Shown here one piece after another: positions 1 through 64,000 of a stretch of 64,000 bases of DNA. The notes under the pieces are model-generated. The model was given only the letters and a program-made list of their open reading frames with translations, was not told the DNA's origin and searched no databases. Where the stretch lies: contig CASIAE010000013.1 in NCBI GenBank assembly GCA_949372605.1, forward strand, positions 1-64,000, written 5' to 3'. Position 1 is the stretch's first letter. Each line of letters starts with the position of its first letter. Both the position numbers and the translations under genes were made by a program. This DNA comes from an uncultured Flavobacteriaceae bacterium. GTDB taxonomy: Bacteria > Bacteroidota > Bacteroidia > Flavobacteriales > Flavobacteriaceae.

Positions 1-1244
1 ATGAAGTGGGTAATCTTAAGATTAAAGACACTGATACAATTCAAATAATGAAAGATTACATGGCTAAAGGAAGGTTTAGTCGTGGTCGTGAGGTTATAGC
101 CAATGCTAGTTTTGCATTTGTTGGAAATATAGATCATTCAGTTGAGCAAGTTGTTAAATCTTCAGACCACTCATTATTTCTTACATTACCAAAGGCATTT
201 GACTTTGCAATTCAAGATCGATTTTTCTACTATTTACCTGGATGGGAAATCCCCAAGATGGATCCAAGGTGGTACGCTTCTAATTACGGCCTTATTACAG
301 ATTATTTTGCAGAAGCTTTTCATTATATGCTAAAAAACAACAGCTCTTATAGTAACATTTTATCTACAAAGATGAAGCTTGGTTCTAAGGTTGAAGGTCG
401 TGATGATTTAGCAATCCAAAAGACTACAATGGCCTTGTTGAAAATTATTCATCCAGATGCCAATCCAACAGACGAAGAGTTCGAAGAGATTTTAGAATAT
501 GCTATTGAAGGTCGAAGAAGGGTGAAGGAGCAGATGGATAAAATGAAAGAGGATAATGAATTTAGTGGTTTAGATTTGTCATACTTCACGAGTGCAGGAA
601 AAGAAATTGTCGTTTATTGCCCGGAAAGTAAGGATGTTCTTAAAGGTCATTTTTCGAATACAGAGCCAACTTCAAACTCAGGAGTAATTATTGAAAATTC
701 AGTTGAAAACATTGTAACTCCTTCTGATTCAGGAGTGTTTAACTCAGAAGATGTTAACAGTCAAAACCTTATTGAAAAGCATTTAAAAATATACTATGGA
801 GATATAGGATATAGTTATGAAGATGTTCTGAAAAGCTATTTGTCTGGTGCTACTCAGGTGACATTACAAGATCCATATATTAGACAAAAACATCAAATAT
901 CAAACTTTCTGAAGCTGGCTGAACTAACCGTTAAAATTGGTGATTGTAAGAAATTACACCTTATTACCTCTTCCAATGATATTGAGCAAGAACGAGAAAA
1001 TGAATATGCATTTGAACAGATTGCTAATAGTCTCTTCGAAAACGATATTGAGTTCACGTTTGAATTTTCTAAAACTATTCATGATAGACAAATCGAAACT
1101 TCGAATGGATGGAGAATTGTTATGGGAAGAGGATTAGATTATTTCCAATCATTGACCGGAAATTATTTACAAGTAGGAGCAAATGATCAAAGTCTGAGAT
1201 CATGTTTGGAAACAAGTTTTGAATTTATAAAAGTAAAATCCTAA
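1..1244 (+). CDS. BrxL-like AAA+ protein with C-terminal MIT_C domain (5' end outside window)
   Basis: This is the 3' part of a gene that enters from the left edge; the frame is open to base 3, so the GTG at base 6 is not a real start. The first codons read E-V-G, and bases 1-2 would complete an Asp codon, fitting the Walker B DE of BREX BrxL. Next come BrxL hallmarks: FVGNI near residue 38, a DRFFYYLPGWEIPKM stretch near 70-85 and EGRRRVKEQ near 168. BrxL normally ends in a Lon-type protease domain; none is seen here. Instead, after a Ser/Asn-rich linker, residues about 260-410 match the phospholipase-D-like C-terminal domain of eukaryotic MITD1 (DPYIRxxHQ, IHDR, NGWRIVMGRGLDYF). BrxL proteins are DNA-associated AAA+ proteins of phage defence; MITD1's domain binds membranes. 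The function of the fusion is inferred only as defence-related. Walker A lies outside the window. Confidence 0.8.
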   Translation, partial: EVGNLKIKDTDTIQIMKDYMAKGRFSRGREVIANASFAFVGNIDHSVEQVVKSSDHSLFLTLPKAFDFAIQDRFFYYLPGWEIPKMDPRWYASNYGLITDYFAEAFHYMLKNNSSYSNILSTKMKLGSKVEGRDDLAIQKTTMALLKIIHPDANPTDEEFEEILEYAIEGRRRVKEQMDKMKEDNEFSGLDLSYFTSAGKEIVVYCPESKDVLKGHFSNTEPTSNSGVIIENSVENIVTPSDSGVFNSEDVNSQNLIEKHLKIYYGDIGYSYEDVLKSYLSGATQVTLQDPYIRQKHQISNFLKLAELTVKIGDCKKLHLITSSNDIEQERENEYAFEQIANSLFENDIEFTFEFSKTIHDRQIETSNGWRIVMGRGLDYFQSLTGNYLQVGANDQSLRSCLETSFEFIKVKS

Positions 1245-1297
1245 AGATTATCCTTTAATAAATATAAGGGGAGTTAGGATTTATTAATCAGAAATAC

Positions 1298-1714
1298 ATG
1301 AAGCTCAAAGTCATCAAATACAAGAACTACGGGCGCACCATGACAGGGGGCGAAGATGCTGATGATTGGAAGCACATGTTTTACTGGTCCTTTTATGAGT
1401 TGAGCAATGGACACATCATAAATCTACATTACACAGAAAATTGGGAAAAGGATAAATTTATAGATGATGACTATGATTATTCCTATACTAAGGACGAGCT
1501 AAAAAATGGGGAAATCATATCGTATGAATTTGGGGATGCAAAAGCTAACGACGTAGACGCAATGTCTAAAGAATTCTTTGATTGGTTTGAATCCCTTCCT
1601 CCTTATAGTGATATTAAAAACCCTACTCGTCCAAGTTTAGAAGAGGAAAAATGTGTTAAAGAGTTTTATGAAAAAAACATAATGGATAAAAAGATCAAAA
1701 GACAGATACAATAA
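1298..1714 (+). CDS. Acidic orphan protein, 138 aa
   Basis: I do not recognise this family. The ATG follows 53 bases after the BrxL-like stop, on the same strand, so co-transcription is possible. The product is soluble, with no signal peptide or membrane segment. It is rich in Asp, Glu, Trp and Tyr in its first two thirds (for example DDWKHMFYWSFYEL and a DDDYDYSY patch) and ends in a basic Lys/Arg tail. The frame is intact with ordinary codon use, so it is probably a real gene. Its place beside a defence-type AAA+ gene hints at an accessory or island role, but nothing in the sequence shows what it does. Confidence 0.55.
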   Translation: MKLKVIKYKNYGRTMTGGEDADDWKHMFYWSFYELSNGHIINLHYTENWEKDKFIDDDYDYSYTKDELKNGEIISYEFGDAKANDVDAMSKEFFDWFESLPPYSDIKNPTRPSLEEEKCVKEFYEKNIMDKKIKRQIQ

Positions 1715-1738
1715 TTATAGCGCCTTAACATAATTCAT

Positions 1739-2585
1739 ATGGATTTTATAAATCATTTACTTTCATTTTCCTCAAGTATTATTAGCCTGGAATTAGATAA
1801 AACAAGTGTAAATAGAATAATCTGGTTAGATGAAACTTATTATCGAGAAGATTATTTAGATCCTTTACTGTTATTCATTTCAAATTAATTTGATAAATGC
1901 CAAGGAAATAATGTTGGCGCGTATAATTAATAATTTTGACGAAGCTATCAAATCGAAATGTGGAAACGATATAGATTTAAGTGAATACTCAGATAAAGAT
2001 TATTGGAAATATGGAAATGAAACTGATGAAAAACAACAAAATATAAACAAGCGCTATTATGACATATAAGACTTACTCCAAGAGATGAAAAAGTATTCAA
2101 AAAATTATGGTTGCGAACTTACATTAAAGATCTTTCACAAATTCTAAGTAATATAAGAACAGTAACAAATAATCCTAAGCAGGTTGCTATTGATAAATCA
2201 AAAAACGGTGTTACTACCGTTAAAAAAGTAAAGGATAATAAGAGAATAACAATCAGAGATAAAAAAGTACATGATCTTGTTAAAGCATTGAACCTAGAGA
2301 TTGATTTTCTAAGGGATGACATTTTGCCTAAAGAGTTTGTATTAGTTCTAATTAGACAGTCAGACAAGAATATTCATTTAAACATTGATAATGGTTCATT
2401 TCATTATTTACTAACTAAACTTAAAGGTTATTTCTATAATTTTTCAATAACATCGGTGGCTAGAACAAATAAGATCTATAGCTCTAAAGGGACACTCCTT
2501 ATAGCTAAAAAGTCTAGGTAATTCAAAATCTGATAATCCAAAACTAAAGGTTGAAATTGATCGTTTTTTCAAAAAATTTGAATAA
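1739..2585 (+). pseudogene. Decayed gene of unknown family, several frameshifts
   Basis: Four open segments follow one another in shifting frames: ATG 1739 to a stop at 1886-1888, then a frame continuing to a stop near 2068, then a frame through to 2521, then a last frame ending at 2585. The peptide joins are smooth: one segment ends NKRYYDI and the next begins HIRLTPRDEK; the last join restores KKSLGNSKSDNPK. Read together they give a basic protein of about 280 residues, rich in Lys, Asn and Ile. I do not recognise the family. A TTG-started 136-codon frame at 2111-2521 is only the longest surviving piece. The gene lies on the same strand as the BrxL-like gene, so it may be a dead member of that island. 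Confidence 0.55.
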
Positions 2586-2734
2586 AAAGATAGGTTTTTT
2601 CCTATCCACTCCCAACTTTCCCTATTTCATTATTTGACATTATAAATCTTTGCATATGATTAATTTCATAAAGATGTAGAGTTTACTTCAAATGAAAGTA
2701 GCCTCTCAGTTTTTTAAATATTAAAGAATTTATA

Positions 2735-2953
2735 ATGATTCAAAATCAAATCATTTTTGACGTTCTATCAAAAGAAGAACTCGAAGACCTCATCGGGAAA
2801 TCCCTGGAGGAGGCATTTAAAAACAACCTATCGAACAGCACGCCAGATCAGGAGCTTCTCACCAGAGAACAAGCCTGTGCGCTCTTAAAGGTCGATCCTA
2901 GCACTCTTTGGAGATGGACCAGACAACGTAAAAGAAATGGCCTATGGGCCTGA
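2735..2953 (+). pseudogene. Helix-turn-helix DNA-binding protein, 3' end lost
   Basis: The first 60 residues look like the short HTH proteins common on flavobacterial mobile elements: a variable acidic N-terminus, then LLTREQACALLKVDPSTLWRW, a MerR/excisionase-type helix-turn-helix where S/T-x-L-x-R-W marks the recognition helix. Relatives normally continue for about 30 more residues through a wing. Here the frame runs into foreign sequence after WRWTRQ and stops at 2953. From about 2925 the DNA belongs, in another frame, to a GMC oxidoreductase gene. The gene therefore looks cut by a recombination or deletion junction. If expressed, the truncated product would have an incomplete DNA-binding domain. 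Confidence 0.6.
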
Positions 2954-3434
2954 GTTCAAAGAATCAATTCTGAACCCAGGTGGATGGACCATCGGTCTTA
3001 ATGGCTTTGGTGAGGTGTTACCTTATCATGAAAACAAAATGACTCTTGACTATGACAAACTAGATCAATGGGGCTTACCGACCGTTACTTTTGATGCAAC
3101 AATTCGTGAAAACGAACTCAATATGCGAAAGGACATGCAAATTCAAGCAATGGAAATGCTAGACAATGCTGGATTTAAAAATATTTCGGGATACGATAAC
3201 GAATATCATTTAGGTCTAGGAATTCATGAAATGGGAACTGCTCGAATGGGACGTGATCCTAAAACTTCGGTACTTAATGGTAACAACCAATTGCATGAAG
3301 TGCCCAATGTATTTGTTACCGATGGTGCAGCAATGACCTCTTCAGGAAATGTAAATCCTTCGCTTACTTATATGGCATTGACCGCAAGAGCAGTAGATTT
3401 TGCTGTAAGAGAATTAAAAAAAATGAACCTTTAA
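2922..3434 (+). pseudogene. GMC family oxidoreductase, C-terminal fragment
   Basis: About 165 residues match the C-terminal part of flavobacterial GMC-family dehydrogenases (FAD-dependent oxidation of sugars or alcohols). Clear marks are MAYGPEFK at the start, LNGFGEVLPYHENK, the IHEMGTARMG segment holding the catalytic His, and NVFVTDGAAMTSSGNVNPS, containing the conserved Asn of the NPS/T motif. The FAD-binding N-terminal two thirds, about 400 residues, is missing. The ATG at 2937 is an internal Met of the full protein, not a real start. The frame is open upstream into the truncated HTH gene, so the break lies near 2921-2936. The next gene, 11 bases downstream, is its usual partner subunit. 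Confidence 0.85.
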
Positions 3435-3445
3435 AAGATTACATC

Positions 3446-4096
3446 ATGCAAAGAAGAACCGCATTAAAAAATATTGGACTTTCGTTTGGAGCAGTAGCTC
3501 TTAGCTCAACAGTTGTTAGTCTTTTCGAAAGCTGTCAGACAGGAGAAGGTGTTTGGACTCCAAAATTTTTCACATCACAACAAGCTGATTTAGTTAGCAA
3601 AATAATCGATGTAATTTTACCTACTACTGACAATACACCCGGTGCAAACGACCTTAATCTAACTCAATTCATGGATGGTTATATGGCTCTTGTTTCAAGT
3701 CCAGAGGATAAGGAATTCGCTAAAATGTCATTACCTATAGTTTCTAAACTAACGCTTGAGGGAGCTGGTAAGGAAAAATTTTCTGAGTTGACAAACGAAG
3801 ACATAGACGCGCTATTAAATCGTTTCTTAAGAGCCGACAAAGCAACACAAGAATCTCGATGGGACACACTTAACGCTTGGGCTGAGGCAAAGGAAAAAGG
3901 TGAAACAAATGCTGTTCCGGAAAAAGCCGCTGCACATTCTATGATAAACAGTTTGAGAAGTTTAGCGGTATCTGCCTTTAAAAATTCTGAAGTAATTGGC
4001 GAAACTGTTTTGGCTTATGCTCCCGTTCCTGGAGAACAAAAAGGATGTGTATCCATAGAAGAAGCGACCGGTGGAAGAGCTTGGTCGCTTTACTAG
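3446..4096 (+). CDS. Gluconate 2-dehydrogenase subunit 3 family protein, Tat-exported
   Basis: This 216-residue protein begins MQRRTALKNIGLSFGAVALS, a twin-arginine signal with a hydrophobic stretch, so it should be exported folded; tatA occurs at 43.5 kb in this window. The mature part matches the gluconate 2-dehydrogenase subunit 3 family (F-T-x-x-Q-x-x-L-V-x-x-I-x-D-x-I-L-P-x-T-D-x-x-P-G-A near residues 42-68, and GxRAW at the end). In this family the small subunit pairs with a GMC flavoprotein and helps export or assemble it. Here the partner gene directly upstream is reduced to its 3' end, so this subunit may now be an orphan unless another GMC protein substitutes. The gene itself is intact. 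Confidence 0.85.
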   Translation: MQRRTALKNIGLSFGAVALSSTVVSLFESCQTGEGVWTPKFFTSQQADLVSKIIDVILPTTDNTPGANDLNLTQFMDGYMALVSSPEDKEFAKMSLPIVSKLTLEGAGKEKFSELTNEDIDALLNRFLRADKATQESRWDTLNAWAEAKEKGETNAVPEKAAAHSMINSLRSLAVSAFKNSEVIGETVLAYAPVPGEQKGCVSIEEATGGRAWSLY

Positions 4097-4339
4097 AGCC
4101 TTCTTTTACCATTGAGGATTGGGAGATTAGATTAGATACCCATTTCACCAGCGTATCCCCAAAAGGAAAATCGATTTATTTTGAAGGGGTGGGGTGTTGA
4201 ATTGAGAGTTTTAGGCTGGATTTTTTGGATTTTCACCTCAAATGCCTACTAGTTATTGCAAGATTTGTTGCCAATATGTTGCCAGAAGGTTAAATAATAA
4301 ACCGCAACACCTTGTTTATAAAGCTGTTACGGTTTTAAT

Positions 4340-4416
4340 TGGTGGTCCCACCTGGGCTCGAACCAGGGACCAACTGATTATGAGTCAGCTACTCTAACCA
4401 ACTGAGCTATAGGACC
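4340..4416 (-). tRNA. tRNA with CAT anticodon (elongator Met or Ile2)
   Basis: On the minus strand a full cloverleaf is readable. The acceptor stem GGTCCTA pairs with TGGGACC; the D arm contains AGCTCAGTTGGTTAGAG; the anticodon stem-loop has loop CTCATAA (anticodon CAT at 4380-4382); the T arm contains GGTTCGAGCC. The discriminator is A and the terminal CCA is encoded. CAT serves elongator or initiator methionine, or isoleucine when lysidine-modified; the paired first acceptor base (G1-C72) argues against initiator. I cannot separate Met from Ile2 by eye. Confidence 0.9.
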
Positions 4417-5018
4417 TTTTTAACTGTTTATAGTGCCTTCGATAGGATTTTACTTTTTAATTTATGACGTTTTTTATAAAAATCACAATGAAGATCACAA
4501 TATGGGCAAAATCAAACTCTTTAAAATTGTGGATAGCAATGCAAATATAAAAAGTGTTTTGTAATATGTAACGGGTTTACAATCTATTTTTGGGTATTTG
4601 CGTTTGGCAGTTCTTTGGTCTGTCGTCATTTCTGTAATATCTAGCAGTGAAGCAGCCTCATCATTACTTTCTGTAATTCATCTTTAACCTCTGTGGAAAT
4701 TTATACTGTAACGTGTAACAGGTTTACGCCTTTTAAGTAAGTCCAACTAACCTAATACACCCTGAGATGCGGATTTACCCCTGCCAACTGGTTTTAACCC
4801 CCAAATAAAATGGGGTAATTAGATCCCAGATATCCCCAGTGAAATCAATGGTTTAGCGCTATATGTTTGGACTAGATTTCTCTTCCTTCACTTACCTCAT
4901 AAGCAGGATTAAAAGCGTTCGTATTAATATGCTCTATAAATATTTTCTCCTGCACCTTTGCTTGACTTGTATGTCCTATTTAGATTAGCGCTTAGACTAT
5001 TAATTATATTCTAAAATA
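4417..5018. other. Gene-free stretch with possible decayed recombinase tail
   Basis: There is no intact gene in these 600 bases between the tRNA and the rhamnosidase. On the minus strand, roughly 4976 down to 4872, about 35 open codons read IGHTSQAKVQEKIFIEHIN and end in a stop; the GHTS start recalls the G-H-x-S motif of tyrosine recombinases, but the match is weak. Two similar TGTAAC...GGTTTAC stretches occur near 4567 and 4707. The region looks like decayed accessory DNA next to a tRNA, a common integration site. Confidence 0.3.
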
Positions 5019-7469
5019 TTAGGGGGGAATACTGAAAGCATATTTTCCACTTTTTAAAAAGAATTTCCCATCCTTTAAGTCGTCTATTTCTGAAGTATTT
5101 AAATGCTCTTTACCTTTTAATATGATGATTCTTTGGTGGGGTGTTTTATTTAGGACTACCTCAGCAATGCATGACTTTGGTACAGTAATCTCATAACGAT
5201 ATCCTCCATTATTTGTTACCCATCTGGAAATTATTTTTCCAGCAGGTGCTCTGTAGGAGGTCGATACACTATCTAGCCCAACAGGTGTGAAGGGCTTGAT
5301 ATAAAACCTGTCGAACCCAGGATAATTGGGATGGGGTCGTATTCCCCCAAGCCAACGGTAGAACCACTCAGTAACGGAGCCAAACATGGGATGCGAATTA
5401 GAATATATATCATCACTTTCTTGCCAAGTTTCCCAAAGTGTTGTTGCCCCTCGATCAACCATATAACCCCAACCCGGATAATCTTTGCTGTTAATCATGT
5501 CAAAGGTAGTCTGGGGAGAGATGAATTGCGAAATAGCCTCCAAGGCAAATGGAGTTCCAAAGATGCCGGTGGTCAAGTGCTGAGCCGGAGCTTTTTGAAG
5601 GGCATCCACCAAAGAGTCCTTTGCAGCCTTGATTTCATCTTTGGGAATGATCTTGTGATATAGCAGGGCTGAGAATAAGGTTTGCCGATTAATTTCCCCT
5701 TCAACCTTTTTGTTCCAAAATGTATCCCTGAGCTTTTGTTCCAAGCCTATGGCTAATTCATCGTATTTTTCTTTTTTCTCCTCATCCCCCATCAGACTTG
5801 CAAATAATCTCATAATTCTTGCAGATTGCAGATAATGTAAAGTACCAATCAATTCAACTGGAACGGGAGACAGAGACTCATGGTCGCTTAATCCGGTATG
5901 CACCATTCCCTCGGGATGAAGACGTGCAACTTTATCCATCCATTGGTTGTTGAATACATACATTTCCTTAACGAATTCATCGTCTTTGTAGAAGAGGTAT
6001 AGCTGATGTTGCGTAATTAAAAAAGCTGATTCCCAACTAATGCCACAATATTGAATCCCGACACTTGGGGCGGTATCTATAAATGTGGAGTCATTGATGG
6101 CATCCACCCAGTCATAGATCACTTTTTTATAAAATGACTGCATATGAAAATTATAGATAAAAGAGGCGCTGGTGGCATTGATATCCCCTCCATAACCAAA
6201 TTTTTCTCTGGCAGGGCAATCGGATTGTACTCCAACTAGATTGGCTAAAAAAGTCCTTCTGACGGTATTCTGGATCTCATTTAACAAAATCGAGGAGGAG
6301 GTAAAATAATTTTCCTGATTCACTTTAGTATGAATGGAAAGTCCTTTAATTTCATCTTTTGTTGGTTTTTTATTCAAGCCGTCAATTTCCATATAACGGA
6401 AGGCATGATAGGTAAATTCTGGCCTAAACCAAGTCGGGTTCTTACTGCCAATGATATAGCTATCCGTTTGCAAAGCGACATTAGGAGCACCTGGTCCTCC
6501 GACTCCTCTCTTTTTAATTTGACCCGTCACCGATGTCATAGGATTCAAGGTGCCATCATGGTAAATACGTTCGCCAAACTTGAAAATGATTTTATCTCCG
6601 CGTTGTCCACTTAATTTGATGGAATAAGTGCCCGTAAAATTTTCGCCCATATCCACCATCCATTTTCCTTCTTTCGTTGCATAAATTTTTTGAGGTTCAA
6701 TTTCTCTGTTGATCTGAATTGGTGGAAAAAAAGCTTTTTGAAGCTTCCCTCCGGGGGCAGTTGCGAGCACTGTATTTTCCCAGTCAGAATCGTCAAAATC
6801 AGCTTGATTCCAGCCTTCAATTTCTTTTCTTCCGTCGTAGTGCGTTCCAAGATAAACGCTGTTTTTAACAACGGGGCCATAGCTATATTTCCATAAACTG
6901 TCGGATATTATTTCTTCCGTCCTCCCATTTTTATAGGTCAGCCTAATCTTTACAATAAACCGCGGCTTCCCTACGGAAAGTCGTTCTCTTAAATTGATTC
7001 TACCCCACATTTTTAAAGGAAGTGGATTGTAAAAACCATTTCCCAGCGTCACACCCAAACAATTTTCCCCTTTGATCATATTTGGAGTGATATCATATTC
7101 ACTAAAATATACCCTTTTACTATAGTCGGTCCATGTAGGATCTAAAATATTCTTTTCTAATTCAAAAGCATTAATGGAGCTTTTGTAATATCCAGCAGCT
7201 GTGATGTATAGCGTAGCTTTTTGGGGGAGGTTTTTCAAAAAGAAGGTTTTTCGAAAAAGGGGAGATGGATCGTCTAAATAAAATTCTGCGTCTGACTGGG
7301 GCAATATCCTTTTATCTTGAATCCATTTTGACTTTTGATTTTGAAAAAAAACAACTGTTTTACTGTCCTCAACAACTTGGGAACAACGTAAAAAAAAGAT
7401 GTAAATAAAAACTAAAAAAGAAAGCTTTAGGGACCGCATTGGAAAGTGTTTTTTGTTCCTTAATTGCAC
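5019..7469 (-). CDS. Alpha-L-rhamnosidase, GH78, lipoprotein
   Basis: At 816 residues this has the usual length and domain order of GH78 alpha-L-rhamnosidases, which release terminal L-rhamnose from polysaccharides or glycosides. A basic N-terminus and hydrophobic stretch end in FFLRC, a lipoprotein signal, so the enzyme should sit at the membrane. The N-terminal beta-sandwich domains include the sugar-binding region around GNGFYNP. The catalytic (alpha/alpha)6 barrel includes SDCPAREKFGYGGD, which holds the conserved acidic residues, plus WETWQESDD and the MFGSVTEWFYRWLGGI helix; a C-terminal beta-sandwich closes it. An internal Met at residue 11 gives an equally good lipoprotein start. A sulfatase-like remnant and an AraC regulator follow upstream on the same strand, suggesting a small polysaccharide-use cluster. 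Confidence 0.92.
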   Translation of the reverse strand: MQLRNKKHFPMRSLKLSFLVFIYIFFLRCSQVVEDSKTVVFFQNQKSKWIQDKRILPQSDAEFYLDDPSPLFRKTFFLKNLPQKATLYITAAGYYKSSINAFELEKNILDPTWTDYSKRVYFSEYDITPNMIKGENCLGVTLGNGFYNPLPLKMWGRINLRERLSVGKPRFIVKIRLTYKNGRTEEIISDSLWKYSYGPVVKNSVYLGTHYDGRKEIEGWNQADFDDSDWENTVLATAPGGKLQKAFFPPIQINREIEPQKIYATKEGKWMVDMGENFTGTYSIKLSGQRGDKIIFKFGERIYHDGTLNPMTSVTGQIKKRGVGGPGAPNVALQTDSYIIGSKNPTWFRPEFTYHAFRYMEIDGLNKKPTKDEIKGLSIHTKVNQENYFTSSSILLNEIQNTVRRTFLANLVGVQSDCPAREKFGYGGDINATSASFIYNFHMQSFYKKVIYDWVDAINDSTFIDTAPSVGIQYCGISWESAFLITQHQLYLFYKDDEFVKEMYVFNNQWMDKVARLHPEGMVHTGLSDHESLSPVPVELIGTLHYLQSARIMRLFASLMGDEEKKEKYDELAIGLEQKLRDTFWNKKVEGEINRQTLFSALLYHKIIPKDEIKAAKDSLVDALQKAPAQHLTTGIFGTPFALEAISQFISPQTTFDMINSKDYPGWGYMVDRGATTLWETWQESDDIYSNSHPMFGSVTEWFYRWLGGIRPHPNYPGFDRFYIKPFTPVGLDSVSTSYRAPAGKIISRWVTNNGGYRYEITVPKSCIAEVVLNKTPHQRIIILKGKEHLNTSEIDDLKDGKFFLKSGKYAFSIPP

Positions 7470-7557
7470 TTCAGCACTCTATTTCGTTTGGATGAACTTT
7501 CATTTTAAAGACTTTTCGTATCATGGCTTAGGTGAATTAATTTTGTAATAAAATGTA

Positions 7558-7720
7558 TTAAAAATCAGTAGATATTATGTGTAAGTGTTTTAATAAATCA
7601 TGAGTATGTTTTTTTTGAATATTAATAGTTTGTTCTTGGTTAAATAAATCATACCACTACTTCGGGTCTTCTTTTAAATTGTAAAATTCCCCTGTAATAA
7701 TATCAGCTGAAACATAATCC
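7558..7720 (-). pseudogene. Possible sulfatase C-terminal remnant
   Basis: In the 400-base gap between the rhamnosidase and AraC genes, the minus strand carries about 54 codons reading AGDYVSADIITGEFYNLKED, then PK, a TAG stop, and WYDLFNQEQ... down to a TAA at 7558. The E-x-Y-N-L-x-x-D-P-x-E-W-x-N-L pattern is typical of the tail of formylglycine-dependent sulfatases, with TAG standing where Glu is expected. Upstream, towards 7800, protein-like codons occur in another frame. No catalytic part remains. Identity is tentative. Confidence 0.35.
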
Positions 7721-7870
7721 CCTGCTTTTTCTTTTCTTTTTAGAATCATTTCGTTTAATTTCGATGTGTGTCAAATTCACTTTGATGTTACCGTTCTTTT
7801 GAAATTGCAACGTATTTGTGAATGATTTTGAATTGGTCTTCTTTCTTTTTGCCCAATAAAAAACATTATA

Positions 7871-8746
7871 TCAGTCAATAACATCCTCAAACAGGCTCTC
7901 ACGATAGGCATTCGGGGTGTAATTTGTTGTTTTTCTAAAATTTCTAAAAAAATTAGAGAGGTTATTAAATCCGCTCTTGTAGCAAATACTTTTCACGTCA
8001 AGGTCCGTTTCCGAAAGAAGTTTTGTGGCGTGATTAATTCGATATTCATTTAAAAAAGCAGTAAAAGTCTTGTCGGTACTTTTCTTAAAAAATCGACAAA
8101 AAGACTGAGGCGTCATGAATACCTCCGCGGAAATGTCCTTCAGTGCAATCGGCTCCATAAAATTGTCGCGAATGAAGTTGAAGATACTCTTAAGTCTTTT
8201 GTTCTCAATTGGACTACTTATAAAAGCATAGCCCGCAGCATTAAGAACCTCCTTGTCCTTGGACAATGCTAGGTCGTGTAAAATCTTAACGAATGTTAAA
8301 AAACCATCAATCTGAGACTCATACTTTAAACCCTCCATACGGAGGCCAATGTCTTCCTTAATGGGCCCACTAAAAACAATCCCTTTATTAGAAAGCTCAA
8401 GAAGTTGATTGATCATTTTTAATTCCACAAAATTCTTGAATGCGCCCTCAAAAACGTCTGGCTTAAACTGAATCACAATCTCTTTTTGACCTTCATCAAA
8501 AACTTTTGTAAATCCCGTATGAGGCAAATAAGAACCAATCAAAATTAGGTCCCCATCCTTATAATTTGAGAGGTGTGTTCCAACCTGTCGTTTCCCAACG
8601 CCCGAGTTTATATAAACCAATTCAACTTCTGGGTGATAATGCCATCTTAATTTTTTCTGATTTGGAGTGTTCGTATCAAAAAACGCACACTTATAAGAGT
8701 GTCCCAAATCGGGAGAAATTGCTTCATAGTCTGCCTTTAATTCCAT
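7871..8746 (-). CDS. AraC family transcriptional regulator with cupin sensor domain
   Basis: This 291-residue regulator has an N-terminal cupin-like sensor, visible as LRWHYHPEVELVYINSG near residues 33-50, where the His residues usually sit in the small-molecule pocket. A C-terminal AraC DNA-binding domain follows, with two helix-turn-helix units in the last 100 residues; ICYKSGFNNLSNFFRNFRK is the classic second-HTH signature. Such proteins in this phylum often activate neighbouring carbohydrate genes. It is transcribed in the same direction as the rhamnosidase and lies directly upstream of it, so that gene is a plausible target, though this is inference. Confidence 0.9.
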   Translation of the reverse strand: MELKADYEAISPDLGHSYKCAFFDTNTPNQKKLRWHYHPEVELVYINSGVGKRQVGTHLSNYKDGDLILIGSYLPHTGFTKVFDEGQKEIVIQFKPDVFEGAFKNFVELKMINQLLELSNKGIVFSGPIKEDIGLRMEGLKYESQIDGFLTFVKILHDLALSKDKEVLNAAGYAFISSPIENKRLKSIFNFIRDNFMEPIALKDISAEVFMTPQSFCRFFKKSTDKTFTAFLNEYRINHATKLLSETDLDVKSICYKSGFNNLSNFFRNFRKTTNYTPNAYRESLFEDVID

Positions 8747-9047
8747 AATTATATGTGCTTTAGCCTAAGGATAGGTAATATATTTCATATTTAACAAGTT
8801 TGTACAATAGCGAGTCTTTTCCTGCTCATTTTCGGGGTTTTTTTATATTAAAAAACATTAATAATGTAATTCTATTTGTGTGAAATTATTTGTTTGAAAA
8901 AAATAGGAAAAACAAGTGATAAAATTTACCTTTTGTATTACAAACCCAAAGTAAAAATAAAACTGTGGATAACGGCTTAAGTTACTGTTTATATCTATTT
9001 AAAAAAATAATTTAAAAACCACAGTGGGTGTTAATCTAAAAAAATAT
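8747..9047. other. Intergenic region upstream of the AraC gene
   Basis: No gene is seen here. The stretch is AT-rich and contains one exact DnaA-box-like 9-mer, TGTGGATAA at 8964-8972, but no cluster of such boxes, so it does not look like an origin. It presumably holds the AraC promoter; no clear TAnnTTTG motif is seen on the minus strand. Confidence 0.4.
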
Positions 9048-9055
9048 TATATTTG
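9048..9055 (+). promoter_or_regulatory. -7 promoter element (TATATTTG) before small ORF
   Basis: This exact match to the Bacteroidota TAnnTTTG element lies 13 bases upstream of the ATG at 9069. It supports expression of the 48-codon ORF that follows. No convincing -33 TTG is seen. Confidence 0.5.
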
Positions 9056-9068
9056 ATATGATATTTTT

Positions 9069-9215
9069 ATGAAACGGAACCTTTTACATTTCGAATTTCC
9101 AAAAGGAGCTCAAAGCTTCTGTGTTAATGACATACATTATACGAGGGAGTCTTTTTTATTGGCCCAAAAAAAAGAGCGTTTTAGAGGCCAAAATGGACGT
9201 TTTGTAAGAAAATAA
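9069..9215 (+). CDS. Small basic protein, 48 aa, unknown
   Basis: ATG 9069 opens 48 codons ending in GRFVRK and a TAA. The product is basic, without membrane segments, and has a Gln/Lys/Arg-rich second half (AQKKERFRGQNGRFVRK). A good promoter element sits 13 bases before the start, a spacing shared by proven-looking genes in this window, which is the main reason to call it. I do not recognise a family; the basic tail could bind nucleic acid, but that is speculation. Confidence 0.4.
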   Translation: MKRNLLHFEFPKGAQSFCVNDIHYTRESFLLAQKKERFRGQNGRFVRK

Positions 9216-9285
9216 AGCTTCTAATATTCGATTCTCTTTCTCTAAAGATTTTGTCATTAAATTTAATAAGGTAACTTTACTGATC

Positions 9286-9645
9286 ATGTTCTCTACAGAC
9301 AAAGCTTCTATATTAATTGTTTCCTTTTTTTATGGGATTACTCTGTTTTTTGGGTATTTCTTGTTCTCTGACTATCACGATCAGCCTAAGATCGCACCAG
9401 ATAGATTAATTATCTCAATAAACAGCGGGGATATTGATCTTGAGAATAACAGCCTTTTAATTCAGGTAGACAATGGAAAGGGGGAAATGTCTCAGAAACT
9501 TTTTGATTCTAAATCTGTTGTAGCCGTTTCCGTTTTTTATGAGGAAAAAGGATATAAGCTAGATAAGGTTACCGAAACAAACAAAAATAGTTATGGAGAA
9601 GAAGTCGTCATTACCAAGCTCTGGTATTCTCGTAAACAAAAATAA
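9286..9645 (+). CDS. Hypothetical membrane-anchored protein, 119 aa
   Basis: The protein has one N-terminal hydrophobic segment (residues about 8-28, ILIVSFFYGITLFFGYFLF) followed by about 90 soluble residues, so it is probably anchored in the inner membrane with the rest outside. No known domain is recognised. A near-consensus promoter element, TAACTTTA at 9272-9279, lies just upstream of the ATG. It stands alone between a small ORF and the DUF2452 gene. Confidence 0.6.
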   Translation: MFSTDKASILIVSFFYGITLFFGYFLFSDYHDQPKIAPDRLIISINSGDIDLENNSLLIQVDNGKGEMSQKLFDSKSVVAVSVFYEEKGYKLDKVTETNKNSYGEEVVITKLWYSRKQK

Positions 9646-9737
9646 GAATGGGTTGTTTCCTTAGAAATATTATCGCATATTCTCTCCCCCTAAATTATTG
9701 TCTTTTTTTAATCTCATTATCTTTAAAAAAATAATCT

Positions 9738-10148
9738 TTGAAAAACAAAAAGTCTGATCAGATAGCTTGGGACGAAAAACAAGGGGAATATATCGCTCGA
9801 TTACTTCCCTATGCTTCTGAAGTTAGCGGTCCTGTTATTAACATTCCCAATGTAGATGCTTTTAAGAAAAAAGGGGTTGATAAGGTCTCCAAACAACTTC
9901 AAAGTGAGCTTATAGAATTGCAAGACAAGATCAAGTCTTTTGTAAAAGCTGCATCCGATACACAAAAAGTATATTCCGCAAAATTTAAATTTGAACCCTT
10001 GGTTGGGGAAACTTATTTTTTATATCAAGGAGAAAAAGAAGAGTACCTCTCTTTAATCCCTCCTCAGAGCTGGAAAAAGAAATTTATAGGGGCCTATCGA
10101 CTTAATTCCGAATACAAATGGGATAATATCATCTGGCCAACTGGCTAA
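9738..10148 (+). CDS. DUF2452 domain-containing protein
   Basis: This 136-residue soluble protein matches DUF2452, a family of unknown function frequent in Flavobacteriia. Typical marks are LLPYASEVSGPVI near residues 22-35, SAKFKFEPLVGETYFLY near 80 and a hydrophobic IGAYRLN near the end. The start is a TTG at 9738; no better ATG exists without losing conserved residues. It has no signal peptide or membrane segment. Confidence 0.85.
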   Translation: MKNKKSDQIAWDEKQGEYIARLLPYASEVSGPVINIPNVDAFKKKGVDKVSKQLQSELIELQDKIKSFVKAASDTQKVYSAKFKFEPLVGETYFLYQGEKEEYLSLIPPQSWKKKFIGAYRLNSEYKWDNIIWPTG

Positions 10149-10574
10149 ATTTTGTGTTGAATAACCTTGGCCCTCTAGATTAAACGCCATTCCAGTTCCT
10201 AAAAGAGTAAAATCTCCCAAAACGTTCACATAATGGGGCGGGGTGTTTTTCCTGCCTTGCACGAAGCAACTGCTGAAAGCTTCATCAGAACTCATCTCAC
10301 CAATAGCTGTTATGTTTTAAAACCAAGGCGTCACCTCGATGTTTTCATAAATTCCAACGTATTAATTTTCCTTTTTTAACCCAAGGGTTGATCCCCATTT
10401 TTTTTTGCACGAATTATTGAGTTGAGTCCTTCGTGGTCGACATGAGAATAGAATATGTGTTTTCACCTTATTGTCACTGTTGTGTTGCGCTAATTGCATC
10501 AAACTGTCAAGAAGTCGTTTTATGTAAGGTTGGTATCATTCCCTCAAAAATAGACAATTATCATGCAGAATACC
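10149..10574. other. Intergenic stretch before rbfA
   Basis: There is no supported gene. On the minus strand, about 55 codons below 10295 read as protein-like sequence (PPHYVNVLGDFTLLGTGMAF) with stop codons just upstream, which could be a decayed fragment of an unidentified gene; it runs on into the DUF2452 gene. Plus-strand codons upstream of 10589 are an in-frame extension of rbfA, not part of it. Confidence 0.3.
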
Positions 10575-10582
10575 TACTTTTG
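10575..10582 (+). promoter_or_regulatory. -7 promoter element (TACTTTTG) of rbfA
   Basis: The exact TAnnTTTG match ends only six bases before the rbfA ATG at 10589. With transcription starting about seven bases after the element, the message would be nearly leaderless. Confidence 0.6.
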
Positions 10583-10588
10583 CTTAAC

Positions 10589-10990
10589 ATGGGAATTGAA
10601 GAAACTCCAAGACAGAAAAAAATTGGCGTCGCATTACAGCAAGAAATGGCAAATATGCTGCAACAGGCGATACGCGATCAGGGCGTCACAAATTTAGTGC
10701 TCTCCATCACTAAAGTGGTGGTGACTGTAGACCTTTCTATAGCAAGAATATACCTTAGTATTTTTCCTAAAAATAATGCTAAAAAATATCTTGAGGGTAT
10801 AAAAGGAAATGCTTTTCAAATCAAGCATGACATGGCACAACGAATGAAAAATCAGTTACGCCGCATGCCCGAGTTTTCTTTTTATCTGGATGATTCGCTA
10901 GACTATATTGAGGCAATTGACGATGCGATTAATCGTCCTGAAGACCCAATTTATAACCCTGAAATGCTTGCTAAAAGAAAAAAAATATAA
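10589..10990 (+). CDS. rbfA: 30S ribosome-binding factor RbfA
   Basis: RbfA binds the 30S precursor and helps mature the 5' end of 16S rRNA, mainly at low temperature. The 133-residue product starting MGIEETPRQKKIG has the family's single KH-like fold: the helix RQKKIGVALQQEMANMLQQ, the strand LVLSITKVVVTVDLSIARIYLS and the C-terminal helix with RMKNQLRRMPEFSFYLDDSLDYI. The frame is open 52 codons further upstream, but that extension has no RbfA-like sequence and would contain the promoter element at 10575, so ATG 10589 is chosen. The permease gene follows after four bases, an arrangement usual in Flavobacteriia. Confidence 0.93.
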   Translation: MGIEETPRQKKIGVALQQEMANMLQQAIRDQGVTNLVLSITKVVVTVDLSIARIYLSIFPKNNAKKYLEGIKGNAFQIKHDMAQRMKNQLRRMPEFSFYLDDSLDYIEAIDDAINRPEDPIYNPEMLAKRKKI

Positions 10991-10994
10991 TCCA

Positions 10995-12200
10995 ATGAGG
11001 GTGGCATTCAAAATTGCATGGCGCTACTTTTTTTCTAAAAGCCGACAAACAATAATCAACCGCATTAATGCCATTGCTTTAATAGTAATTATTATTGCCT
11101 CTGCTTCACTTTTAATTGTCCTGAGCGCTTTCTCTGGCTTAAAAGGTTTTGGACTTTCTTTCTCTAATGCTTTTGATCCTGATTATAGGGTTACTCCTGT
11201 TCAAGGAAAAACATTAACCATTGATTCCATAGCTTTAAACCAGCTTTATTCTATTAGTGAAATAAACGATTTAGCTCCTATTATTGAAGAAAAAGTGTTT
11301 TTATCTTTCAAAGAAAAAAACCAAGTTGCTTATCTCAAAGGTGTAGGAGTTGATTATCTCAAAGTAGTTCCGGGAGATTCTCTTGTAGCAGTCGGCGAAT
11401 GGCTTGTTCCAGAGACAAATGGCGTGGTTGTGGGTTATGGAATCGCAAGTGCACTTGGTCTTGGCGTATACGACTACAGCTCCTTTCTAAACATTAGCAT
11501 TCCCAGAAATAAAATAAAATCAGCGTTCGAGAAAAGCCCATTCCAAAGTGTTTCGTCTGTCGTTATCGGTCTTTATCAAATAAGTGAAGATCTCGATAAA
11601 AAGTACATTTTTGCACCCATAACATTTGCGCAAGAATTACTTCAGTATTCTGAGGAAGTCTATTCGGCCATTGAGCTCAAAACAAAACCAAAAACAGATC
11701 TAAAACAATTAAAACAACAAATTGAAAAAATCCTAGGAAAAGAAGTTGTTGTAAGGGACCGAATTCAATTAAATGCAGCACTTTACAAGATGCTCAACAC
11801 CGAAAACTTAGTCATCTACCTCATCTTTACCTTGGTGCTCATTATTGCTTTCTTTAATGTTGTTGGGGCTTTAATCATGATGATTCTTGATAAAAAACCG
11901 CAAATGAGAATCCTTGCTACTATGGGCGCCAGGTCCAAAAAATTAAGGTTAGTTTTTTATTTATTGGGTATGTTAATTACGGTCATAGGCGGACTGGTTG
12001 GAATAGCTTCCGCCAGTATTTTGATTGCCATCCAATCTGCCGCTCCGTTTCTATATGTCCCCGGAACTTCATTGCCCTATCCAGTTCGTCTTGAATTTAA
12101 AAACCTGGTTCTTGTGTTTTTTACACTCATATTTTTGGGTAGTATTGCCTCTTCATGGGCAAGTCGAAGTGTTGGAAGTGAGCGCTTAGGAAAAAATTAA
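10995..12200 (+). CDS. LolC/LolE-like ABC transporter permease (FtsX family)
   Basis: The 401-residue protein has the MacB/FtsX permease plan. One membrane helix near residues 20-45 is followed by a long periplasmic MacB-type core domain to about 265. Three helices then occur near 270-305, 320-350 and 370-395, with the FtsX motif around NVVGALIMMILDKKPQMRIL. Relatives (LolC/E) extract lipoproteins from the inner membrane with a LolD ATPase, which is not encoded here. ATG 10995 begins MRVAFKIAWRYFFSKS, the standard start of this family; the longer frame into rbfA is discarded. It is co-oriented with rbfA, and its stop overlaps the convergent dusB stop by three bases. Confidence 0.9.
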   Translation: MRVAFKIAWRYFFSKSRQTIINRINAIALIVIIIASASLLIVLSAFSGLKGFGLSFSNAFDPDYRVTPVQGKTLTIDSIALNQLYSISEINDLAPIIEEKVFLSFKEKNQVAYLKGVGVDYLKVVPGDSLVAVGEWLVPETNGVVVGYGIASALGLGVYDYSSFLNISIPRNKIKSAFEKSPFQSVSSVVIGLYQISEDLDKKYIFAPITFAQELLQYSEEVYSAIELKTKPKTDLKQLKQQIEKILGKEVVVRDRIQLNAALYKMLNTENLVIYLIFTLVLIIAFFNVVGALIMMILDKKPQMRILATMGARSKKLRLVFYLLGMLITVIGGLVGIASASILIAIQSAAPFLYVPGTSLPYPVRLEFKNLVLVFFTLIFLGSIASSWASRSVGSERLGKN

Positions 12201-13189
12201 ACCCACTCAAGGTCTTGAACCTCATTTAAAACTCGATCAAATGCTGCAAAAACATCATTTGCACCATCAGAAGTTACCATCGCTGTTCGATAAGGCTTAA
12301 AGTTAGGAATACCTTTAAAATAGTTAGTATAATGTCTACGAGTTTCCAAAACACCTAGAATTTCACCCTTCCAACTTATGGCCATTTCAAGGTGGCGGCG
12401 CGCAACGGCAACACGCTCTTTTAAGGTGGGAGGGGAGACGTATTCTCCTGTCTTTATAAAATGTTTTACCTGGTTAAAAAACCAAGGATTTCCTATACTA
12501 GCCCTTCCAATCATTGCCCCATCTAGCCCATATCGATCTCGCATTTCAATTGCTCTTTCTGGAGAATGAACATCTCCGTTTCCAAAGATCGGAATATGCA
12601 TTCTTGGGTTGTTTTTTACTGCAGCAATGGGAGCCCAATCAGCCTCTCCTTTGTACATTTGAGCGCGAGTTCTTCCGTGAATTGAGATAGCCTTTGCTCC
12701 AGCATCTTGAAGTCTTTCTGCAACCTCAACAATCTTAATTGAGTCATGGTCCCAACCCAATCTGGTTTTGATAGTAAGAGGCAAGTGGGTTCGTTTGGCC
12801 ATTTCCTCTGTTAGCTTAACCATTAGGGGAATGTCCTTTAGAATTCCAGCCCCAGCACCCTTACTGACCACTTTTTTTACCGGGCAGCCAAAATTAATGT
12901 CAATAATATCGGGTTTTGATGCCTCTACAATTTCCACAGATCGCAACATCGAATCCAAGTTGGCACCAAAAATTTGTATTCCAACAGGGCGTTCTTTTTC
13001 ATAAATATCTAATTTTTGAACACTCTTAGCAGCATCCCTAATTAATCCTTCACTTGAGATAAACTCAGTGTAGACGACGTCTGCACCATTTTCTTTACAA
13101 AGTGCACGAAAGGGCGGATCGCTCACATCCTCCATGGGTGCAAGCAAAAGAGGAAACGTTCCTACCGATAAATCGCCAATTTTAACCAC
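12197..13189 (-). CDS. dusB: tRNA-dihydrouridine synthase DusB
   Basis: DusB reduces uridine in the tRNA D-loop using FMN and NADPH. The 330-residue product shows the family signatures in order: APMEDVSDPPFRALC at the N-terminus, the active-site cysteine in INFGCPVKKVVSKGAGAG near residue 100, KTRLGWD near 142, ISIHGRTRAQMYKG near 172 and GNGDVHSPERA plus DGAMIGRASIGNPWFF near 205-240. This TIM barrel is followed by the helical tRNA-binding domain. A promoter element lies 12 bases upstream. Confidence 0.95.
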   Translation of the reverse strand: MVKIGDLSVGTFPLLLAPMEDVSDPPFRALCKENGADVVYTEFISSEGLIRDAAKSVQKLDIYEKERPVGIQIFGANLDSMLRSVEIVEASKPDIIDINFGCPVKKVVSKGAGAGILKDIPLMVKLTEEMAKRTHLPLTIKTRLGWDHDSIKIVEVAERLQDAGAKAISIHGRTRAQMYKGEADWAPIAAVKNNPRMHIPIFGNGDVHSPERAIEMRDRYGLDGAMIGRASIGNPWFFNQVKHFIKTGEYVSPPTLKERVAVARRHLEMAISWKGEILGVLETRRHYTNYFKGIPNFKPYRTAMVTSDGANDVFAAFDRVLNEVQDLEWV

Positions 13190-13201
13190 TTCTGTTTTTT
13201 A

Positions 13202-13209
13202 CAAAAGTA
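13202..13209 (-). promoter_or_regulatory. -7 promoter element (TACTTTTG) of dusB
   Basis: On the minus strand this is an exact TAnnTTTG match 12 bases before the dusB start codon. Confidence 0.6.
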
Positions 13210-13236
13210 ATAAAAAGACTTTCGATACCAACAGGA

Positions 13237-14106
13237 TTATTTTAAGTCAAAGGTGGTGGTAATGTTATTAAGAAAATCTGCGTCCCAAATTTCAGAAACA
13301 ATACCATTATCCAGGTAATAAATTCGTGGTGGGGAGTCCCCAATTAGATCAAAAAATTGATTTACGTCAATAAAGTCATGCGGAAAAGAAGACTGAGTAA
13401 GCGCTTCAAATTCTGGGACAGTCGTTACACCTTCTTGATAAAAAAGAACATAAAGGTCTGGGAAGTTTGAGTGATTGTTCTTGAGTTTACCTATTTCAAC
13501 TGCAGCATCTTGGCAGTGTTCACAATCGAGATTGAATATGGCAACCAAATTTTTACCATTGGTCAGATCTACTCGACCTTTGGGCTCAAAGTTTGTAAAC
13601 GTTTCAAAAGGGAAATCCTCGTGGTTTGGCATCGGCAAAATAAACCACATGCTTAAAATGGTGATTGACATAAACCCTAAAACAATTGATTTAGAAATGG
13701 TTTTTACTTTTGCATACTTAAAAACAACAAAAGCAACAATCAACATTAATATGTTTTTTATAATTGATTGTTCGGGAGTCATGGAGATCATTTCGCCAAA
13801 GCATCCACAGTTACCGGTGTCACCAATTGCCCACAAATAGATCAGATGGACAGTAAATCCCCCCAATAAAACAAAAGTAAACCGCATCAATTGTTTGACA
13901 TAATAAGGTAAAACAATCAGTGCACCTAGCCCAAATTCCAAACCAATAAAAAACCGTGCCATGTAACCAGCTAGTGTTCTATTGGAAACAAGCCCTTGGT
14001 CCATCAAAGTGATTTCAAAAAATCCAGGACCAACCGCTTTTGTATAGGCAGAAAACAAAAAAGTGATGCCTAATAATATTTGAATAATCCGAGTTAACTG
14101 TTTCAT
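13237..14106 (-). CDS. MauE/DoxX-type membrane protein fused to thioredoxin-like domain
   Basis: The 289-residue protein combines two parts. Residues 1-150 form four hydrophobic segments of a MauE/DoxX-type membrane domain with an NCGCFGE motif near residue 105, a loop cysteine pair typical of redox-associated MauE proteins. After another helix near 142-158, residues about 175-289 form a thioredoxin-like periplasmic domain with a CEHC active site near residue 203 (FNLDCEHCQDA). The membrane part may pass electrons to or from the thioredoxin part, by analogy with vitamin K epoxide reductase- and DsbD-like proteins; this is inference. It lies upstream of dusB on the same strand with 47 bases between. 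Confidence 0.8.
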   Translation of the reverse strand: MKQLTRIIQILLGITFLFSAYTKAVGPGFFEITLMDQGLVSNRTLAGYMARFFIGLEFGLGALIVLPYYVKQLMRFTFVLLGGFTVHLIYLWAIGDTGNCGCFGEMISMTPEQSIIKNILMLIVAFVVFKYAKVKTISKSIVLGFMSITILSMWFILPMPNHEDFPFETFTNFEPKGRVDLTNGKNLVAIFNLDCEHCQDAAVEIGKLKNNHSNFPDLYVLFYQEGVTTVPEFEALTQSSFPHDFIDVNQFFDLIGDSPPRIYYLDNGIVSEIWDADFLNNITTTFDLK

Positions 14107-14203
14107 ATCATAATAAATTATCTTGTTAAAATTAACTTTTCTAAACTAAACAAAAAAGCAACCTTACAAATAAGTATCTTTACATTCTATAGATAATTAG
14201 TTG

Positions 14204-16000
14204 ATGAAACACATCCGAAATTTTTGCATAATTGCCCATATTGATCACGGAAAAAGCACACTTGCTGACCGTCTCTTAGACGCAACAGGAGCCGTAACTG
14301 ATCGTGAAAAACAAAACCAATTGCTTGATAACATGGATTTGGAACGCGAAAGGGGTATTACGATTAAATCCCATGCAATTCAAATGGAATACAGCTACAA
14401 GGGAACAACTTATGTTTTCAATCTTATAGACACTCCTGGTCACGTAGACTTTTCTTATGAAGTTTCCCGGTCAATTGCAGCTTGTGAGGGCGCTCTTTTG
14501 GTCGTCGATGCTGCACAAAGCATACAAGCGCAAACGATTTCAAACCTTTATTTGGCTCTTGAAAATGATTTAGAAATTATTCCTGTGCTGAATAAAATTG
14601 ATCTTCCTTCTGCAAATCCTGAAGAAGTTACTGACGATATTGTCGATCTTTTAGGATGTAAGTCTAAGGACATTATTCCGGCTTCTGCAAAAACAGGATT
14701 GGGAATCGAAGAAATTCTCACTGCAATTGTAGAGCGTATTCCTGCTCCTAAAGGAAATATAGACGCTCCTTTACAGGCCCTTATTTTTGATTCTGTTTAC
14801 AATTCTTTCCGTGGAGTTGAAACTTACTTTAGGGTCGTTAATGGGCAGATTAGAAAAGGACAAAAAATAAAATTTGTTGCTACCGGAAAAAGTTATTTTG
14901 CTGACGAAATAGGTACTTTAAAATTAAAACAAGATCCTAAAAAAGTTATCTCTGCCGGAGATGTAGGCTACCTCATTACTGGAATCAAAGAAGCAAAAGA
15001 GGTTAAGGTTGGAGATACACTAACAGACACCCTAAATCCAACCACCGAAATAGTTGCTGGGTTTGAAGAGGTCAAGCCAATGGTTTTTGCGGGTATTTAT
15101 CCTGTAGACACCGAAGAATACGAAGACCTCAGATCTAGTATGGAAAAGCTACAGCTCAACGATGCCTCCCTCGTTTTTTTACCCGAAAGTTCGGCAGCGC
15201 TAGGATTTGGTTTTCGATGTGGTTTTCTTGGAATGCTTCATTTAGAAATAATTCAAGAACGATTAGAACGTGAGTTTGACATGACAGTTATCACTACCGT
15301 CCCAAACGTTTCCTATCATGCCTTTACGCGTAAAAATCCGGATACGATTATTCCAGTCAACAATCCTTCTGACTTGCCGGATCCTTCTTTTATGGAACGG
15401 GTGGAAGAACCCTACATTAAAGCATCAATCATTACAAAAGCTGATTTTGTTGGCAACGTGATGTCTTTGTGTATTGAAAAAAGAGGGGTAATTACCAATC
15501 AAACCTATCTAACTACTGAGCGGGTCGAGCTAAGTTTCGATATGCCTTTGGCGGAAATTGTTTTTGACTTTTACGATCGACTTAAAACAGTTTCCAAAGG
15601 TTATGCTTCCTTCGACTATGCGCCGATTGGGATGCGAGCCTCTAAATTAGTTAAAGTTGATATTTTACTTAATGCGACTCCTGTGGACGCACTCTCTGCT
15701 TTAATTCACGCGGACAATGCGTATAATATAGGAAAAAAAATGTGTGAAAAGCTCAGACAGCTAATACCTAGGCAACAGTTTGATATCCCCATCCAAGCTG
15801 CTATTGGTGCCAAAATTATTTCACGTGAAACTATTAAGGCCCTTCGTAAAGATGTTACAGCAAAGTGTTATGGTGGAGATATTTCTCGAAAAAGAAAACT
15901 CCTTGAAAAACAGAAAAAAGGTAAAAAGAAAATGCGTCAAGTTGGAAATGTAGAAATTCCTCAGCAAGCGTTTATGGCTGTATTAAAGTTAAATGATTAA
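14204..16000 (+). CDS. lepA: Translation elongation factor 4 (LepA)
   Basis: EF-4 is a ribosome-dependent GTPase that acts on stalled or assembling ribosomes. The 598-residue product has a full G domain: AHIDHGKST (G1) near residue 12, RERGITIKS (G2), DTPGHVD (G3) near 80 and NKID (G4) near 134. EF-G-like domains and the LepA-specific C-terminal domain follow, ending [23 protein letters not shown] 14204 is preferred over the TTG one codon earlier. A near-consensus promoter element, TATCTTTA, lies at 14175-14182. The downstream gene starts inside the lepA stop region. Confidence 0.96.
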
Positions 16001-16862
16001 ATTTAAGCCTAAACCTATGAGGCTGAAACTACTTCTTTTTTTTCTTTTGTGTTTAACTGAGCATCTCCATGCTCAAATCCCTGAGCTTCCAATTGAGATG
16101 GAAAAAATTCACCAATTAAAGATTAAAAAAAAAGGCAAGCTTTATTTTTATTGGGGCTGGAATAGGGGTGCATATTCCAAATCTGACATCCAGTTTAAGG
16201 GAAAAGATTACGGTTTTACACTCAGTGATGTTGTTGCGAAAGATCGGCAAACAAAGTTTAGCATGGACAGTTATCTAAATCCTCGAAACATCACATTACC
16301 TCAATTTAATGCCCGAATAGGATATTTTTTTAAAAACAGTTGGGATATCTCTATAGGAACTGATCACATGAAATATGTAGTTCAAACTAGGCAAACAGTA
16401 AATATTTCTGGAAACATAAACGACTCCAGTTCTCCTTACAGCGGATTCTACAAAAATGATGAAATTTTATTGGCTGAAGACTTCTTGTCTTTTGAACACA
16501 GCGATGGTCTTAACTTTGTGAGTGCTGAAATCAAGCGTTTTGATAACATTCTTGATTTAAATAAAGTTCAAGTCAACATAACAGAAGGTTTCGGACTTGG
16601 ATTTCTTCTCCCTAGAACCAACACAACCTTATTAGATAAGGAACGATATGACGAGTTTCACTTGTCTGGATATGGAATCAGTTCAATGATCGGTCTTAAT
16701 TTATCTTTTTTTGAAAAATTCTTTATCCAAACTGAACTTAAGGGGGGATACATTAACATGCCTGATATTAGGACGACAAACTCTAAAGCAGACAGCGCTA
16801 GTCAGAGTTTCTTTTTCAGAGAAATAACATTATTATTTGGCGGAATAATCAACATTAATTAA
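15993..16862 (+). CDS. Secreted or outer-membrane protein of unknown function
   Basis: The 289-residue product begins with a basic region and a signal peptide ending LTEHLHAQ. The mature part has alternating aromatic and polar strands ([31 protein letters not shown]) that look like an eight-to-twelve-stranded outer-membrane barrel with an ending of GGI-hydrophobic type. I recognise it only as a conserved type found beside lepA in flavobacteria, not a named family. The ATG at 15993 overlaps the lepA stop by eight bases, suggesting translational coupling; an internal ATG at 16017 ([11 protein letters not shown]) also gives a complete signal peptide. Confidence 0.7.
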
Positions 16863-16933
16863 AAGGCTTCGAGTCAATTATAAAGCGCGTTTTTTAATCC
16901 CATTGCTTTTAGTGATTTTAGTTACTTAAAAAT

Positions 16934-17125
16934 CTTGAAAAAACAACCTGCTTCATTCTTCTTCGTGTTTTTTACATTTCACTGGCCCAACCTATCTAGC
17001 CCTATTTGGAATATATTTTCGATTATGAATATATCGCCTCAGTTCATTATCTAAATAAAGAAGAGCATGAATTAAAGTGTAATAGAAGGTGCTATTTGAA
17101 GATCAGCTATCCAAAGCAAACATAA
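16934..17125 (+). pseudogene. Remnant of small CNGKCYL-type exported protein
   Basis: The second half reads EYIFDYEYIASVHYLNKEEH, then ELKCNRRCYLK and a stop at 17123-17125. This matches small flavobacterial exported proteins with a C-N-G-K-C-Y-L-x-K motif; here the two residues between the cysteines are Arg. The expected signal peptide is visible just upstream in a different frame (KKQPASFFFVFFTFHWPN), so at least one frameshift separates the two parts and the gene looks dead. The function of the intact family is unknown to me. Confidence 0.45.
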
Positions 17126-17142
17126 GTATTATAAACCAAATA

Positions 17143-18741
17143 TTAGTTCATCTGATTTACCTTGACCATCACGTGATAACGTGGATCGTCAATATTTTTT
17201 TCAATTACCTTTTCAAGTCTAGGGGAGGCCTTAATCATTAGGTTTTGGCACTCCTCACTGAGATGTTGAATCGTTAGGGTTTTTCCTACCGCTTCATATT
17301 TATCAACCATTTGATAAAGAGCTTCCAACGCGGAATGATCACTCACCCGAGATTCCATAAAATCAATTCTTACATTCTTGGGGTCATCTTTTACGTCAAA
17401 TTTGCTTTTAAACTCTTGTGTGCTTGCAAAAAATAATGGGCCCCATATTTCATAAACCTTTGTCCCATCGTCTAAAAAATGTTTTCTCGCTCGAATGCGT
17501 TTCGCGTTTTCCCAAGCAAAAACTAGGGCACTTATTATAATTCCTACTATTACCGCAACGGCAAGGTCAAAAATGACAGTAAGCGTTGATACGCTAATTA
17601 AAACAAATGCATCGCTTAAAGGAATTTTATTTAATATTCTAAAACTACTCCATGCAAAAGTTCCAAAAACAACCATAAACATTACACCAACAAGCGCAGC
17701 AATAGGTACCTGTTCAATCAAGCTAGATGCGAAAAGTATAAATGCCAAAAGAGTAAGGGCCGCAACAATTCCTGACAAACGATTTCGCCCTCCAGATTTG
17801 ATATTTATAATTGATTGTCCGATCATCGCACATCCTCCCATCCCTCCAAAAAGACCAGTGATGATGTTTGCGCCTCCCTGAGCCACACACTCGCGGTTTG
17901 CATTCCCTCTTGTTTCTGTGAGCTCATCGACAAGGTTAAGGGTCATTAGGGACTCTATAAGGCCTATTGCGGCAAGAATGATTGCATAGGGCGCAATGAA
18001 GCTAAGGGTTTCCATATTAAATGGAATTTGAGTAAAAATCTCAGTTTGAAATTGTGGTAAGCCTCCCTTTAATCCCGTTCCTCCGCCATCGATAATAAAG
18101 CTCCCTACGGTAGCTACGTTCATATCACTTAACAAAACAATTGCAGTAACCGCTCCAATTGCGATCAAAGCTTCGGGTAGTTTCTTGTTTAATTTGGGGA
18201 GAATAAACATTATCCCCATCGTCAAAATTACCAAGCCAATCATCATGAACAAATCTATTCCCTGCAACCATTGAGGATTACCATCAACTACTTTCTTAAA
18301 CATTCCCAATTGAGATAAAAAAATCACAATAGCCAATCCGTTGACAAATCCCATCATCACAGAGTGTGGAATCAACCTTACAAGTTTTCCTAATTTTAAT
18401 AGTCCGATGACCGTTTGTATAATTCCCATTAAAATAACCGTCACGAAGAGATAGTACAGCCCAAGGTTATCATTTGGAGGGCCCATGCTATTTCCTGTCG
18501 CAACAAGGCTGACCATTACTACGGCCAAAGCACCAGTGGCACCGCTGATCATTCCAGGCCTCCCTCCAAAGATTGATGTAATCAAGCCAATCATAAACGC
18601 AGCATATAATCCCACAAGTGGGTCAACCCCTGCCACAAACGCAAAAGCTACTGCTTCGGGAACAAGAGCAAGCGCAACAGTTAAGCCGCTAATAATATCG
18701 TTTTTGGCGTTAGGAACGGTGTCTTTAATAAGCTTTATCAT
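17143..18741 (-). CDS. SulP family anion transporter with STAS domain
   Basis: SulP proteins move sulfate, bicarbonate or other anions across the inner membrane. The 532-residue product starts with the conserved DIISGLTVALALVPEAVAFA segment, then has ten or more membrane helices including MISGATGALAVVMVSLV near residue 65-80 and GGMGGCAMIGQSIINIKSGG near 300. The last 105 residues form a cytoplasmic STAS domain (VRIDFMESRVSDHSALEALY near 452). The substrate cannot be told from sequence. It is divergent from the USP-SulP pair, with about 330 bases between. Confidence 0.9.
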   Translation of the reverse strand: MIKLIKDTVPNAKNDIISGLTVALALVPEAVAFAFVAGVDPLVGLYAAFMIGLITSIFGGRPGMISGATGALAVVMVSLVATGNSMGPPNDNLGLYYLFVTVILMGIIQTVIGLLKLGKLVRLIPHSVMMGFVNGLAIVIFLSQLGMFKKVVDGNPQWLQGIDLFMMIGLVILTMGIMFILPKLNKKLPEALIAIGAVTAIVLLSDMNVATVGSFIIDGGGTGLKGGLPQFQTEIFTQIPFNMETLSFIAPYAIILAAIGLIESLMTLNLVDELTETRGNANRECVAQGGANIITGLFGGMGGCAMIGQSIINIKSGGRNRLSGIVAALTLLAFILFASSLIEQVPIAALVGVMFMVVFGTFAWSSFRILNKIPLSDAFVLISVSTLTVIFDLAVAVIVGIIISALVFAWENAKRIRARKHFLDDGTKVYEIWGPLFFASTQEFKSKFDVKDDPKNVRIDFMESRVSDHSALEALYQMVDKYEAVGKTLTIQHLSEECQNLMIKASPRLEKVIEKNIDDPRYHVMVKVNQMN

Positions 18742-18832
18742 ATGGGGAGAAAAGCTGCAAGATTAAGCCTTTTTATTTGAAATTAAGTTATTAAATTTGA
18801 GAGTTTGGGTAATAATAATTACAAACAGTTAA

Positions 18833-19021
18833 GTAATTAGGGTAAAACAACCCTCAGGTGTGATTAAGGCTTGGGTTGATAACCCAGGCGAAAAGGGAAA
18901 AGCAAACAAAGCTGTGCTTAAAATTCTGGCAGATCATTTTAAGTTAAAATCCTCGAAAATATCGATTCTAAAACATGAAAAAATTAGAATAAAAATCATT
19001 ACTGTTGATTATGAAAATTAA
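18833..19021 (+). pseudogene. DUF167/YggU family protein, 5' end missing
   Basis: About 60 open codons read GVIKAWVDNPGEKGKANKAV, then LKILADHFKL and KISILKHEKIRIKII. The V-K-A-x-x-x-x-G-K-A-N-x-A-L-x-x-x-L-A core is the signature of DUF167 (YggU) proteins. Full relatives have an N-terminal start with about 15 more residues; here only VIRVKQPS precedes the core and a stop lies at 18830. No ATG is available; only an internal GTG at 18860. It is most likely a truncated relic. Confidence 0.55.
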
Positions 19022-19075
19022 TTTGGGAATTGAAGGTTGAATTTATATCTTAATACCGATCAAATTTATTATTAA

Positions 19076-19933
19076 ATGCAGGCTTTTAAAAATATTCTTA
19101 TCGGTTTTGCTTTCTCTCCAAACCTCAAGGCAAATGTATATGAAGCCCTCCGAATGGCTTTCTTTTTTGATGCCGAATTAACCTTTGTACATGTGGGAGA
19201 AAAAACGCTAGAAAAAGAAACTCGCTTTGAGGTATTACTTCAGTCTTGTCCCATCCAGCCCAAAAAAATTTCTATTCACTGGAAACAAGGAAAGCCCATA
19301 CAAATACTACTTAAAGCTTGTGAAGATTTTGAGGTAGATTTGTTGCTTCTTGGAGCGCTCAAAAGAGAAAATGTTTTAAAATTTTACTTGGGTTCTATCG
19401 CTAGAAAAATAACGCGAAAAGCAAAGTGCTCTGTAATGCTTTTGATTAACCCTTCTGTAGAAAGACATCCCTGTGAACACATTGTTGTCAATGGTTTTGA
19501 CAGTCCCCAGACAAAAGACACCATTGAAGTCGCCTTTTTTGTTGCCAAGGCCTTTGGAACTCCTAAGATCACACTTGTAGAAGAAATAAGCCGATCTAAG
19601 GTTGCAGTAAGTGTCGATGATGACCGTAGTTTACGTAAGGTAACATTAAGAAAAGAACGACTAAGAAGGCAAGAACAAATTCGTGTGCGTGATGTTGTAA
19701 AAAAGCTCCCCGCCAAAATCAAAAAAGATGTTAATTGGGTCACCCAAAGTATTTTTGGTAGAAGGGGATATTCCATTGGCCACTATGCAAGAATTGTACG
19801 ATCAGACCTTTTGATTATGAACGCCCAAGAAAACTCAAGTTTTTTTGATCGTTTTTTTACGCGTGACTTGGATCATATTTTAGCCGAATTACCCACGGAT
19901 GTGCTAATTGTTAATTCCAAGAGGCATGCATAA
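19076..19933 (+). CDS. Universal stress protein family protein, tandem USP domains
   Basis: The 285-residue soluble protein carries two UspA-like domains. The first (residues 1-130) has NILIGFAFSP at its start, DLLLLGA near 90 and GSIARKITRKAKCSVMLL near 106-124, the G-S-x-x-x-x-I pattern of the nucleotide loop. The second (about 145-285) is more diverged. The downstream SulP gene starts inside this gene's stop codon region (ATGCATAA overlap), so the two are translated together and the USP probably modulates that transporter; this is inference from coupling. Confidence 0.85.
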   Translation: MQAFKNILIGFAFSPNLKANVYEALRMAFFFDAELTFVHVGEKTLEKETRFEVLLQSCPIQPKKISIHWKQGKPIQILLKACEDFEVDLLLLGALKRENVLKFYLGSIARKITRKAKCSVMLLINPSVERHPCEHIVVNGFDSPQTKDTIEVAFFVAKAFGTPKITLVEEISRSKVAVSVDDDRSLRKVTLRKERLRRQEQIRVRDVVKKLPAKIKKDVNWVTQSIFGRRGYSIGHYARIVRSDLLIMNAQENSSFFDRFFTRDLDHILAELPTDVLIVNSKRHA

Positions 19934-22145
19934 AGCCAGTCCTATTAAAGCTTTTTTCACAGGTCTTCCAAAAAACATCTTTTCAGGATTTGTGGTTTCG
20001 CTTATTGCTCTTCCGCTAGGGCTAGGCCTTGCTATTGCTTCTGAGGCTCCTCCTATGGCGGGAATCATTTCAGCCATTGCTGGTGGAGTAATTGTTTCGA
20101 TTTTTGGAGGTTCAAACCTAACGATTGCTGGCCCTGGCAACGGAATGGTAATCGTTATCTTGGCAGCTATTGTCGGCCTTGGAGGCGAGGATCTATACCA
20201 GGGTTATCTTTTCACACTGGCCGCAATTATGGTTTCCGGTTTATTCTTATTTCTTTTTGGAGTTTTCAGGCTTGGAGGATTAAGTGAGTTTTTTCCCTCT
20301 TCTGCCCTTCAGGGAATGTTGGCCGCCATTGGGGTGGGAATCTTAGCAAAACAGTTTCATGTGATGCTAGGATTTACCTCCGTAAAAGGCGATACGATCA
20401 ATCAATTAATTCTTTTCCCTGATTCCATAAGATTACTATTTACTAGCCATTCAGGCGAAGTTATTTTGGCTGCGGCCATTGGAATACTTAGTTTGGCGTT
20501 TCTCTTTTTATATTCGAAAATAAGAAATCCTTTATTTCACCTTATCCCAGCTCCAATGTGGGTTGTGGTCGGCTCTATTGCCGTATCCTATTATTATGAA
20601 TTTGTGCTTAACAACCCAAACCCTTTGAGCCCAGATTTAATGATCTTACTTCCCAAAAATTTATTGGGTTCTATTCCAAATCCAGATTTTGGAAAATTGT
20701 TTAGTATAGAATTTTTTGGATTCGCGTTGTCCATAACCCTCGTTGCCGTAATTGAATCCCTTTTAAGCATCAAGGCTGTTGACAAACTAGATCCGCTAAA
20801 AAGAAGATCGAACATAAATAAAGATCTTAGAGCATTAGGGGTTGCAACGATGGTAAGCGGTTACTTCGGAGGATTAAACGTAGTTACGGTTATCGCAAGG
20901 AGCTCTGTCAATGTAAATAATGGAGGAAATAATCGTTCCGCCAACTTCTTCCACGCTGCTTTTTTGGTTGCTTTTATTCTGCTTTTTGCGCCTCAAATTC
21001 AAAGAATTCCACTTCCCGCATTGGCAGCAATTTTGGTTTATACTGGCTATCGATTAGCCGCTCCAGAAAATTTATTAAAAATATATAAAATCGGTCGGGA
21101 ACAGGCTTTCATATTTATCATTACTCTTTTTGCAACGCTTTTTACCAGTTTGATTAGCGGAATCCTGATTGGTATTGTCTCTACTTTTTTGATTCATCTG
21201 ATTTTAAACAAAAGTGCGAGTTTATTTCGTCGAAATTGGCTTAAACCAAACGTGCTTATGTACCTCGAACAAGGCACAGGAAACTATTATGTTAGTGTGA
21301 AAAACTTCTGTAGTTTTTTAAACTTTTTTAAGCTGAAAGCCAAGTTGGATGAAATTCCCGAAAATGAGCATGCCATTGTTGATTTTTCGCTTTGTGAGTT
21401 TGTAGATCATACGGTAATGGAGGGGTTGAGCGACTACAGCAGAAGCTTTTCTAGAAAAGGTGGTAACTTTGAAATTATCGGCTTGGATATTCATGCCGCT
21501 GAAACAGATCATCCCTTTGCTGTTCGAAAAACACTCCCAGACAGTTCGTTTCTTAGTTTTAGTCTTTCGTTAACCAAAAGACAAACGCTTTTACAAAAAC
21601 TTTCTCAAAAATTAAATTGGTTTTACCTTCCAGATCCCATTGATAGTTTTGGAGATCTAGATCGGTTTTTATTTTTTAAAACCAAATCCATAAACTACAA
21701 ATACAATAGCTTAAATAGCAAAAATGATGAGTCCCAACTTTTTGATTTATCGTTTAGCGAAGGAGCATTTATTGCTAAAGAGGATTTAAAATCTACATTT
21801 CTACAAGTTAAGTCTCCAATAAAAACGCCTGTTTTTGTGTTGAATAAAGAAAACATCATGACCTCTATCTTTAATTTAGTTGGGTTTGAAGACATCAACT
21901 TTAAGGATCATCCAGATTTTTCAGGAAGATTTCACCTCAATGGTGAAAATAAAGAAGAAATTAAATCCTTTTTCTGTGACGACATTATCTATTTCTTTGA
22001 AAGTCACCCTGCCTACTATTTGGAATCTAAGGGAGACAGTCTTCTTATAAAGGGTAAAGAAAGGTTGGCCAGTATTCAAGAAATAAAACAGATGATCGCT
22101 TTCTCTAAGGAGCTCTTAAAAATATTAAGGAACAAAAACCTTTAG
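19926..22145 (+). CDS. SulP family anion transporter with long C-terminal region
   Basis: From ATG 19926 the product has 739 residues. The first 430 form the SulP membrane domain, starting FSGFVVSLIALPLGLGLAIA, with NLTIAGPGNGMVIVIL near residue 65 and NVVTVIARSSVNVNNGGNNR near 330. Residues about 470-550 look like a STAS domain (AIVDFSLCEFVDHTVMEGL). A further 190 residues, mostly soluble, have no domain I know. This is longer than the 530-residue SulP encoded divergently nearby. It overlaps the USP stop by eight bases, so the earlier TTG at 19908 is not used. SulP genes with soluble partners are often bicarbonate transporters; substrate here is not proven. Confidence 0.88.
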   Translation: MHKASPIKAFFTGLPKNIFSGFVVSLIALPLGLGLAIASEAPPMAGIISAIAGGVIVSIFGGSNLTIAGPGNGMVIVILAAIVGLGGEDLYQGYLFTLAAIMVSGLFLFLFGVFRLGGLSEFFPSSALQGMLAAIGVGILAKQFHVMLGFTSVKGDTINQLILFPDSIRLLFTSHSGEVILAAAIGILSLAFLFLYSKIRNPLFHLIPAPMWVVVGSIAVSYYYEFVLNNPNPLSPDLMILLPKNLLGSIPNPDFGKLFSIEFFGFALSITLVAVIESLLSIKAVDKLDPLKRRSNINKDLRALGVATMVSGYFGGLNVVTVIARSSVNVNNGGNNRSANFFHAAFLVAFILLFAPQIQRIPLPALAAILVYTGYRLAAPENLLKIYKIGREQAFIFIITLFATLFTSLISGILIGIVSTFLIHLILNKSASLFRRNWLKPNVLMYLEQGTGNYYVSVKNFCSFLNFFKLKAKLDEIPENEHAIVDFSLCEFVDHTVMEGLSDYSRSFSRKGGNFEIIGLDIHAAETDHPFAVRKTLPDSSFLSFSLSLTKRQTLLQKLSQKLNWFYLPDPIDSFGDLDRFLFFKTKSINYKYNSLNSKNDESQLFDLSFSEGAFIAKEDLKSTFLQVKSPIKTPVFVLNKENIMTSIFNLVGFEDINFKDHPDFSGRFHLNGENKEEIKSFFCDDIIYFFESHPAYYLESKGDSLLIKGKERLASIQEIKQMIAFSKELLKILRNKNL

Positions 22146-22197
22146 ATTAAATGCCCATATTCTGAAATAACATAAATTTATATATTAATTAAAACTT

Positions 22198-23184
22198 ATG
22201 AATGTAATTTTAAAATTAGTCTTGGCTTTTGTAGTTGGTTTTTCCTTTACCTCATTAGAAGCGCAAAAAAAGACCATTGGTTCTGTTGAAAGACTTTCTG
22301 CGGAAATTGAGCAATATGTTCCTCAAAATGCTATAATTGAAATTCTTGCCGAGGGGTTTGACTGGTCAGAAGGTCCGGTTTGGGTCGAAGAACTCGGCGC
22401 TGTGTTATTTTCGGATGTGCCTAATAACAAGATTTATCAATGGGACGAAAAAAAAGGGCTTCATGTCTTTAGAAATCCAAGTGGGTTTACCAATATTGTT
22501 CCCAACTCCAAGGAGCAGGGTTCTAATGGCTTAACGCTTGATGCAAACAACAAGTTAATTATCTGCATGCATGGCGATCGAAGAATTGCCAGATTAGACG
22601 ATTGGAATAAAAATGATTTTACAACAATCGTGGGGGAGTTTGAGGGAAAGCTTTTTAACAGTCCTAACGATTTGGTCTATTCTAGGAATGGTGATTTATA
22701 TTTTACTGATCCACCTTATGGTTTTAAAAATGGTGACAAAGATTCGCTTAAACAAATTCCTTTTAATGGTGTTTATAAGCTTTCTCAAACTGGAGAATTG
22801 TCCTTACTCGTTAAGGATTTAAAGCGTCCAAATGGAATCGCTTTGTCAAATGACGAATCAATCCTTTATGTAACAAATTCTCATGCGGGTAATCCTGGAA
22901 TTATGGCTTATGACCTGAAAGCCGACGGAGTGAGTAATGGTCGTCTTTTCTTTGATGGAAAAGCTTTGTCTAAAAAGGATAAAGGAAGTTTTGATGGTTT
23001 AAAAATTCATCCTTCTGGAGCGATCTTTACAACTGGTCCTGGAGGTGTATTGGTTATTAATGACAGGGGAACACATTTGGGAACCATTAGAACTGAAGTT
23101 CGTTCTGCAAACTGTGCTTTTAGCCCTGACTTTAAGACCCTTTACATGACTTCTGACAATTATCTTACTCGTATAAAATTATGA
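22198..23184 (+). CDS. SMP-30/gluconolactonase family protein
   Basis: The 328-residue exported protein has a signal peptide ending SLEAQ and a six-bladed SMP-30/gluconolactonase propeller. Characteristic pieces are EGPVWVEE and FSDVPNNKIYQW near residues 58-82, GLTLDANNKLI, FNSPNDLVYSRNGDLYFTDP near 155-175 and PNGIALSNDE near 215. The family hydrolyses sugar lactones or related esters with a bound Ca or Zn ion. The next gene, a metallo-hydrolase often found as a lactonase, overlaps its stop by four bases, so both may act on lactones. Confidence 0.88.
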   Translation: MNVILKLVLAFVVGFSFTSLEAQKKTIGSVERLSAEIEQYVPQNAIIEILAEGFDWSEGPVWVEELGAVLFSDVPNNKIYQWDEKKGLHVFRNPSGFTNIVPNSKEQGSNGLTLDANNKLIICMHGDRRIARLDDWNKNDFTTIVGEFEGKLFNSPNDLVYSRNGDLYFTDPPYGFKNGDKDSLKQIPFNGVYKLSQTGELSLLVKDLKRPNGIALSNDESILYVTNSHAGNPGIMAYDLKADGVSNGRLFFDGKALSKKDKGSFDGLKIHPSGAIFTTGPGGVLVINDRGTHLGTIRTEVRSANCAFSPDFKTLYMTSDNYLTRIKL

Positions 23185-24032
23185 TTTTACACACCATTGA
23201 GTGCGGAAATTTTAAACTCGATGGCGGTGCTATGTTTGGTGTTGTCCCCAAGCCTCTTTGGGAAAGAACAAATCCTGCAGATGCGCAAAACAGAATCGAG
23301 ATGGCGGCGCGATCTCTCCTGATTGAAGATGGAGATAGATTGATCCTGATTGACACAGGGATGGGAGAAAAACAAAGTGAAAAGTTTTTTGGTTATTACG
23401 CTTTGTGGGGAGATTTTACTTTAGAAAGTTCTTTAAAAGCAAAGGGGTTTCACCCCGATGATGTCACCGATGTTTTTTTCACGCACTTGCACTTTGATCA
23501 TTGTGGCGGTGGTATAAAAAAGAAGGAAAATGGAATCCTTGAAACAACTTTTAAAAACGCAACTTACTGGTCACACGTGGGTCACTGGGAATGGGCAATG
23601 AAACCTAATGTTAGAGAAAAAGCGTCTTTTTTATCCGAAAACATCTTACCGATTAAAGAATCTGGACAGTTAAAGCTCCTGGAGGGTGACGCCTTTTTAA
23701 TGAAAGACACGCCGCTTGGGTTTGACATCATAATCATCAATGGACATACCGAAAAACAAATGTTGCCTGTTATAAATTATAAAAATGAAACCGTTGTTTT
23801 TGCGGCAGACTTAATCCCAACTGCTGGGCATTTGCCCGTTCCGTATGTGATGGGCTATGACACGAGACCACTATTAACCCTAGAAGAAAAAAAACGTTTT
23901 CTTAGTCTTGCAGAAGAAAAAAAATATTTGCTTTTTCTGGAGCATGACGCCCACAATGAATTGATATCGTTGCGTCAGACCGAAAAAGGAATACGCTTAA
24001 ATGAACAACACCGTCTAAACTCTTTTTTTTAA
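23181..24032 (+). CDS. MBL-fold metallo-hydrolase
   Basis: The 283-residue cytoplasmic protein carries the metallo-beta-lactamase zinc motif HLHFDH near residue 102-107, a further His in GHWEW near 135, GHTEKQM near 190 and FAADLIP near 212 with the bridging Asp. Its length and motifs fit the lactonase/quinolinate-type branch of the superfamily. It starts at an ATG overlapping the gluconolactonase stop (ATGA), and the S8 protease starts directly after its own stop. Confidence 0.88.
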   Translation: MILHTIECGNFKLDGGAMFGVVPKPLWERTNPADAQNRIEMAARSLLIEDGDRLILIDTGMGEKQSEKFFGYYALWGDFTLESSLKAKGFHPDDVTDVFFTHLHFDHCGGGIKKKENGILETTFKNATYWSHVGHWEWAMKPNVREKASFLSENILPIKESGQLKLLEGDAFLMKDTPLGFDIIIINGHTEKQMLPVINYKNETVVFAADLIPTAGHLPVPYVMGYDTRPLLTLEEKKRFLSLAEEKKYLLFLEHDAHNELISLRQTEKGIRLNEQHRLNSFF

Positions 24033-25646
24033 ATGAAAAGTAAATTACCTCACCTTAAAAAAAGTGTTTTTCTTTTGCTTACCCCTTTCGTTTTGTCCTG
24101 TGGAGGATTAAAATTTACAGCAAGTGAGTTAAAAATACCCCCTCATTTCGAAGGAAAAAAAACAGCACTTAATGACGCGCAAAAGAAACATTGGCACCTT
24201 TTGGATTTAGCAAAAGACAGTATTCCTGGAATGAGTGTGGAGCGTGCTTATAAAGAGTTAATTAAAGACAATGAAGGCGAGAAAGTCATTGTTGCTGTCA
24301 TTGATTCTGGTGTGGACATTGATCATCGTGAATTGAATGAATCCATTTGGGTGAATTCGAGAGAGATTCCAAACAATGGCATAGACGACGATGATAATGG
24401 TTACATAGACGATATTCACGGATGGAACTTCTTGGGAGAAATCACTAAAGAAAACATGGAAATTGTTCGGTTACAGAAAAAAGAGATACCTGAGTCTGAT
24501 GCCTTCAATAAGCTGGAAGAAGTCAGAAAAGAAAGCCTCTTGAAAAAAGAACGTGAGCTTGTTGAAATCAATTATATGGTTGACAAAGCAAAAATCTCGG
24601 ACAGTATTTTAAGCATTGCACTAAACAAAAAAAACTACTCACTTGAGGAGGCTGAAGAAATATCTCCCAAAACTTTTTCCGTTATGGAAGCGATAATATT
24701 TAAACGCTTTTTAACAGAGAGAAGTCTAACGTTAAGTAAGCTTGAAAAATATGCTGAGGGCACCATGACTGGAATTGAGGCACATTATAACATTGATTTT
24801 GACGGTCGTTCTTTGTTGGGAGACAATCCGGAGGACATCGATGATCGTGGTTATGGAGATTCTAACGTGATGGGGCCTGATAAAAAAGATGCCGATCATG
24901 GGACACACGTGGCTGGGATTATTGCCGCTAAAAGGGATGATAATTCGGGCAATAAAGGAATTGCTAAGAATATAGAAATAATGGTTTTAAGAGCCGTTCC
25001 TGATGGGGACGAATACGACAAGGATGTTGCTCTTGCGATTCGTTATGCAGTTGATAACGGCGCAAAGATTATCAATGCCAGTTTTGGAAAAGGACAGTCC
25101 CCTCACGTTGAATGGGTTTGGGATGCGCTAAAACATGCTGAAAAAAAGGATGTGTTAGTAATTAATGCAGCAGGAAATAGTGGAAAAAATGTTGATCCAG
25201 GTTATGATAAATCCTTTATAACTGACGAAAAAGATGGGGTTGAAATCGTTTCTAACTTTATCACCGTTGGAGCCTCCAGCTCCTCCTACGGGGAAGATCA
25301 AATCGCAAGCTTTTCTAATTTTGGAAAGAAAAATGTTGATGTGTTCGCTCCAGGAAATGCTATTTGGTCATCAGTTCCCAATGACAGTTTTGACTTTTTT
25401 GACGGAACGTCAATGGCAGCGCCAAATGTTAGTGGTGTTGCTGCGATTTTACGCTCTTATTTTCCAAAAATTTCGGCGCCTAAAATAAAGCAAATACTAA
25501 TAAAATCAGGTTTACCGATCTATTCTCAAATACTAGATCCTGAAGAAGGTGGATCAACCTCTCCTAATAAGATTTCTAGGTCTGGTAAAATGGTAAATTT
25601 GTACAATGCGCTAATTTTTGCTTCAAGTAAATTATATAAAAAATGA
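24033..25646 (+). CDS. S8 family serine peptidase, lipoprotein
   Basis: A subtilisin-type protease of 537 residues. The signal ends PFVLSCGG, a lipobox, so it is membrane-anchored outside the cytoplasm. The triad is complete: Asp in VIAVIDSGVD-like VAVIDSGVDIDH near residue 90, His in DHGTHVAGI near 290 and Ser in GTSMAAPNVSG near 458. About 200 residues lie between Asp and His, including a helical insertion rich in Glu and Lys, as is common for Bacteroidota S8 proteases. No type IX C-terminal sorting domain is seen. The ATG abuts the upstream stop and the next gene overlaps by four bases. Confidence 0.92.
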   Translation: MKSKLPHLKKSVFLLLTPFVLSCGGLKFTASELKIPPHFEGKKTALNDAQKKHWHLLDLAKDSIPGMSVERAYKELIKDNEGEKVIVAVIDSGVDIDHRELNESIWVNSREIPNNGIDDDDNGYIDDIHGWNFLGEITKENMEIVRLQKKEIPESDAFNKLEEVRKESLLKKERELVEINYMVDKAKISDSILSIALNKKNYSLEEAEEISPKTFSVMEAIIFKRFLTERSLTLSKLEKYAEGTMTGIEAHYNIDFDGRSLLGDNPEDIDDRGYGDSNVMGPDKKDADHGTHVAGIIAAKRDDNSGNKGIAKNIEIMVLRAVPDGDEYDKDVALAIRYAVDNGAKIINASFGKGQSPHVEWVWDALKHAEKKDVLVINAAGNSGKNVDPGYDKSFITDEKDGVEIVSNFITVGASSSSYGEDQIASFSNFGKKNVDVFAPGNAIWSSVPNDSFDFFDGTSMAAPNVSGVAAILRSYFPKISAPKIKQILIKSGLPIYSQILDPEEGGSTSPNKISRSGKMVNLYNALIFASSKLYKK

Positions 25647-27473
25647 AAAATCTAACTTCCTTGCTTTGTGGACTATTAGCTTTATTCTTCAATGTGTCTT
25701 TTGGTCAAACCTATTGGCAACAAGCCGTTAAATATAAAATGAATGTTGAAATGGATGTTGAAACCTTTCAGTATTCTGGAGACCAAGAGCTCGTTTATAC
25801 CAATAATTCTCCGGATGTATTGAAACGTGTTTTTTATCACCTCTACTTTAACGCTTTTCAGCCCGGGAGTGAAATGGCCGTTCGGGTAAAAACAGGGAAA
25901 GATAAAAACACTCGTTTTAAAATTGAAATAGACTCTCTAAAAACCGATGAAAAGGGGTTTCTATTGGTTTCTAATTTAAAACAGGATGGAGTTTTCTTAA
26001 AATCAAAAATGTCTGAAACCATTTTAGAAGTCGATTTGGCAAATCCGCTATTGCCAGGAGAAAGCACGGTTCTAACTTTAAATTTCAATGGACAAGTTCC
26101 CCTTTTGATTAGACGTTCTGGTCGTAATTCCAAAGAAGGAGTTGCGCTTTCTATGGCCCAATGGTACCCAAAAATGGCAGAGTATGACTATGATGGCTGG
26201 AACGCTGAGCCTTACTTAGGGAGAGAGTTTCATGGGGTTTGGGGTGATTTTGATGTTACGTTAAAGCTTGATAAGAAATACGTCGTTGCCGCAAGTGGCT
26301 ACATTCAAAATCCCAAAAAAGTTGGTCATGGGTATTCAGACAAAAAAGGAAAGGCAAAAAAAGGAAAATTGACTTGGCATTTTGTTGCTCCCAATGTTCA
26401 TGATTTTACTTGGTCTGCAGATCCTGATTATATTCATGATATTTATGCTGGACCAAACAATGTTGTACTTCATTTTTTTTATAAAAATAACCCAAAAATT
26501 ATTGACGGCTGGAAAAGGCTACAGCCAAAAACTGCGGAGCTAATGAGCTTTTATAATCAAGCGGTGGGAGAGTATCCTTATAACCAATACACCGTGGCAC
26601 AAGGGGGTGACGGCGGAATGGAATATGCAATGATGACACTTATCACCGGTGAAAGAACGTTTGGAAGTCTTGTTGGTGTTACTGCCCACGAATTAGCACA
26701 CTCTTGGTTTCAGCACATATTGGCTACAAATGAAATGAAACACGAATGGATGGATGAGGGTTTTACTACCTATATTTCTACAATGGCTGTGGATAAAATT
26801 TTAGAAAAACAAAAAACTTTTCCCATTGAAAGTTCCTACAGAGGTTATCTCTATTTAGCGCAATCAGGTCTAGAACAACCACAACAAACCAACGCCAACC
26901 GTTATGAACACAACATGGCTTATGAAATAACGGCTTATAACAAAGGGGCTGTCTTTTTAGGTCAGTTGGGTTATATAATCGGTGCTGATAAATTGACAAC
27001 TACTTTAAAAGAATACTATAACGAGTTTTAAATTCAAACATCCAACGCCAAACGATTTTAGGAGAGTTGCGGAACGTGTTTCTAACATCCATTTAAAATG
27101 GTATTTAACTGATTGGACACAGACAACCAATACGATCGATTATGGGATTAAATCCGTTAAAAGCACTGCAGAGGGGAACACTAGCATAACGCTAGAGCGA
27201 ATTGGCTTAATGCCCATGCCACTTGAAGTCCTCGTCAACCTAAAGGACGGTAAAAAGAAGATCTATTATATTCCAATTACGTTAATGCGCGGTGAAAAAG
27301 AAAACCCTTACAGTATAAAATGGTCTGTTCTTAAGGACTGGCCTTGGGCTTTCCCTGAGTATGATTTTGTTATTGACGAAAACCAAAAAGATATTGAATC
27401 TATTGTTATAGATCCGACAATGTATATGGCAGACATTAACCGGAATAATAACGAATTTCCAGCTTCCAAGTGA
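25643..27473 (+). pseudogene. M1 family metallopeptidase, frameshifted
   Basis: The first frame (25643-27031, 462 codons) has a signal peptide ending VSFGQ and the gluzincin active site: GGMEYAMMT near residue 330, HELAHSWFQ near 350 and the downstream Glu in WMDEGFTTY near 373. It stops early after KEYYNEF. From about 27029 the next frame continues without a gap as KFKHPTPNDFRRVAERVSNI through to a stop at 27473, giving about 610 residues, the normal length. One extra T in the TTTT at the join explains the shift. The zinc site lies before the break, but the C-terminal domain would be lost. The gene is either truly broken or carries a sequence error. Confidence 0.85.
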
Positions 27474-27868
27474 TTACTAAAAAACCCATAAAAAGATTAA
27501 AAAATAAGGTTTTAATTGACTTGCTCTTTAATAAAGGAAAAACGGAAAGCTCTGGGGTTTTAGTCGTTCATTATTTAAGAAATTTGAGGGAAGTCGATAA
27601 TTTATTTATAGGGGTTGGTGTTTCCAAAAGAAACGTGTTTTTGGCTGTTAACCGCAACGTGATTAAAAGACAATTAAGAGCCGCAATAAGAATCAATCAA
27701 GTCTATATAGAAGAAAACATGACCGCCGGATTGTATATGGTGCTTTTTAAATCAAAGAAAAAGTTAAACCCATCTGAGATTAATAGTTATTTACTAAAAG
27801 CTTTTGAAAAAATATCCAGCTACTCCCCTAAATACATAGCGCAGTGTGGAATGCCGTCTTCTAGATAA
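27470..27868 (+). CDS. rnpA: Ribonuclease P protein component
   Basis: RnpA is the protein subunit of RNase P, which trims tRNA 5' ends. The product is basic, starts at a GTG overlapping the M1 peptidase stop, and contains FIGVGVSKRNVFLAVNRNVI followed by KRQLRAAIR, the RNR-type helix of the family near residues 45-72. The last 15 or so codons (after EKISSYS) are unlike RnpA and are exactly antisense to the end of the acetyltransferase gene, so the reading frame may have lost its original stop. rnpA is not next to rpmH here, as is usual in this phylum. Confidence 0.88.
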   Translation: MITKKPIKRLKNKVLIDLLFNKGKTESSGVLVVHYLRNLREVDNLFIGVGVSKRNVFLAVNRNVIKRQLRAAIRINQVYIEENMTAGLYMVLFKSKKKLNPSEINSYLLKAFEKISSYSPKYIAQCGMPSSR

Positions 27869-28269
27869 GCTTCGCCTTTAAACTCAAAACCGAGTTGATT
27901 ATAAAAGGCTTTTAAATGCGTTTGGGCAGAAATTTTAATCTGAGTTTTTGGGAATTTTTTTCTACAAAAATCGATAGCTTTAACGAGTATTTCATTTCCC
28001 AATTTTTTATTTCTATGTGTTTGTTTAACAACCACTCTCTCAATTGATATGTGATTTGGATAGAAGACGCCTAGTTCCATCAGCCTTAAGTAGGCGATCA
28101 GATCGCTACCATCGTGTGCAAAAAAATGCGATCCTTTTTTATCCTTGTTATCAATATCTTGATAAACACAGTTTTGTTCGACAACAAAAACTTCAGAACG
28201 TAACTTTAACAAGTCATAAAGCTCATTTTTATTAAGTTCATCAAAACTTTTTCTTGACCAACTAATCAT
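27820..28269 (-). CDS. ElaA-type GNAT N-acetyltransferase
   Basis: The 149-residue product fits the ElaA subfamily of GNAT acetyltransferases: LYDLLKLRSEVFVVEQNCVYQD near the N-terminus is the ElaA signature, followed by IAYLRL, IERVVVKQTHRNKKLGNEIL (the acetyl-CoA loop) and ISAQTHLKAFYNQLGF. The acetyl acceptor is unknown. ATG 28269 overlaps the rpiB stop as TAATG, so it is preferred over an upstream ATG three codons earlier. The 3' end overlaps rnpA by 49 bases tail to tail. Confidence 0.87.
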   Translation of the reverse strand: MISWSRKSFDELNKNELYDLLKLRSEVFVVEQNCVYQDIDNKDKKGSHFFAHDGSDLIAYLRLMELGVFYPNHISIERVVVKQTHRNKKLGNEILVKAIDFCRKKFPKTQIKISAQTHLKAFYNQLGFEFKGEAYLEDGIPHCAMYLGE

Positions 28270-28700
28270 TAGCAGCACGCAATTTTATTGACCCTCTTTT
28301 GATGTCTACCTCCTTCAAAAGGTGTCTCTATAAAGATGTCTACCATCTCTAAGGCTAGATCTAAACTAATAAAACGAGCGGGCAGACTGAGAATATTTGC
28401 ATCATTGTGTTGTCGTGTCAATTGTGCGGTTTCTTTATTCCAACACAAACCTGTTCTTATTTTTTGATGTTTATTTGCGGTCATAGCTGCACCATTACCG
28501 CTACCACAAATAATGACTCCAAATGTTGCTCTATTTTCTTCTATATCTTTTGCAACGGGATGAATGAAGTCTGGATAATCAACACTATTTTCATCATTTG
28601 TCCCATGATTTTTTAATACATTTCCCTTCTTTTCTAAGTGTTGGATTATAGCCTCTTTAAATTCAACTCCAGCGTGATCGTTTCCTATAGATATATTCAT
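28269..28700 (-). CDS. rpiB: Ribose 5-phosphate isomerase B
   Basis: RpiB interconverts ribose 5-phosphate and ribulose 5-phosphate in the pentose phosphate pathway. The 143-residue product begins MNISIGNDHAGVEFKEAI, the usual start with the substrate-binding DHAG, and contains GVIICGSGNGAAMTANKH with the Cys that takes part in catalysis, plus RQHNDANILSLPARF near residue 98. Length is standard. It is translationally coupled to the acetyltransferase. Confidence 0.95.
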   Translation of the reverse strand: MNISIGNDHAGVEFKEAIIQHLEKKGNVLKNHGTNDENSVDYPDFIHPVAKDIEENRATFGVIICGSGNGAAMTANKHQKIRTGLCWNKETAQLTRQHNDANILSLPARFISLDLALEMVDIFIETPFEGGRHQKRVNKIACC

Positions 28701-29167
28701 TTTGTTTTTTTATAAAATTAAAAGGTTTATTGTTTATATGTAGTTTAATTATTTGTTAATAAATATTAAAATAAAATTTAGTTAAAATATTTAATAGGTA
28801 TAGGTATAAAAAATTAATAATTAAACTAATTTATAAAAGAGTATTAATACTTTTTTTATGATAAATATTTAACGCTTTATAAACATAAAATTTAAATTAA
28901 AAGCAATATTTAGTAAACGCACTTTAGTAATTAACAGTTGTTAATATTAATATTAAATTATTGATTATTATTAATTTAAACTATTAAAAAATAAATATAA
29001 TTAGTTAATAAACTTATTTTTACTAGAATATAATGCTATATATAAAATTGTTATTAGCCTTATGAACAGTCTATAATAAGCACTATTAATTTTTAAATTT
29101 AAATAAAAACATAATTAAATATGTTAAGAGAGTTGATAACTCTAAATCAGCTCAAAAAAAGAAACCA
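28701..29167. other. Extremely AT-rich intergenic region
   Basis: Between the divergent rpiB and rnr genes, about 490 bases are almost entirely A and T, far below the GC of the rest of the window. No gene, tRNA or DnaA-box cluster is seen. It holds many short inverted repeats, the clearest being TTAACA-GT-TGTTAA at 28931-28944. The upstream in-frame codons of rnr in this region are not part of the protein. Confidence 0.6.
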
Positions 29168-29175
29168 TAACTTTG
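29168..29175 (+). promoter_or_regulatory. -7 promoter element (TAACTTTG) of rnr
   Basis: The exact TAnnTTTG match lies 17 bases before the ATG at 29193. Because it falls inside the longer open frame from 29121, it decides the start of rnr. Confidence 0.65.
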
Positions 29176-29192
29176 CAACATATAAAAATTTA

Positions 29193-31355
29193 ATGTCAAA
29201 GAAAAAAAGAGTAAATAAAAATATAGACGATAAAGTAATTTCAGTTTTTAAAAATAATCCTAGAAAAATATATAACCACAAACAAATTGCTTCTAAGTTA
29301 GAAATAACAGACACTATGGGGCGGAATGCAATTGTTAAGGCTTTATCAAAACTAGCTTCTCAAAAAATAATAAAACAATCATCTCCTGGAAAGTACGGAT
29401 TGAGTGATGATAATAAAAAATATATCAAAGGTCCTATTGAAATTACCGCTTCAGGAAATGGTTATTTAATTCTTCCCGAAGGAGAAAATGATGTTTTTAT
29501 TTCACAAAGGAATATTAACAGGGCTTTTAATGGTGACATCGTTTCAGTTTATGAAATTAATAGAAAAAAAAGCGGTAAAAGTGAAGGCGAAGTTGTAGAG
29601 GTTCTAGAGAAAAAAGAGCAAAATTTCGTAGGAATATTAGAAAGAAGAAAAGACTTTGGATTTGTAAATACTCGGGGCAACCGAATGTATACTGACTTTT
29701 TCATACAAAATGAAGAACTTAAAGACTTTAAAGATGGTGATAAAGTAATTGTAAAATTTAAAGATTGGCCAAAAAAAGCAACTTCTCCGTTTGGAATTAT
29801 TGAAGAATCTTTAGGTAAACCTGGAGACATGCAAACAGAAATGCATGCCATTCTTTATGAATATGGACTTCCTTCTAAATTTCCAGATGAAGTAGAAGAT
29901 GCTGCTAATAAACTTGATTTAAGTATTACAGAAGAAGAAATTAATAAAAGAAGAGATTTTAGAAATATTCTAACTTTTACAATAGACCCTATAACAGCAA
30001 AGGATTTTGATGACGCTATTTCTTTTAAGAAATTAGAGAATAATAAGACTGAAATTGGAATTCATATTGCAGATGTTTCACATTACATCACGCCTAACAC
30101 AATTTTAGAAGACGAAGCACTCAGCAGGGCTACTTCTGTATACTTAGTTGACCGAGTGGTTCCAATGTTACCAGAGATCCTCTCTAATGGAGCGTGTTCA
30201 CTTCGACCTAATGAAGAAAAATATACTTTCTCATCTGTTTTTATTGTAAATGAAAGAATGGAGGTTGAAAAAGAATGGTTTGGTAAAACAATAATAAATT
30301 CAGATAAAAGGTTTTCTTATGAAGAAGTTCAATATATTCTAGATTCGGAATCCCCCTTGGTCTCTGAAACCGTTTCGTTAACCGAAGAAAATTATACCGT
30401 TTCAGATGATATTTTTAATGCCATCACAAACCTAGATAGGTTTGCTAAGATTCTTAGAGAAAAAAGAATGCGTAAAGGTGCACTTTCATTTGACCGTGTT
30501 GAAATTAAATTTAATCTTGATAAAGAAAATAATCCAGAAAGTGTTTTTTTTAAAAGTTCACAAGATGCAAACAAACTTGTGGAGGAATTTATGCTACTGG
30601 CCAATAGAAAAGTTGCGGAATTTATTGGCAAACAAAAACCAGTGAAACCATTTGTTTATAGAATCCACGACTTACCCGACGAAGATAAATTGATGAATTT
30701 AAAAGGAGTGGCTTCAAAGCTTGGTTATGATTTGAATATGGATTCAAAAGGATTAAATAAATCTTTAAATAAATTATTATCAGAAAGTTCGGGTCAAAAT
30801 GAACAGCAACTTATAGACACGTTGGCCATTCGGTGTATGAGTAAGGCAGTATATACTACAAAAAATATTGGTCATTACGGATTGGCTTTCGAATATTATA
30901 CTCATTTTACCTCGCCTATCAGAAGGTACCCTGATGTCATGGTACATCGTTTGTTAGAGTCTTATTTGTCAGGAAGCACTACAGCCAATCAAGAAACGAT
31001 TGAAGAAGCCTGTCATCACTCCTCTCAAAGAGAAATACTAGCGACAAAAGCAGAGCGTGATTCTGTTAAGTATATGCAGGTTAAGTTCATGCAAGACAAG
31101 ATAGATCAAGCTTTTGAAGGGGTAATTTCAGGCGTTACTGACCGTGGTATTTATGTTGAAATAATCGAAAATAAATGTGAAGGTTTGGTCAGAGTCTCCG
31201 AAATAAAAGGAGATTACTATAATTATGATAACCAAAACCATTGCTTGGTTGGAGAAAAACACAAGAAGGTTTACCAATTAGGTGGAACTGTTACTGTTGC
31301 CGTCAAAAAGGCAGACTTATTAAAAAGACAATTGGATTTTATTTTAGTGGATTAA
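29193..31355 (+). CDS. rnr: Ribonuclease R
   Basis: RNase R is a processive 3'-5' exoribonuclease that degrades structured RNA. The 720-residue product starts MSKKKRVNKN. It has an N-terminal winged-helix domain, two cold-shock/OB domains (GNGYLILPEGENDVFISQ near residue 92), the RNB catalytic domain with TIDPITAKDFDDAISF near 260 carrying the metal-binding Asp residues, HYGLAFEYYTHFTSPIRRYP near 565, and a C-terminal S1 domain starting FEGVISGVTDRGIYVEI. An upstream in-frame ATG at 29121 would add 24 codons but includes the promoter element, so it is rejected. Confidence 0.95.
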   Translation: MSKKKRVNKNIDDKVISVFKNNPRKIYNHKQIASKLEITDTMGRNAIVKALSKLASQKIIKQSSPGKYGLSDDNKKYIKGPIEITASGNGYLILPEGENDVFISQRNINRAFNGDIVSVYEINRKKSGKSEGEVVEVLEKKEQNFVGILERRKDFGFVNTRGNRMYTDFFIQNEELKDFKDGDKVIVKFKDWPKKATSPFGIIEESLGKPGDMQTEMHAILYEYGLPSKFPDEVEDAANKLDLSITEEEINKRRDFRNILTFTIDPITAKDFDDAISFKKLENNKTEIGIHIADVSHYITPNTILEDEALSRATSVYLVDRVVPMLPEILSNGACSLRPNEEKYTFSSVFIVNERMEVEKEWFGKTIINSDKRFSYEEVQYILDSESPLVSETVSLTEENYTVSDDIFNAITNLDRFAKILREKRMRKGALSFDRVEIKFNLDKENNPESVFFKSSQDANKLVEEFMLLANRKVAEFIGKQKPVKPFVYRIHDLPDEDKLMNLKGVASKLGYDLNMDSKGLNKSLNKLLSESSGQNEQQLIDTLAIRCMSKAVYTTKNIGHYGLAFEYYTHFTSPIRRYPDVMVHRLLESYLSGSTTANQETIEEACHHSSQREILATKAERDSVKYMQVKFMQDKIDQAFEGVISGVTDRGIYVEIIENKCEGLVRVSEIKGDYYNYDNQNHCLVGEKHKKVYQLGGTVTVAVKKADLLKRQLDFILVD

Positions 31356-31369
31356 TTTGAATAATTAAT

Positions 31370-31377
31370 TAATTTTG
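31370..31377 (+). promoter_or_regulatory. -7 promoter element (TAATTTTG)
   Basis: The exact TAnnTTTG match lies 17 bases before the ATG at 31395, giving the DUF2807 gene its own promoter separate from rnr. Confidence 0.5.
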
Positions 31378-31394
31378 ATAAAAAACAATAGTTT

Positions 31395-32105
31395 ATGTTG
31401 ATTAGAATTAATACTCTCTCCCTTCTTCTTTTTATGTTAAACACTACTCTTGCTCAGGAAAAAATCGAAAACCTAAAAACTCCTGCCGAAAGAGTACTTA
31501 ATGTCGACGTATTTTTTAATTTAAAACTCTATTCAGGAATTGAACTTAAATTAATTAAATCAACTGAAAACAAGCTGGTTATAATAGGGGAAAATAGAAT
31601 GAATGTTGTTGTAAAAAACAAAGGAAACACCCTAAAAATCCGCCATTCTTTCCAGCACCTTTTAGATCACTCTTTCACCTATATTGAATTGCACCATACT
31701 GAAAATCTCGACAGAATCAACACTTATCAAGGGAGCAAGCTCGAAACCACTAGTGTTAATAAACAGATCAGTATCACACTCAAAGTGCAAGAAGGATCTA
31801 CAGTCAATTTTTCTTTTGACGGAGAAAAGTTAACATCCCGTGTGGCCTCTGGAGGTAAATTATTTCTTAAAGGCAAATCTATAAACCACGAACTAACGGT
31901 ATTCAGCGGCGGTGTCTGTGAGGCAGAAATATTTGAAACACAACAGACAAAAGTAAGTGTTACCGCAGGGGGCCTTTCTTATGTTAAAGCGTCTGAGCTT
32001 ATCGACGCTAAAGTAACAGCAGGGGGAACCATTCGTATACACGGAAGACCCAAAAAGCTAGTCACTCAAAAGAATATAGGCGGGAAAATAATAGAGATGA
32101 ATTAA
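31395..32105 (+). CDS. DUF2807 (head GIN) domain protein, exported
   Basis: The 236-residue product has a signal peptide ending NTTLAQ and the single-stranded beta-helix look of DUF2807: repeated short strands with G-G-x and S-G-G turns (VASGGKLFLKGKS, VFSGGVCEAEIF, VTAGGLSYVKAS, VTAGGTIRIHG) in the second half. Proteins of this family lie in the periplasm or outer membrane; their role is not known, and adhesin and metal-binding have both been suggested. It stands between rnr and a stem-loop followed by tRNA-Cys on the other strand. Confidence 0.85.
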   Translation: MLIRINTLSLLLFMLNTTLAQEKIENLKTPAERVLNVDVFFNLKLYSGIELKLIKSTENKLVIIGENRMNVVVKNKGNTLKIRHSFQHLLDHSFTYIELHHTENLDRINTYQGSKLETTSVNKQISITLKVQEGSTVNFSFDGEKLTSRVASGGKLFLKGKSINHELTVFSGGVCEAEIFETQQTKVSVTAGGLSYVKASELIDAKVTAGGTIRIHGRPKKLVTQKNIGGKIIEMN

Positions 32106-32130
32106 AAAATCCCGCACAAAGACGGGATTT
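32104..32130 (-). terminator. Intrinsic terminator of tRNA-Cys
   Basis: A perfect 8-bp stem, AAATCCCG (32107-32114) with CGGGATTT (32123-32130), has an 8-base loop. Read on the minus strand it is followed by a run of six T, so it ends transcripts leaving the tRNA-Cys gene. It may also slow plus-strand transcripts from the DUF2807 gene. Confidence 0.8.
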
Positions 32131-32132
32131 AG

Positions 32133-32203
32133 AGGCATCGAGCGGATTCGAACCGCTGTACGAGCTTTTGCAGAGCTCTGCCTAGCCACTCGGCCACGAT
32201 GCC
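32133..32203 (-). tRNA. tRNA-Cys (GCA)
   Basis: The minus strand folds as a cloverleaf: acceptor GGCATCG with CGATGCC, D arm GGCCGAGTGGCTAGGC, anticodon stem GAGCT/AGCTC with loop CTGCAAA (anticodon GCA), and T arm GCGGTTCGAATCCGC. The discriminator base is T, as expected for cysteine. CCA is not encoded. Confidence 0.95.
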
Positions 32204-32241
32204 ATCCGGCAAAAGTAATAAATTTTGATCTTTAGTTAAGC

Positions 32242-32598
32242 TTAACGACGTCCTTTTCTTATAATACTTACTTCTCCCACATCCCCACCCATAGGAGGGT
32301 TTTGTTTTGAAACCATAACCCATACTTTTTGAACAGTAGACATACTTTTCAAAATCCGCCTTACAATCCTGTCGGCCACATTTTCGAGTAGCTTAGAGCG
32401 AACTGCCATTTCTTCTTTGACAATTTGATAAAGCGTAACGTAGTCTAAAGCGTCGTTGAGATCGTCACTTTTAGCAGGTACATCTAGGTTTGCACCAACT
32501 TTCAAGTTAACGATGTAATCGCTCCCAATTTTTTTTTCTTCCTCTAGGCAACCATGGTAGGCATAGAGTCGTATGTCTGTCAGTTTTATCTGTCCCAT
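32242..32598 (-). CDS. folB: Dihydroneopterin aldolase
   Basis: FolB cleaves 7,8-dihydroneopterin to 6-hydroxymethyl-dihydropterin in folate synthesis. The 118-residue product starts MGQIKLTDIRLYAYHGCLEEEKK-type sequence with the family's A-x-H-G motif, continues D-x-L-x-x-x-L-D-Y-V-x-L-Y near residue 48-58 and LLENVADRI near 70, and includes KQNPPMGGDVGEVS near the end with the conserved Lys. Its promoter lies exactly 14 bases upstream, in a short region shared with glnS. Confidence 0.94.
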   Translation of the reverse strand: MGQIKLTDIRLYAYHGCLEEEKKIGSDYIVNLKVGANLDVPAKSDDLNDALDYVTLYQIVKEEMAVRSKLLENVADRIVRRILKSMSTVQKVWVMVSKQNPPMGGDVGEVSIIRKGRR

Positions 32599-32612
32599 AT
32601 TTTTACTTTGTG

Positions 32613-32620
32613 CAAAGATA
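32613..32620 (-). promoter_or_regulatory. -7 promoter element (TATCTTTG) of folB
   Basis: On the minus strand this exact match lies 14 bases before the folB start, back to back with the glnS promoter 40 bases away. Confidence 0.65.
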
Positions 32621-32660
32621 TAATAACACGATTATTTTATTCATACCCATAAGCTTTTAA

Positions 32661-32668
32661 TATATTTG
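32661..32668 (+). promoter_or_regulatory. -7 promoter element (TATATTTG) of glnS
   Basis: The exact TAnnTTTG match ends 14 bases before the glnS ATG at 32683. Confidence 0.65.
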
Positions 32669-32682
32669 TCAAAATCTAAATC

Positions 32683-34350
32683 ATGTCAGAAAAGGCATTA
32701 AACTTTATCGAGCACATCATTGAGGAAGACCTTAAAGAGGGCTTATCCCAAGAAAATTTACGTTTTCGTTTTCCTCCAGAGCCTAATGGTTTTTTGCACA
32801 TTGGCCACATTAAGGCGCTTTCATTAAATTTTAATTTAGGAAAACGTTATAAAGCTCCAGTAAACCTTCGTTTTGACGACACCAATCCCGCTAAAGAAGA
32901 AACGCAATTTGTTGAGGCAATTAAAGACGATATTAAATGGCTTGGTTTTGAATGGGACAAGGAGTGCTACGCTTCTGACTATTTTCAACAACTCTATGAT
33001 TGGGCACATCTTTTGATTGACAAAGGCCTTGCTTATGTTGATTCTCAAGGTTCTGAAACCATTGCCGAACAAAAGGGAACCCCGACGAAACCTGGACAAA
33101 ACAGTCCTTTTCGTGAAAGATCTGTGGTAGAGAATAAGGCGCTTTTTTCTGAAATGAAAGACGGGAAATTTGAAGCTGGTGCACATGTTTTGCGCGCCAA
33201 AATTGACATGGCCTCTCCAAACATGTTGCTTAGAGACCCCGTTATTTATAGAATTCTTTACAAAACACATCACCGCACTGGAGACGTCTGGTGCATCTAT
33301 CCGATGTATGATTGGACTCACGGCGAGTCTGATTATATAGAAAACATCTCACATTCATTTTGTTCACTAGAGTTTAAACCCCATAGAGATTTATACGATT
33401 GGTTTTTAGACTCTCTATCTCCTCTTAAAGGCATAAGGCCCAAACAAAGAGAGTTTGCAAGATTGAACCTTTCTTATACTGTTACAAGTAAAAGAAAACT
33501 AAAAAACCTTATTGACCAAGGCCATGTAACCGGTTGGGATGACCCCCGAATGCCTACTGTCAGTGGCTTACGAAGAAGAGGTTATACGCCAGAGTCGTTG
33601 CAAAGTTTTGTAAACACAGCTGGTGTAGCAAAAAGAGATAACGTGATTGACGTGTCTCTTTTAGAATTTTGCGTTAGAGATCATTTAAATCAAGTTGCCC
33701 CCAGGGTAATGGCGGTTCTTGACCCGATCAAACTAACTATCAAAAATTATCCTGAAGGTGAGGACGAAATCCTTATAGGAGAAAACAATCCAGAAGACGA
33801 AAGCGCAGGCACACGCGAAATTCCATTTTCAAGGGATCTATATATAGAAAGAGAAGATTTTAGAGAAGAAGCCAATCGTAAGTTTTTCCGTTTGACATTA
33901 GGGAAAGAAGTTCGTTTAAAAAACGCCTATATAATTAAAGGTGAAGAAGTTATAAAGGATGATGCAGGTAATGTTTTTGAGATCATTTGTTCTTACGACC
34001 CTTTAAGCAAAAGTGGATCAGGTACGGAAGAAAGCCAGCGCAAAGTTAAAGGAACACTTCATTGGGTCTCACGTACTCATTCCAAGGCAATGTCAGTAAA
34101 TCTTTACGATCGACTTTTTTCCGTACCTGAACCAGATAAAAACAAAGATGAAGATCCGAGTAACCACATCAACCCTGACTCCTTAAAAACAGTTAAAGGT
34201 TTTATTGAGCCTAATTTGGTTAACACTAATTCTGGAACCCATTTCCAATTTCAACGTTTGGGTTATTTTATTGTTGATACGGAAAGTTCAGATCAAAACT
34301 TAATTTTTAATAGAACCGTGGGTCTTAGGGACACTTGGCAGAAGAAGTAA
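32683..34350 (+). CDS. glnS: Glutaminyl-tRNA synthetase
   Basis: GlnRS charges tRNA-Gln. The 555-residue product has the class I signatures: RFPPEPNGFLHIGHIKAL (HIGH) near residue 27-44, RFDDTNP near 65, DVWCIYPMYDWTHGESDYIE near 205, and VTSKRKL, the KMSKS equivalent, near 267. The two beta-barrel anticodon-binding domains follow, with KGTLHWV near 450. Length is standard. Presence of both GlnRS and GluRS (35.3-36.8 kb) fits direct glutamine charging. Confidence 0.96.
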   Translation: MSEKALNFIEHIIEEDLKEGLSQENLRFRFPPEPNGFLHIGHIKALSLNFNLGKRYKAPVNLRFDDTNPAKEETQFVEAIKDDIKWLGFEWDKECYASDYFQQLYDWAHLLIDKGLAYVDSQGSETIAEQKGTPTKPGQNSPFRERSVVENKALFSEMKDGKFEAGAHVLRAKIDMASPNMLLRDPVIYRILYKTHHRTGDVWCIYPMYDWTHGESDYIENISHSFCSLEFKPHRDLYDWFLDSLSPLKGIRPKQREFARLNLSYTVTSKRKLKNLIDQGHVTGWDDPRMPTVSGLRRRGYTPESLQSFVNTAGVAKRDNVIDVSLLEFCVRDHLNQVAPRVMAVLDPIKLTIKNYPEGEDEILIGENNPEDESAGTREIPFSRDLYIEREDFREEANRKFFRLTLGKEVRLKNAYIIKGEEVIKDDAGNVFEIICSYDPLSKSGSGTEESQRKVKGTLHWVSRTHSKAMSVNLYDRLFSVPEPDKNKDEDPSNHINPDSLKTVKGFIEPNLVNTNSGTHFQFQRLGYFIVDTESSDQNLIFNRTVGLRDTWQKK

Positions 34351-34353
34351 ACT

Positions 34354-35283
34354 TTATTCTTTAGGTTTACTTTTTAAATTTTTCTTTTTCATTTCCTCTC
34401 CTATTTGATTGCTTGCTGAAAAGGAAGCAACCATGTTGTTAAGCATGTCACTCCCTGCTTGTGGAGAGTTAGGAAGTAGAATCAAATTGCTGTTTGTCGA
34501 CTCTCCTATTGACTGTAATGTATCGTAGTGTTGAGTAACCACGATTAGGGCTGAAGCCTCCTGAGAGTTTATTCCTACACCATTTAGCACATCAACAGAT
34601 TCTTCCAAACCTCTTGCGATTTCACGTCTTTGGTCGGCGATACCTTGTCCTTGTAAGCGCTTGCTCTCTGCTTCTGCTTTTGCTTTTTCCACGATCAATA
34701 TTCTTGCCGCATCTCCTTCATATTGCGCAGCAACTTTTTGTCTTTCAGCCGCGTTAATTTTATTCATTGCAGTTTTTACCTCTGCGTCAGGATCAATATC
34801 GGTAACCAATGCTTTTATGATGTCATAACCATAATTAATCATGGCTTCATTAAGCTCACCTTTAACCGCGTTCGCAATTTCGTTTTTCTTTTCAAAAACG
34901 TCATCCAACTTCATTTTAGGAACAACAGCTCTTACTACATCAAACACATAAGATGTAATTTGATCCTGAGGAAAATCTAATTTGTAGTAAGCATCGAAGA
35001 CTTTTTCAACCAGTATTTTATATTGAACAGACACTTTTAATTTAACAAAAACATCATCTTTTGTTTTGGTCTCTACAATCACATCAAGTTGAAGAATTCT
35101 TAAACTAACCCTTCCTGTGATTCTGTCTACCAAAGGAATTTTTATGTGTAGCCCTGATTGTCTGATGCCAAGAAATTTTCCAAACCTTTCAACAATTGCA
35201 GCCGTTTGTTGTTTGACAACAAAGATTCCTGATAAAATCGCTAAAAGGAAAAGAAAAAAAAGAATAATTGAAATCACGTCCAT
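34354..35283 (-). CDS. SPFH domain (band 7/stomatin-like) protein
   Basis: The 309-residue product has one N-terminal membrane segment (residues about 3-24) and an SPFH/band 7 domain beginning VVKQQTAAIVERFGKFLGI. An Ala/Glu/Lys-rich coiled coil (residues about 180-235, AAERQKVAAQYEGDAARIL) precedes a Gln/Ser-rich tail. Such proteins form large membrane-associated rings that organise membrane proteins or proteases; a specific partner is not seen. It lies six bases after gltX on the same strand. Confidence 0.9.
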   Translation of the reverse strand: MDVISIILFFLFLLAILSGIFVVKQQTAAIVERFGKFLGIRQSGLHIKIPLVDRITGRVSLRILQLDVIVETKTKDDVFVKLKVSVQYKILVEKVFDAYYKLDFPQDQITSYVFDVVRAVVPKMKLDDVFEKKNEIANAVKGELNEAMINYGYDIIKALVTDIDPDAEVKTAMNKINAAERQKVAAQYEGDAARILIVEKAKAEAESKRLQGQGIADQRREIARGLEESVDVLNGVGINSQEASALIVVTQHYDTLQSIGESTNSNLILLPNSPQAGSDMLNNMVASFSASNQIGEEMKKKNLKSKPKE

Positions 35284-35289
35284 AGTTTA

Positions 35290-36774
35290 CTATTTAAGTT
35301 TGGGTTTAAATTTTTTAAGTCTTTTTAAAGTTACGTCTTTCCCTAATAAACTGCAAATCAAGAAAAGATCAGGACCACTCAGGTTTCCAACAATCGCTAG
35401 ACGCAAACTTTGCATAACTACGCCAAAAGAGTATTTATGTTTTTCGTTCCATTCCGTAATTAAACTTTTCCATTCAAGTGGGTCTATTTCTTTTTCACTG
35501 AGTTCAATTACATAGTTAATTATTTCTTCAGGATCTTTTTTCTTTATTTTCTCCAACACCTTTTCATCATAATTTTTTGGGTCCTCAAAAAACAGCCTAG
35601 AATTATTTTCAAACTCCTCAAGCAAATTTAACCGCTCTTTCACGGCGCTCAGTATTAAAGTTCTCTTTTTTTCCGACCAAGTACTTGGAAGTACTTTAAA
35701 GAACTCAGGAAAACGCTCCAAAATGGATTCTGTATCTGAATTTTCTAAATACTTGTGATTTACCCATTTTGCTTTGTCAAAATTAAAACGCGCGCCTCCT
35801 TTTTGAATTTTATCAATTTCAAAAGCATTAATCAGTTCCTCAAGAGAAAAAATCTCCTGCTCACTTCCTGGGTTCCATCCCAAGAGTGATAAGTAATTAA
35901 TCATAGCCTCAGGAAGAAACCCTCTCTCCTTAAAACCTGGGTTTTTTTCCCATTTCAATGGAAAAACAGGAAATCCTGCTTTGTACCCATCTCGTTTTGA
36001 TAACTTTCCTTTTCCTTCTGGCTTAAGGATTAACGGAAGATGCATAAAAATTGGGACTTCCCAGTTAAATGCTTCATAGATTATTTTGTGCAACGGCAAA
36101 GAAGGTAGCCACTCCTCGCCACGAATCACATGACTGATTTGCATGTGATGGTCGTCAACGATATTTGCAAAATGATAAGTCGGCATTCCATCAGCCTTCA
36201 TCAATATTTTGTCATCGATCTCATCACTATTGATTTGTATCACGCCACGTATTTTATCTTTCACAACGATTGTCTCTCCATCTGTTACTTTTAGACGAAC
36301 AACTCCTTCTCCTTTGTTTATTTCATTTTCCAACTCTTCTTTTGATAAGGAAATAGCATTTCGAAACTTTGCCCGATTGTGTACGCTATATTTGAAGACT
36401 TCTCCTTTTTTTTCGCTTTCAGATCTTGCTGCTGTCAACTCATCTTGTGTGTCAAACGCATAATATGCCTTTCCAGATGCTATTAATTTTTCAAGTTCAT
36501 CTTTATAAAGCGCCTTCCTTTCGCTCTGACGATAAGGCCCAAAAGCACCGGGCGCAGTTGGGCTTTCGTCGGGTGTTAATCCGGCCCAGTCTAGTGCGTT
36601 TACAATATACTCCTCTGCACCTTCTACAAACCGGTTACGGTCCGTGTCTTCAAGCCTTAGTATGAATTTACCGTTGTTTTTTTTAGCAAACAGATAGTTA
36701 AACAATGCGGTTCTTACTCCTCCAATATGTAGCCCCCCCGTGGGGCTAGGTGCAAACCTGACCCGTACGCTCAT
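35290..36774 (-). CDS. gltX: Glutamyl-tRNA synthetase
   Basis: GluRS charges tRNA-Glu. From ATG 36774 the product has 494 residues: RFAPSPTGGLHIGGVRTALF (HIGH equivalent) at the start, RLEDTDRNRFVEGAEEYI near 40, HVIRGEEWLPSLPLH near 218 and KLSKRDG (KMSKS equivalent) near 258, then the all-helical anticodon domain. A second ATG two codons earlier exists at 36780; 36774 places the promoter element exactly 14 bases upstream as in neighbouring genes, so it is preferred. Confidence 0.95.
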   Translation of the reverse strand: MSVRVRFAPSPTGGLHIGGVRTALFNYLFAKKNNGKFILRLEDTDRNRFVEGAEEYIVNALDWAGLTPDESPTAPGAFGPYRQSERKALYKDELEKLIASGKAYYAFDTQDELTAARSESEKKGEVFKYSVHNRAKFRNAISLSKEELENEINKGEGVVRLKVTDGETIVVKDKIRGVIQINSDEIDDKILMKADGMPTYHFANIVDDHHMQISHVIRGEEWLPSLPLHKIIYEAFNWEVPIFMHLPLILKPEGKGKLSKRDGYKAGFPVFPLKWEKNPGFKERGFLPEAMINYLSLLGWNPGSEQEIFSLEELINAFEIDKIQKGGARFNFDKAKWVNHKYLENSDTESILERFPEFFKVLPSTWSEKKRTLILSAVKERLNLLEEFENNSRLFFEDPKNYDEKVLEKIKKKDPEEIINYVIELSEKEIDPLEWKSLITEWNEKHKYSFGVVMQSLRLAIVGNLSGPDLFLICSLLGKDVTLKRLKKFKPKLK

Positions 36775-36788
36775 CTTCATTTTTTTTT

Positions 36789-36796
36789 CAAAGATA
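36789..36796 (-). promoter_or_regulatory. -7 promoter element (TATCTTTG) of gltX
   Basis: On the minus strand this exact match lies 14 bases before ATG 36774. Confidence 0.6.
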
Positions 36797-36840
36797 CTAT
36801 ATGATCTTATTGAATGAAATTATTTGTTTTTTCTTTATCC

Positions 36841-36848
36841 TATATTTG
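36841..36848 (+). promoter_or_regulatory. -7 promoter element (TATATTTG) of ybeY
   Basis: The exact match lies inside the longer frame that opens at 36824 and 14 bases before the TTG at 36863, supporting that TTG as the start. Confidence 0.6.
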
Positions 36849-36862
36849 TAATAAAATTTATT

Positions 36863-37279
36863 TTGATAAGGTTTTTTCACAACAAATTCTTGACGCTAAA
36901 TGAAGATTCACTAACTCTGTGGTTGGAAAAAATTGCTCATGCGGAAGATTATAAAATTGATAAAATGGATTATAATTTTATTGATGCGAAGGATTTGTTA
37001 AAGCTAAACGAAAGACATTTGGACCATGACACCGATACTGACATTATAACTTTTGACTACAGCGAAGAAAACACTGTTCTTGCGGAAGCATTTATCAGTA
37101 CAGATGCATTAAGTGAAAATTCACACAAGTTCTCTCAAAGCATAGTAAATGAGTCTCTTAGGCTTATTGTTCATGCTTTATTGCATTGTGTTGGCTACAA
37201 CGATAAGACAGATCAAGATAAAAAGGTAATGCGCAAAAAGGAGTCTTTTTACATTAACCTGTTCCACGTGAAACAATAA
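36863..37279 (+). CDS. ybeY: rRNA maturation RNase YbeY
   Basis: YbeY is a zinc endoribonuclease needed for 16S rRNA 3' maturation. The product has LNERHLDHDTDTDIITFDYS near residue 50 and the metal site HALLHCVGYNDKTDQD near 103, with two of the three usual His and the Asn/Asp variant common in Bacteroidota. The open frame begins at 36824, but those codons cover the promoter element and encode a non-family hydrophobic stretch, so TTG 36863 (138 residues, MIRFFHNKF) is chosen. The last codons (FHVKQ) are part of a parS-like site, and mnmG follows after four bases. Confidence 0.88.
   Translation: MIRFFHNKFLTLNEDSLTLWLEKIAHAEDYKIDKMDYNFIDAKDLLKLNERHLDHDTDTDIITFDYSEENTVLAEAFISTDALSENSHKFSQSIVNESLRLIVHALLHCVGYNDKTDQDKKVMRKKESFYINLFHVKQ
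37260..37275. promoter_or_regulatory. parS-like ParB-binding site 1
   Basis: The 16-mer TGTTCCACGTGAAACA differs from the general bacterial parS consensus TGTTTCACGTGAAACA by one base. It overlaps the ybeY 3' end and lies 8 bases before mnmG. A second, fully palindromic core occurs at 39154-39169. ParB spreading from such sites organises the origin region for segregation. Confidence 0.75.
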
Positions 37280-37283
37280 AAAT

Positions 37284-39152
37284 ATGTTCGATGAAATTTA
37301 TGATGTAGTTGTTGTTGGAGGTGGGCATGCTGGAGCTGAAGCAGCTGCTGCAGCAGCGAACATGGGATCTAGAACCCTCTTGGTTACGATGAACCTTCAA
37401 ACAATCGGGCAGATGTCTTGCAATCCCGCCATGGGCGGAATTGCAAAAGGCCAAATTGTTCGAGAAATTGATGCGCTTGGAGGATATAGTGGTATTGTTT
37501 CTGACAAAAGCGCGATTCAGTTTAAAATGCTAAATCAATCTAAAGGACCTGCAATGTGGAGCCCACGCGTTCAATCCGATCGAATGCTATTTGCAAAGAT
37601 GTGGAGAGAAATGCTAGAGCAAACCCCAAACCTTGATTTTTATCAAGACACTATACAAGACATAATTGTTAAGGATGGTCAAGTAAAGGGTGTGATGACT
37701 TCCTTAGGAATTTCTATTCACGCCCACACTGTAGTTCTTACAAATGGCACGTTTCTTAATGGACTCATCCATATCGGCGAAAAAAATTATGGTGGCGGCC
37801 GTTCAGGTGAAAAAGCATCAACGGGTTTGACTCAAAGGTTGGAATCCCTAGGTTTTGAATCTGGAAGAATGAAAACCGGAACCCCTCCAAGGGTAGACGG
37901 TCGCTCTTTAGATTATAGCGTTATGGACGAACAGCCGGGAGACGTTAACCCTTCCAAGTTTAGTTATACCAACACCAAAGCACTGGACGAGCAACGAAGT
38001 TGTCACATAACTTATACGAGTCTTGAAGTTCACGATATATTAAGAACAGGTTTTGACCGTTCCCCAATGTTCAATGGAAACATTCAAAGCACAGGTCCTC
38101 GTTATTGCCCCTCCATAGAAGATAAAATTGATCGTTTTGCGGATAAATCCCGACATCAAATTTTTGTTGAGCCTGAAGGTTGGGATACTGTTGAGGTTTA
38201 TGTTAATGGTTTTTCAACGTCCCTACCAGAAGACATTCAGTTTAAAGCCCTGAGAGAAGTTAAGGGTTTTGAAAAGGTCAAGTTTTTCCGCCCTGGATAT
38301 GCTATCGAATATGACTATTTCCCCCCCACTCAATTATCAAATTCTTTAGAAACTAAGTTAGTAAAGGGTTTGTTTTTTGCAGGACAGATTAATGGAACAA
38401 CGGGTTACGAAGAAGCTGCTTCCCAAGGGCTGATGGCTGGAATCAATGCCCATTTAAAAACGAGGGAAGAGCCTGCCTTTGTTTTAAAAAGGAATGAAGC
38501 CTATATTGGTGTTCTCGTTGATGACTTAATCACCAAAGGAACCGATGAGCCTTACAGGATGTTTACATCTCGTGCAGAATACAGAACCTTATTGCGGCAA
38601 GACAATGCAGACATTCGGCTAACCCCACTGTCTTATGAACTTGGACTTGCAGATGTTAATCGATTAAAAGCTGTAGATTATAAGGTTGCTAAAACCGAAA
38701 AGTTAATTTCTTTTCTTAAGAATCAAAGTTATACGGCGGCTGAGGTTAATCCAATTTTAACAAATAAAGATTCTGCGCCGGTTAAGCAATCTGATAAAAT
38801 TAGTAAAATATTCTCGCGTCCCAATGTTGACCGAAATGATATTATTCAAATTAAAACAGTCTCTGATTTTTTAGAAGCTGAGCAAATTAATGATATAATT
38901 TTCGAACAAGCAGAGATTCAAATAAAGTATTCTGGCTATATTGAAAAGGAAATGATCAACGCTGATAAACTTAACAAGCTTGATAACATTAAGATTCCAT
39001 CAAGCTTTGACTATGATTTTCTTTCTTCACTTTCTAATGAGGCCAAAGAGAAGTTGAATAAGATTAAGCCCAGTAATCTTTCACAGGCCTCAAGAATCAG
39101 CGGAATTAAACCTAGTGACATAAGTGTTTTATTAGTAAAGTTGGGAAGATAA
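37284..39152 (+). CDS. mnmG: tRNA uridine-5-carboxymethylaminomethyl modification enzyme MnmG
   Basis: MnmG (GidA) works with MnmE to modify wobble uridine in tRNA. The 622-residue product has the FAD-binding DVVVVGGGHAGAEAA at residue 5-20, MSCNPAMGGIAKGQIVREID near 45, GGGRSGEKAS near 172 and TGYEEAASQGLMAGINAH near 373, followed by the C-terminal helical tRNA-binding domain. Length is standard. It is flanked by two parS-like sites; gidA genes near the replication origin are common in bacteria. Confidence 0.97.
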   Translation: MFDEIYDVVVVGGGHAGAEAAAAAANMGSRTLLVTMNLQTIGQMSCNPAMGGIAKGQIVREIDALGGYSGIVSDKSAIQFKMLNQSKGPAMWSPRVQSDRMLFAKMWREMLEQTPNLDFYQDTIQDIIVKDGQVKGVMTSLGISIHAHTVVLTNGTFLNGLIHIGEKNYGGGRSGEKASTGLTQRLESLGFESGRMKTGTPPRVDGRSLDYSVMDEQPGDVNPSKFSYTNTKALDEQRSCHITYTSLEVHDILRTGFDRSPMFNGNIQSTGPRYCPSIEDKIDRFADKSRHQIFVEPEGWDTVEVYVNGFSTSLPEDIQFKALREVKGFEKVKFFRPGYAIEYDYFPPTQLSNSLETKLVKGLFFAGQINGTTGYEEAASQGLMAGINAHLKTREEPAFVLKRNEAYIGVLVDDLITKGTDEPYRMFTSRAEYRTLLRQDNADIRLTPLSYELGLADVNRLKAVDYKVAKTEKLISFLKNQSYTAAEVNPILTNKDSAPVKQSDKISKIFSRPNVDRNDIIQIKTVSDFLEAEQINDIIFEQAEIQIKYSGYIEKEMINADKLNKLDNIKIPSSFDYDFLSSLSNEAKEKLNKIKPSNLSQASRISGIKPSDISVLLVKLGR

Positions 39153-40025
39153 ATGTTCCACGTGGAACTTATGATGAAAAAAAATAAATCCAAATTACTT
39201 TATAAGGTGAGAGACCACTTGGTTTCTCAAGAATCTTTTGATGTTTATTGGGATGAAAAGGAGCAATTTGGATGGACAGACTTTAAAAACACTTCCGACT
39301 TATCAGCGTATTATCAGTCAGAAGAATATTATTCTCATCAAGAGCAGCCGAAGACTTTTATTCAAAAAATTTATTCTTTTGCCAGGGGTTTAATGTTTCA
39401 TTATAAGCATAATATAATTTCACCATTTTTATTTAAAGGCGCAAGTATTCTAGATGTAGGATCAGGTACTGGAGACTTCTTGTCTTTTATGAAATCAAAA
39501 GGATATGAAGTAACTGGAGTTGAAAACAATCCTAAAGCAAGCCTCATCAGCCAAAAAAAGGACATAAAGGTTCATGAAAACACAGGCGAGTTATCCGATA
39601 ATTCTTTTGATTTGATTACACTCTGGCATGTATTGGAACACCTACCAGATCCTGAAGAAACCTTTAAGAAAATATTCAATTTATTAAATAAATCAGGCTA
39701 CTTAATTATTGCAGTTCCAAACGTTTACAGTATTGAAAAAGACCATTATCGTGAAAATTGGGCAGGATTCGACGTCCCACGACATTTATGGCACTTTTCA
39801 ACCCCTTTTTTAATTAACTTTGCAAGTAAATATAACTTTGAATTGATTAGAACAAAACCTCTTTTATTAGACGCTCTTTACGTCAGTTTTCTTTCAGAAA
39901 AGCACGAAGGAAGGCGTTTTTCTTTTTTAAGAGGTATGGTTAAAGGAGTGTATTTTAATCTTCGTGCCTTGAGATCAAGACGCTATTCTTCTCTTGTTTA
40001 TGTATTCAAGAAGCAAGTTCTTTAG
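39153..40025 (+). CDS. Class I SAM-dependent methyltransferase
   Basis: The 290-residue product has the Rossmann motif [13 protein letters not shown] near residue 100, motif II around GVENNP near 122, and [18 protein letters not shown] near 152-170 as motif IV, followed by IIAVPN. This type is common in glycan or quinone-like pathways; the substrate is not known. The ATG at 39153 lies on the second parS-like site, so the first residues (MFHVEL) may simply be the translated site; ATG 39171 or 39174 (MKKNKSK) are alternatives. Its 3' end overlaps the convergent holB end by 20 bases. Confidence 0.85.
39154..39169. promoter_or_regulatory. parS-like ParB-binding site 2
   Basis: TGTTCCACGTGGAACT contains the perfect 14-bp palindrome GTTCCACGTGGAAC. 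It overlaps the start of the methyltransferase gene, two bases after the mnmG stop, and together with site 1 brackets mnmG. No other close match was seen in the window. Confidence 0.8.
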
Positions 40026-41151
40026 TGTTCAATAATCGCGTTATTTCCAAAGAAAAACTACTAAAAAGTATTCTCGGATTTGCATTTCTTTCTATATGAT
40101 AGATTGACTTTTCAATCAACCTAACAATTTGCATTATGTTCCCGCCATGAATATAAGGTGCAAGTTTTTTAAGATCAAAACCAGTGTATAGTTTAAGATC
40201 ACTCAATTGGTTTGCACCGTAGGAAATCATTAAGGTCTGTCTTACAAATTCAAGAGCATACTGAAGAAAAGCTTTCTGCTCTTCTCGTTGAAATCCTGCA
40301 ACTTTATCTCCCCAGTTCATTAGCTCAATCACAATAGACCTATTAGAATTAGCCTTGAACGAAGACCTTAAACAATCAATCCATAGTTTTTCAAATAACA
40401 GGGTGTTTTCGTGATTGGATGATATTTCCAGTGCTTTTCTCCAACTACCGTTTGACCCATTTACAGCTCCCGAAATCTCCCCCTCGGACATTAATTTTTT
40501 TAAACCAATTTTTATTTTATCAATCTCAATTGGCGGAACTGTGACCTCTTGACAGCGAGAAACTAATGTTGGTAAAAGTTTTTCAGCTTGTTCAGCAATA
40601 AGAATAAAAAAAGAATTTTTTGGAGGCTCTTCAAATAGCTTTAGAAGTTTGTTTGTTGCATCCGTATTTAACTTATCCGCTCCAAAAATCACCATTACCT
40701 TATTACCGCCACTATGTGACTTAAGGCTCATCTTGTGATGAATTTTTTGGACTTCTTTTACTCCGATTATTCCTTGCTTATTTCCAGACTCAAGTCTTTT
40801 CACCCAATCGAAAACATTACCATAAGGATAATCTGTTAAAAACTCCCTCCATACAATCCTAAAATCATCAGATGTTAACTTTGAGTTTTTGACGGAAGCA
40901 TTTACAATTGGATATACAAAATGAACGTCAGGATGATCCAATAACTTTTTAGAATCAACACCATTACTCTCTTCGATTTTTAGTTGATCAAATCCATAAA
41001 TAAGTCCCAACGAACATCCTAATGCCAAAGGGAGACCTCCACAACCGTCTTTATCTATAAAAAGCTGAGAATGAGGAACTTGATTCTTTGAAATTGTCTT
41101 TTTAAAATGATTTTTTAGTGTATCTTGACCGATTATCTCATCGAAAAACAT
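40006..41151 (-). CDS. holB: DNA polymerase III delta' subunit
   Basis: This 381-residue AAA+ protein fits the delta' clamp-loader subunit. It begins [20 protein letters not shown], and has [17 protein letters not shown] near residue 125, [26 protein letters not shown] near 160 and LVSRCQEV near 195, the SRC motif that serves as trans finger. The Walker A region ([11 protein letters not shown]) lacks the Lys, as expected since delta' does not hydrolyse ATP. The C-terminal half forms the helical collar domain. Confidence 0.9.
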
Positions 41152-41268
41152 TGGCGAATAAATAAATTATTTTGATTAAAAGTAAACAAACTTAATCGAT
41201 TTTAGTTTCCATAAATTAAAATTAGTTATTCAGACGTTTTAATGCGCGTGTACCATTCTAAAAATTGT

Positions 41269-41276
41269 TATTTTTG
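41269..41276 (+). promoter_or_regulatory. -7 promoter element (TATTTTTG) of pgk
   Basis: The exact TAnnTTTG match ends 14 bases before the pgk ATG at 41291. Confidence 0.65.
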
Positions 41277-41290
41277 GAAAAATTTATTCC

Positions 41291-42478
41291 ATGAAAACCC
41301 TTTCACAAAAAGACTTTGCCAATAAACGTGCAGTGATTCGCGTTGATTTTAACGTCCCTTTGGATGAAAACTTTAAGGTCACAGACAACACCCGAATAAT
41401 TGCTGCCAAGGAAACGATCGAACTTGTATTGAAAGGAGGTGGAAGCTGTGTTCTTATCTCCCATCTTGGAAGACCCAAAGGAAAAGATGCTCAATTTTCA
41501 CTCTCACATATTCTTGAGGAAGTTAAACAAGTATTGAACGTTCCCATCGAGTTTTGTGACGAATGTGTTGGACCTGAAGCAGAAAAAGTAACTGGAGATC
41601 TTAAGCCGGGGTCAGTAATTTTGATGGAAAACCTACGCTATTATTCTGAAGAGACTGCAGGAGATGTAGGTTTTGCAGCGCAACTTTCCAAATTAGGGGA
41701 TTGTTTTATTAATGATGCTTTTGGAACGGCGCACCGAGCGCACGCTTCAACGACGATAATCGCGAAGTTTTTTAAAGACGAAAAATATTTTGGAAAACTT
41801 CTTGAAAACGAAGTTACAGCAATAAAGAAAGTTATGGAGACAGGAGAAAAACCTGTTTTGGCCATTTTGGGAGGTGCGAAAGTTTCCTCTAAAATCACCA
41901 TCATTGAAAACATGTTAGACAAAATCGATCATTTAATTATTGGTGGAGGGATGGTTTATACTTTTGTAAAGGCAATGGGTGGTTCTGTTGGACAATCCAT
42001 TTGTGAAGATGATTTTTGTGATTATGCTTTGGAATTAATGGAAAAAGCAAAAGCCAAAGGAGTTCAAATTCATTTGCCTAGGGATGTTATTATTGCCGAT
42101 GATTTTTCAAATGATGCGAATAAAAGACCTTGTGACGTTTACAAGATACCAGAAGATTGGCAAGGATTAGATGCAGGACCCGAAACCCTAAAACAATTTG
42201 AATCGGTCGTTTTAGAAAGCAAAACAATATTATGGAATGGACCATTAGGTGTTTTTGAGTTCAGTTCATTTGCAACAGGAACAATAACCCTTGGAGAACA
42301 CATTTCGAAAAGCACTGCCAATGGCGCTTTTTCACTCGTGGGCGGAGGAGATTCTGTCGCTGCAGTTAAGCAATTTGGCTTCGAGTTTAAAATGAGTTAT
42401 ATTTCTACTGGCGGTGGTGCGATGCTGGAGAGTCTTGAAGGAAAAACCCTCCCTGGAATTGCTGCTTTAATGGAATAA
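41291..42478 (+). CDS. pgk: Phosphoglycerate kinase
   Basis: Pgk transfers phosphate between 1,3-bisphosphoglycerate and ADP in glycolysis. The 395-residue product shows RVDFNVPLDENFKVTDNTRI at residue 16-36, LISHLGRPKGKD near 57, LMENLRYY near 113, DCFINDAFGTAHRAHAS near 138, LAILGGAKVSSKI near 195 and the C-terminal nucleotide loop FSLVGGGDSVAAV near 350. Length is standard. Confidence 0.97.
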   Translation: MKTLSQKDFANKRAVIRVDFNVPLDENFKVTDNTRIIAAKETIELVLKGGGSCVLISHLGRPKGKDAQFSLSHILEEVKQVLNVPIEFCDECVGPEAEKVTGDLKPGSVILMENLRYYSEETAGDVGFAAQLSKLGDCFINDAFGTAHRAHASTTIIAKFFKDEKYFGKLLENEVTAIKKVMETGEKPVLAILGGAKVSSKITIIENMLDKIDHLIIGGGMVYTFVKAMGGSVGQSICEDDFCDYALELMEKAKAKGVQIHLPRDVIIADDFSNDANKRPCDVYKIPEDWQGLDAGPETLKQFESVVLESKTILWNGPLGVFEFSSFATGTITLGEHISKSTANGAFSLVGGGDSVAAVKQFGFEFKMSYISTGGGAMLESLEGKTLPGIAALME

Positions 42479-42488
42479 CCTTAAAATC

Positions 42489-43460
42489 ATGTCTAAATCA
42501 GTTTTTTTAACCCTATTGCTTGTTCTAGCTTTAATAATTTCTTGTGAGGAAGGACCTAAAAGCAGATACCTTACGGATTCGAACGGAAACATGAATCACC
42601 TAACGGTGGTCATGGAAAAAAGTGACTGGATCGGCGAGTTAGGAAAAACAACGAGAAAGCTATTGGAAGCACCATATGAAGGACTGCCTATTAATGAACC
42701 GCAGTTTTCTTTAAAACACCTTTCCCCTAAGGTTTTTTCAGGTTTTGCCCGGAATAGTCGTAACGTCCTTTGGTTTCAAAAAGATACTATTGCCAGGTTT
42801 CAACTTATAGAAAACTATTATGCGCGTCCTCAAATCGTAGCGATTGTAAAAGGCGAAGACCGGGAAGTACAAGCGGTCTTTTTGGAAGAAAACATCAAGC
42901 TTCTTAGGGCCACACTATCAGAAAACGAGCAAAAAGAAAAATTAAGAAGGATTAAAAAATCGCCAAGCAGAGACAAGGAGCTATGTGATCGGTTTAAAGT
43001 GCGGTTGGTTTATCCTACAGCATATAAAACGGTAAAGGACACGACAAACTTTATTTGGATTCAAAAACTGGTACAGAAAGGTCATTTAAACATTATAGCT
43101 TATTCACTCCCTGAAAACGAACTTATTGGAAACACAAAGAAGAGGATAATTGAAATAAGAGATTCTATTGGGAAAGTATATGTTCCTGGCAGACTCAACG
43201 GAAGTTTTATGATAACGGAAAAGGCTTATCGCCCCTATTTTTACAAGACTAAATCGGACAACAAATTTTGCTATTTGACTAAGGGAACCTGGGAAGTTGA
43301 AAATGATTTTATGGCGGGACCATTCGTTAACTACATGATAAAGGACACCGTCAATAAAAGATGGATGGTTCTAGAAGGATTTAGCTTTGCACCTTCAATA
43401 AGCAAGCGAGACTATATGTTTGAATTAAACACAATCCTAAGCTCAATAAGATTTGAGTAA
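42489..43460 (+). CDS. DUF4837 family lipoprotein
   Basis: The 323-residue product has a lipoprotein signal ending LALIISCEE and matches DUF4837, a Bacteroidota family of unknown function. Visible marks are NMNHLTVVMEKSDWIGELG near residue 30-50, LPINEPQFSL near 70, RNVLWFQ near 95 and RPYFYKTKSDNKFCYLTKG near 248. It follows pgk by ten bases and is probably co-transcribed; tatA converges from the other side. Confidence 0.86.
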   Translation: MSKSVFLTLLLVLALIISCEEGPKSRYLTDSNGNMNHLTVVMEKSDWIGELGKTTRKLLEAPYEGLPINEPQFSLKHLSPKVFSGFARNSRNVLWFQKDTIARFQLIENYYARPQIVAIVKGEDREVQAVFLEENIKLLRATLSENEQKEKLRRIKKSPSRDKELCDRFKVRLVYPTAYKTVKDTTNFIWIQKLVQKGHLNIIAYSLPENELIGNTKKRIIEIRDSIGKVYVPGRLNGSFMITEKAYRPYFYKTKSDNKFCYLTKGTWEVENDFMAGPFVNYMIKDTVNKRWMVLEGFSFAPSISKRDYMFELNTILSSIRFE

Positions 43461-43465
43461 AACTT

Positions 43466-43660
43466 TTACTTAATTTCTTCTTTAGAATCTGAAGTTTCTT
43501 CTTCCTCTTTGGTTGCTTTTTTAAACTCTTTGATACCACTTCCTAAACCTTTCATTAATTCAGGAATTTTTCTACCACCAAACAGCAAAAGAACCGCAAC
43601 AACGATAAGCACTACTTGAGGAGCGCCAATCATACCTATTAAAATATTTATTGATAACAT
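43466..43660 (-). CDS. tatA: Sec-independent translocase subunit TatA
   Basis: TatA forms the pore-like part of the twin-arginine export machinery for folded proteins. The 64-residue product has the single membrane helix ([12 protein letters not shown] near residue 15-26), the [20 protein letters not shown] amphipathic helix with the conserved F-G, and an acidic/basic tail. A Tat-type precursor, the gluconate dehydrogenase subunit at 3446, is present in the same window. Confidence 0.94.
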
Positions 43661-43676
43661 TGTTCTAAATTTTAAA

Positions 43677-43684
43677 CAAATGTA
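43677..43684 (-). promoter_or_regulatory. -7 promoter element (TACATTTG) of tatA
   Basis: On the minus strand this exact match lies 16 bases before the tatA start. Confidence 0.6.
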
Positions 43685-43748
43685 TGAAATATTATGATCA
43701 ATTTAAATTTGTTTCTTTGAGCAACAAATTATTTTTATCCTTTATGTC

Positions 43749-43756
43749 TATCTTTG
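43749..43756 (+). promoter_or_regulatory. -7 promoter element (TATCTTTG) of the M23 peptidase gene
   Basis: The exact match ends five bases before ATG 43762, so the transcript is probably leaderless or nearly so. Confidence 0.6.
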
Positions 43757-43761
43757 TTTAA

Positions 43762-44634
43762 ATGGCAAAGAAGGACAGAAAAAAAAGACCTTGGATTCAG
43801 AAGTTATTGAACCGCTACCGTTTGGTAGTCATAAACGAAAAAACTTTTGAAGAGCGCTTTTATTTTAGACTTTCTAGACTCAACATTATTATTATTGTTT
43901 TTCTATTTATTTCCTTAATAACCACCGCTGCCATTTTGTCCATCGCTTATTCCCCCCTTAAAGAATTTATTCCAGGCTATACCTCAACAAAGCTCAGAAA
44001 AGACGCCATAGAAAATAGCTTTGCATTGGATTCGATTTCACGTCTTTTTCAAAAACAAGACAGGTATATAAAGTCAATTAAAAGCGCATTGAAGGGAGAG
44101 GTTGAGTGGGATAGCATTTCAAAAATAAATGACAATTCAACTCCAACCAATCAGTCGATAAATCTGCCAGAAACAGAAGTAGTAGACTCAATTCTCAGGG
44201 CTGAAGTTTTACAAGAGGACAAATATAATGTTGTTGGAAATCCCAATGGAAACGTAAAGTTTCTTTTATACCCTCCCGCCAAGGGTCCAATTTCTCAGGG
44301 GTATAATCCCGAATTAAAACATTTTGCGATAGATGTAGTGTTAGAAAAAAACACGCCGATAAAATCTGTTGCAGAAGGAACCGTTATTTTTTCCGAATGG
44401 TCAGCTGAAACCGGCTATGTGATGATCGTGGAGCACGCTCACGATCTTTTAACAGTCTACAAGCACAATTCTTCTTTAAACAAAGAACAGGGCGACATCG
44501 TAAGCGCTGGTGAAGTAATTGCCTCCGCCGGGAATACCGGAGAACTTTCTACAGGCTGGCATTTGCATTTTGAATTGTGGGCGAACGGATATCCTATGGA
44601 TCCAACAAATTTTATTGATTTTTCAGAAGAATAA
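43762..44634 (+). CDS. M23 family metallopeptidase
   Basis: The 290-residue product has a basic cytoplasmic N-terminus, one membrane helix (residues about 42-66), a periplasmic linker and an M23 (LytM/gp37-like) domain from about residue 165. Zinc-site pieces are HFAIDVV near 190, where H-x-x-x-D is expected, and HLHFELWANG near 270 with H-x-H. These enzymes cut peptidoglycan cross-links or, if inactive, activate amidases; the motif set looks complete. The GH3 gene follows three bases after. Confidence 0.9.
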   Translation: MAKKDRKKRPWIQKLLNRYRLVVINEKTFEERFYFRLSRLNIIIIVFLFISLITTAAILSIAYSPLKEFIPGYTSTKLRKDAIENSFALDSISRLFQKQDRYIKSIKSALKGEVEWDSISKINDNSTPTNQSINLPETEVVDSILRAEVLQEDKYNVVGNPNGNVKFLLYPPAKGPISQGYNPELKHFAIDVVLEKNTPIKSVAEGTVIFSEWSAETGYVMIVEHAHDLLTVYKHNSSLNKEQGDIVSAGEVIASAGNTGELSTGWHLHFELWANGYPMDPTNFIDFSEE

Positions 44635-44637
44635 AAA

Positions 44638-46119
44638 ATGAAATCTACAGGAGCAAAAATTTTCGCTGCGGCCATCCACCTTAAAAACAAAGCATGGATT
44701 TCGGACCCCTTGAAATATCAAAAAAAAACATTTAGTGATCTCATTAAAAAAGCCAAAAACACCTCTTTTGGAAAAGATCATTTTTTCGAAAATATTTCTA
44801 ATTATGAAGCCTTTAAAAAAGCCGTTCCCGTCAGGGACTATGAAGGACTGAAGCCTTATGTTGATAAAATGCTAGAAGGAAATTCGGATGTCTTGTGGCC
44901 TGGAAAACCACTCTATTATGCCAAAACCAGCGGAACCACCTCTGGGGTAAAACACATTCCCATCAGCAAAGAATCGATGCCTGCTCATATTCAAGCGGCG
45001 AGAGATGCCCTGTTAAATTACATTCATGAAACAGGGAATGCGGACTTTGTTAAAGGCAAACAAATTTTTCTTCAGGGAAGTCCAATCTTAGATAAAAAAG
45101 GAGACAGCACATTTGGAAGATTGTCAGGAATCGTTGCACATTACGTACCCAAATATTTACAGAAAACCAGAATGCCTTCTTGGGAGACCAACTGCATAGA
45201 GGACTGGGAAACAAAGGTTGACTTAGTTGTCGAGGAAACAATATCCGAAAACATGACCCTCATCGCAGGAATTCCTTCTTGGGTGCAGATGTATTTTGAG
45301 AAACTGATTGAAAAGTCAAAAAAGCCTGTAGGAGAATTATTCAAAAATTTTTCTTTATTTGTTTATGGCGGTGTTAATTATGAACCCTATCGGCCACTAT
45401 TTGAAGAACTTATTGGAAAAAAGGTAGACAGCATTGAGTTGTTCCCAGCTTCAGAAGGTTTTTTCGCCTATCAAGATCAACAAAACAATAAAGGCCTTTT
45501 GCTTCTCGTAAACCACGGAATTTTTTATGAATTCATTGAAGTAGCACACTTCTCTGAAGAAAACCCTAAAAGAATTTCTTTGGAACAGGTGAAGCTAGAT
45601 GTTAATTATGTTTTGATCATTACCACCACTGCAGGACTTTGGGCCTATAACATTGGCGACACGGTTAAATTTGTCTCCCTAACTCCCTATAGAATTTTGG
45701 TAACAGGAAGAATTAAGCATTTTATTTCTGCATTTGGAGAACACGTTATCGGTAAAGAAGTTGAAACGGCAATCGAAAAAGTTTGCCTTGGCACTTCAAT
45801 TCAAGTCAAAGAATTCACGGTCGCTCCTCAGATAAAACCGGAGAATGGTTTGCCCTATCACGAATGGTTTGTTGATTTTGTGAACCCACCCGAAGACTTC
45901 AATAAATTTGCTGAAGGCTTAGACACTGAAATGCAGACCCAAAACGTCTATTATGAAGACTTGATTAAAGGAAAAGTATTAAAACAACTGGTAGTAACTC
46001 AGGTAGCAAGTGGAGGTTTCCAAACCTACATGAAAAGCATCGGTAAACTAGGAGGGCAAAACAAGATTCCAAGATTGTCGGACGACAGAAAGATTTGCAA
46101 TCAATTGCCTTTAAAATAG
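44638..46119 (+). CDS. GH3 auxin-responsive promoter family protein
   Basis: The 493-residue product belongs to the GH3 branch of acyl-adenylate-forming enzymes. ATP-binding motifs are LYYAKTSGTTSGVKHIPIS near residue 97-115, ELFPASEGFFAYQ near 265-278 with the second motif, and YNIGDTVKFVSLTPYRILVTGR near 340-360. Plant relatives conjugate amino acids to hormones; the substrate of the common flavobacterial form is unknown. It begins a run of co-directed genes for a methyltransferase and a glycosyltransferase. Confidence 0.9.
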   Translation: MKSTGAKIFAAAIHLKNKAWISDPLKYQKKTFSDLIKKAKNTSFGKDHFFENISNYEAFKKAVPVRDYEGLKPYVDKMLEGNSDVLWPGKPLYYAKTSGTTSGVKHIPISKESMPAHIQAARDALLNYIHETGNADFVKGKQIFLQGSPILDKKGDSTFGRLSGIVAHYVPKYLQKTRMPSWETNCIEDWETKVDLVVEETISENMTLIAGIPSWVQMYFEKLIEKSKKPVGELFKNFSLFVYGGVNYEPYRPLFEELIGKKVDSIELFPASEGFFAYQDQQNNKGLLLLVNHGIFYEFIEVAHFSEENPKRISLEQVKLDVNYVLIITTTAGLWAYNIGDTVKFVSLTPYRILVTGRIKHFISAFGEHVIGKEVETAIEKVCLGTSIQVKEFTVAPQIKPENGLPYHEWFVDFVNPPEDFNKFAEGLDTEMQTQNVYYEDLIKGKVLKQLVVTQVASGGFQTYMKSIGKLGGQNKIPRLSDDRKICNQLPLK

Positions 46120-46125
46120 AAGCTT

Positions 46126-46650
46126 ATGTATGAAAAAACTTCTCATGAAAAAAGGTATCAAAGAACGTTTTCATTTTTAAAAACACATATTTCTAAAGAA
46201 TCTAAAACCTTAGACTTGGGCGTTGAAAACCCGTTCTCTAAGTTCCTTAAAAGCAAAGGATTTAAGATTGAAAACACCAATGGAGAGGATTTGGACGAAG
46301 ACCTTTCTGCTGTTCTAGACACTGACGCAGAAGTAATTACGGCTTTCGAAATCTTAGAGCACTTGTTATCGCCCTACGTACTTTTAAAAAAAATTAAAGC
46401 TAAAAAATTATTGATAAGTGTTCCTTTAAAATTATGGTTTTCTCCCGCTTACAGAAGCTCAACGGATTTGAGAGACAGACACTATCACGAGTTTGAAGCC
46501 TGGCAATTGGATTGGCTTTTAGAAAAAACAGGCTGGACAATTATTGCCTCAGACAAATGGACCAATCCAACCAAAAAAATTGGAATCAGAACACTGTTTA
46601 GGTTTTTTGTGCCCAGGTACTACATTGTTTACGCGGAAAAAAGAGACTAG
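46126..46650 (+). CDS. SAM-dependent methyltransferase-like protein
   Basis: The 174-residue product is a short methyltransferase-like protein. TLDLGVENPFSKFLKSKGF near residue 29 sits where motif I belongs but lacks the usual G-x-G-x-G. ITAFEILEHLLSPYVLLKKI near 66-86 matches motif IV of the methyltransferase-11/23 type. It may have weak or altered cofactor binding. It lies six bases after the GH3 gene and six before the glycosyltransferase gene, so the three are likely one operon. Confidence 0.75.
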   Translation: MYEKTSHEKRYQRTFSFLKTHISKESKTLDLGVENPFSKFLKSKGFKIENTNGEDLDEDLSAVLDTDAEVITAFEILEHLLSPYVLLKKIKAKKLLISVPLKLWFSPAYRSSTDLRDRHYHEFEAWQLDWLLEKTGWTIIASDKWTNPTKKIGIRTLFRFFVPRYYIVYAEKRD

Positions 46651-46656
46651 ATTATT

Positions 46657-47512
46657 TTGAAATTTTACATCATCATACCAGCGCATAATGAAGAAGAAAA
46701 CATCGGATTGACCCTTGATTCGCTCGTGAACCAAACCTTAATTCCGGATCAACTGATTATTGTTAACGACAACTCTTCAGACAGTACGAAAATGATCGTT
46801 GAAGCCTTTGTCAAAAAACATTCTTGGATCAGGCTTATTAATAAGCGATCAACAGACCAACACCTTCCGGGGGCAAAGATAATAGACGCCTTCAACACAG
46901 GCTATGATGAATTAGACGAACACTTTGATGTGATCTGTAAGTTTGATGCCGACATGGTTTTTGAGTCTAATTATTTAGAAAAACTAGCACAACATTTTAA
47001 TAGCAAACCCTAAGCTTGGAATGGCGGCAGGCTTCTGTTATATTAAAAAACACAATGCTTGGGTTTTAGAAAACCTCACCCAAAAAGAGCACATAAGAGG
47101 TGCTTTGAAGGCTTATAAAAAACAATGTTTTTTACAAATAGGTAAACTGAGATCATCCATCGGCTGGGACACCATTGATGAATTGTTGGCACAATACTAT
47201 CAATGGGATATTTTAACCGATGAAACATTAAAGGTAAAGCACCTCAAACCTACGGGGCAAAATTATAGCGCAGGCGCTCAATTTTTGCAGGGAGTTGCGA
47301 CTTACCGCATGCGACTGGGCTTGGCATTGACCCTTATCATTGGTTTTAAAATGGCGATTATGAAAAGAAAACCACTACTTTTTTTTGACTTTATCAAAGG
47401 ATATTTTAAGGCAAAAAAAGAAGAACAAACCTATTTAGTTGATCCAAAACAAGGAAAATTTATAAGAGACTTGAGATGGAACGGGATTTTTAAAAAGATT
47501 AAACTTAATTGA
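46657..47512 (+). pseudogene. Family 2 glycosyltransferase, frameshifted
   Basis: The first frame (46657-47013) holds the GT2 core: FYIIIPAHNEEENIGLTLDS at the start, IIVNDNSSDSTKMIV near 34 and CKFDADMVFESNYL near 92-105 with the D-x-D. It stops after FNSKP. Another frame then carries on as KLGMAAGFCYIKKHNAWVLE through IGWDTIDELLAQYY, the acceptor-side E-D-like region, to a hydrophobic C-terminus at 47512. One extra C in the AAACCC at the join restores a 285-residue protein. It is either a decayed gene or carries a sequence error. The substrate is unknown. Confidence 0.85.
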
Positions 47513-47549
47513 GAAATCACTTGATTATCTTTACACTAAAGTCAAAAGA

Positions 47550-48822
47550 ATGAACGTATTAGTATTAGGAAGTGGAGGTCGAGAACACACTTTTTGTTGG
47601 AAACTTGCACAAAGTAAAATTGTAGAAGGGCTTTATGCTGCTCCGGGGAACGCGGGAACTGCATTAATAGCAAACAACCTAGACTTTGGGGTCAATGATT
47701 TTGCCGCAGTCAAAAAAGCGGCACTGTTACACAACATCGATTTGGTGGTTGTCGGCCCTGAAGATCCGCTTGTGAATGGAATTCATGATTTCTTTTTAGA
47801 CGATATTAAATTAAAACATATACCCGTAATAGGTCCTCAAAAACTCGCTGCAACCCTCGAAGGAAGCAAAGAATTTGCTAAAGAGTTCATGATGCGCCAT
47901 AACATTCCGACGGCAAAATACGGAAGTTTTTCTCCCGAAAACATTGAAGAAGGCTATCAGTTTTTAGATCAACTTTCTCCTCCTTATGTTTTAAAAGCTG
48001 ACGGTTTGGCTGGAGGAAAAGGCGTTCTCATTATTGAAGACCTTTTGGAAGCAAAAGAGGAATTGTCTAATATGTTGTTGGACAAAAAATTTGGAGCAGC
48101 ATCTGCCAAGGTTGTGATCGAAGAGTTTTTGACAGGAATAGAGCTTTCTTGCTTTGTTTTAACAGACGGAAAATCATTTGTTACCTTTCCCATGGCCAAA
48201 GACTACAAAAAAATAGGAGAAGGGGATACAGGCCTCAACACAGGCGGTATGGGAGCGGTTTCACCCGTTCCGTTTGCCGACGAAGCTTTTACAGAAAAAA
48301 TCCATCAACAAGTTGTTGTTCCAACAATTAATGGATTAGCAAAGGATAACATTCCTTATGTTGGATTTGTTTTTATAGGTTTAATCAAAATCGGAGAAGA
48401 CCCTTTTGTCATTGAATACAATGTTAGAATGGGAGATCCAGAAACAGAAGTTGTTTTACCTAGAATAAAAAACGATTTTGGAGAAATACTTATGGCCGTT
48501 GGAGCGCAAAGGCTGTCTGAAATTAAGTTGGAAATTGACACTCGTGCAGTGACAACAGTAGTAGCCGTTTCAGGAGGATACCCTGAGGATTACCAAAAGG
48601 GCAAGGTGATTTTAGGGCTGGACAGAGTTGAAGAAAGTCAAGTTTTTCATGCGGGCACGATTAATGATTGCCGATGAAATAAAGACCAATGGTGGACGTG
48701 TTTTGGCCGTAACGTCTTTTGGAAAAAACTACCAAGAAGCGATCGATCAATCGTTTAGTCAACTAGAAAAAATTCAGTACGAAGGAATTTATTACAGAAA
48801 AGACATAGGTTTTGACCTATAG
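47550..48822 (+). pseudogene. purD: Phosphoribosylamine-glycine ligase, frameshifted near 3' end
   Basis: PurD joins glycine to phosphoribosylamine in purine synthesis. The first frame gives 375 codons with NVLVLGSGGREHTFCWKL at the start, PSKEFAK-like EGSKEFAKEFM near 110, the ATP-grasp loop VLKADGLAGGKGVLI near 148, and EYNVRMGDPETEVVLPRI near 288. It stops after FHAGTINDCR. The next frame continues DEIKTNGGRVLAVTSFGKNY to YYRKDIGF at 48822, the normal ending. Removing one T of GATTGCC restores GTINDADEIKTNGG. PurD is usually required for purine prototrophy, so an error in the sequence is as likely as a real lesion. A near-consensus promoter, TATCTTTA, is at 47526. Confidence 0.88.
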
Positions 48823-49047
48823 AAAAGAATGTGCAGAAGTGTCTTTGTCTTCTTCTTCGTTCTTATCGAAAGATCTAAGTTGAAGGATCCAGTAAACTCC
48901 AGCAGCAAGGCCAATTGCCATGAAAAACCAACTAATAAAATTTGCGGCCCACCAGCTCTGTAGCTCTATATCGGCAAGAATATTATAAGGAACTAACAGT
49001 AATTCTTCGAATAGACTGGCAATGGCTTCAAAAATTTTTTTCATCAA
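48817..49047 (-). CDS. DUF6341 family small membrane protein
   Basis: The 76-residue product has one membrane helix (residues about 36-56, NFISWFFMAIGLAAGVYWI), a conserved ELQSWWAAN stretch before it and an acidic tail ending AHSFL, as in DUF6341, a short family found in Flavobacteriia next to purD. Function is unknown. It converges on purD with a six-base overlap and is divergent from the DUF6427 gene. Confidence 0.8.
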   Translation of the reverse strand: MMKKIFEAIASLFEELLLVPYNILADIELQSWWAANFISWFFMAIGLAAGVYWILQLRSFDKNEEEDKDTSAHSFL

Positions 49048-49066
49048 CGAGGGTTTATTTATATTG

Positions 49067-49074
49067 CAAAAATA
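49067..49074 (-). promoter_or_regulatory. -7 promoter element (TATTTTTG) of the DUF6341 gene
   Basis: On the minus strand this exact match lies 19 bases before the start at 49047. Confidence 0.5.
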
Positions 49075-49086
49075 ACAAAAAGGAAC

Positions 49087-50010
49087 ATGATTGCCAATCT
49101 TTTTAAAAAACCTAACGATCTAAATTATTTTATAACTGGATTTCTGATTTTATTAGGGTCTTTTTTGAATCAATTTGAAGCGGTTAGTGCTGAAGGAGTC
49201 CTATCTCAAACTTACGACTCAATTATTCTTTTTTTGATAGCTTTTTCATTCATGATCTTCACGGATAGTTATCTTAAGCAACAGAATTTTTTTAAAAAAA
49301 GAAGCGATTATAAAATGTTTTATGCACTGCTCTTTATTGCAATTCCAGTTATTAAAATCAATCTTTATATTCTTTTAGCCCCTTTTCTATTATTATTTTC
49401 GATCTATAACATGAACCTGTCTTTTGCCTCAAAAATGAATGTTAAACCTTTTTTTGACACAGGTCTTTTTATTGCTTTTACCACATTACTTTATCCTTTT
49501 AATGCTCTATTCTTCATCATTCCTTTTCTGTTAATAATAACCAGCAATGGAAATCAATTTAAAAGATTGCTTTCGCTATTTCTAGCACCATTGGTTATTG
49601 CTTTTATTGCTTATCCTATTTTTAGCATTTTAGAAATCGACAGAATTCAAGAGAATTTAAGCCAATGGACTTGGGAATTAAAACCATTTGCTCTAACTCT
49701 GGGAACTCAATTGTTTTGGTACGTAACCATTGGATTTGGCCTGTTGATGTTAATCGTTGACTTATCGAAGGGGAAAGATCTTTTTGGGTATCAAAAGCAA
49801 AATCACTCATGGATAATTCTATTTTTTTTAATTGTTCTTTTTACGATTTACGGGACAAATAACACAACGCTTTTATTCTATCTTTTATTTCCAATCTCCA
49901 TTTTTGTCGGTAGAGTTTCCCAAAGGATGAAGAGTGATTTTTCAAGAAATATTCTGCCAACGCTAATCATCATCGGAATTTTACTTTTAAAATTCCCACT
50001 TTTTAATTGA
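49087..50010 (+). CDS. DUF6427 family membrane protein
   Basis: The 307-residue product is an integral membrane protein with about ten hydrophobic segments and starts MIANLFKKPNDLNYFITGF, typical of DUF6427, a Flavobacteriia family of unknown role usually found beside DUF6341 and purine genes. No catalytic motif is seen. ATG 49087 lies directly opposite the DUF6341 start with 39 bases between them. Confidence 0.82.
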   Translation: MIANLFKKPNDLNYFITGFLILLGSFLNQFEAVSAEGVLSQTYDSIILFLIAFSFMIFTDSYLKQQNFFKKRSDYKMFYALLFIAIPVIKINLYILLAPFLLLFSIYNMNLSFASKMNVKPFFDTGLFIAFTTLLYPFNALFFIIPFLLIITSNGNQFKRLLSLFLAPLVIAFIAYPIFSILEIDRIQENLSQWTWELKPFALTLGTQLFWYVTIGFGLLMLIVDLSKGKDLFGYQKQNHSWIILFFLIVLFTIYGTNNTTLLFYLLFPISIFVGRVSQRMKSDFSRNILPTLIIIGILLLKFPLFN

Positions 50011-50021
50011 TCACCAAATCG

Positions 50022-50029
50022 TATCTTTG
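50022..50029 (+). promoter_or_regulatory. -7 promoter element (TATCTTTG) of the DUF4254-GT9 pair
   Basis: The exact match lies 30 bases before ATG 50060, giving this pair its own promoter after the DUF6427 gene. Confidence 0.55.
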
Positions 50030-50059
50030 AAAAAATAACTAAAAAACAAATTCACACGA

Positions 50060-50677
50060 ATGAGTGATAATGAAATAAGCAAAACTGCAACAGGGATTTT
50101 TAAGGAAAGCATTGACAAGTATCACTTGCTTGACACTGTTGATCAGCCTTTTAGCAACCCCTACCCGTCGGGCACCGTAGCGCACCTACTATACAGAAAA
50201 AACTGGATTGATACTGTTCAGTGGCATTTTGAAGATTTGATTAGAGACCCTGAAATTGAACCAGTTTCTGGAATGCAACTCAAAAGAAAGATTGATGCTT
50301 CCAACCAAGACAGAACGGATATGGTTGAATACATAGACAGTTTTTTCTTAGATAAACACAAAGAAGTCAATGCACTTGAAAATGCTACGATAAATTCAGA
50401 AAGTCCAGCCTGGGCCATTGATCGCTTGTCAATTTTAGAGTTGAAAATCTATCACATGGAAGAGGAGGTCAATCGCGAAAGCGCCTCTGCAACCCACAAA
50501 GAGAGCTGCAATATTAAATTAAGTATTCTGCTGGACCAACGCATAGACTTGTGCAGTGCAATTGATCAGCTTTTGGAGGACATTGCTGGCGGCAGAAAAT
50601 ACATGAAAGTTTACAAACAAATGAAAATGTATAATGATGATTCTTTGAATCCGATCTTGTATAAAGACAAATCATAA
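50060..50677 (+). CDS. DUF4254 domain-containing protein
   Basis: The 205-residue soluble protein is helical and matches DUF4254: NPYPSGTVAHLLYRKNWIDT near residue 33-52, VQWHFEDLIRDPEI near 54 and a C-terminal RIDLCSAIDQLLEDI-type helix. The family has no known activity but is regularly placed before a heptosyltransferase-like gene, as here (six bases), so a part in lipopolysaccharide or other surface glycan synthesis is inferred. Confidence 0.86.
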   Translation: MSDNEISKTATGIFKESIDKYHLLDTVDQPFSNPYPSGTVAHLLYRKNWIDTVQWHFEDLIRDPEIEPVSGMQLKRKIDASNQDRTDMVEYIDSFFLDKHKEVNALENATINSESPAWAIDRLSILELKIYHMEEEVNRESASATHKESCNIKLSILLDQRIDLCSAIDQLLEDIAGGRKYMKVYKQMKMYNDDSLNPILYKDKS

Positions 50678-50683
50678 AACAAA

Positions 50684-51715
50684 ATGAAGAATCCGCATCA
50701 CTTGTTGCTAATTCGTTTTTCGGCGCTAGGCGATGTGGCGATGCTGGTTCCTGTGATCCGTTGCCTCTATCAAAAGTATCCTGATTTAATAATCACTTTC
50801 CTCGGGAGGCCTTTTACAAAATCATTATTTAGAGAGTTTGAAAACTTCAATTTTCACCCAGTAGATTTTGGTGAAAAGCACAAGGGAATCATAGGGATGT
50901 GGCGCCTTTTTAAGGAACTTAAAAACATTCCGTTTTCTGGAATAGCAGATTTACATTCGGTTTTGAGGACTCATTTATTGTCTTTGTTTTTTAAGTTAAC
51001 TTTTTTTAAAGTAAAAAAAATTGACAAAGGCCGCCGTGAGAAGCACTTATTGACAAGAAGTGTAAATAAGAAATTTCAACCTCTGACGCCAACAATCTAT
51101 CGTTATACAGACGTTTTTAGGAAGCTTGGTTTTCCAGTTGAATTAGATTCTCATGAGTTTTCATTTAAAAGAGAATTCCCCAAAAGCATTCTAACACATT
51201 TTGAAGCCAAAAATAAAAAATGGATCGGGATCGCTCCTTTTACTTCCTTTCAAGGTAAAATGTACCCTTTAGATCAAATGCAGCAAGTGATTGCTTCCCT
51301 TGAAAAGGAATTTCAAATTTTTTTATTTGGCGCTGGAGCTGTCGAAAAAGAGCGATTAGAGGTTTGGGAGAGGTCCTATGAAAACGTTTATTCTACCGCT
51401 GGACGTGTTTCTTTTGAAGACCAGCTCGACCTTATGCCACATTTGGATTTAATGATTTCTATGGATTCTGCCAATGGTCATTTGGCGGCAAATTATGGAA
51501 TTTCAGTGCTAACTCTATGGGGGCTTACACATCCTTTTTGTGGTTTTTCTCCGTTCAATCAACCCGCAACAAATGCCTTGCTTTTGGACAGAAAAAAATA
51601 CCCCAAAATCCCAACTTCTGTTTTCGGGAATAAAATCCCAAAAGGATATGAAGAAGCTTTTAGATCATTAACTCCTTTGACCGTAATTGAAAAAACTTTA
51701 GAAATTATTAATTAG
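50684..51715 (+). CDS. Family 9 glycosyltransferase (heptosyltransferase-like)
   Basis: The 343-residue product has the GT9 (LPS heptosyltransferase) layout: LLLIRFSALGDVAMLVPVI at residue 5-24 with the conserved G-D, DLHSVLRTHLLS near 88, IGIAPFTSFQGKMYP near 182, the donor region LFGAGAVEKERLE near 218, and MISMDSANGHLAANYGI near 262 with the S/T-x-D-S-x-x-x-H motif. It probably adds a sugar to lipid A core or a related surface glycan; the donor cannot be told. Confidence 0.9.
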   Translation: MKNPHHLLLIRFSALGDVAMLVPVIRCLYQKYPDLIITFLGRPFTKSLFREFENFNFHPVDFGEKHKGIIGMWRLFKELKNIPFSGIADLHSVLRTHLLSLFFKLTFFKVKKIDKGRREKHLLTRSVNKKFQPLTPTIYRYTDVFRKLGFPVELDSHEFSFKREFPKSILTHFEAKNKKWIGIAPFTSFQGKMYPLDQMQQVIASLEKEFQIFLFGAGAVEKERLEVWERSYENVYSTAGRVSFEDQLDLMPHLDLMISMDSANGHLAANYGISVLTLWGLTHPFCGFSPFNQPATNALLLDRKKYPKIPTSVFGNKIPKGYEEAFRSLTPLTVIEKTLEIIN

Positions 51716-51724
51716 TTTTAAAAA

Positions 51725-52768
51725 CTAGACGTCGTCGTAATCTACCTTAAGGTGTGTAGTGCTAATGTGTGCTTGACAAGTCAGAATCAATCCTTCTTCT
51801 ATTTCTTCGTCAGTTAAAACCTGATTGTTATCCATTGTGACAGTTCCTTCCTTAATTCTAGCAATACAACTGCTACAAACACCTCCTTGACAAGAATAGG
51901 GGACGTCAATTTTGTTCTGAAGGGCAACGTCTAAAATGCTTTTCCCCTTCGCGTTTTCAAACGTATAGGATTCTTCATCGTAAATAATTTCTAATGACGC
52001 TTTTCCTGAATTGCTTTCGACAGTTGCAACCTCTTTTTTTTCAGAAGCAGTAAATAATTCAAAATGAATGTTTTCTTTTAAAACAGCTTTTTCCACGAGC
52101 GTATCAGAAACAGTATTGATCATTTGTTTAGGACCGCAGAGGTAAAAATGATCGACGGGCTTATCATAGTTGTTTAAAAAGTTTTTCACCACCGGGGCTT
52201 CGATTCGTCCAAAAAAGCTGTTTTCTTCGTTTGATTGACTGAAAACCCAAGTGACTTTGAATCGTGATTCGCACGTTTTTTCTAGCTCCTTAAGTTCGTT
52301 AAGAAACATGGTATCTTTTGGAGTTTTGTTTCCATAGACCAAAGAAAATTCATTCTCAGGATGACTTGAAAGTACTGTTTTAATGATTGACATGATTGGC
52401 GTAATACCACTTCCGGCAGCAAAGGCAACTATTTTTTCAGCAGTTCCTTTAGGATTATATAAAAACCGGCCTTGCGGAGAACCGACTAAGACGCTATCTT
52501 TAATCTGAAGCACGTTATTGGCAAAAGAAGAAAAGACCCCTTCTGGAATTTGTTTGATCCCTACTTGAAGCGCTTCGTTCGGCATGCTACAGATTGAATA
52601 AGACCGCCTAACTTTTTGGTCGTTAACCACCGCTTCAAGGGTAAGGTATTGGCCTGATTTGAAACTAAATTTTTCTTTTTTATCAGAAGGAACCTCAAAT
52701 GATAAGATAACTGAATTTGAGGTATTTTGTTCAATATTTGAAATGACCAATGAAAAGAAGTCTGACAT
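51725..52768 (-). CDS. PaaE-like ferredoxin reductase with 2Fe-2S domain
   Basis: The 347-residue enzyme has three domains in the order of phenylacetate-CoA epoxidase reductase PaaE. A FAD-binding barrel has RRSYSICSMP near residue 55; a NADPH-binding domain has FAAGSGITPIMSI near 115 and FYLCGPKQMI near 205. A C-terminal plant-type ferredoxin domain has PYSCQGGVCSSCIARI and a fourth Cys in LILTCQAH. It passes electrons from NAD(P)H to an oxygenase or similar partner. No paa genes are nearby, so the partner is not known. Confidence 0.88.
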   Translation of the reverse strand: MSDFFSLVISNIEQNTSNSVILSFEVPSDKKEKFSFKSGQYLTLEAVVNDQKVRRSYSICSMPNEALQVGIKQIPEGVFSSFANNVLQIKDSVLVGSPQGRFLYNPKGTAEKIVAFAAGSGITPIMSIIKTVLSSHPENEFSLVYGNKTPKDTMFLNELKELEKTCESRFKVTWVFSQSNEENSFFGRIEAPVVKNFLNNYDKPVDHFYLCGPKQMINTVSDTLVEKAVLKENIHFELFTASEKKEVATVESNSGKASLEIIYDEESYTFENAKGKSILDVALQNKIDVPYSCQGGVCSSCIARIKEGTVTMDNNQVLTDEEIEEGLILTCQAHISTTHLKVDYDDV

Positions 52769-52801
52769 GTGTTTTAGTTTAAATTTTAAGCTTATTTATC
52801 A

Positions 52802-52809
52802 CAAAGATA
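52802..52809 (-). promoter_or_regulatory. -7 promoter element (TATCTTTG) of the reductase gene
   Basis: On the minus strand this exact match lies 33 bases before the reductase start. Confidence 0.55.
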
Positions 52810-53005
52810 TTTTAAAAACACTGGATGTCAACAATAAAATTTTGGAGATTTAGCACAAATTTTGTTCAAACATTTAAATTTAAGGCGTTATTTACTAAAG
52901 TGGGGAGTGCCTTGTAAAAACCATTAGAGGCTTTCAATAATATTTTATTCACTAATCACATACTAAAACCCTTGTTTATCAGTTATCACAATTAAACGTT
53001 CCTAC

Positions 53006-55480
53006 TTGAAAAACAGCTGTAGACTTTTCATTTTATTTATTTTGATCTCGGTGTTGCTATCTGCTTGCGCTACTGAGAAGAATAGATTTGTTAATCGGCA
53101 GTATCATTTCATTACGACTAAATACAATGTTTTGTTTAATGGTAAAGAAGCCCTTGCCATCGGCACCTCTATTTTAGATCAGGTATACGACGACAATTTT
53201 TTTGAAATCCTCCCGGTTGAGCCCATTGCCATTAATGGTGAAAACATTGATAACACAACCATAATTCCAGGTTTTGCAAAGGCTGAGGAGAAGGCGGTAA
53301 AAGCCATTCAAAAACACTCCATGAACATCAAAGGCGTTCAACGCAATAGTAAAATTGACGAAGCCTATCTGCTTTTGGGGAAGGCGCGATATTATGACCG
53401 TAGGTTTTTCCCGGCGCTGGAAGCGTTCAATTATCTACTTGAAAATTATGCAGATCCCAAAACATACGTTGAAGGAAGGATCTGGAGAGAAAAAACCAAC
53501 CTTCGTTTAAAAAACGAAGAATTGGCGATAAAGAATTTGAGGAGTTTGGCTTTAAACCTAAATCCTAACGGTAAATTCCACAGTCCCTCAAATTCAACCA
53601 TTGCTCAGGCTTTTATAAACACAAAACAATTAGATTCTGCGCTATATTTCATTAAACGTGCAGCTCTTACTGCAAAATCGAAGGCAAAAAAAGGCCGTTT
53701 TCTTTTTATTACTGGACAGCTTTTCGAATCACTTCAAAAAACCGATTCCGCTGCATGGGCCTATAGCGAAGTAGTCAACCTTAAAAGGAAAAGCCCCAGG
53801 AAATATTGGATAAATGCTGAAATAAAAAGGCTGCAAATTCGATACCAACTCGACAGTATTTCACCAATCCCTGAGTATCTAAAACTTGACAATAATTACG
53901 AAAACAAACCATTTGAGCACTGGATTAAAAGAGCAATGGGTCAATATTATCTCAAACAAAGCCAAGACAGTTTGGGGAGATACTATTTAGTTCAATCAAA
54001 TCGCTCGGAATACATCGACTTTCCAACAGGAAAAGCCAACTATAGAGACTTGGTAGATTATCATTTTAACAATGGAGAATATCCATCTGCAGGCGCCTAT
54101 TTGGACAGTTTGATTGCTTTGTATCCAGAGGGAACCATTGATAGAAAAAGAACTCAACGCGAGCGGGACAATCTAAACGGAGTTATTAAATACGAAAGAA
54201 TCGTTGCGACCACTGACAGTTTGCTTTACTTGACTTCATTAAGTGACTCCGCTCAAATAAAACATTTTGAAGATTTCATTAAACAAAAAGAATTAAAAGC
54301 ACTTGCTGGTGTTAAAGAAGAAGAAAAAGGCGCATTTTCATTTCTTTCAAGATCAAAAGCTTCTAATCAGTTTTATTTTTACAATCCCTCACTTGTCATT
54401 CAGGGGCAACAAAAGTTTCAATCCAGTTGGGGAAATCGACCGAATGTTGATAATTGGCGAATTGCAGCCAGTTTAAGTAATAACGTAAATACTAAAGACC
54501 AAGCTGCAACAGCGTATTCAGGAGAAGAAATTTTTGTAGAAACTCCCGAAAGCTATGTCGCTTCGCTTCCTAGTACTGAAAACGAAAAAGACAGTATTAA
54601 GAGCCTAAACGATAATTCTTATCTTCAATTGGGGATGATTTACAAAGAAAATTTTAAAAATCTAGTTTTAGCAAGAAATCGTTTAGAACATTTGATTGAC
54701 CAAAACCCAGCCCCAGAGATAATGGCTCCCGCCCTTTATTACCTTTATAAAATTTATGAGGATCCATCTCCTGTATTGGCAAACATCTATTTTGATCGGA
54801 TTGTAAAGGATTATCCAGAAACAGCTTATGGCAAGATGCTAAGTAATCCGGAAGGATTTAGATTATTAGAAATTGATTCTCCAGAGGGGATATATGAAAG
54901 TATCCTAAAGGACTACCTGTCTGGCGACTACTCTAGCTTTAACGAAAAGGTTGAGACTTTTTCAGTTCTTCTGGGAAGCACAAACTTTGCTCCAAAACTC
55001 GAACTCTTGATGGCAAATATGGAAGGGAGGTTGAAGGGGATTCCTGAATGGGAAGCGGCTCTTAATAAAATTCAAAGTAAATACCCTGAAACTCCCGAAG
55101 CCAATAAGGCGGTGGAAATGATGGCTCAAATCTCAAGGCCCAATTTTATTAATAATAAAAACAAGATTTATAAAAATTACAAGTGGATTATTAAATACAA
55201 CACAAAAGATTCTTTAGGTTTAAATTTAACCAAAATTAACCTTCAAGCCGAATTAGAGCGCAATCCAAAAGCGAACTGGTTTTTTTCTCAAGACCGATTT
55301 GATGAAGACCATGTTTTTTTAGTTTTACACGGAATAAGAGATCAAATAGACCTTAATGCTTGGAAAGAAAATTTTATTCCAAAAAACAAGGAAATCCTAA
55401 CTGCAAATAATTTTGTAATTTTATCTTCTCAATATCTAAAACTTTTAAAAGATAAAAACTTGACACCCTATGAAAAATAG
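53006..55480 (+). CDS. sprE: Type IX secretion/gliding lipoprotein SprE (PorW)
   Basis: SprE (PorW) is an outer-membrane lipoprotein with TPR repeats needed for type IX secretion and gliding. The 824-residue product starts at a TTG, has a lipoprotein signal ending LLSACATEKN, then the family's characteristic NRQYHFITTKYNVLFNGKEA near residue 31-50 and FFEILPVEPI near 71. Several TPR-like helical pairs follow (for example IDEAYLLLGKARYYDRRFFP near 118), ending in a helical C-terminal region. It is first in the run leading to the ATP synthase genes, an arrangement usual in Flavobacteriia; bactofilin starts within its last codons. Confidence 0.9.
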   Translation: MKNSCRLFILFILISVLLSACATEKNRFVNRQYHFITTKYNVLFNGKEALAIGTSILDQVYDDNFFEILPVEPIAINGENIDNTTIIPGFAKAEEKAVKAIQKHSMNIKGVQRNSKIDEAYLLLGKARYYDRRFFPALEAFNYLLENYADPKTYVEGRIWREKTNLRLKNEELAIKNLRSLALNLNPNGKFHSPSNSTIAQAFINTKQLDSALYFIKRAALTAKSKAKKGRFLFITGQLFESLQKTDSAAWAYSEVVNLKRKSPRKYWINAEIKRLQIRYQLDSISPIPEYLKLDNNYENKPFEHWIKRAMGQYYLKQSQDSLGRYYLVQSNRSEYIDFPTGKANYRDLVDYHFNNGEYPSAGAYLDSLIALYPEGTIDRKRTQRERDNLNGVIKYERIVATTDSLLYLTSLSDSAQIKHFEDFIKQKELKALAGVKEEEKGAFSFLSRSKASNQFYFYNPSLVIQGQQKFQSSWGNRPNVDNWRIAASLSNNVNTKDQAATAYSGEEIFVETPESYVASLPSTENEKDSIKSLNDNSYLQLGMIYKENFKNLVLARNRLEHLIDQNPAPEIMAPALYYLYKIYEDPSPVLANIYFDRIVKDYPETAYGKMLSNPEGFRLLEIDSPEGIYESILKDYLSGDYSSFNEKVETFSVLLGSTNFAPKLELLMANMEGRLKGIPEWEAALNKIQSKYPETPEANKAVEMMAQISRPNFINNKNKIYKNYKWIIKYNTKDSLGLNLTKINLQAELERNPKANWFFSQDRFDEDHVFLVLHGIRDQIDLNAWKENFIPKNKEILTANNFVILSSQYLKLLKDKNLTPYEK

Positions 55481-55853
55481 TGATATAAGTGGACAGTATA
55501 GTAGACTAGAAAACACAACGTCTGTTAAAGGAGACATCATCTCTGAGGGAGATTTCCGTATTGATGGCGTCTTGGAAGGGTCCATAAAAACCAAAGGCAA
55601 AGTAGTTATTGGCAAAGAGGGGTTTGTTAATGGATCTATCAATTGTTTAAGCGCGGATATTGAAGGAAAAATTCAAGGAAAAATTTATGTTTCTGAAGTT
55701 CTAAACCTTAGATCGACCAGTGACATCAATGGAGAAGCTGTTATCGGAAAACTTATTGTCGAGTCTGGAGCGAAATTTAACGCAACTTGTTCTATGAAAT
55801 CTGATAAAAACCGAGAAGAAGTAAAAGTACTTCAGGTAAATCAAACAACTTGA
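55470..55853 (+). CDS. Bactofilin family protein
   Basis: Bactofilins polymerise into cytoskeletal filaments without nucleotide. The 127-residue product has the short unstructured N-terminus and a right-handed beta-helix core of repeating hydrophobic pairs with Gly turns (SVKGDIISEGDFRIDGVLEG, VVIGKEGFVNGSI, ADIEGKIQGKIYV). The ATG overlaps the sprE 3' end by 11 bases. This gene is typically located here, upstream of atpZ. Confidence 0.92.
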   Translation: MKNSDISGQYSRLENTTSVKGDIISEGDFRIDGVLEGSIKTKGKVVIGKEGFVNGSINCLSADIEGKIQGKIYVSEVLNLRSTSDINGEAVIGKLIVESGAKFNATCSMKSDKNREEVKVLQVNQTT

Positions 55854-56050
55854 AAAAACGGCCTAAAAATTGGCTGATTTTTTCTGGACTTGCATTTCAA
55901 ATTGGGATCACAATGTACCTTATGATTCAATTGGGAAAGTGGATCGAAGTTAAGATGACATTAACCAACAATGTGCCAACACTAATATGCGCTCTTCTGG
56001 GGATGATTATCATTTTGGTTTTAATTCAAAGGCAAAATAAAAACCTATAA
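55850..56050 (+). CDS. AtpZ/AtpI family protein
   Basis: The 66-residue product has two membrane helices (residues about 10-28 and 42-60) with the AtpZ pattern GLAFQIGITMYLMIQLGKWIE. AtpI/AtpZ proteins assist c-ring assembly or magnesium/calcium handling for ATP synthase. The start is a TTG overlapping the bactofilin stop (TTGA). Confidence 0.85.
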   Translation: MKKRPKNWLIFSGLAFQIGITMYLMIQLGKWIEVKMTLTNNVPTLICALLGMIIILVLIQRQNKNL

Positions 56051-56056
56051 CCCTTC

Positions 56057-56443
56057 ATGTTGAAGTACTTTTTTAAATTTTCTTTAATCCTAATTTTATC
56101 GAGCCTCCTTGTATTTACGATTCACTTGGGATTTCTTATTTTTATTGAAAGTCCCCTCTGGGGCTACTACATTCTACCATCGTATTTATTTAATCTACTT
56201 ACCGCACTTTTTTTTTATATGGCGTTGGCATATGTCTCTAGAAAAGAAGAAACGCAAATGGGTTGGTTTTTTTTACTCTTCAGCGGGCTTAAGTTTTTAC
56301 TTTTTTTTGCCCTGCTTTACCCACTCTTTAATGCTGATGGTCTTTTGCAACGTCAAGAATTTGTAACATTTTTTGTCCCCTACACCTCTTGTCTTTTTAT
56401 CGTAATCAGGCATCTAATAAAATTTTCAAACCCGAGCAGTTGA
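56057..56443 (+). CDS. DUF6168 family membrane protein
   Basis: The 128-residue product has four membrane segments and no catalytic motif. It matches DUF6168, which in Flavobacteriia lies between atpZ and atpB and probably helps build the F0 sector. The sixth base after the atpZ stop begins its ATG, and the atpB promoter follows downstream. Confidence 0.8.
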   Translation: MLKYFFKFSLILILSSLLVFTIHLGFLIFIESPLWGYYILPSYLFNLLTALFFYMALAYVSRKEETQMGWFFLLFSGLKFLLFFALLYPLFNADGLLQRQEFVTFFVPYTSCLFIVIRHLIKFSNPSS

Positions 56444-56506
56444 ACGATTGAAACGAATTTGTCAAAATATGTTCTAAAAGTCCTTTATTTTATTTTCTGA
56501 ATAACA

Positions 56507-56514
56507 TATATTTG
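56507..56514 (+). promoter_or_regulatory. -7 promoter element (TATATTTG) of the atpBEFHAG operon
   Basis: The exact match lies 14 bases before the atpB ATG at 56529 and would let the ATP synthase genes be transcribed separately from sprE. Confidence 0.65.
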
Positions 56515-56528
56515 CAGCCAATTTAATC

Positions 56529-57639
56529 ATGAGATTAGGTTTAATAATCGGTATGCCAAAAAAACTACATTCTAAATTTCTCATATTTTTCCTTTTAGGT
56601 CTGGCTTTTATTAACGCCAAAGAAACTTTAAATGAATCAGCAAGCGTGGACAACCTCAAAGCTGAAATCAAAGAATATATTCTCCACCATCTTCAAGATA
56701 ATCACGACTTTAATTTGCTGTCCTATACAAACAAGCTAGGAGAAAAGGTTCATATTGGGGCTCCACTTCCAGTTATCCTTTGGGACGAAGGGTTAAAAAT
56801 ATTTTCTTCTTCAAAACTTAACCACGGTAAAAGTGTAGCGCATGTTGGAGAAAACTATTATAAATTAGATCACGGTAAAATATACAAAACTGATGCTTCC
56901 GGAACGATCAATTATGACACTTTGCATGAGGCTTCTAACATAGTACCTTTAGACTTATCAATCACTAAAGGAGTAGTTAGTTTATTATTTACAGCGCTTA
57001 TAATGTTTTTGCTTTTTAAAGGATTGGCAGATTCTTACAAAAAAAAACGGTTTAGTAGCCAAGGGAATTGGCCGCTTTTTCGAACCAATTGTAATTTACA
57101 TCCGCGATGAAATTGCGATTCCTAACATTGGAGAAAAACACCACAGAAAATTTATGGGATATCTCCTAACCTTATTTTTCTTTGTTTGGTTTTTAAACCT
57201 TTTAGGACTAACCCCCCTCGGCATCAATGTGACCGGAAATATAGCCGTAACTTTTTGTTTGGCCCTTATCACGTTTGTGATTACTAATATATCAGGTAAA
57301 AAAGAATATTGGAAACACATCTTCTGGATGCCAGGAGTTCCGTGGCCAATGAAAATAGTTTTGGCTCCGATTGAATTTCTTGGGGTATTAATTAAGCCCT
57401 TTTCATTAATGATACGTTTGTACGCAAATATATCTGCTGGCCACATTGTATTGATGAGTTTAATTTCATTAATATTTGTATTTAAAAACTTTATAGGATC
57501 AAGCCTTTCTTTTATGTTGGCTTTTTCTATTTCAATAATAGAAATTCTTGTTGCAGCGCTACAAGCTTATATATTTACAGTCTTGTCAGCATTGTATTTT
57601 GGTTTCGCAGTAGAAGAACATGATCACGATGATCATTAA
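56529..57639 (+). pseudogene. atpB: ATP synthase F0 subunit a, frameshifted at an A9 run
   Basis: The first frame (56529-57110) holds the signal-like N-terminus, the conserved KLGEKVHIGAPLPVILW region and the first membrane helix, then runs into a poly-A tract (nine A at about 57039-57047) and leaves the family sequence. Another frame resumes at the tract as NGLVAKGIGRFFEPIVIYIRDEIAIPN and continues through MIRLYANISAGHIVL, with the essential Arg of subunit a, to a His/Asp-rich end at 57639. Removing one A restores a 370-residue protein. Because ATP synthase is important, the shift is either an error in this sequence, a slippage-corrected gene, or a true lesion. Confidence 0.92.
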
Positions 57640-57672
57640 GTAATGAATGTATAATTTAATAAATAATTAGTT

Positions 57673-57864
57673 ATGGTAATTCCAGATATTGTAGGAGCAG
57701 GTTTAGTAGTAATCGGAGTAGGTATTGGCATCGGATCTATCGGAAGAGGAGCGATGGAAGCGATTGGTCGTCAGCCAGATGCTACAGGAAAAATTCAAAC
57801 AGCAATGTTAATAGCAGCGGCCCTTGTTGAGGGGATTGGTTTTGCAGCACTATTTGCAGTATAA
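57673..57864 (+). CDS. atpE: ATP synthase F0 subunit c
   Basis: The 63-residue proteolipid forms the rotor ring. Two membrane helices carry the Gly-rich GVGIGIGSIGRGAMEAIGRQP motif with the conserved R-Q-P loop, and the proton-binding Glu in LVEGIGFAALF. The residue after Glu is Gly, not the Ser/Thr expected of a sodium-binding ring, so it is probably proton-driven. A stem-loop follows the gene. Confidence 0.95.
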   Translation: MVIPDIVGAGLVVIGVGIGIGSIGRGAMEAIGRQPDATGKIQTAMLIAAALVEGIGFAALFAV

Positions 57865-57867
57865 CAA

Positions 57868-57898
57868 CTAACGTTAGCCTGACCGTGGAACGGTTTTT
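57868..57898 (+). promoter_or_regulatory. Palindrome and stem-loop between atpE and atpF
   Basis: The palindrome CTAACGTTAG is followed by ACCGT-GGA-ACGGT (57882-57894) and a short T run. The hairpin is too small to be a sure terminator but could attenuate or protect the atpE message, helping make more c subunit than the other subunits. Confidence 0.4.
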
Positions 57899-57929
57899 AA
57901 AGGCAGCATATTGATCAAAAACTTTTCAA

Positions 57930-58428
57930 ATGGAAAAACTAATCAGTGAATTTTCTTTTGGGTTATTTTTCTGGCAACTCTTTATTTTTATAGGGTTAAT
58001 CCTCTTATTAAAAAAGTTTGCTTGGAAACCAATCTTGGATGCGGTTAATGAAAGAGAGACATCCATTAAAGATGCACTTTCTTCAGCTGACGATGCCAGG
58101 AAAGAAATGGCTTCTCTACAACAAGACAATCAAAAGGTTTTACAAGAGGCTAAAGCAGAAAGAGAAGCTTTGTTAAAAGAAGCCCGAATATATGGTGTGG
58201 ATTTATTAGCCAAGGCCAAAGAAAATGCCAAATTAGAAGCCGATAAGATTTTGACACAAGCCCGAGAGGCGATTCAAAACGAAAAGCGTGCTGCGATTAA
58301 TGAACTTAAAAATCAAGTAGCTCATATTTCATTAGAAATAGCTGAGAAATTGATTGAGAGGGAGCTAGAGGACAAAAACAAACAGACCAGTTTGAGTTGA
58401 AAAATTACTAAAGGACGCTTCTTTATAA
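57930..58428 (+). CDS. atpF: ATP synthase F0 subunit b, apparent frameshift near 3' end
   Basis: Subunit b is the stator stalk. The product has one membrane helix (LFFWQLFIFIGLILLLKKFA) followed by a long charged coiled coil. In the first frame it stops after NKQTSLS at 58400. Deleting one A in CCAGTTTGAGTTG restores SLVEKLLKDASL and a stop at 58428, the normal ending of flavobacterial subunit b. The loss would remove only about 11 C-terminal residues that contact the F1 sector, so the effect could be mild. Confidence 0.88.
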
Positions 58429-58435
58429 ATAGCTT

Positions 58436-58972
58436 ATGAAATCTAGTCGCGCAGCATTGAGATATGCCAAAGCACTTTTAAACTTTGCTCTGGAAAACAA
58501 ACAAGAGGAAGTAGTTGCAAAAGAAATGCAAACAGTGCTTTCAATAATCAATGATAGTCCTGAACTAGAGGTAGCACTCGACAATCCCATATTATCGGGA
58601 TCTAAAAAAAGCCTATTAATGGCAGAGGTTTTCAAGAGCAATTCAAAAACCACACAAAGTCTTTTTTCTTTGTTGTCAATAAACAAAAGAGAAGGGATTC
58701 TTGGAGCAGTAGCCGCTCAGTATTCAATGCTTTATGACAAACATCAAGGTATTGTTGAGGCGACCGTGATTACAGCAGTTGCATTGACCCAAGTGGTGGA
58801 AAAGAAAGTTTTGGAAAAAGCCTCTCTATTAACTTCGTTGAAAGTGCAACTTAAGAATATTATCGATCCTACGATTAAAGGTGGTTTTATTCTTAGGGTT
58901 GGAGATTTACAATACAATGCAAGCGTTTTAGATCGTTTGGAAAGACTAAAAAGAGAATTGATTACATCCTAA
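58436..58972 (+). CDS. atpH: ATP synthase F1 subunit delta
   Basis: The 178-residue stator protein begins [19 protein letters not shown], the usual start, has [20 protein letters not shown] near residue 45-63 and the C-terminal [20 protein letters not shown] near 147, the family signature. It starts seven bases after the restored atpF stop. Confidence 0.95.
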
Positions 58973-58994
58973 TAAATTTTTAAAATACAATAAG

Positions 58995-60572
58995 ATGGCA
59001 GAAGTTAAGCCCGCTGAAGTTTCAGCAATATTAAAAAATCAACTAGCAGGATTCGAAGCTAAAGCATCCTTAGATGAGGTAGGGACCGTCCTTCAAGTAG
59101 GAGACGGAATTGCCCGTGTTTATGGACTTACTCATGCTGAATATGGAGAATTGGTAACCTTCGAAAATGGAGTTGATGGAATGGTACTTAACTTGGAAGA
59201 GGACAATGTGGGGGTTGTATTATTAGGCCCTTCAAAAGAAATTAAAGAAGGAGATACTGTAAAACGAACCAAACAAATTGCTTCTATTAACGTAGGAGAA
59301 GGGATTGTTGGTCGTGTGGTAAACACCTTAGGTCTTCCAATTGACGGAAAAGGCCCTATCGAAGGCGAAACCTATCAAATGCCACTGGAGCGTAAAGCAC
59401 CAGGTGTAATCTTTAGACAACCCGTAAACGAACCATTACAGACAGGTATAAAATCAATCGACGCGATGATTCCTGTTGGAAAGGGACAAAGGGAATTGGT
59501 TATTGGTGATCGTCAGACAGGGAAAACCACTGTTTGTATTGATACAATTTTAAATCAAAAAGAATTTTATGATGCTGGCGAACCAGTATATTGTATTTAT
59601 GTTGCAATAGGGCAAAAGGCCTCTACTGTTGCAGGAATTGCAAAAACACTCGAAGATAAAGGAGCTTTAGTTTACACGACAATTGTCGCTGCCAACGCAT
59701 CCGATCCAGCGCCAATGCAGGTATATGCACCTTTCGCAGGAGCAGCCATTGGGGAATATTTTAGAGACACAGGCCGTCCAGCTTTGATTATATATGATGA
59801 CCTTTCTAAACAAGCAGTAGCTTATCGTGAAGTATCACTTTTATTAAGACGTCCACCAGGACGTGAAGCTTACCCTGGAGATGTATTTTATCTACACTCT
59901 AGATTACTAGAACGTGCTGCAAAAGTAATTGCGAATGATGAAATTGCTAAAGGGATGAATGACCTTCCTGATTCGTTAAAACCAATCGTTAAAGGTGGAG
60001 GATCGCTTACAGCACTTCCTATTATAGAAACACAAGCAGGAGATGTATCTGCCTATATACCTACTAACGTAATTTCGATTACGGATGGACAGATTTTCCT
60101 TGAGTCTGACCTTTTTAACTCCGGAGTTCGTCCAGCAATTAACGTTGGGATATCTGTATCAAGAGTTGGAGGATCAGCACAAATTAAATCTATGAAAAAA
60201 GTTGCGGGAACATTGAAGTTAGACCAAGCACAATTCCGGGAATTGGAAGCATTTGCTAAATTTGGATCTGACTTAGATGCTGTAACCTTGAATGTGATTG
60301 AAAAAGGAAGACGAAATGTTGAGATTTTAAAGCAAGCTCAAAACGATCCTTTTACCGTAGAAGATCAAGTAGCGATCATCTACGCAGGTTCGAAAAATTT
60401 ATTGAGAAAAGTTCCTGTAAATAAGGTAAAGGAATTTGAAACCTCTTTCTTGGAGGCGCTCAAAAAGAATCACCCTAAAACATTGACCTCTTTAAAGGCA
60501 GGGAAATTAACAGATGACGTTTTAGACGCCTTGAATTCAACAGCAGCCGAAACCTCAAAATTATTTGAATAG
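58995..60572 (+). CDS. atpA: ATP synthase F1 subunit alpha
   Basis: The 525-residue product has the beta-barrel N-terminus, Walker A GDRQTGKT near residue 172, [20 protein letters not shown] near 272-292 and [20 protein letters not shown] near 293. The C-terminal helical domain follows. Length is standard. atpD and atpC are not in the window, as is normal for this phylum, where they sit elsewhere. Confidence 0.98.
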
Positions 60573-60575
60573 TCC

Positions 60576-61439
60576 ATGGCAAACCTGAAAGAAATAAGAA
60601 ACCGTATTGCTTCGGTCTCATCGACCATGCAGATTACTAGTGCAATGAAAATGGTATCGGCTGCTAAGCTCAAAAAGGCTCAGGATGCAATTACGGCCAT
60701 GCGACCTTATTCGGATAAATTGAAGGAATTGATTCAGGACCTAAGCGAAAGTGCAGACACTGATCAGCCAAACCCCTTCGCTGCAGTACGTCAGGAAGAG
60801 AAAATCCTGTTGGTCGCCATTACTTCCAATCGTGGACTTTGTGGAGCCTTTAATACTAATGTTATTAAAGAAACATTGCGTTTGTCAAAAGAGGAATTTG
60901 AGGGTAAAACGGTCGAATTAGTCACTATCGGAAAAAAAGGAAGTGATATTCTTTCAAAATCATTACCGTTTAAAAGCAGTCATGATGATGTGTTCGATGA
61001 TCTAACCTTTGAAAACACGGCAAAGGTTGCCAAAAGTATCATGGAGGCGTTTGTCGGGTCAGAATATGATAAGGTAATACTGATATACAACCGTTTTAAA
61101 AACGCCGCTACTCAGCTAATTACTGTCGAGCCATTTCTTCCTATAGTTTCTGAATCATCTGAGGAAGAAACGAGCAATGGGGATTATATCTTCGAGCCAT
61201 CACAGGCAGAAATCATTAATGAGTTATTACCCAAATCATTAAAAATCCAATTGTTTAAAGCAATTCGTGATTCATTGGCCAGTGAGCATGGTGCAAGAAT
61301 GACTGCAATGCACAAAGCAACAGATAATGCAACAGAGCTGAGAGATCAACTTAAATTGACTTACAACAAAGCACGTCAAGCAGCCATTACTAATGAAATA
61401 CTCGAAATTGTTGGCGGGGCGGAAGCCTTAAAAGGATAG
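60576..61439 (+). CDS. atpG: ATP synthase F1 subunit gamma
   Basis: The 287-residue central shaft begins MANLKEIRNRIASVSSTMQI with the following TSAMKMVSAAKLKKAQ, and ends with the second long helix containing ARMTAMHKATDNATELRDQL and ITNEILEIVGGAEAL, both family signatures. It is the last gene of the operon. Confidence 0.97.
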   Translation: MANLKEIRNRIASVSSTMQITSAMKMVSAAKLKKAQDAITAMRPYSDKLKELIQDLSESADTDQPNPFAAVRQEEKILLVAITSNRGLCGAFNTNVIKETLRLSKEEFEGKTVELVTIGKKGSDILSKSLPFKSSHDDVFDDLTFENTAKVAKSIMEAFVGSEYDKVILIYNRFKNAATQLITVEPFLPIVSESSEEETSNGDYIFEPSQAEIINELLPKSLKIQLFKAIRDSLASEHGARMTAMHKATDNATELRDQLKLTYNKARQAAITNEILEIVGGAEALKG

Positions 61440-61538
61440 ATTTTAAATCACTAAACCTCCTTATTTAATGAGATTTTTTTTACTGTATGATCCCCTCACC
61501 AATTTTAATTAATTTTGGATGACATAAATTAATATTAC

Positions 61539-63770
61539 ATGTCTTCTAAAACATGTCTTCTTCTTTTCCTTTGTATTACAAACTTTTATTTTTTAAAAGG
61601 ACAAGAAAATGAAAATAATAATCTAAAGGTCGGCTTGTTACTCAGCGGGGGCGGGGCAAAAGGTTTGGCTCACATTGGGGTTCTTAAAGAAATTGAGGCT
61701 GCTGGCGTTAGGATTGATTATATTGCTGGGACTAGTATCGGAGCAGTTATTGGTGGCTTATATGCTTCAGGTTATTCTGCTAATGAAATTGAAAAATTAA
61801 TTATATCAGCGGATTTACAAAATTTAATCACAGATGAATACCCCAGAAGAAGTAAGTCTTTTCATGAAAAAGAAGATTCTGAGCGTTATATCTTGACACT
61901 TCCTTTCTATAATTATAAGTTTCAATTTCCTTCTTCAATATCCAAGGGTTATAATTTTTATGATCAATTGGTCCAACTTACGGCGCATGTACATTATATT
62001 GATGATTTTAAAAAATTGCCCATTCCTTTTTTTTGTATGACTACAGACCTTGAAACCGGTAAATTATTGTTGGTCGAATCAGGGTTTTTACCCCTTGCGA
62101 TTAATGCAAGCAGTGCACTTCCAACGCTATTTGATCCTGTTCAAATTGATGCATCACTTTATGTTGATGGTGGGGTTGCGAACAATTATCCACTCGATGA
62201 GCTCAAAGAAAAGGGAGTAGATTTTATTATTGGAGTTGATGTTCAGAGTCAATTAGGTAAACGATCATCGTTACTTAGTGCTTCGGATATTCTAATGCAA
62301 ATCAATCAATTTTCAATCACGAAAGACATTACAAGAAAGAGAGCGCTTACTGATCTTTACTTAAAACCAGACATTGAAGAATTTTCGATAGTCTCCTTTA
62401 AGGATTCTAAAAAAATCATTGAAAAAGGACTAATTACTGCTCAAAAGTACCGTTCCAACTTTAAAAAGATAGCGGCACTTCAAAACCCAAATAATACTAT
62501 TAAAAATAAGGTTAAACCAATAGAGGAAATTACCCTATCTGGGTTAAGTTTTTACGGAAACACTAAATATGGACTTAGTTATCTTAAAGGTAAAATGCGA
62601 CTAAAGCTTCCGGGCACAGTTTCTTTTGAGAAAATTCAAGAAGGGGTTAATAACCTGGCTTCAACAAATAATTTTAGTCGTTTCAGATATACACTTGACA
62701 AAGAGGAAGATGCCTATCGTCTAAATATGACTTTAGAAGATAGACCCTACGACACCAGTGTTAGCTTTGGAATTCATTATGACAAACTATACAAAACTGC
62801 AGCCTTAATAAACGTTACACATAAGCAGTTGCTTTTTGATAATGATGTTGCTTCGTTTGATTTTATTCTTGGAGACAACCTCAGATACAAATTCAACTAT
62901 TATATAGACAAAGGATTTCACTGGAGCATTGGGCTTGAGTCTCTTTTCAACCAATTTGAATCTCCTTTGAATTCAGAGGGATCAGACAGTCCAGGTGACC
63001 CAAGATATTTTTACGACTCACCAATTGTTAAATATTTTGATTTCACTAACCGTTTCTATATTGAAACCCTATTCCACGAGGAATTCGCATTTGGCATCGG
63101 ACTTGAGCATAAGAAATTAATCATTAGGTCAAGAGCAACCATTCTTGAGTCTGGTGGCTTTGAGTATTTTGACGATGCAAATTACTTTAACGCTTATTCT
63201 TTTTTAAAATTCGACAGTCGCGATCACGTTAATTTCCCTACAAAAGGATTCTTTTTTAATGGGAATTTAACGCTTTACTTAGACGACAGCACTAAACGGT
63301 TTTCAGAAAAACACGAATTCTTCTATACTATAAAGTCTGATCTTGGATATACATTTTCTTTGAATAAACTGTTGTCGATTAGTATTGGAGCAGGTCTAGG
63401 AGTGCTTATAAATGACCCCAATCGTTATTCTTTTTCCTTTTTCCTTGGCGGATATAGAAATCAGAACATTAATAATTTCACAACTTTCATTGGCTACAGC
63501 GCACTAGATGTTTTCGCGTTTAGCTTTTTAAAAACCTCTGTTGGAATGGATTTTTCATTATCTAAAAACCATTATTTAAGACTCAAAGGAAACATTGCAT
63601 CTGTTAGCGACCAACCGTTTGATGCTGGTATTTGGTCAGAAAAAAGATACAGCGGTTATGGAGTTGGCTATGGGATAAACTCTTTTTTAGGCCCTATAGA
63701 ACTCACGTATTCTTTTTCTCCCGAAACAAAGAGTCCCCTTTGGTATTTCAATTTGGGATGGTCTTTTTAA
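61539..63770 (+). CDS. Patatin-like phospholipase with BamA-type C-terminal barrel
   Basis: The 743-residue exported protein has a signal peptide ending FYFLKGQ, then a patatin domain: oxyanion loop SGGGAKGLAHIGVLKEIEAA near residue 35-54, the nucleophile in GTSIGAVIGGLYASGY near 64-80 and the Asp of the dyad in DGGVANNYP near 208. A POTRA-like segment (ITLSGLSFYGNTKY near 330) and a C-terminal beta-barrel of the BamA/D15 type follow, ending with aromatic residues (YFNLGWSF). This is the PlpD-like layout, so the phospholipase may be displayed or released at the outer membrane. Confidence 0.9.
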   Translation: MSSKTCLLLFLCITNFYFLKGQENENNNLKVGLLLSGGGAKGLAHIGVLKEIEAAGVRIDYIAGTSIGAVIGGLYASGYSANEIEKLIISADLQNLITDEYPRRSKSFHEKEDSERYILTLPFYNYKFQFPSSISKGYNFYDQLVQLTAHVHYIDDFKKLPIPFFCMTTDLETGKLLLVESGFLPLAINASSALPTLFDPVQIDASLYVDGGVANNYPLDELKEKGVDFIIGVDVQSQLGKRSSLLSASDILMQINQFSITKDITRKRALTDLYLKPDIEEFSIVSFKDSKKIIEKGLITAQKYRSNFKKIAALQNPNNTIKNKVKPIEEITLSGLSFYGNTKYGLSYLKGKMRLKLPGTVSFEKIQEGVNNLASTNNFSRFRYTLDKEEDAYRLNMTLEDRPYDTSVSFGIHYDKLYKTAALINVTHKQLLFDNDVASFDFILGDNLRYKFNYYIDKGFHWSIGLESLFNQFESPLNSEGSDSPGDPRYFYDSPIVKYFDFTNRFYIETLFHEEFAFGIGLEHKKLIIRSRATILESGGFEYFDDANYFNAYSFLKFDSRDHVNFPTKGFFFNGNLTLYLDDSTKRFSEKHEFFYTIKSDLGYTFSLNKLLSISIGAGLGVLINDPNRYSFSFFLGGYRNQNINNFTTFIGYSALDVFAFSFLKTSVGMDFSLSKNHYLRLKGNIASVSDQPFDAGIWSEKRYSGYGVGYGINSFLGPIELTYSFSPETKSPLWYFNLGWSF

Positions 63771-63867
63771 AATAGATTTATTTTTTATTAGAAAAGGCCA
63801 AACTTGTCCTGTCCATAAAAAGGGAGTAACAAGGGAATAATAAAGTTAAGATTCAGCATCGTTTTTG

Positions 63868-63875
63868 TATTTTTG
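63868..63875 (+). promoter_or_regulatory. -7 promoter element (TATTTTTG) of dut
   Basis: The exact match lies 17 bases before the dut ATG at 63893. Confidence 0.55.
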
Positions 63876-63892
63876 ATTAAATAATAAAACAC

Positions 63893-64000
63893 ATGATAAG
63901 AATTCCTGTTATTTATTCCGGAAAAGGTCAATTGCCAACTTATGCCACAGCAGCATCTGCTGGAATGGACCTAAGGGCAGCGACCGTAGAATCAATTTCA
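63893..64000 (+). CDS. dut: dUTP diphosphatase, 3' end outside window
   Basis: Only the first 36 codons are present. They read MIRIPVIYSGKGQLPTYATA followed by ASAGMDLRA, which matches the first conserved motif of the trimeric dUTPase (P-x-Y-x-x-x-x-x-A-G-x-D-L-R-A). The enzyme removes dUTP to protect DNA. The gene continues beyond the right edge. Confidence 0.88.
   Translation, partial: MIRIPVIYSGKGQLPTYATAASAGMDLRAATVESIS

What the first reader, a model, noticed from the sequence alone, without database searches (positions are those of the whole stretch)
1..1244. BrxL-like AAA+ protein with a MITD1-type domain in place of the Lon protease
The readable part has BrxL marks (Walker B-like DEVG at the edge, GWEIPKM, EGRRRVKEQ), but the usual C-terminal Lon-type protease is absent. 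Instead the last 150 residues closely resemble the PLD-like C-terminal domain of human MITD1 (DPYIRxxHQ, IHDR, GRGLDYF), a membrane-binding ESCRT-linked domain. A defence AAA+ protein coupled to a eukaryotic-style membrane-binding domain suggests a DNA-sensing or DNA-holding protein that acts at the membrane. I recall MIT_C domains in some bacterial conflict genes but cannot say how widespread this exact fusion is.
Basis: partly seen in the sequence, partly recalled or inferred. Interest (0 to 1): 0.75.

Follow-up and report, generated by a model that had tools for sequence, protein, structure and literature searches.

The report
Phage-defence BrxL with PLD-like tail
The gene is the back half of a known kind of bacterial anti-phage ring protein (BrxL) whose usual tail is replaced by a domain closely related to part of a human cell-division protein; this variant is already described, but what the tail does is untested.

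Summary
Confirmed, but known. ORF 3-1244 is the last 413 codons of a brxL gene cut by the contig start. Residues 1-187 match BrxL_ATPase (1.6e-56), 269-409 MIT_C (2.9e-44); no Lon domain. The modelled tail has nearly the MITD1 fold (Z 24), then PLD-type restriction nucleases (Z about 10). The same fusion closes ordinary type I BREX operons in many phyla. A 2026 paper reports 1030 of 2913 type-1 BrxL with an "HKD-endoDNase" replacing LonP, in my judgement this tail; a PADLOC BrxL model spans it. The membrane reading rests on MITD1 kinship alone. His and Arg of an HxR(x)4D/N/S motif are kept in 54 and 55 of 55 domains, favouring phosphodiester chemistry; but Lys is Arg, the window has Ser where "HRD" has Asp, and human MITD1 keeps the same H and R. 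I found no paper on the following: in a tail tree MITD1 groups with one BrxL clade against another (100/99; 86/98 with far relatives added), hinting at a shared origin of an ESCRT-linked domain and a BREX effector.

The parts
3..1244 (+). brxL, 3' part only (413 codons plus stop); 5' end lost at the contig start
   Evidence: PADLOC BrxL PDLC02508 E 5.1e-119, profile 278-695 of 698
3..563 (+). C-terminal part of the BrxL AAA+ ATPase domain (residues 1-187)
   Evidence: PF13337 E 1.6e-56, profile 124-307 of 313
564..806 (+). linker between ATPase and tail domain (residues 188-268); part of the matching region of relative L002 (498-537) has very low model confidence, so is probably flexible
   Evidence: pLDDT under 50 at 498-537 of L002; 75-108 residues, median 91, from the RRRVKEQ motif to the aligned domain in the 29 of 55 proteins with that motif
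807..1229 (+). MIT_C / PLD-superfamily domain (residues 269-409)
   Evidence: E 2.9e-44; model mean pLDDT 94.7; MITD1 Z 23.8-24.3, SauUSI Z 9.9, NgoAVII Z 9.5
870..905 (+). conserved DPYIRxxxQxxN stretch (D290 to N301)
   Evidence: Q298 and N301 in 55 of 55, P291 53, Y292 54, R294 50
1080..1139 (+). HKD-like motif HDRQIETSNGWRIVMGRGLD (H360, R362, S367, R376, D379)
   Evidence: H 54/55, R362 55/55, position 367 D42/N7/S5/G1, R376 54/55, D379 49/55; one search places H, R and position 367 on H, K and D of PLDc_2 (weak match)

Best explanation
The gene is the 3' end of brxL, the gene after pglZ in type I BREX operons, in the variant where the Lon-like tail is replaced by a single-motif PLD-superfamily domain of the MITD1 (MIT_C) kind (identity: about 0.97). 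Inferred mechanism: the BrxL ring loads on DNA using its N-terminal and AAA+ domains; the flexibly tethered tails pair, as PLD-family single-motif domains usually do (recalled), and the paired His/Arg sites handle DNA phosphodiesters, most likely nicking or cutting the DNA held in the ring (about 0.45). Shown: domains, predicted fold, neighbours of relatives, conserved His/Arg. Inferred: pairing, DNA cleavage, timing.
For: Domain hits. The full-length relative L002 has BrxL_N, BrxL_ATPase and MIT_C. PglZ upstream (next to brxL as a rule, within about 1 kb in L009, and in pieces in L033) in 29 of 32 loci; the other 3 (L001, L010, L027) start at their contig's edge; PglX in 23, BrxC in 21 of 32. 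Complete brxA-brxB-brxC-pglX-pglZ-brxL(MIT_C) in L121, and in L120 plus L113 with a GmrSD gene between brxC and pglX. Fold: after MITD1 the best rows are PLD-type restriction enzymes SauUSI and NgoAVII. H 54/55 and R 55/55. Profile alignment puts H, R and position 367 on H, K and D of PLDc_2. A far relative, L112 5780-6706, has HDRQVLTDKMFATLGSGVD, i.e. HxR(x)4D(x)6GS, the spacing of the HKD motif as recalled. Tail-to-tail ring pairing through the C-terminal domain is published for Lon-type BrxL (PMC10164562 passages and section 20). The paper's HRD-nuclease reading.
Against: The motif Lys is Arg in all 55 domains, and the motif Asp is absent in 13 of 55 including the window (Ser). The Asn of GSxN has no clear counterpart. 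Human MITD1 keeps the same H and R, is published as a membrane binder, and no nuclease activity of it appeared in the passages read. The profile match to PLDc_2 is weak (probability 23%). In the DNA-bound Lon-type BrxL the C-terminal domains sit far from the DNA. Two mutants in that ring-pairing interface restricted phage like wild type, though both formed more multimers, not fewer, so ring pairing is not shown to matter.
Confidence: 0.5

Rival explanations
1. The tail is a non-catalytic module: it pairs the two BrxL rings, as the degenerate Lon-like tail does, or binds a phosphate-bearing ligand or BREX partner through the conserved His/Arg pocket.
For: It occupies the place of a tail that shows no protease motif and joins rings in Lon-type BrxL. 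Lys to Arg in 55 of 55 domains and loss of the motif Asp in 13 of 55 are what drift from catalysis could look like; far relative L107/L115 has lost the His (SDR, read by eye).
Against: Near-total conservation of His and Arg in BrxL tails of many phyla is more than a spacer needs. Interface mutants of Lon-type BrxL restrict like wild type.
Confidence: 0.33
2. One reading: the tail binds membranes as MITD1 does, so BrxL senses or holds phage DNA at the inner membrane.
For: Closest solved relative is MITD1 (Z 24, 35-37% identity), whose PLD-like fold is reported to bind membranes and to need this for abscission (PMC6015221 passage).
Against: No membrane gene family recurs in three or more of 32 loci. 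The conserved residues are those of a PLD active-site-like motif. Net charge is -6 in the window and in the median of 55, -3 in 44 Lon-type tails and -3 in MITD1 itself, so charge does not decide.
Confidence: 0.1
3. Artefact: an assembly join made the fusion.
For: The window is a contig of a 69.7% complete genome and another odd joint lies at about 2930.
Against: The same architecture in 30 intact and 1 split of 80 fetched loci, including isolates; 74-77% identity of the tail to Algoriphagus.
Confidence: 0.01

Closest known systems
BrxL with a C-terminal 'HKD-endoDNase' in type-1 BREX (PMC12839542; outline, passages and section 19 read)
   Same: BrxL N-terminal and AAA+ domains, LonP replaced by a PLD-superfamily domain, PglZ kept; 1030 of 2913 type-1 BrxL. 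That it is the same tail is my judgement: no sequence of that paper was compared
   Different: That paper calls the motif HRD and likely active, and its main text holds no 'MITD1'. In the window and L002-L004 the D is S.
Acinetobacter BrxL (8emc, 8emh; PMC10164562, passages and section 20; source organism recalled)
   Same: N-terminal and ATPase regions align over residues 4-488 of relative L002, E about 1e-128
   Different: C-terminal domain is Lon/RadA-like and lacks the protease motif; here it is MIT_C
Human MITD1 C-terminal domain (2ymb, 4a5z)
   Same: Same Pfam family, Z 24, 35-38% identity; HDR, NGW, GRGLD, DPYIR and LRxC kept
   Different: MITD1 joins it to an ESCRT-binding MIT domain; here it is joined to a BrxL ATPase, with no MIT domain found in L002
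PLD-type restriction enzymes SauUSI and NgoAVII
   Same: Fold (Z 9.9 and 9.5); coupled to ATP-driven DNA motors (recalled)
   Different: 8-9% identity; canonical HKD motif (recalled) versus HxR here

Membership tests
BrxL (BREX) | BrxL AAA+ domain PF13337 / BrxL models | tested here: met
   E 1.6e-56; E 5.1e-119. The full-length NCBIfam cut-offs are not reached (200.6 of 628.25 and 177.2 of 329.3 bits), as expected of a gene cut by the contig start
BrxL (BREX) | BrxL_N DNA-binding domain PF20442 | not testable with these tools
   Off the contig in the window; present in relative L002, 5.3e-45
BrxL (BREX) | Beside BREX core genes (PglZ, PglX, BrxC) | tested here: inconclusive
   Window contig starts inside brxL and none of the three was found in the 69.7% complete genome; met in 29, 23 and 21 of 32 loci
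BrxL with Lon-like tail | C-terminal Lon-type domain | tested here: not met
   no Lon family; the tail is MIT_C. Lon-type control L035 rings
MIT_C (PF16565) | Profile match over cut-off, full length, MITD1 fold | tested here: met
   150.9 bits against cut-off 25, 1-141 of 142; Z 24
MITD1 | N-terminal MIT domain | tested here: not met
   L002 has BrxL_N and BrxL_ATPase instead; the window's own N-terminus is off the contig
MITD1 | Membrane binding | not testable with these tools
   No assay; charge not discriminating
HKD (PLD-superfamily) nuclease | PLD fold | tested here: met
   SauUSI Z 9.9, NgoAVII 9.5, Nuc 8.4
HKD (PLD-superfamily) nuclease | HxK(x)4D(x)6GSxN motif (motif recalled) | tested here: not met
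   Window HDRQIETSNGWRIVMGRGLD: K to R, D to S, no GSxN. So it is not filed as an HKD nuclease, only as likely working like one
HKD (PLD-superfamily) nuclease | DNA cleavage | not testable with these tools
   Needs an assay

The most novel reading that the evidence does not exclude
The C-terminal domain of eukaryotic MITD1, an ESCRT-linked abscission factor, and the tail of clade I BrxL share a common source later than the split of BrxL tails into clades: a BREX effector domain was captured by early eukaryotes (or the reverse). The PLD pocket kept from phage defence would then be the pocket of MITD1. Human MITD1 and clade I BrxL tails group against clade II BrxL tails and two other bacterial domains with 100/99 support (86/98 when two very distant rows are added), and MITD1 is closer to clade I (median 44%) than clade II is (33%).
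Probability: 0.3. Interest if true: 0.65.

Novelty: new member of a known kind. Interest (0 to 1): 0.3.

Why it matters
How BREX stops phage DNA is still argued over, and the BrxL tail varies between systems. The MITD1 kinship offers a solved structure for this tail, and a simple two-residue test (His and Arg) would tell whether about a third of type-1 BrxL proteins (1030 of 2913) are extra nucleases. If the domain is shared with MITD1 by descent, a eukaryotic cell-division factor carries a former or sister phage-defence domain. The individual gene in the window is a fragment and adds no more than a further example.

Tried and rejected
Assembly artefact for the fusion: rejected, relatives share it. 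Lon protease hidden in the tail: rejected (with Lon-type control L035). Rest of the BREX operon elsewhere in the genome: searches with PglZ, PglX and BrxC relatives found nothing, in a 69.7% complete genome, so this says little. Net charge as a test of membrane binding: not discriminating. A first profile of the domain had by mistake taken in the ATPase part; it was redone and one search is not used for counts. hhalign of the 55 MIT_C domains against 30 PLDc_2 domains: only a weak match (probability 23%), useful for the register alone; the 30 PLDc_2 frames were picked by requiring an HxK(x)4[DE] motif, which 30 of 30 fetched loci had. Full-length AlphaFold model of L002: mean pLDDT 72.0, residues 230-337 and 341-358 under 50, so not used for domain arrangement. 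Weak MIT_C hit L108 is a methyltransferase (gidB/rsmG-like, by recall) and judged chance. L105 is a 64-position MIT_C piece with a stop, over the cut-off (48.8 bits), with an McrBC-family gene in the same locus; it, L109 and L110 were not pursued. Foldseek and VIA rows after the PLD families (CD38, TrmB, USP) were taken as common arrangements. The tree of BrxL without tail (quick method, 101 rows; 2 fragments, L001 and L038, dropped) needs at least 3 changes of tail type; one of them is L032, which runs off its contig so that its tail is unseen, and L100 has a very long branch. The clades were named after seeing that tree; L001, not in it, was put in clade I for its similarity. Whether MITD1 lies inside clade I is not resolved (AU p 0.273 for clade I without it); only one eukaryotic sequence was used, and the program warned of long branches that meet. 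Literature: the listings (several of them capped) showed no paper that joins BrxL or BREX with MITD1; one cancer review holds the words 'brex' and 'MITD1' once each. One search showed none on a bacterial origin of MITD1 among the 10 listed. Of the 26 papers that hold BrxL and BREX I opened three, in part. PMC12715929 (passage) names PF16565 among BREX-associated families, citing an earlier study that I did not see. The Menshen paper cited in PMC12839542 and the two 2012 MITD1 papers are not held.

Full report
What is there. The window begins at the first base of contig C13 of a 1.39 Mb, 27-contig, 69.7% complete genome. ORF 3-1244 (+) is open to the left and encodes 413 residues. Pfam finds BrxL_ATPase at residues 1-187 (E 1.6e-56, profile 124-307 of 313) and MIT_C at 269-409 (E 2.9e-44), and no Lon family. 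PADLOC's BrxL model PDLC02508, 698 positions long, covers the fragment from position 278 to 695, tail included (E 5.1e-119), so this form of BrxL had a model in the 2023 release.

Relatives. The scan of genome contigs gave 453 stretches that encode a relative, of which the best 80 loci were kept. 30 of these 80 carry BrxL ATPase and MIT_C in one ORF, one more (L033) has the two halves in separate ORFs, and L032 runs off its contig before the tail. The hosts include Bacteroidota, Bacillota, Acidobacteriota, Pseudomonadota, Chloroflexota, Verrucomicrobiota, Spirochaetota and Thermodesulfobacteriota. In the 32 loci used for neighbours (window, L002-L031, L033; at most 10 kb on each side) a PglZ-family gene lies upstream in 29: next to brxL as a rule, within about 1 kb in L009, in pieces in L033. 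The other three loci start at the contig edge. PglX is present in 23 and BrxC in 21. Three further families reach 3 loci each and none reaches 4: GmrSD (one member, L002, scanned), helicases of RecD2 or TOTE type (three members scanned), and C-5 DNA methylases (two members scanned). Two fetched genomes show the whole operon: L121 has brxA, brxB, brxC, pglX, pglZ, brxL(MIT_C), and L120 with L113 has the same plus a GmrSD gene between brxC and pglX. In a third, L122, pglZ and brxL(MIT_C) adjoin. These are ordinary type I BREX operons. In the window's own genome none of PglZ, PglX or BrxC was found, which its incompleteness and the contig edge can explain.

How common. In 395 genomes of the phylum, 30 have a MIT_C match, 27 of them over the cut-off. 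Of the 23 strong loci fetched there besides the window (L082-L104), 22 also carry the BrxL N-terminal and ATPase regions; the exception, L103/L111, is a 1065-residue protein with MIT_C and 17 Sel1 repeats. Two more strong matches in BrxL-sized frames got no locus and were not examined. In 395 genomes of the class (some also in the phylum sample), 12 have BrxL; 8 have a MIT_C match, 6 over the cut-off, and all six of these share contig and frame length with a BrxL match. A paper of January 2026 (PMC12839542; outline, passages and section 19 read) reports 1030 of 2913 type-1 BrxL in which an "HKD-endoDNase" with an "HRD" motif replaces LonP. I judge this to be the same tail, though no sequence of that paper was compared. 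Its main text holds neither 'MITD1' nor 'ESCRT'.

The tail. A model of the tail from 55 aligned domains has mean pLDDT 94.7. Its best structural matches are MITD1 (Z 23.8-24.3, 35-37% identity), followed at Z 9.9 and 9.5 by the PLD-type restriction enzymes SauUSI and NgoAVII, then other PLD-superfamily proteins, with Nuc at 8.4. By sequence the only sound match among solved structures is MITD1 (a malate dehydrogenase at 0.0013 and weaker rows are judged chance).

Catalytic or not. Across 55 domains G269, Q298, N301, R362, W370 and G377 do not vary, and H360 is kept in 54. Profile alignment places H360, R362 and position 367 on the H, K and D of PLDc_2, though weakly (probability 23%). A far relative in L112 keeps HxR(x)4D(x)6GS; another, in L115, has lost the His. 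Thus the tail has an HKD-like motif with Lys replaced by Arg. Position 367 is D in 42, N in 7, S in 5 and G in 1; the window and L002-L004 have S, so "HRD" is not strictly true of the window. Human MITD1 has H and R too, N at the D position, and shares the flanking conserved stretches. Invariance of the pair speaks for a working pocket; the altered Lys, the variable Asp and the MITD1 precedent leave activity open.

Mechanism. In Lon-type BrxL the ring assembles on DNA by its N-terminal and ATPase parts, and the C-terminal domain joins two rings tail to tail, far from the DNA; two mutants of that interface restricted phage like wild type, though they formed more multimers rather than fewer (PMC10164562, passages and section 20). 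Here the tail hangs on a linker of 75-108 residues, counted from the RRRVKEQ motif in the 29 of 55 proteins that have it, part of it of very low model confidence in L002, so it could reach the DNA. Single-motif PLD domains usually pair to form one active site (recalled). My reading is that paired tails form a phosphodiester-handling site that nicks or cuts DNA held by BrxL; I give this 0.45, a non-catalytic ring-pairing or ligand-binding role 0.33, and membrane action 0.1.

Evolution. In a quick tree of BrxL without the tail, MIT_C-bearing proteins fall in two separated groups of 34 and 18 rows, plus L100 on a very long branch, which suggests that tails have been exchanged or lost. In a tree of the tails, human MITD1 and the 35 clade I tails stand together against the 18 clade II tails, L100 and L103 with 100/99 support; with two very distant rows added the same fork has 86/98. 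Whether MITD1 lies inside clade I is unresolved (AU p 0.273). MITD1 is closer to clade I (median 44% identity) than clade II is (33%). One eukaryotic sequence, 157 columns, clades named after a first tree and long branches make this a lead only.

Verdict. A true observation of a known BrxL variant, truncated by the contig. The membrane hypothesis is unsupported; the nuclease hypothesis is plausible and untested; the MITD1 link is the part worth keeping.

Noticed in passing
window 2600-3434: A small excisionase-like HTH reading frame (LLTREQACALLKVDPSTLWRWTRQ; name by recall) breaks off and runs straight into the C-terminal part of a GMC oxidoreductase gene (GMC_oxred_C, 1.9e-21) whose N-terminal part is missing, followed by gluconate 2-dehydrogenase subunit 3; either a deletion/insertion joint at the edge of the defence island or an assembly join. 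Three GMC_oxred_N matches lie elsewhere in the genome.
   Followed up: partly
window 1740-2521: What look like remains of a DUF6617 gene: a Pfam match over the cut-off to the later part of the profile in ORF 2111-2521, with broken reading frames before it.
   Followed up: partly
L111 4410-14945: MIT_C domain with 17 Sel1 repeats (10113-13310) beside an Eco57I-like methylase and an Mrr-type nuclease: a second, non-BrxL setting for this domain in what looks like a restriction locus.
   Followed up: partly
L112 3868-6706 and L115 1919-4514 (-): Two distant MIT_C-like ORFs (the second just under the Pfam cut-off), each directly after an AAA_21/DUF3696 ATPase gene (in two ORFs in L115); one keeps HxR(x)4D(x)6GS, the other has lost the His (SDR). 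Possibly an ATPase plus PLD-effector pair.
   Followed up: partly
L002 4851-6653; L113 3871-5718: GmrSD-type restriction gene inside the BREX operon, between pglX and pglZ in L002 and between brxC and pglX in L113.
   Followed up: no
L002 16880-19003; L003 18786-20996: Helicases with a TBP-TOTE domain downstream of the BREX operon in the two loci, a sign of further conflict systems in the same islands.
   Followed up: no
L033 (Hymenobacter sp. BRD67 plasmid) 1-11213: A plasmid-borne BREX operon whose PglX, PglZ and BrxL are each split into several ORFs; decayed or with sequencing errors.
   Followed up: no
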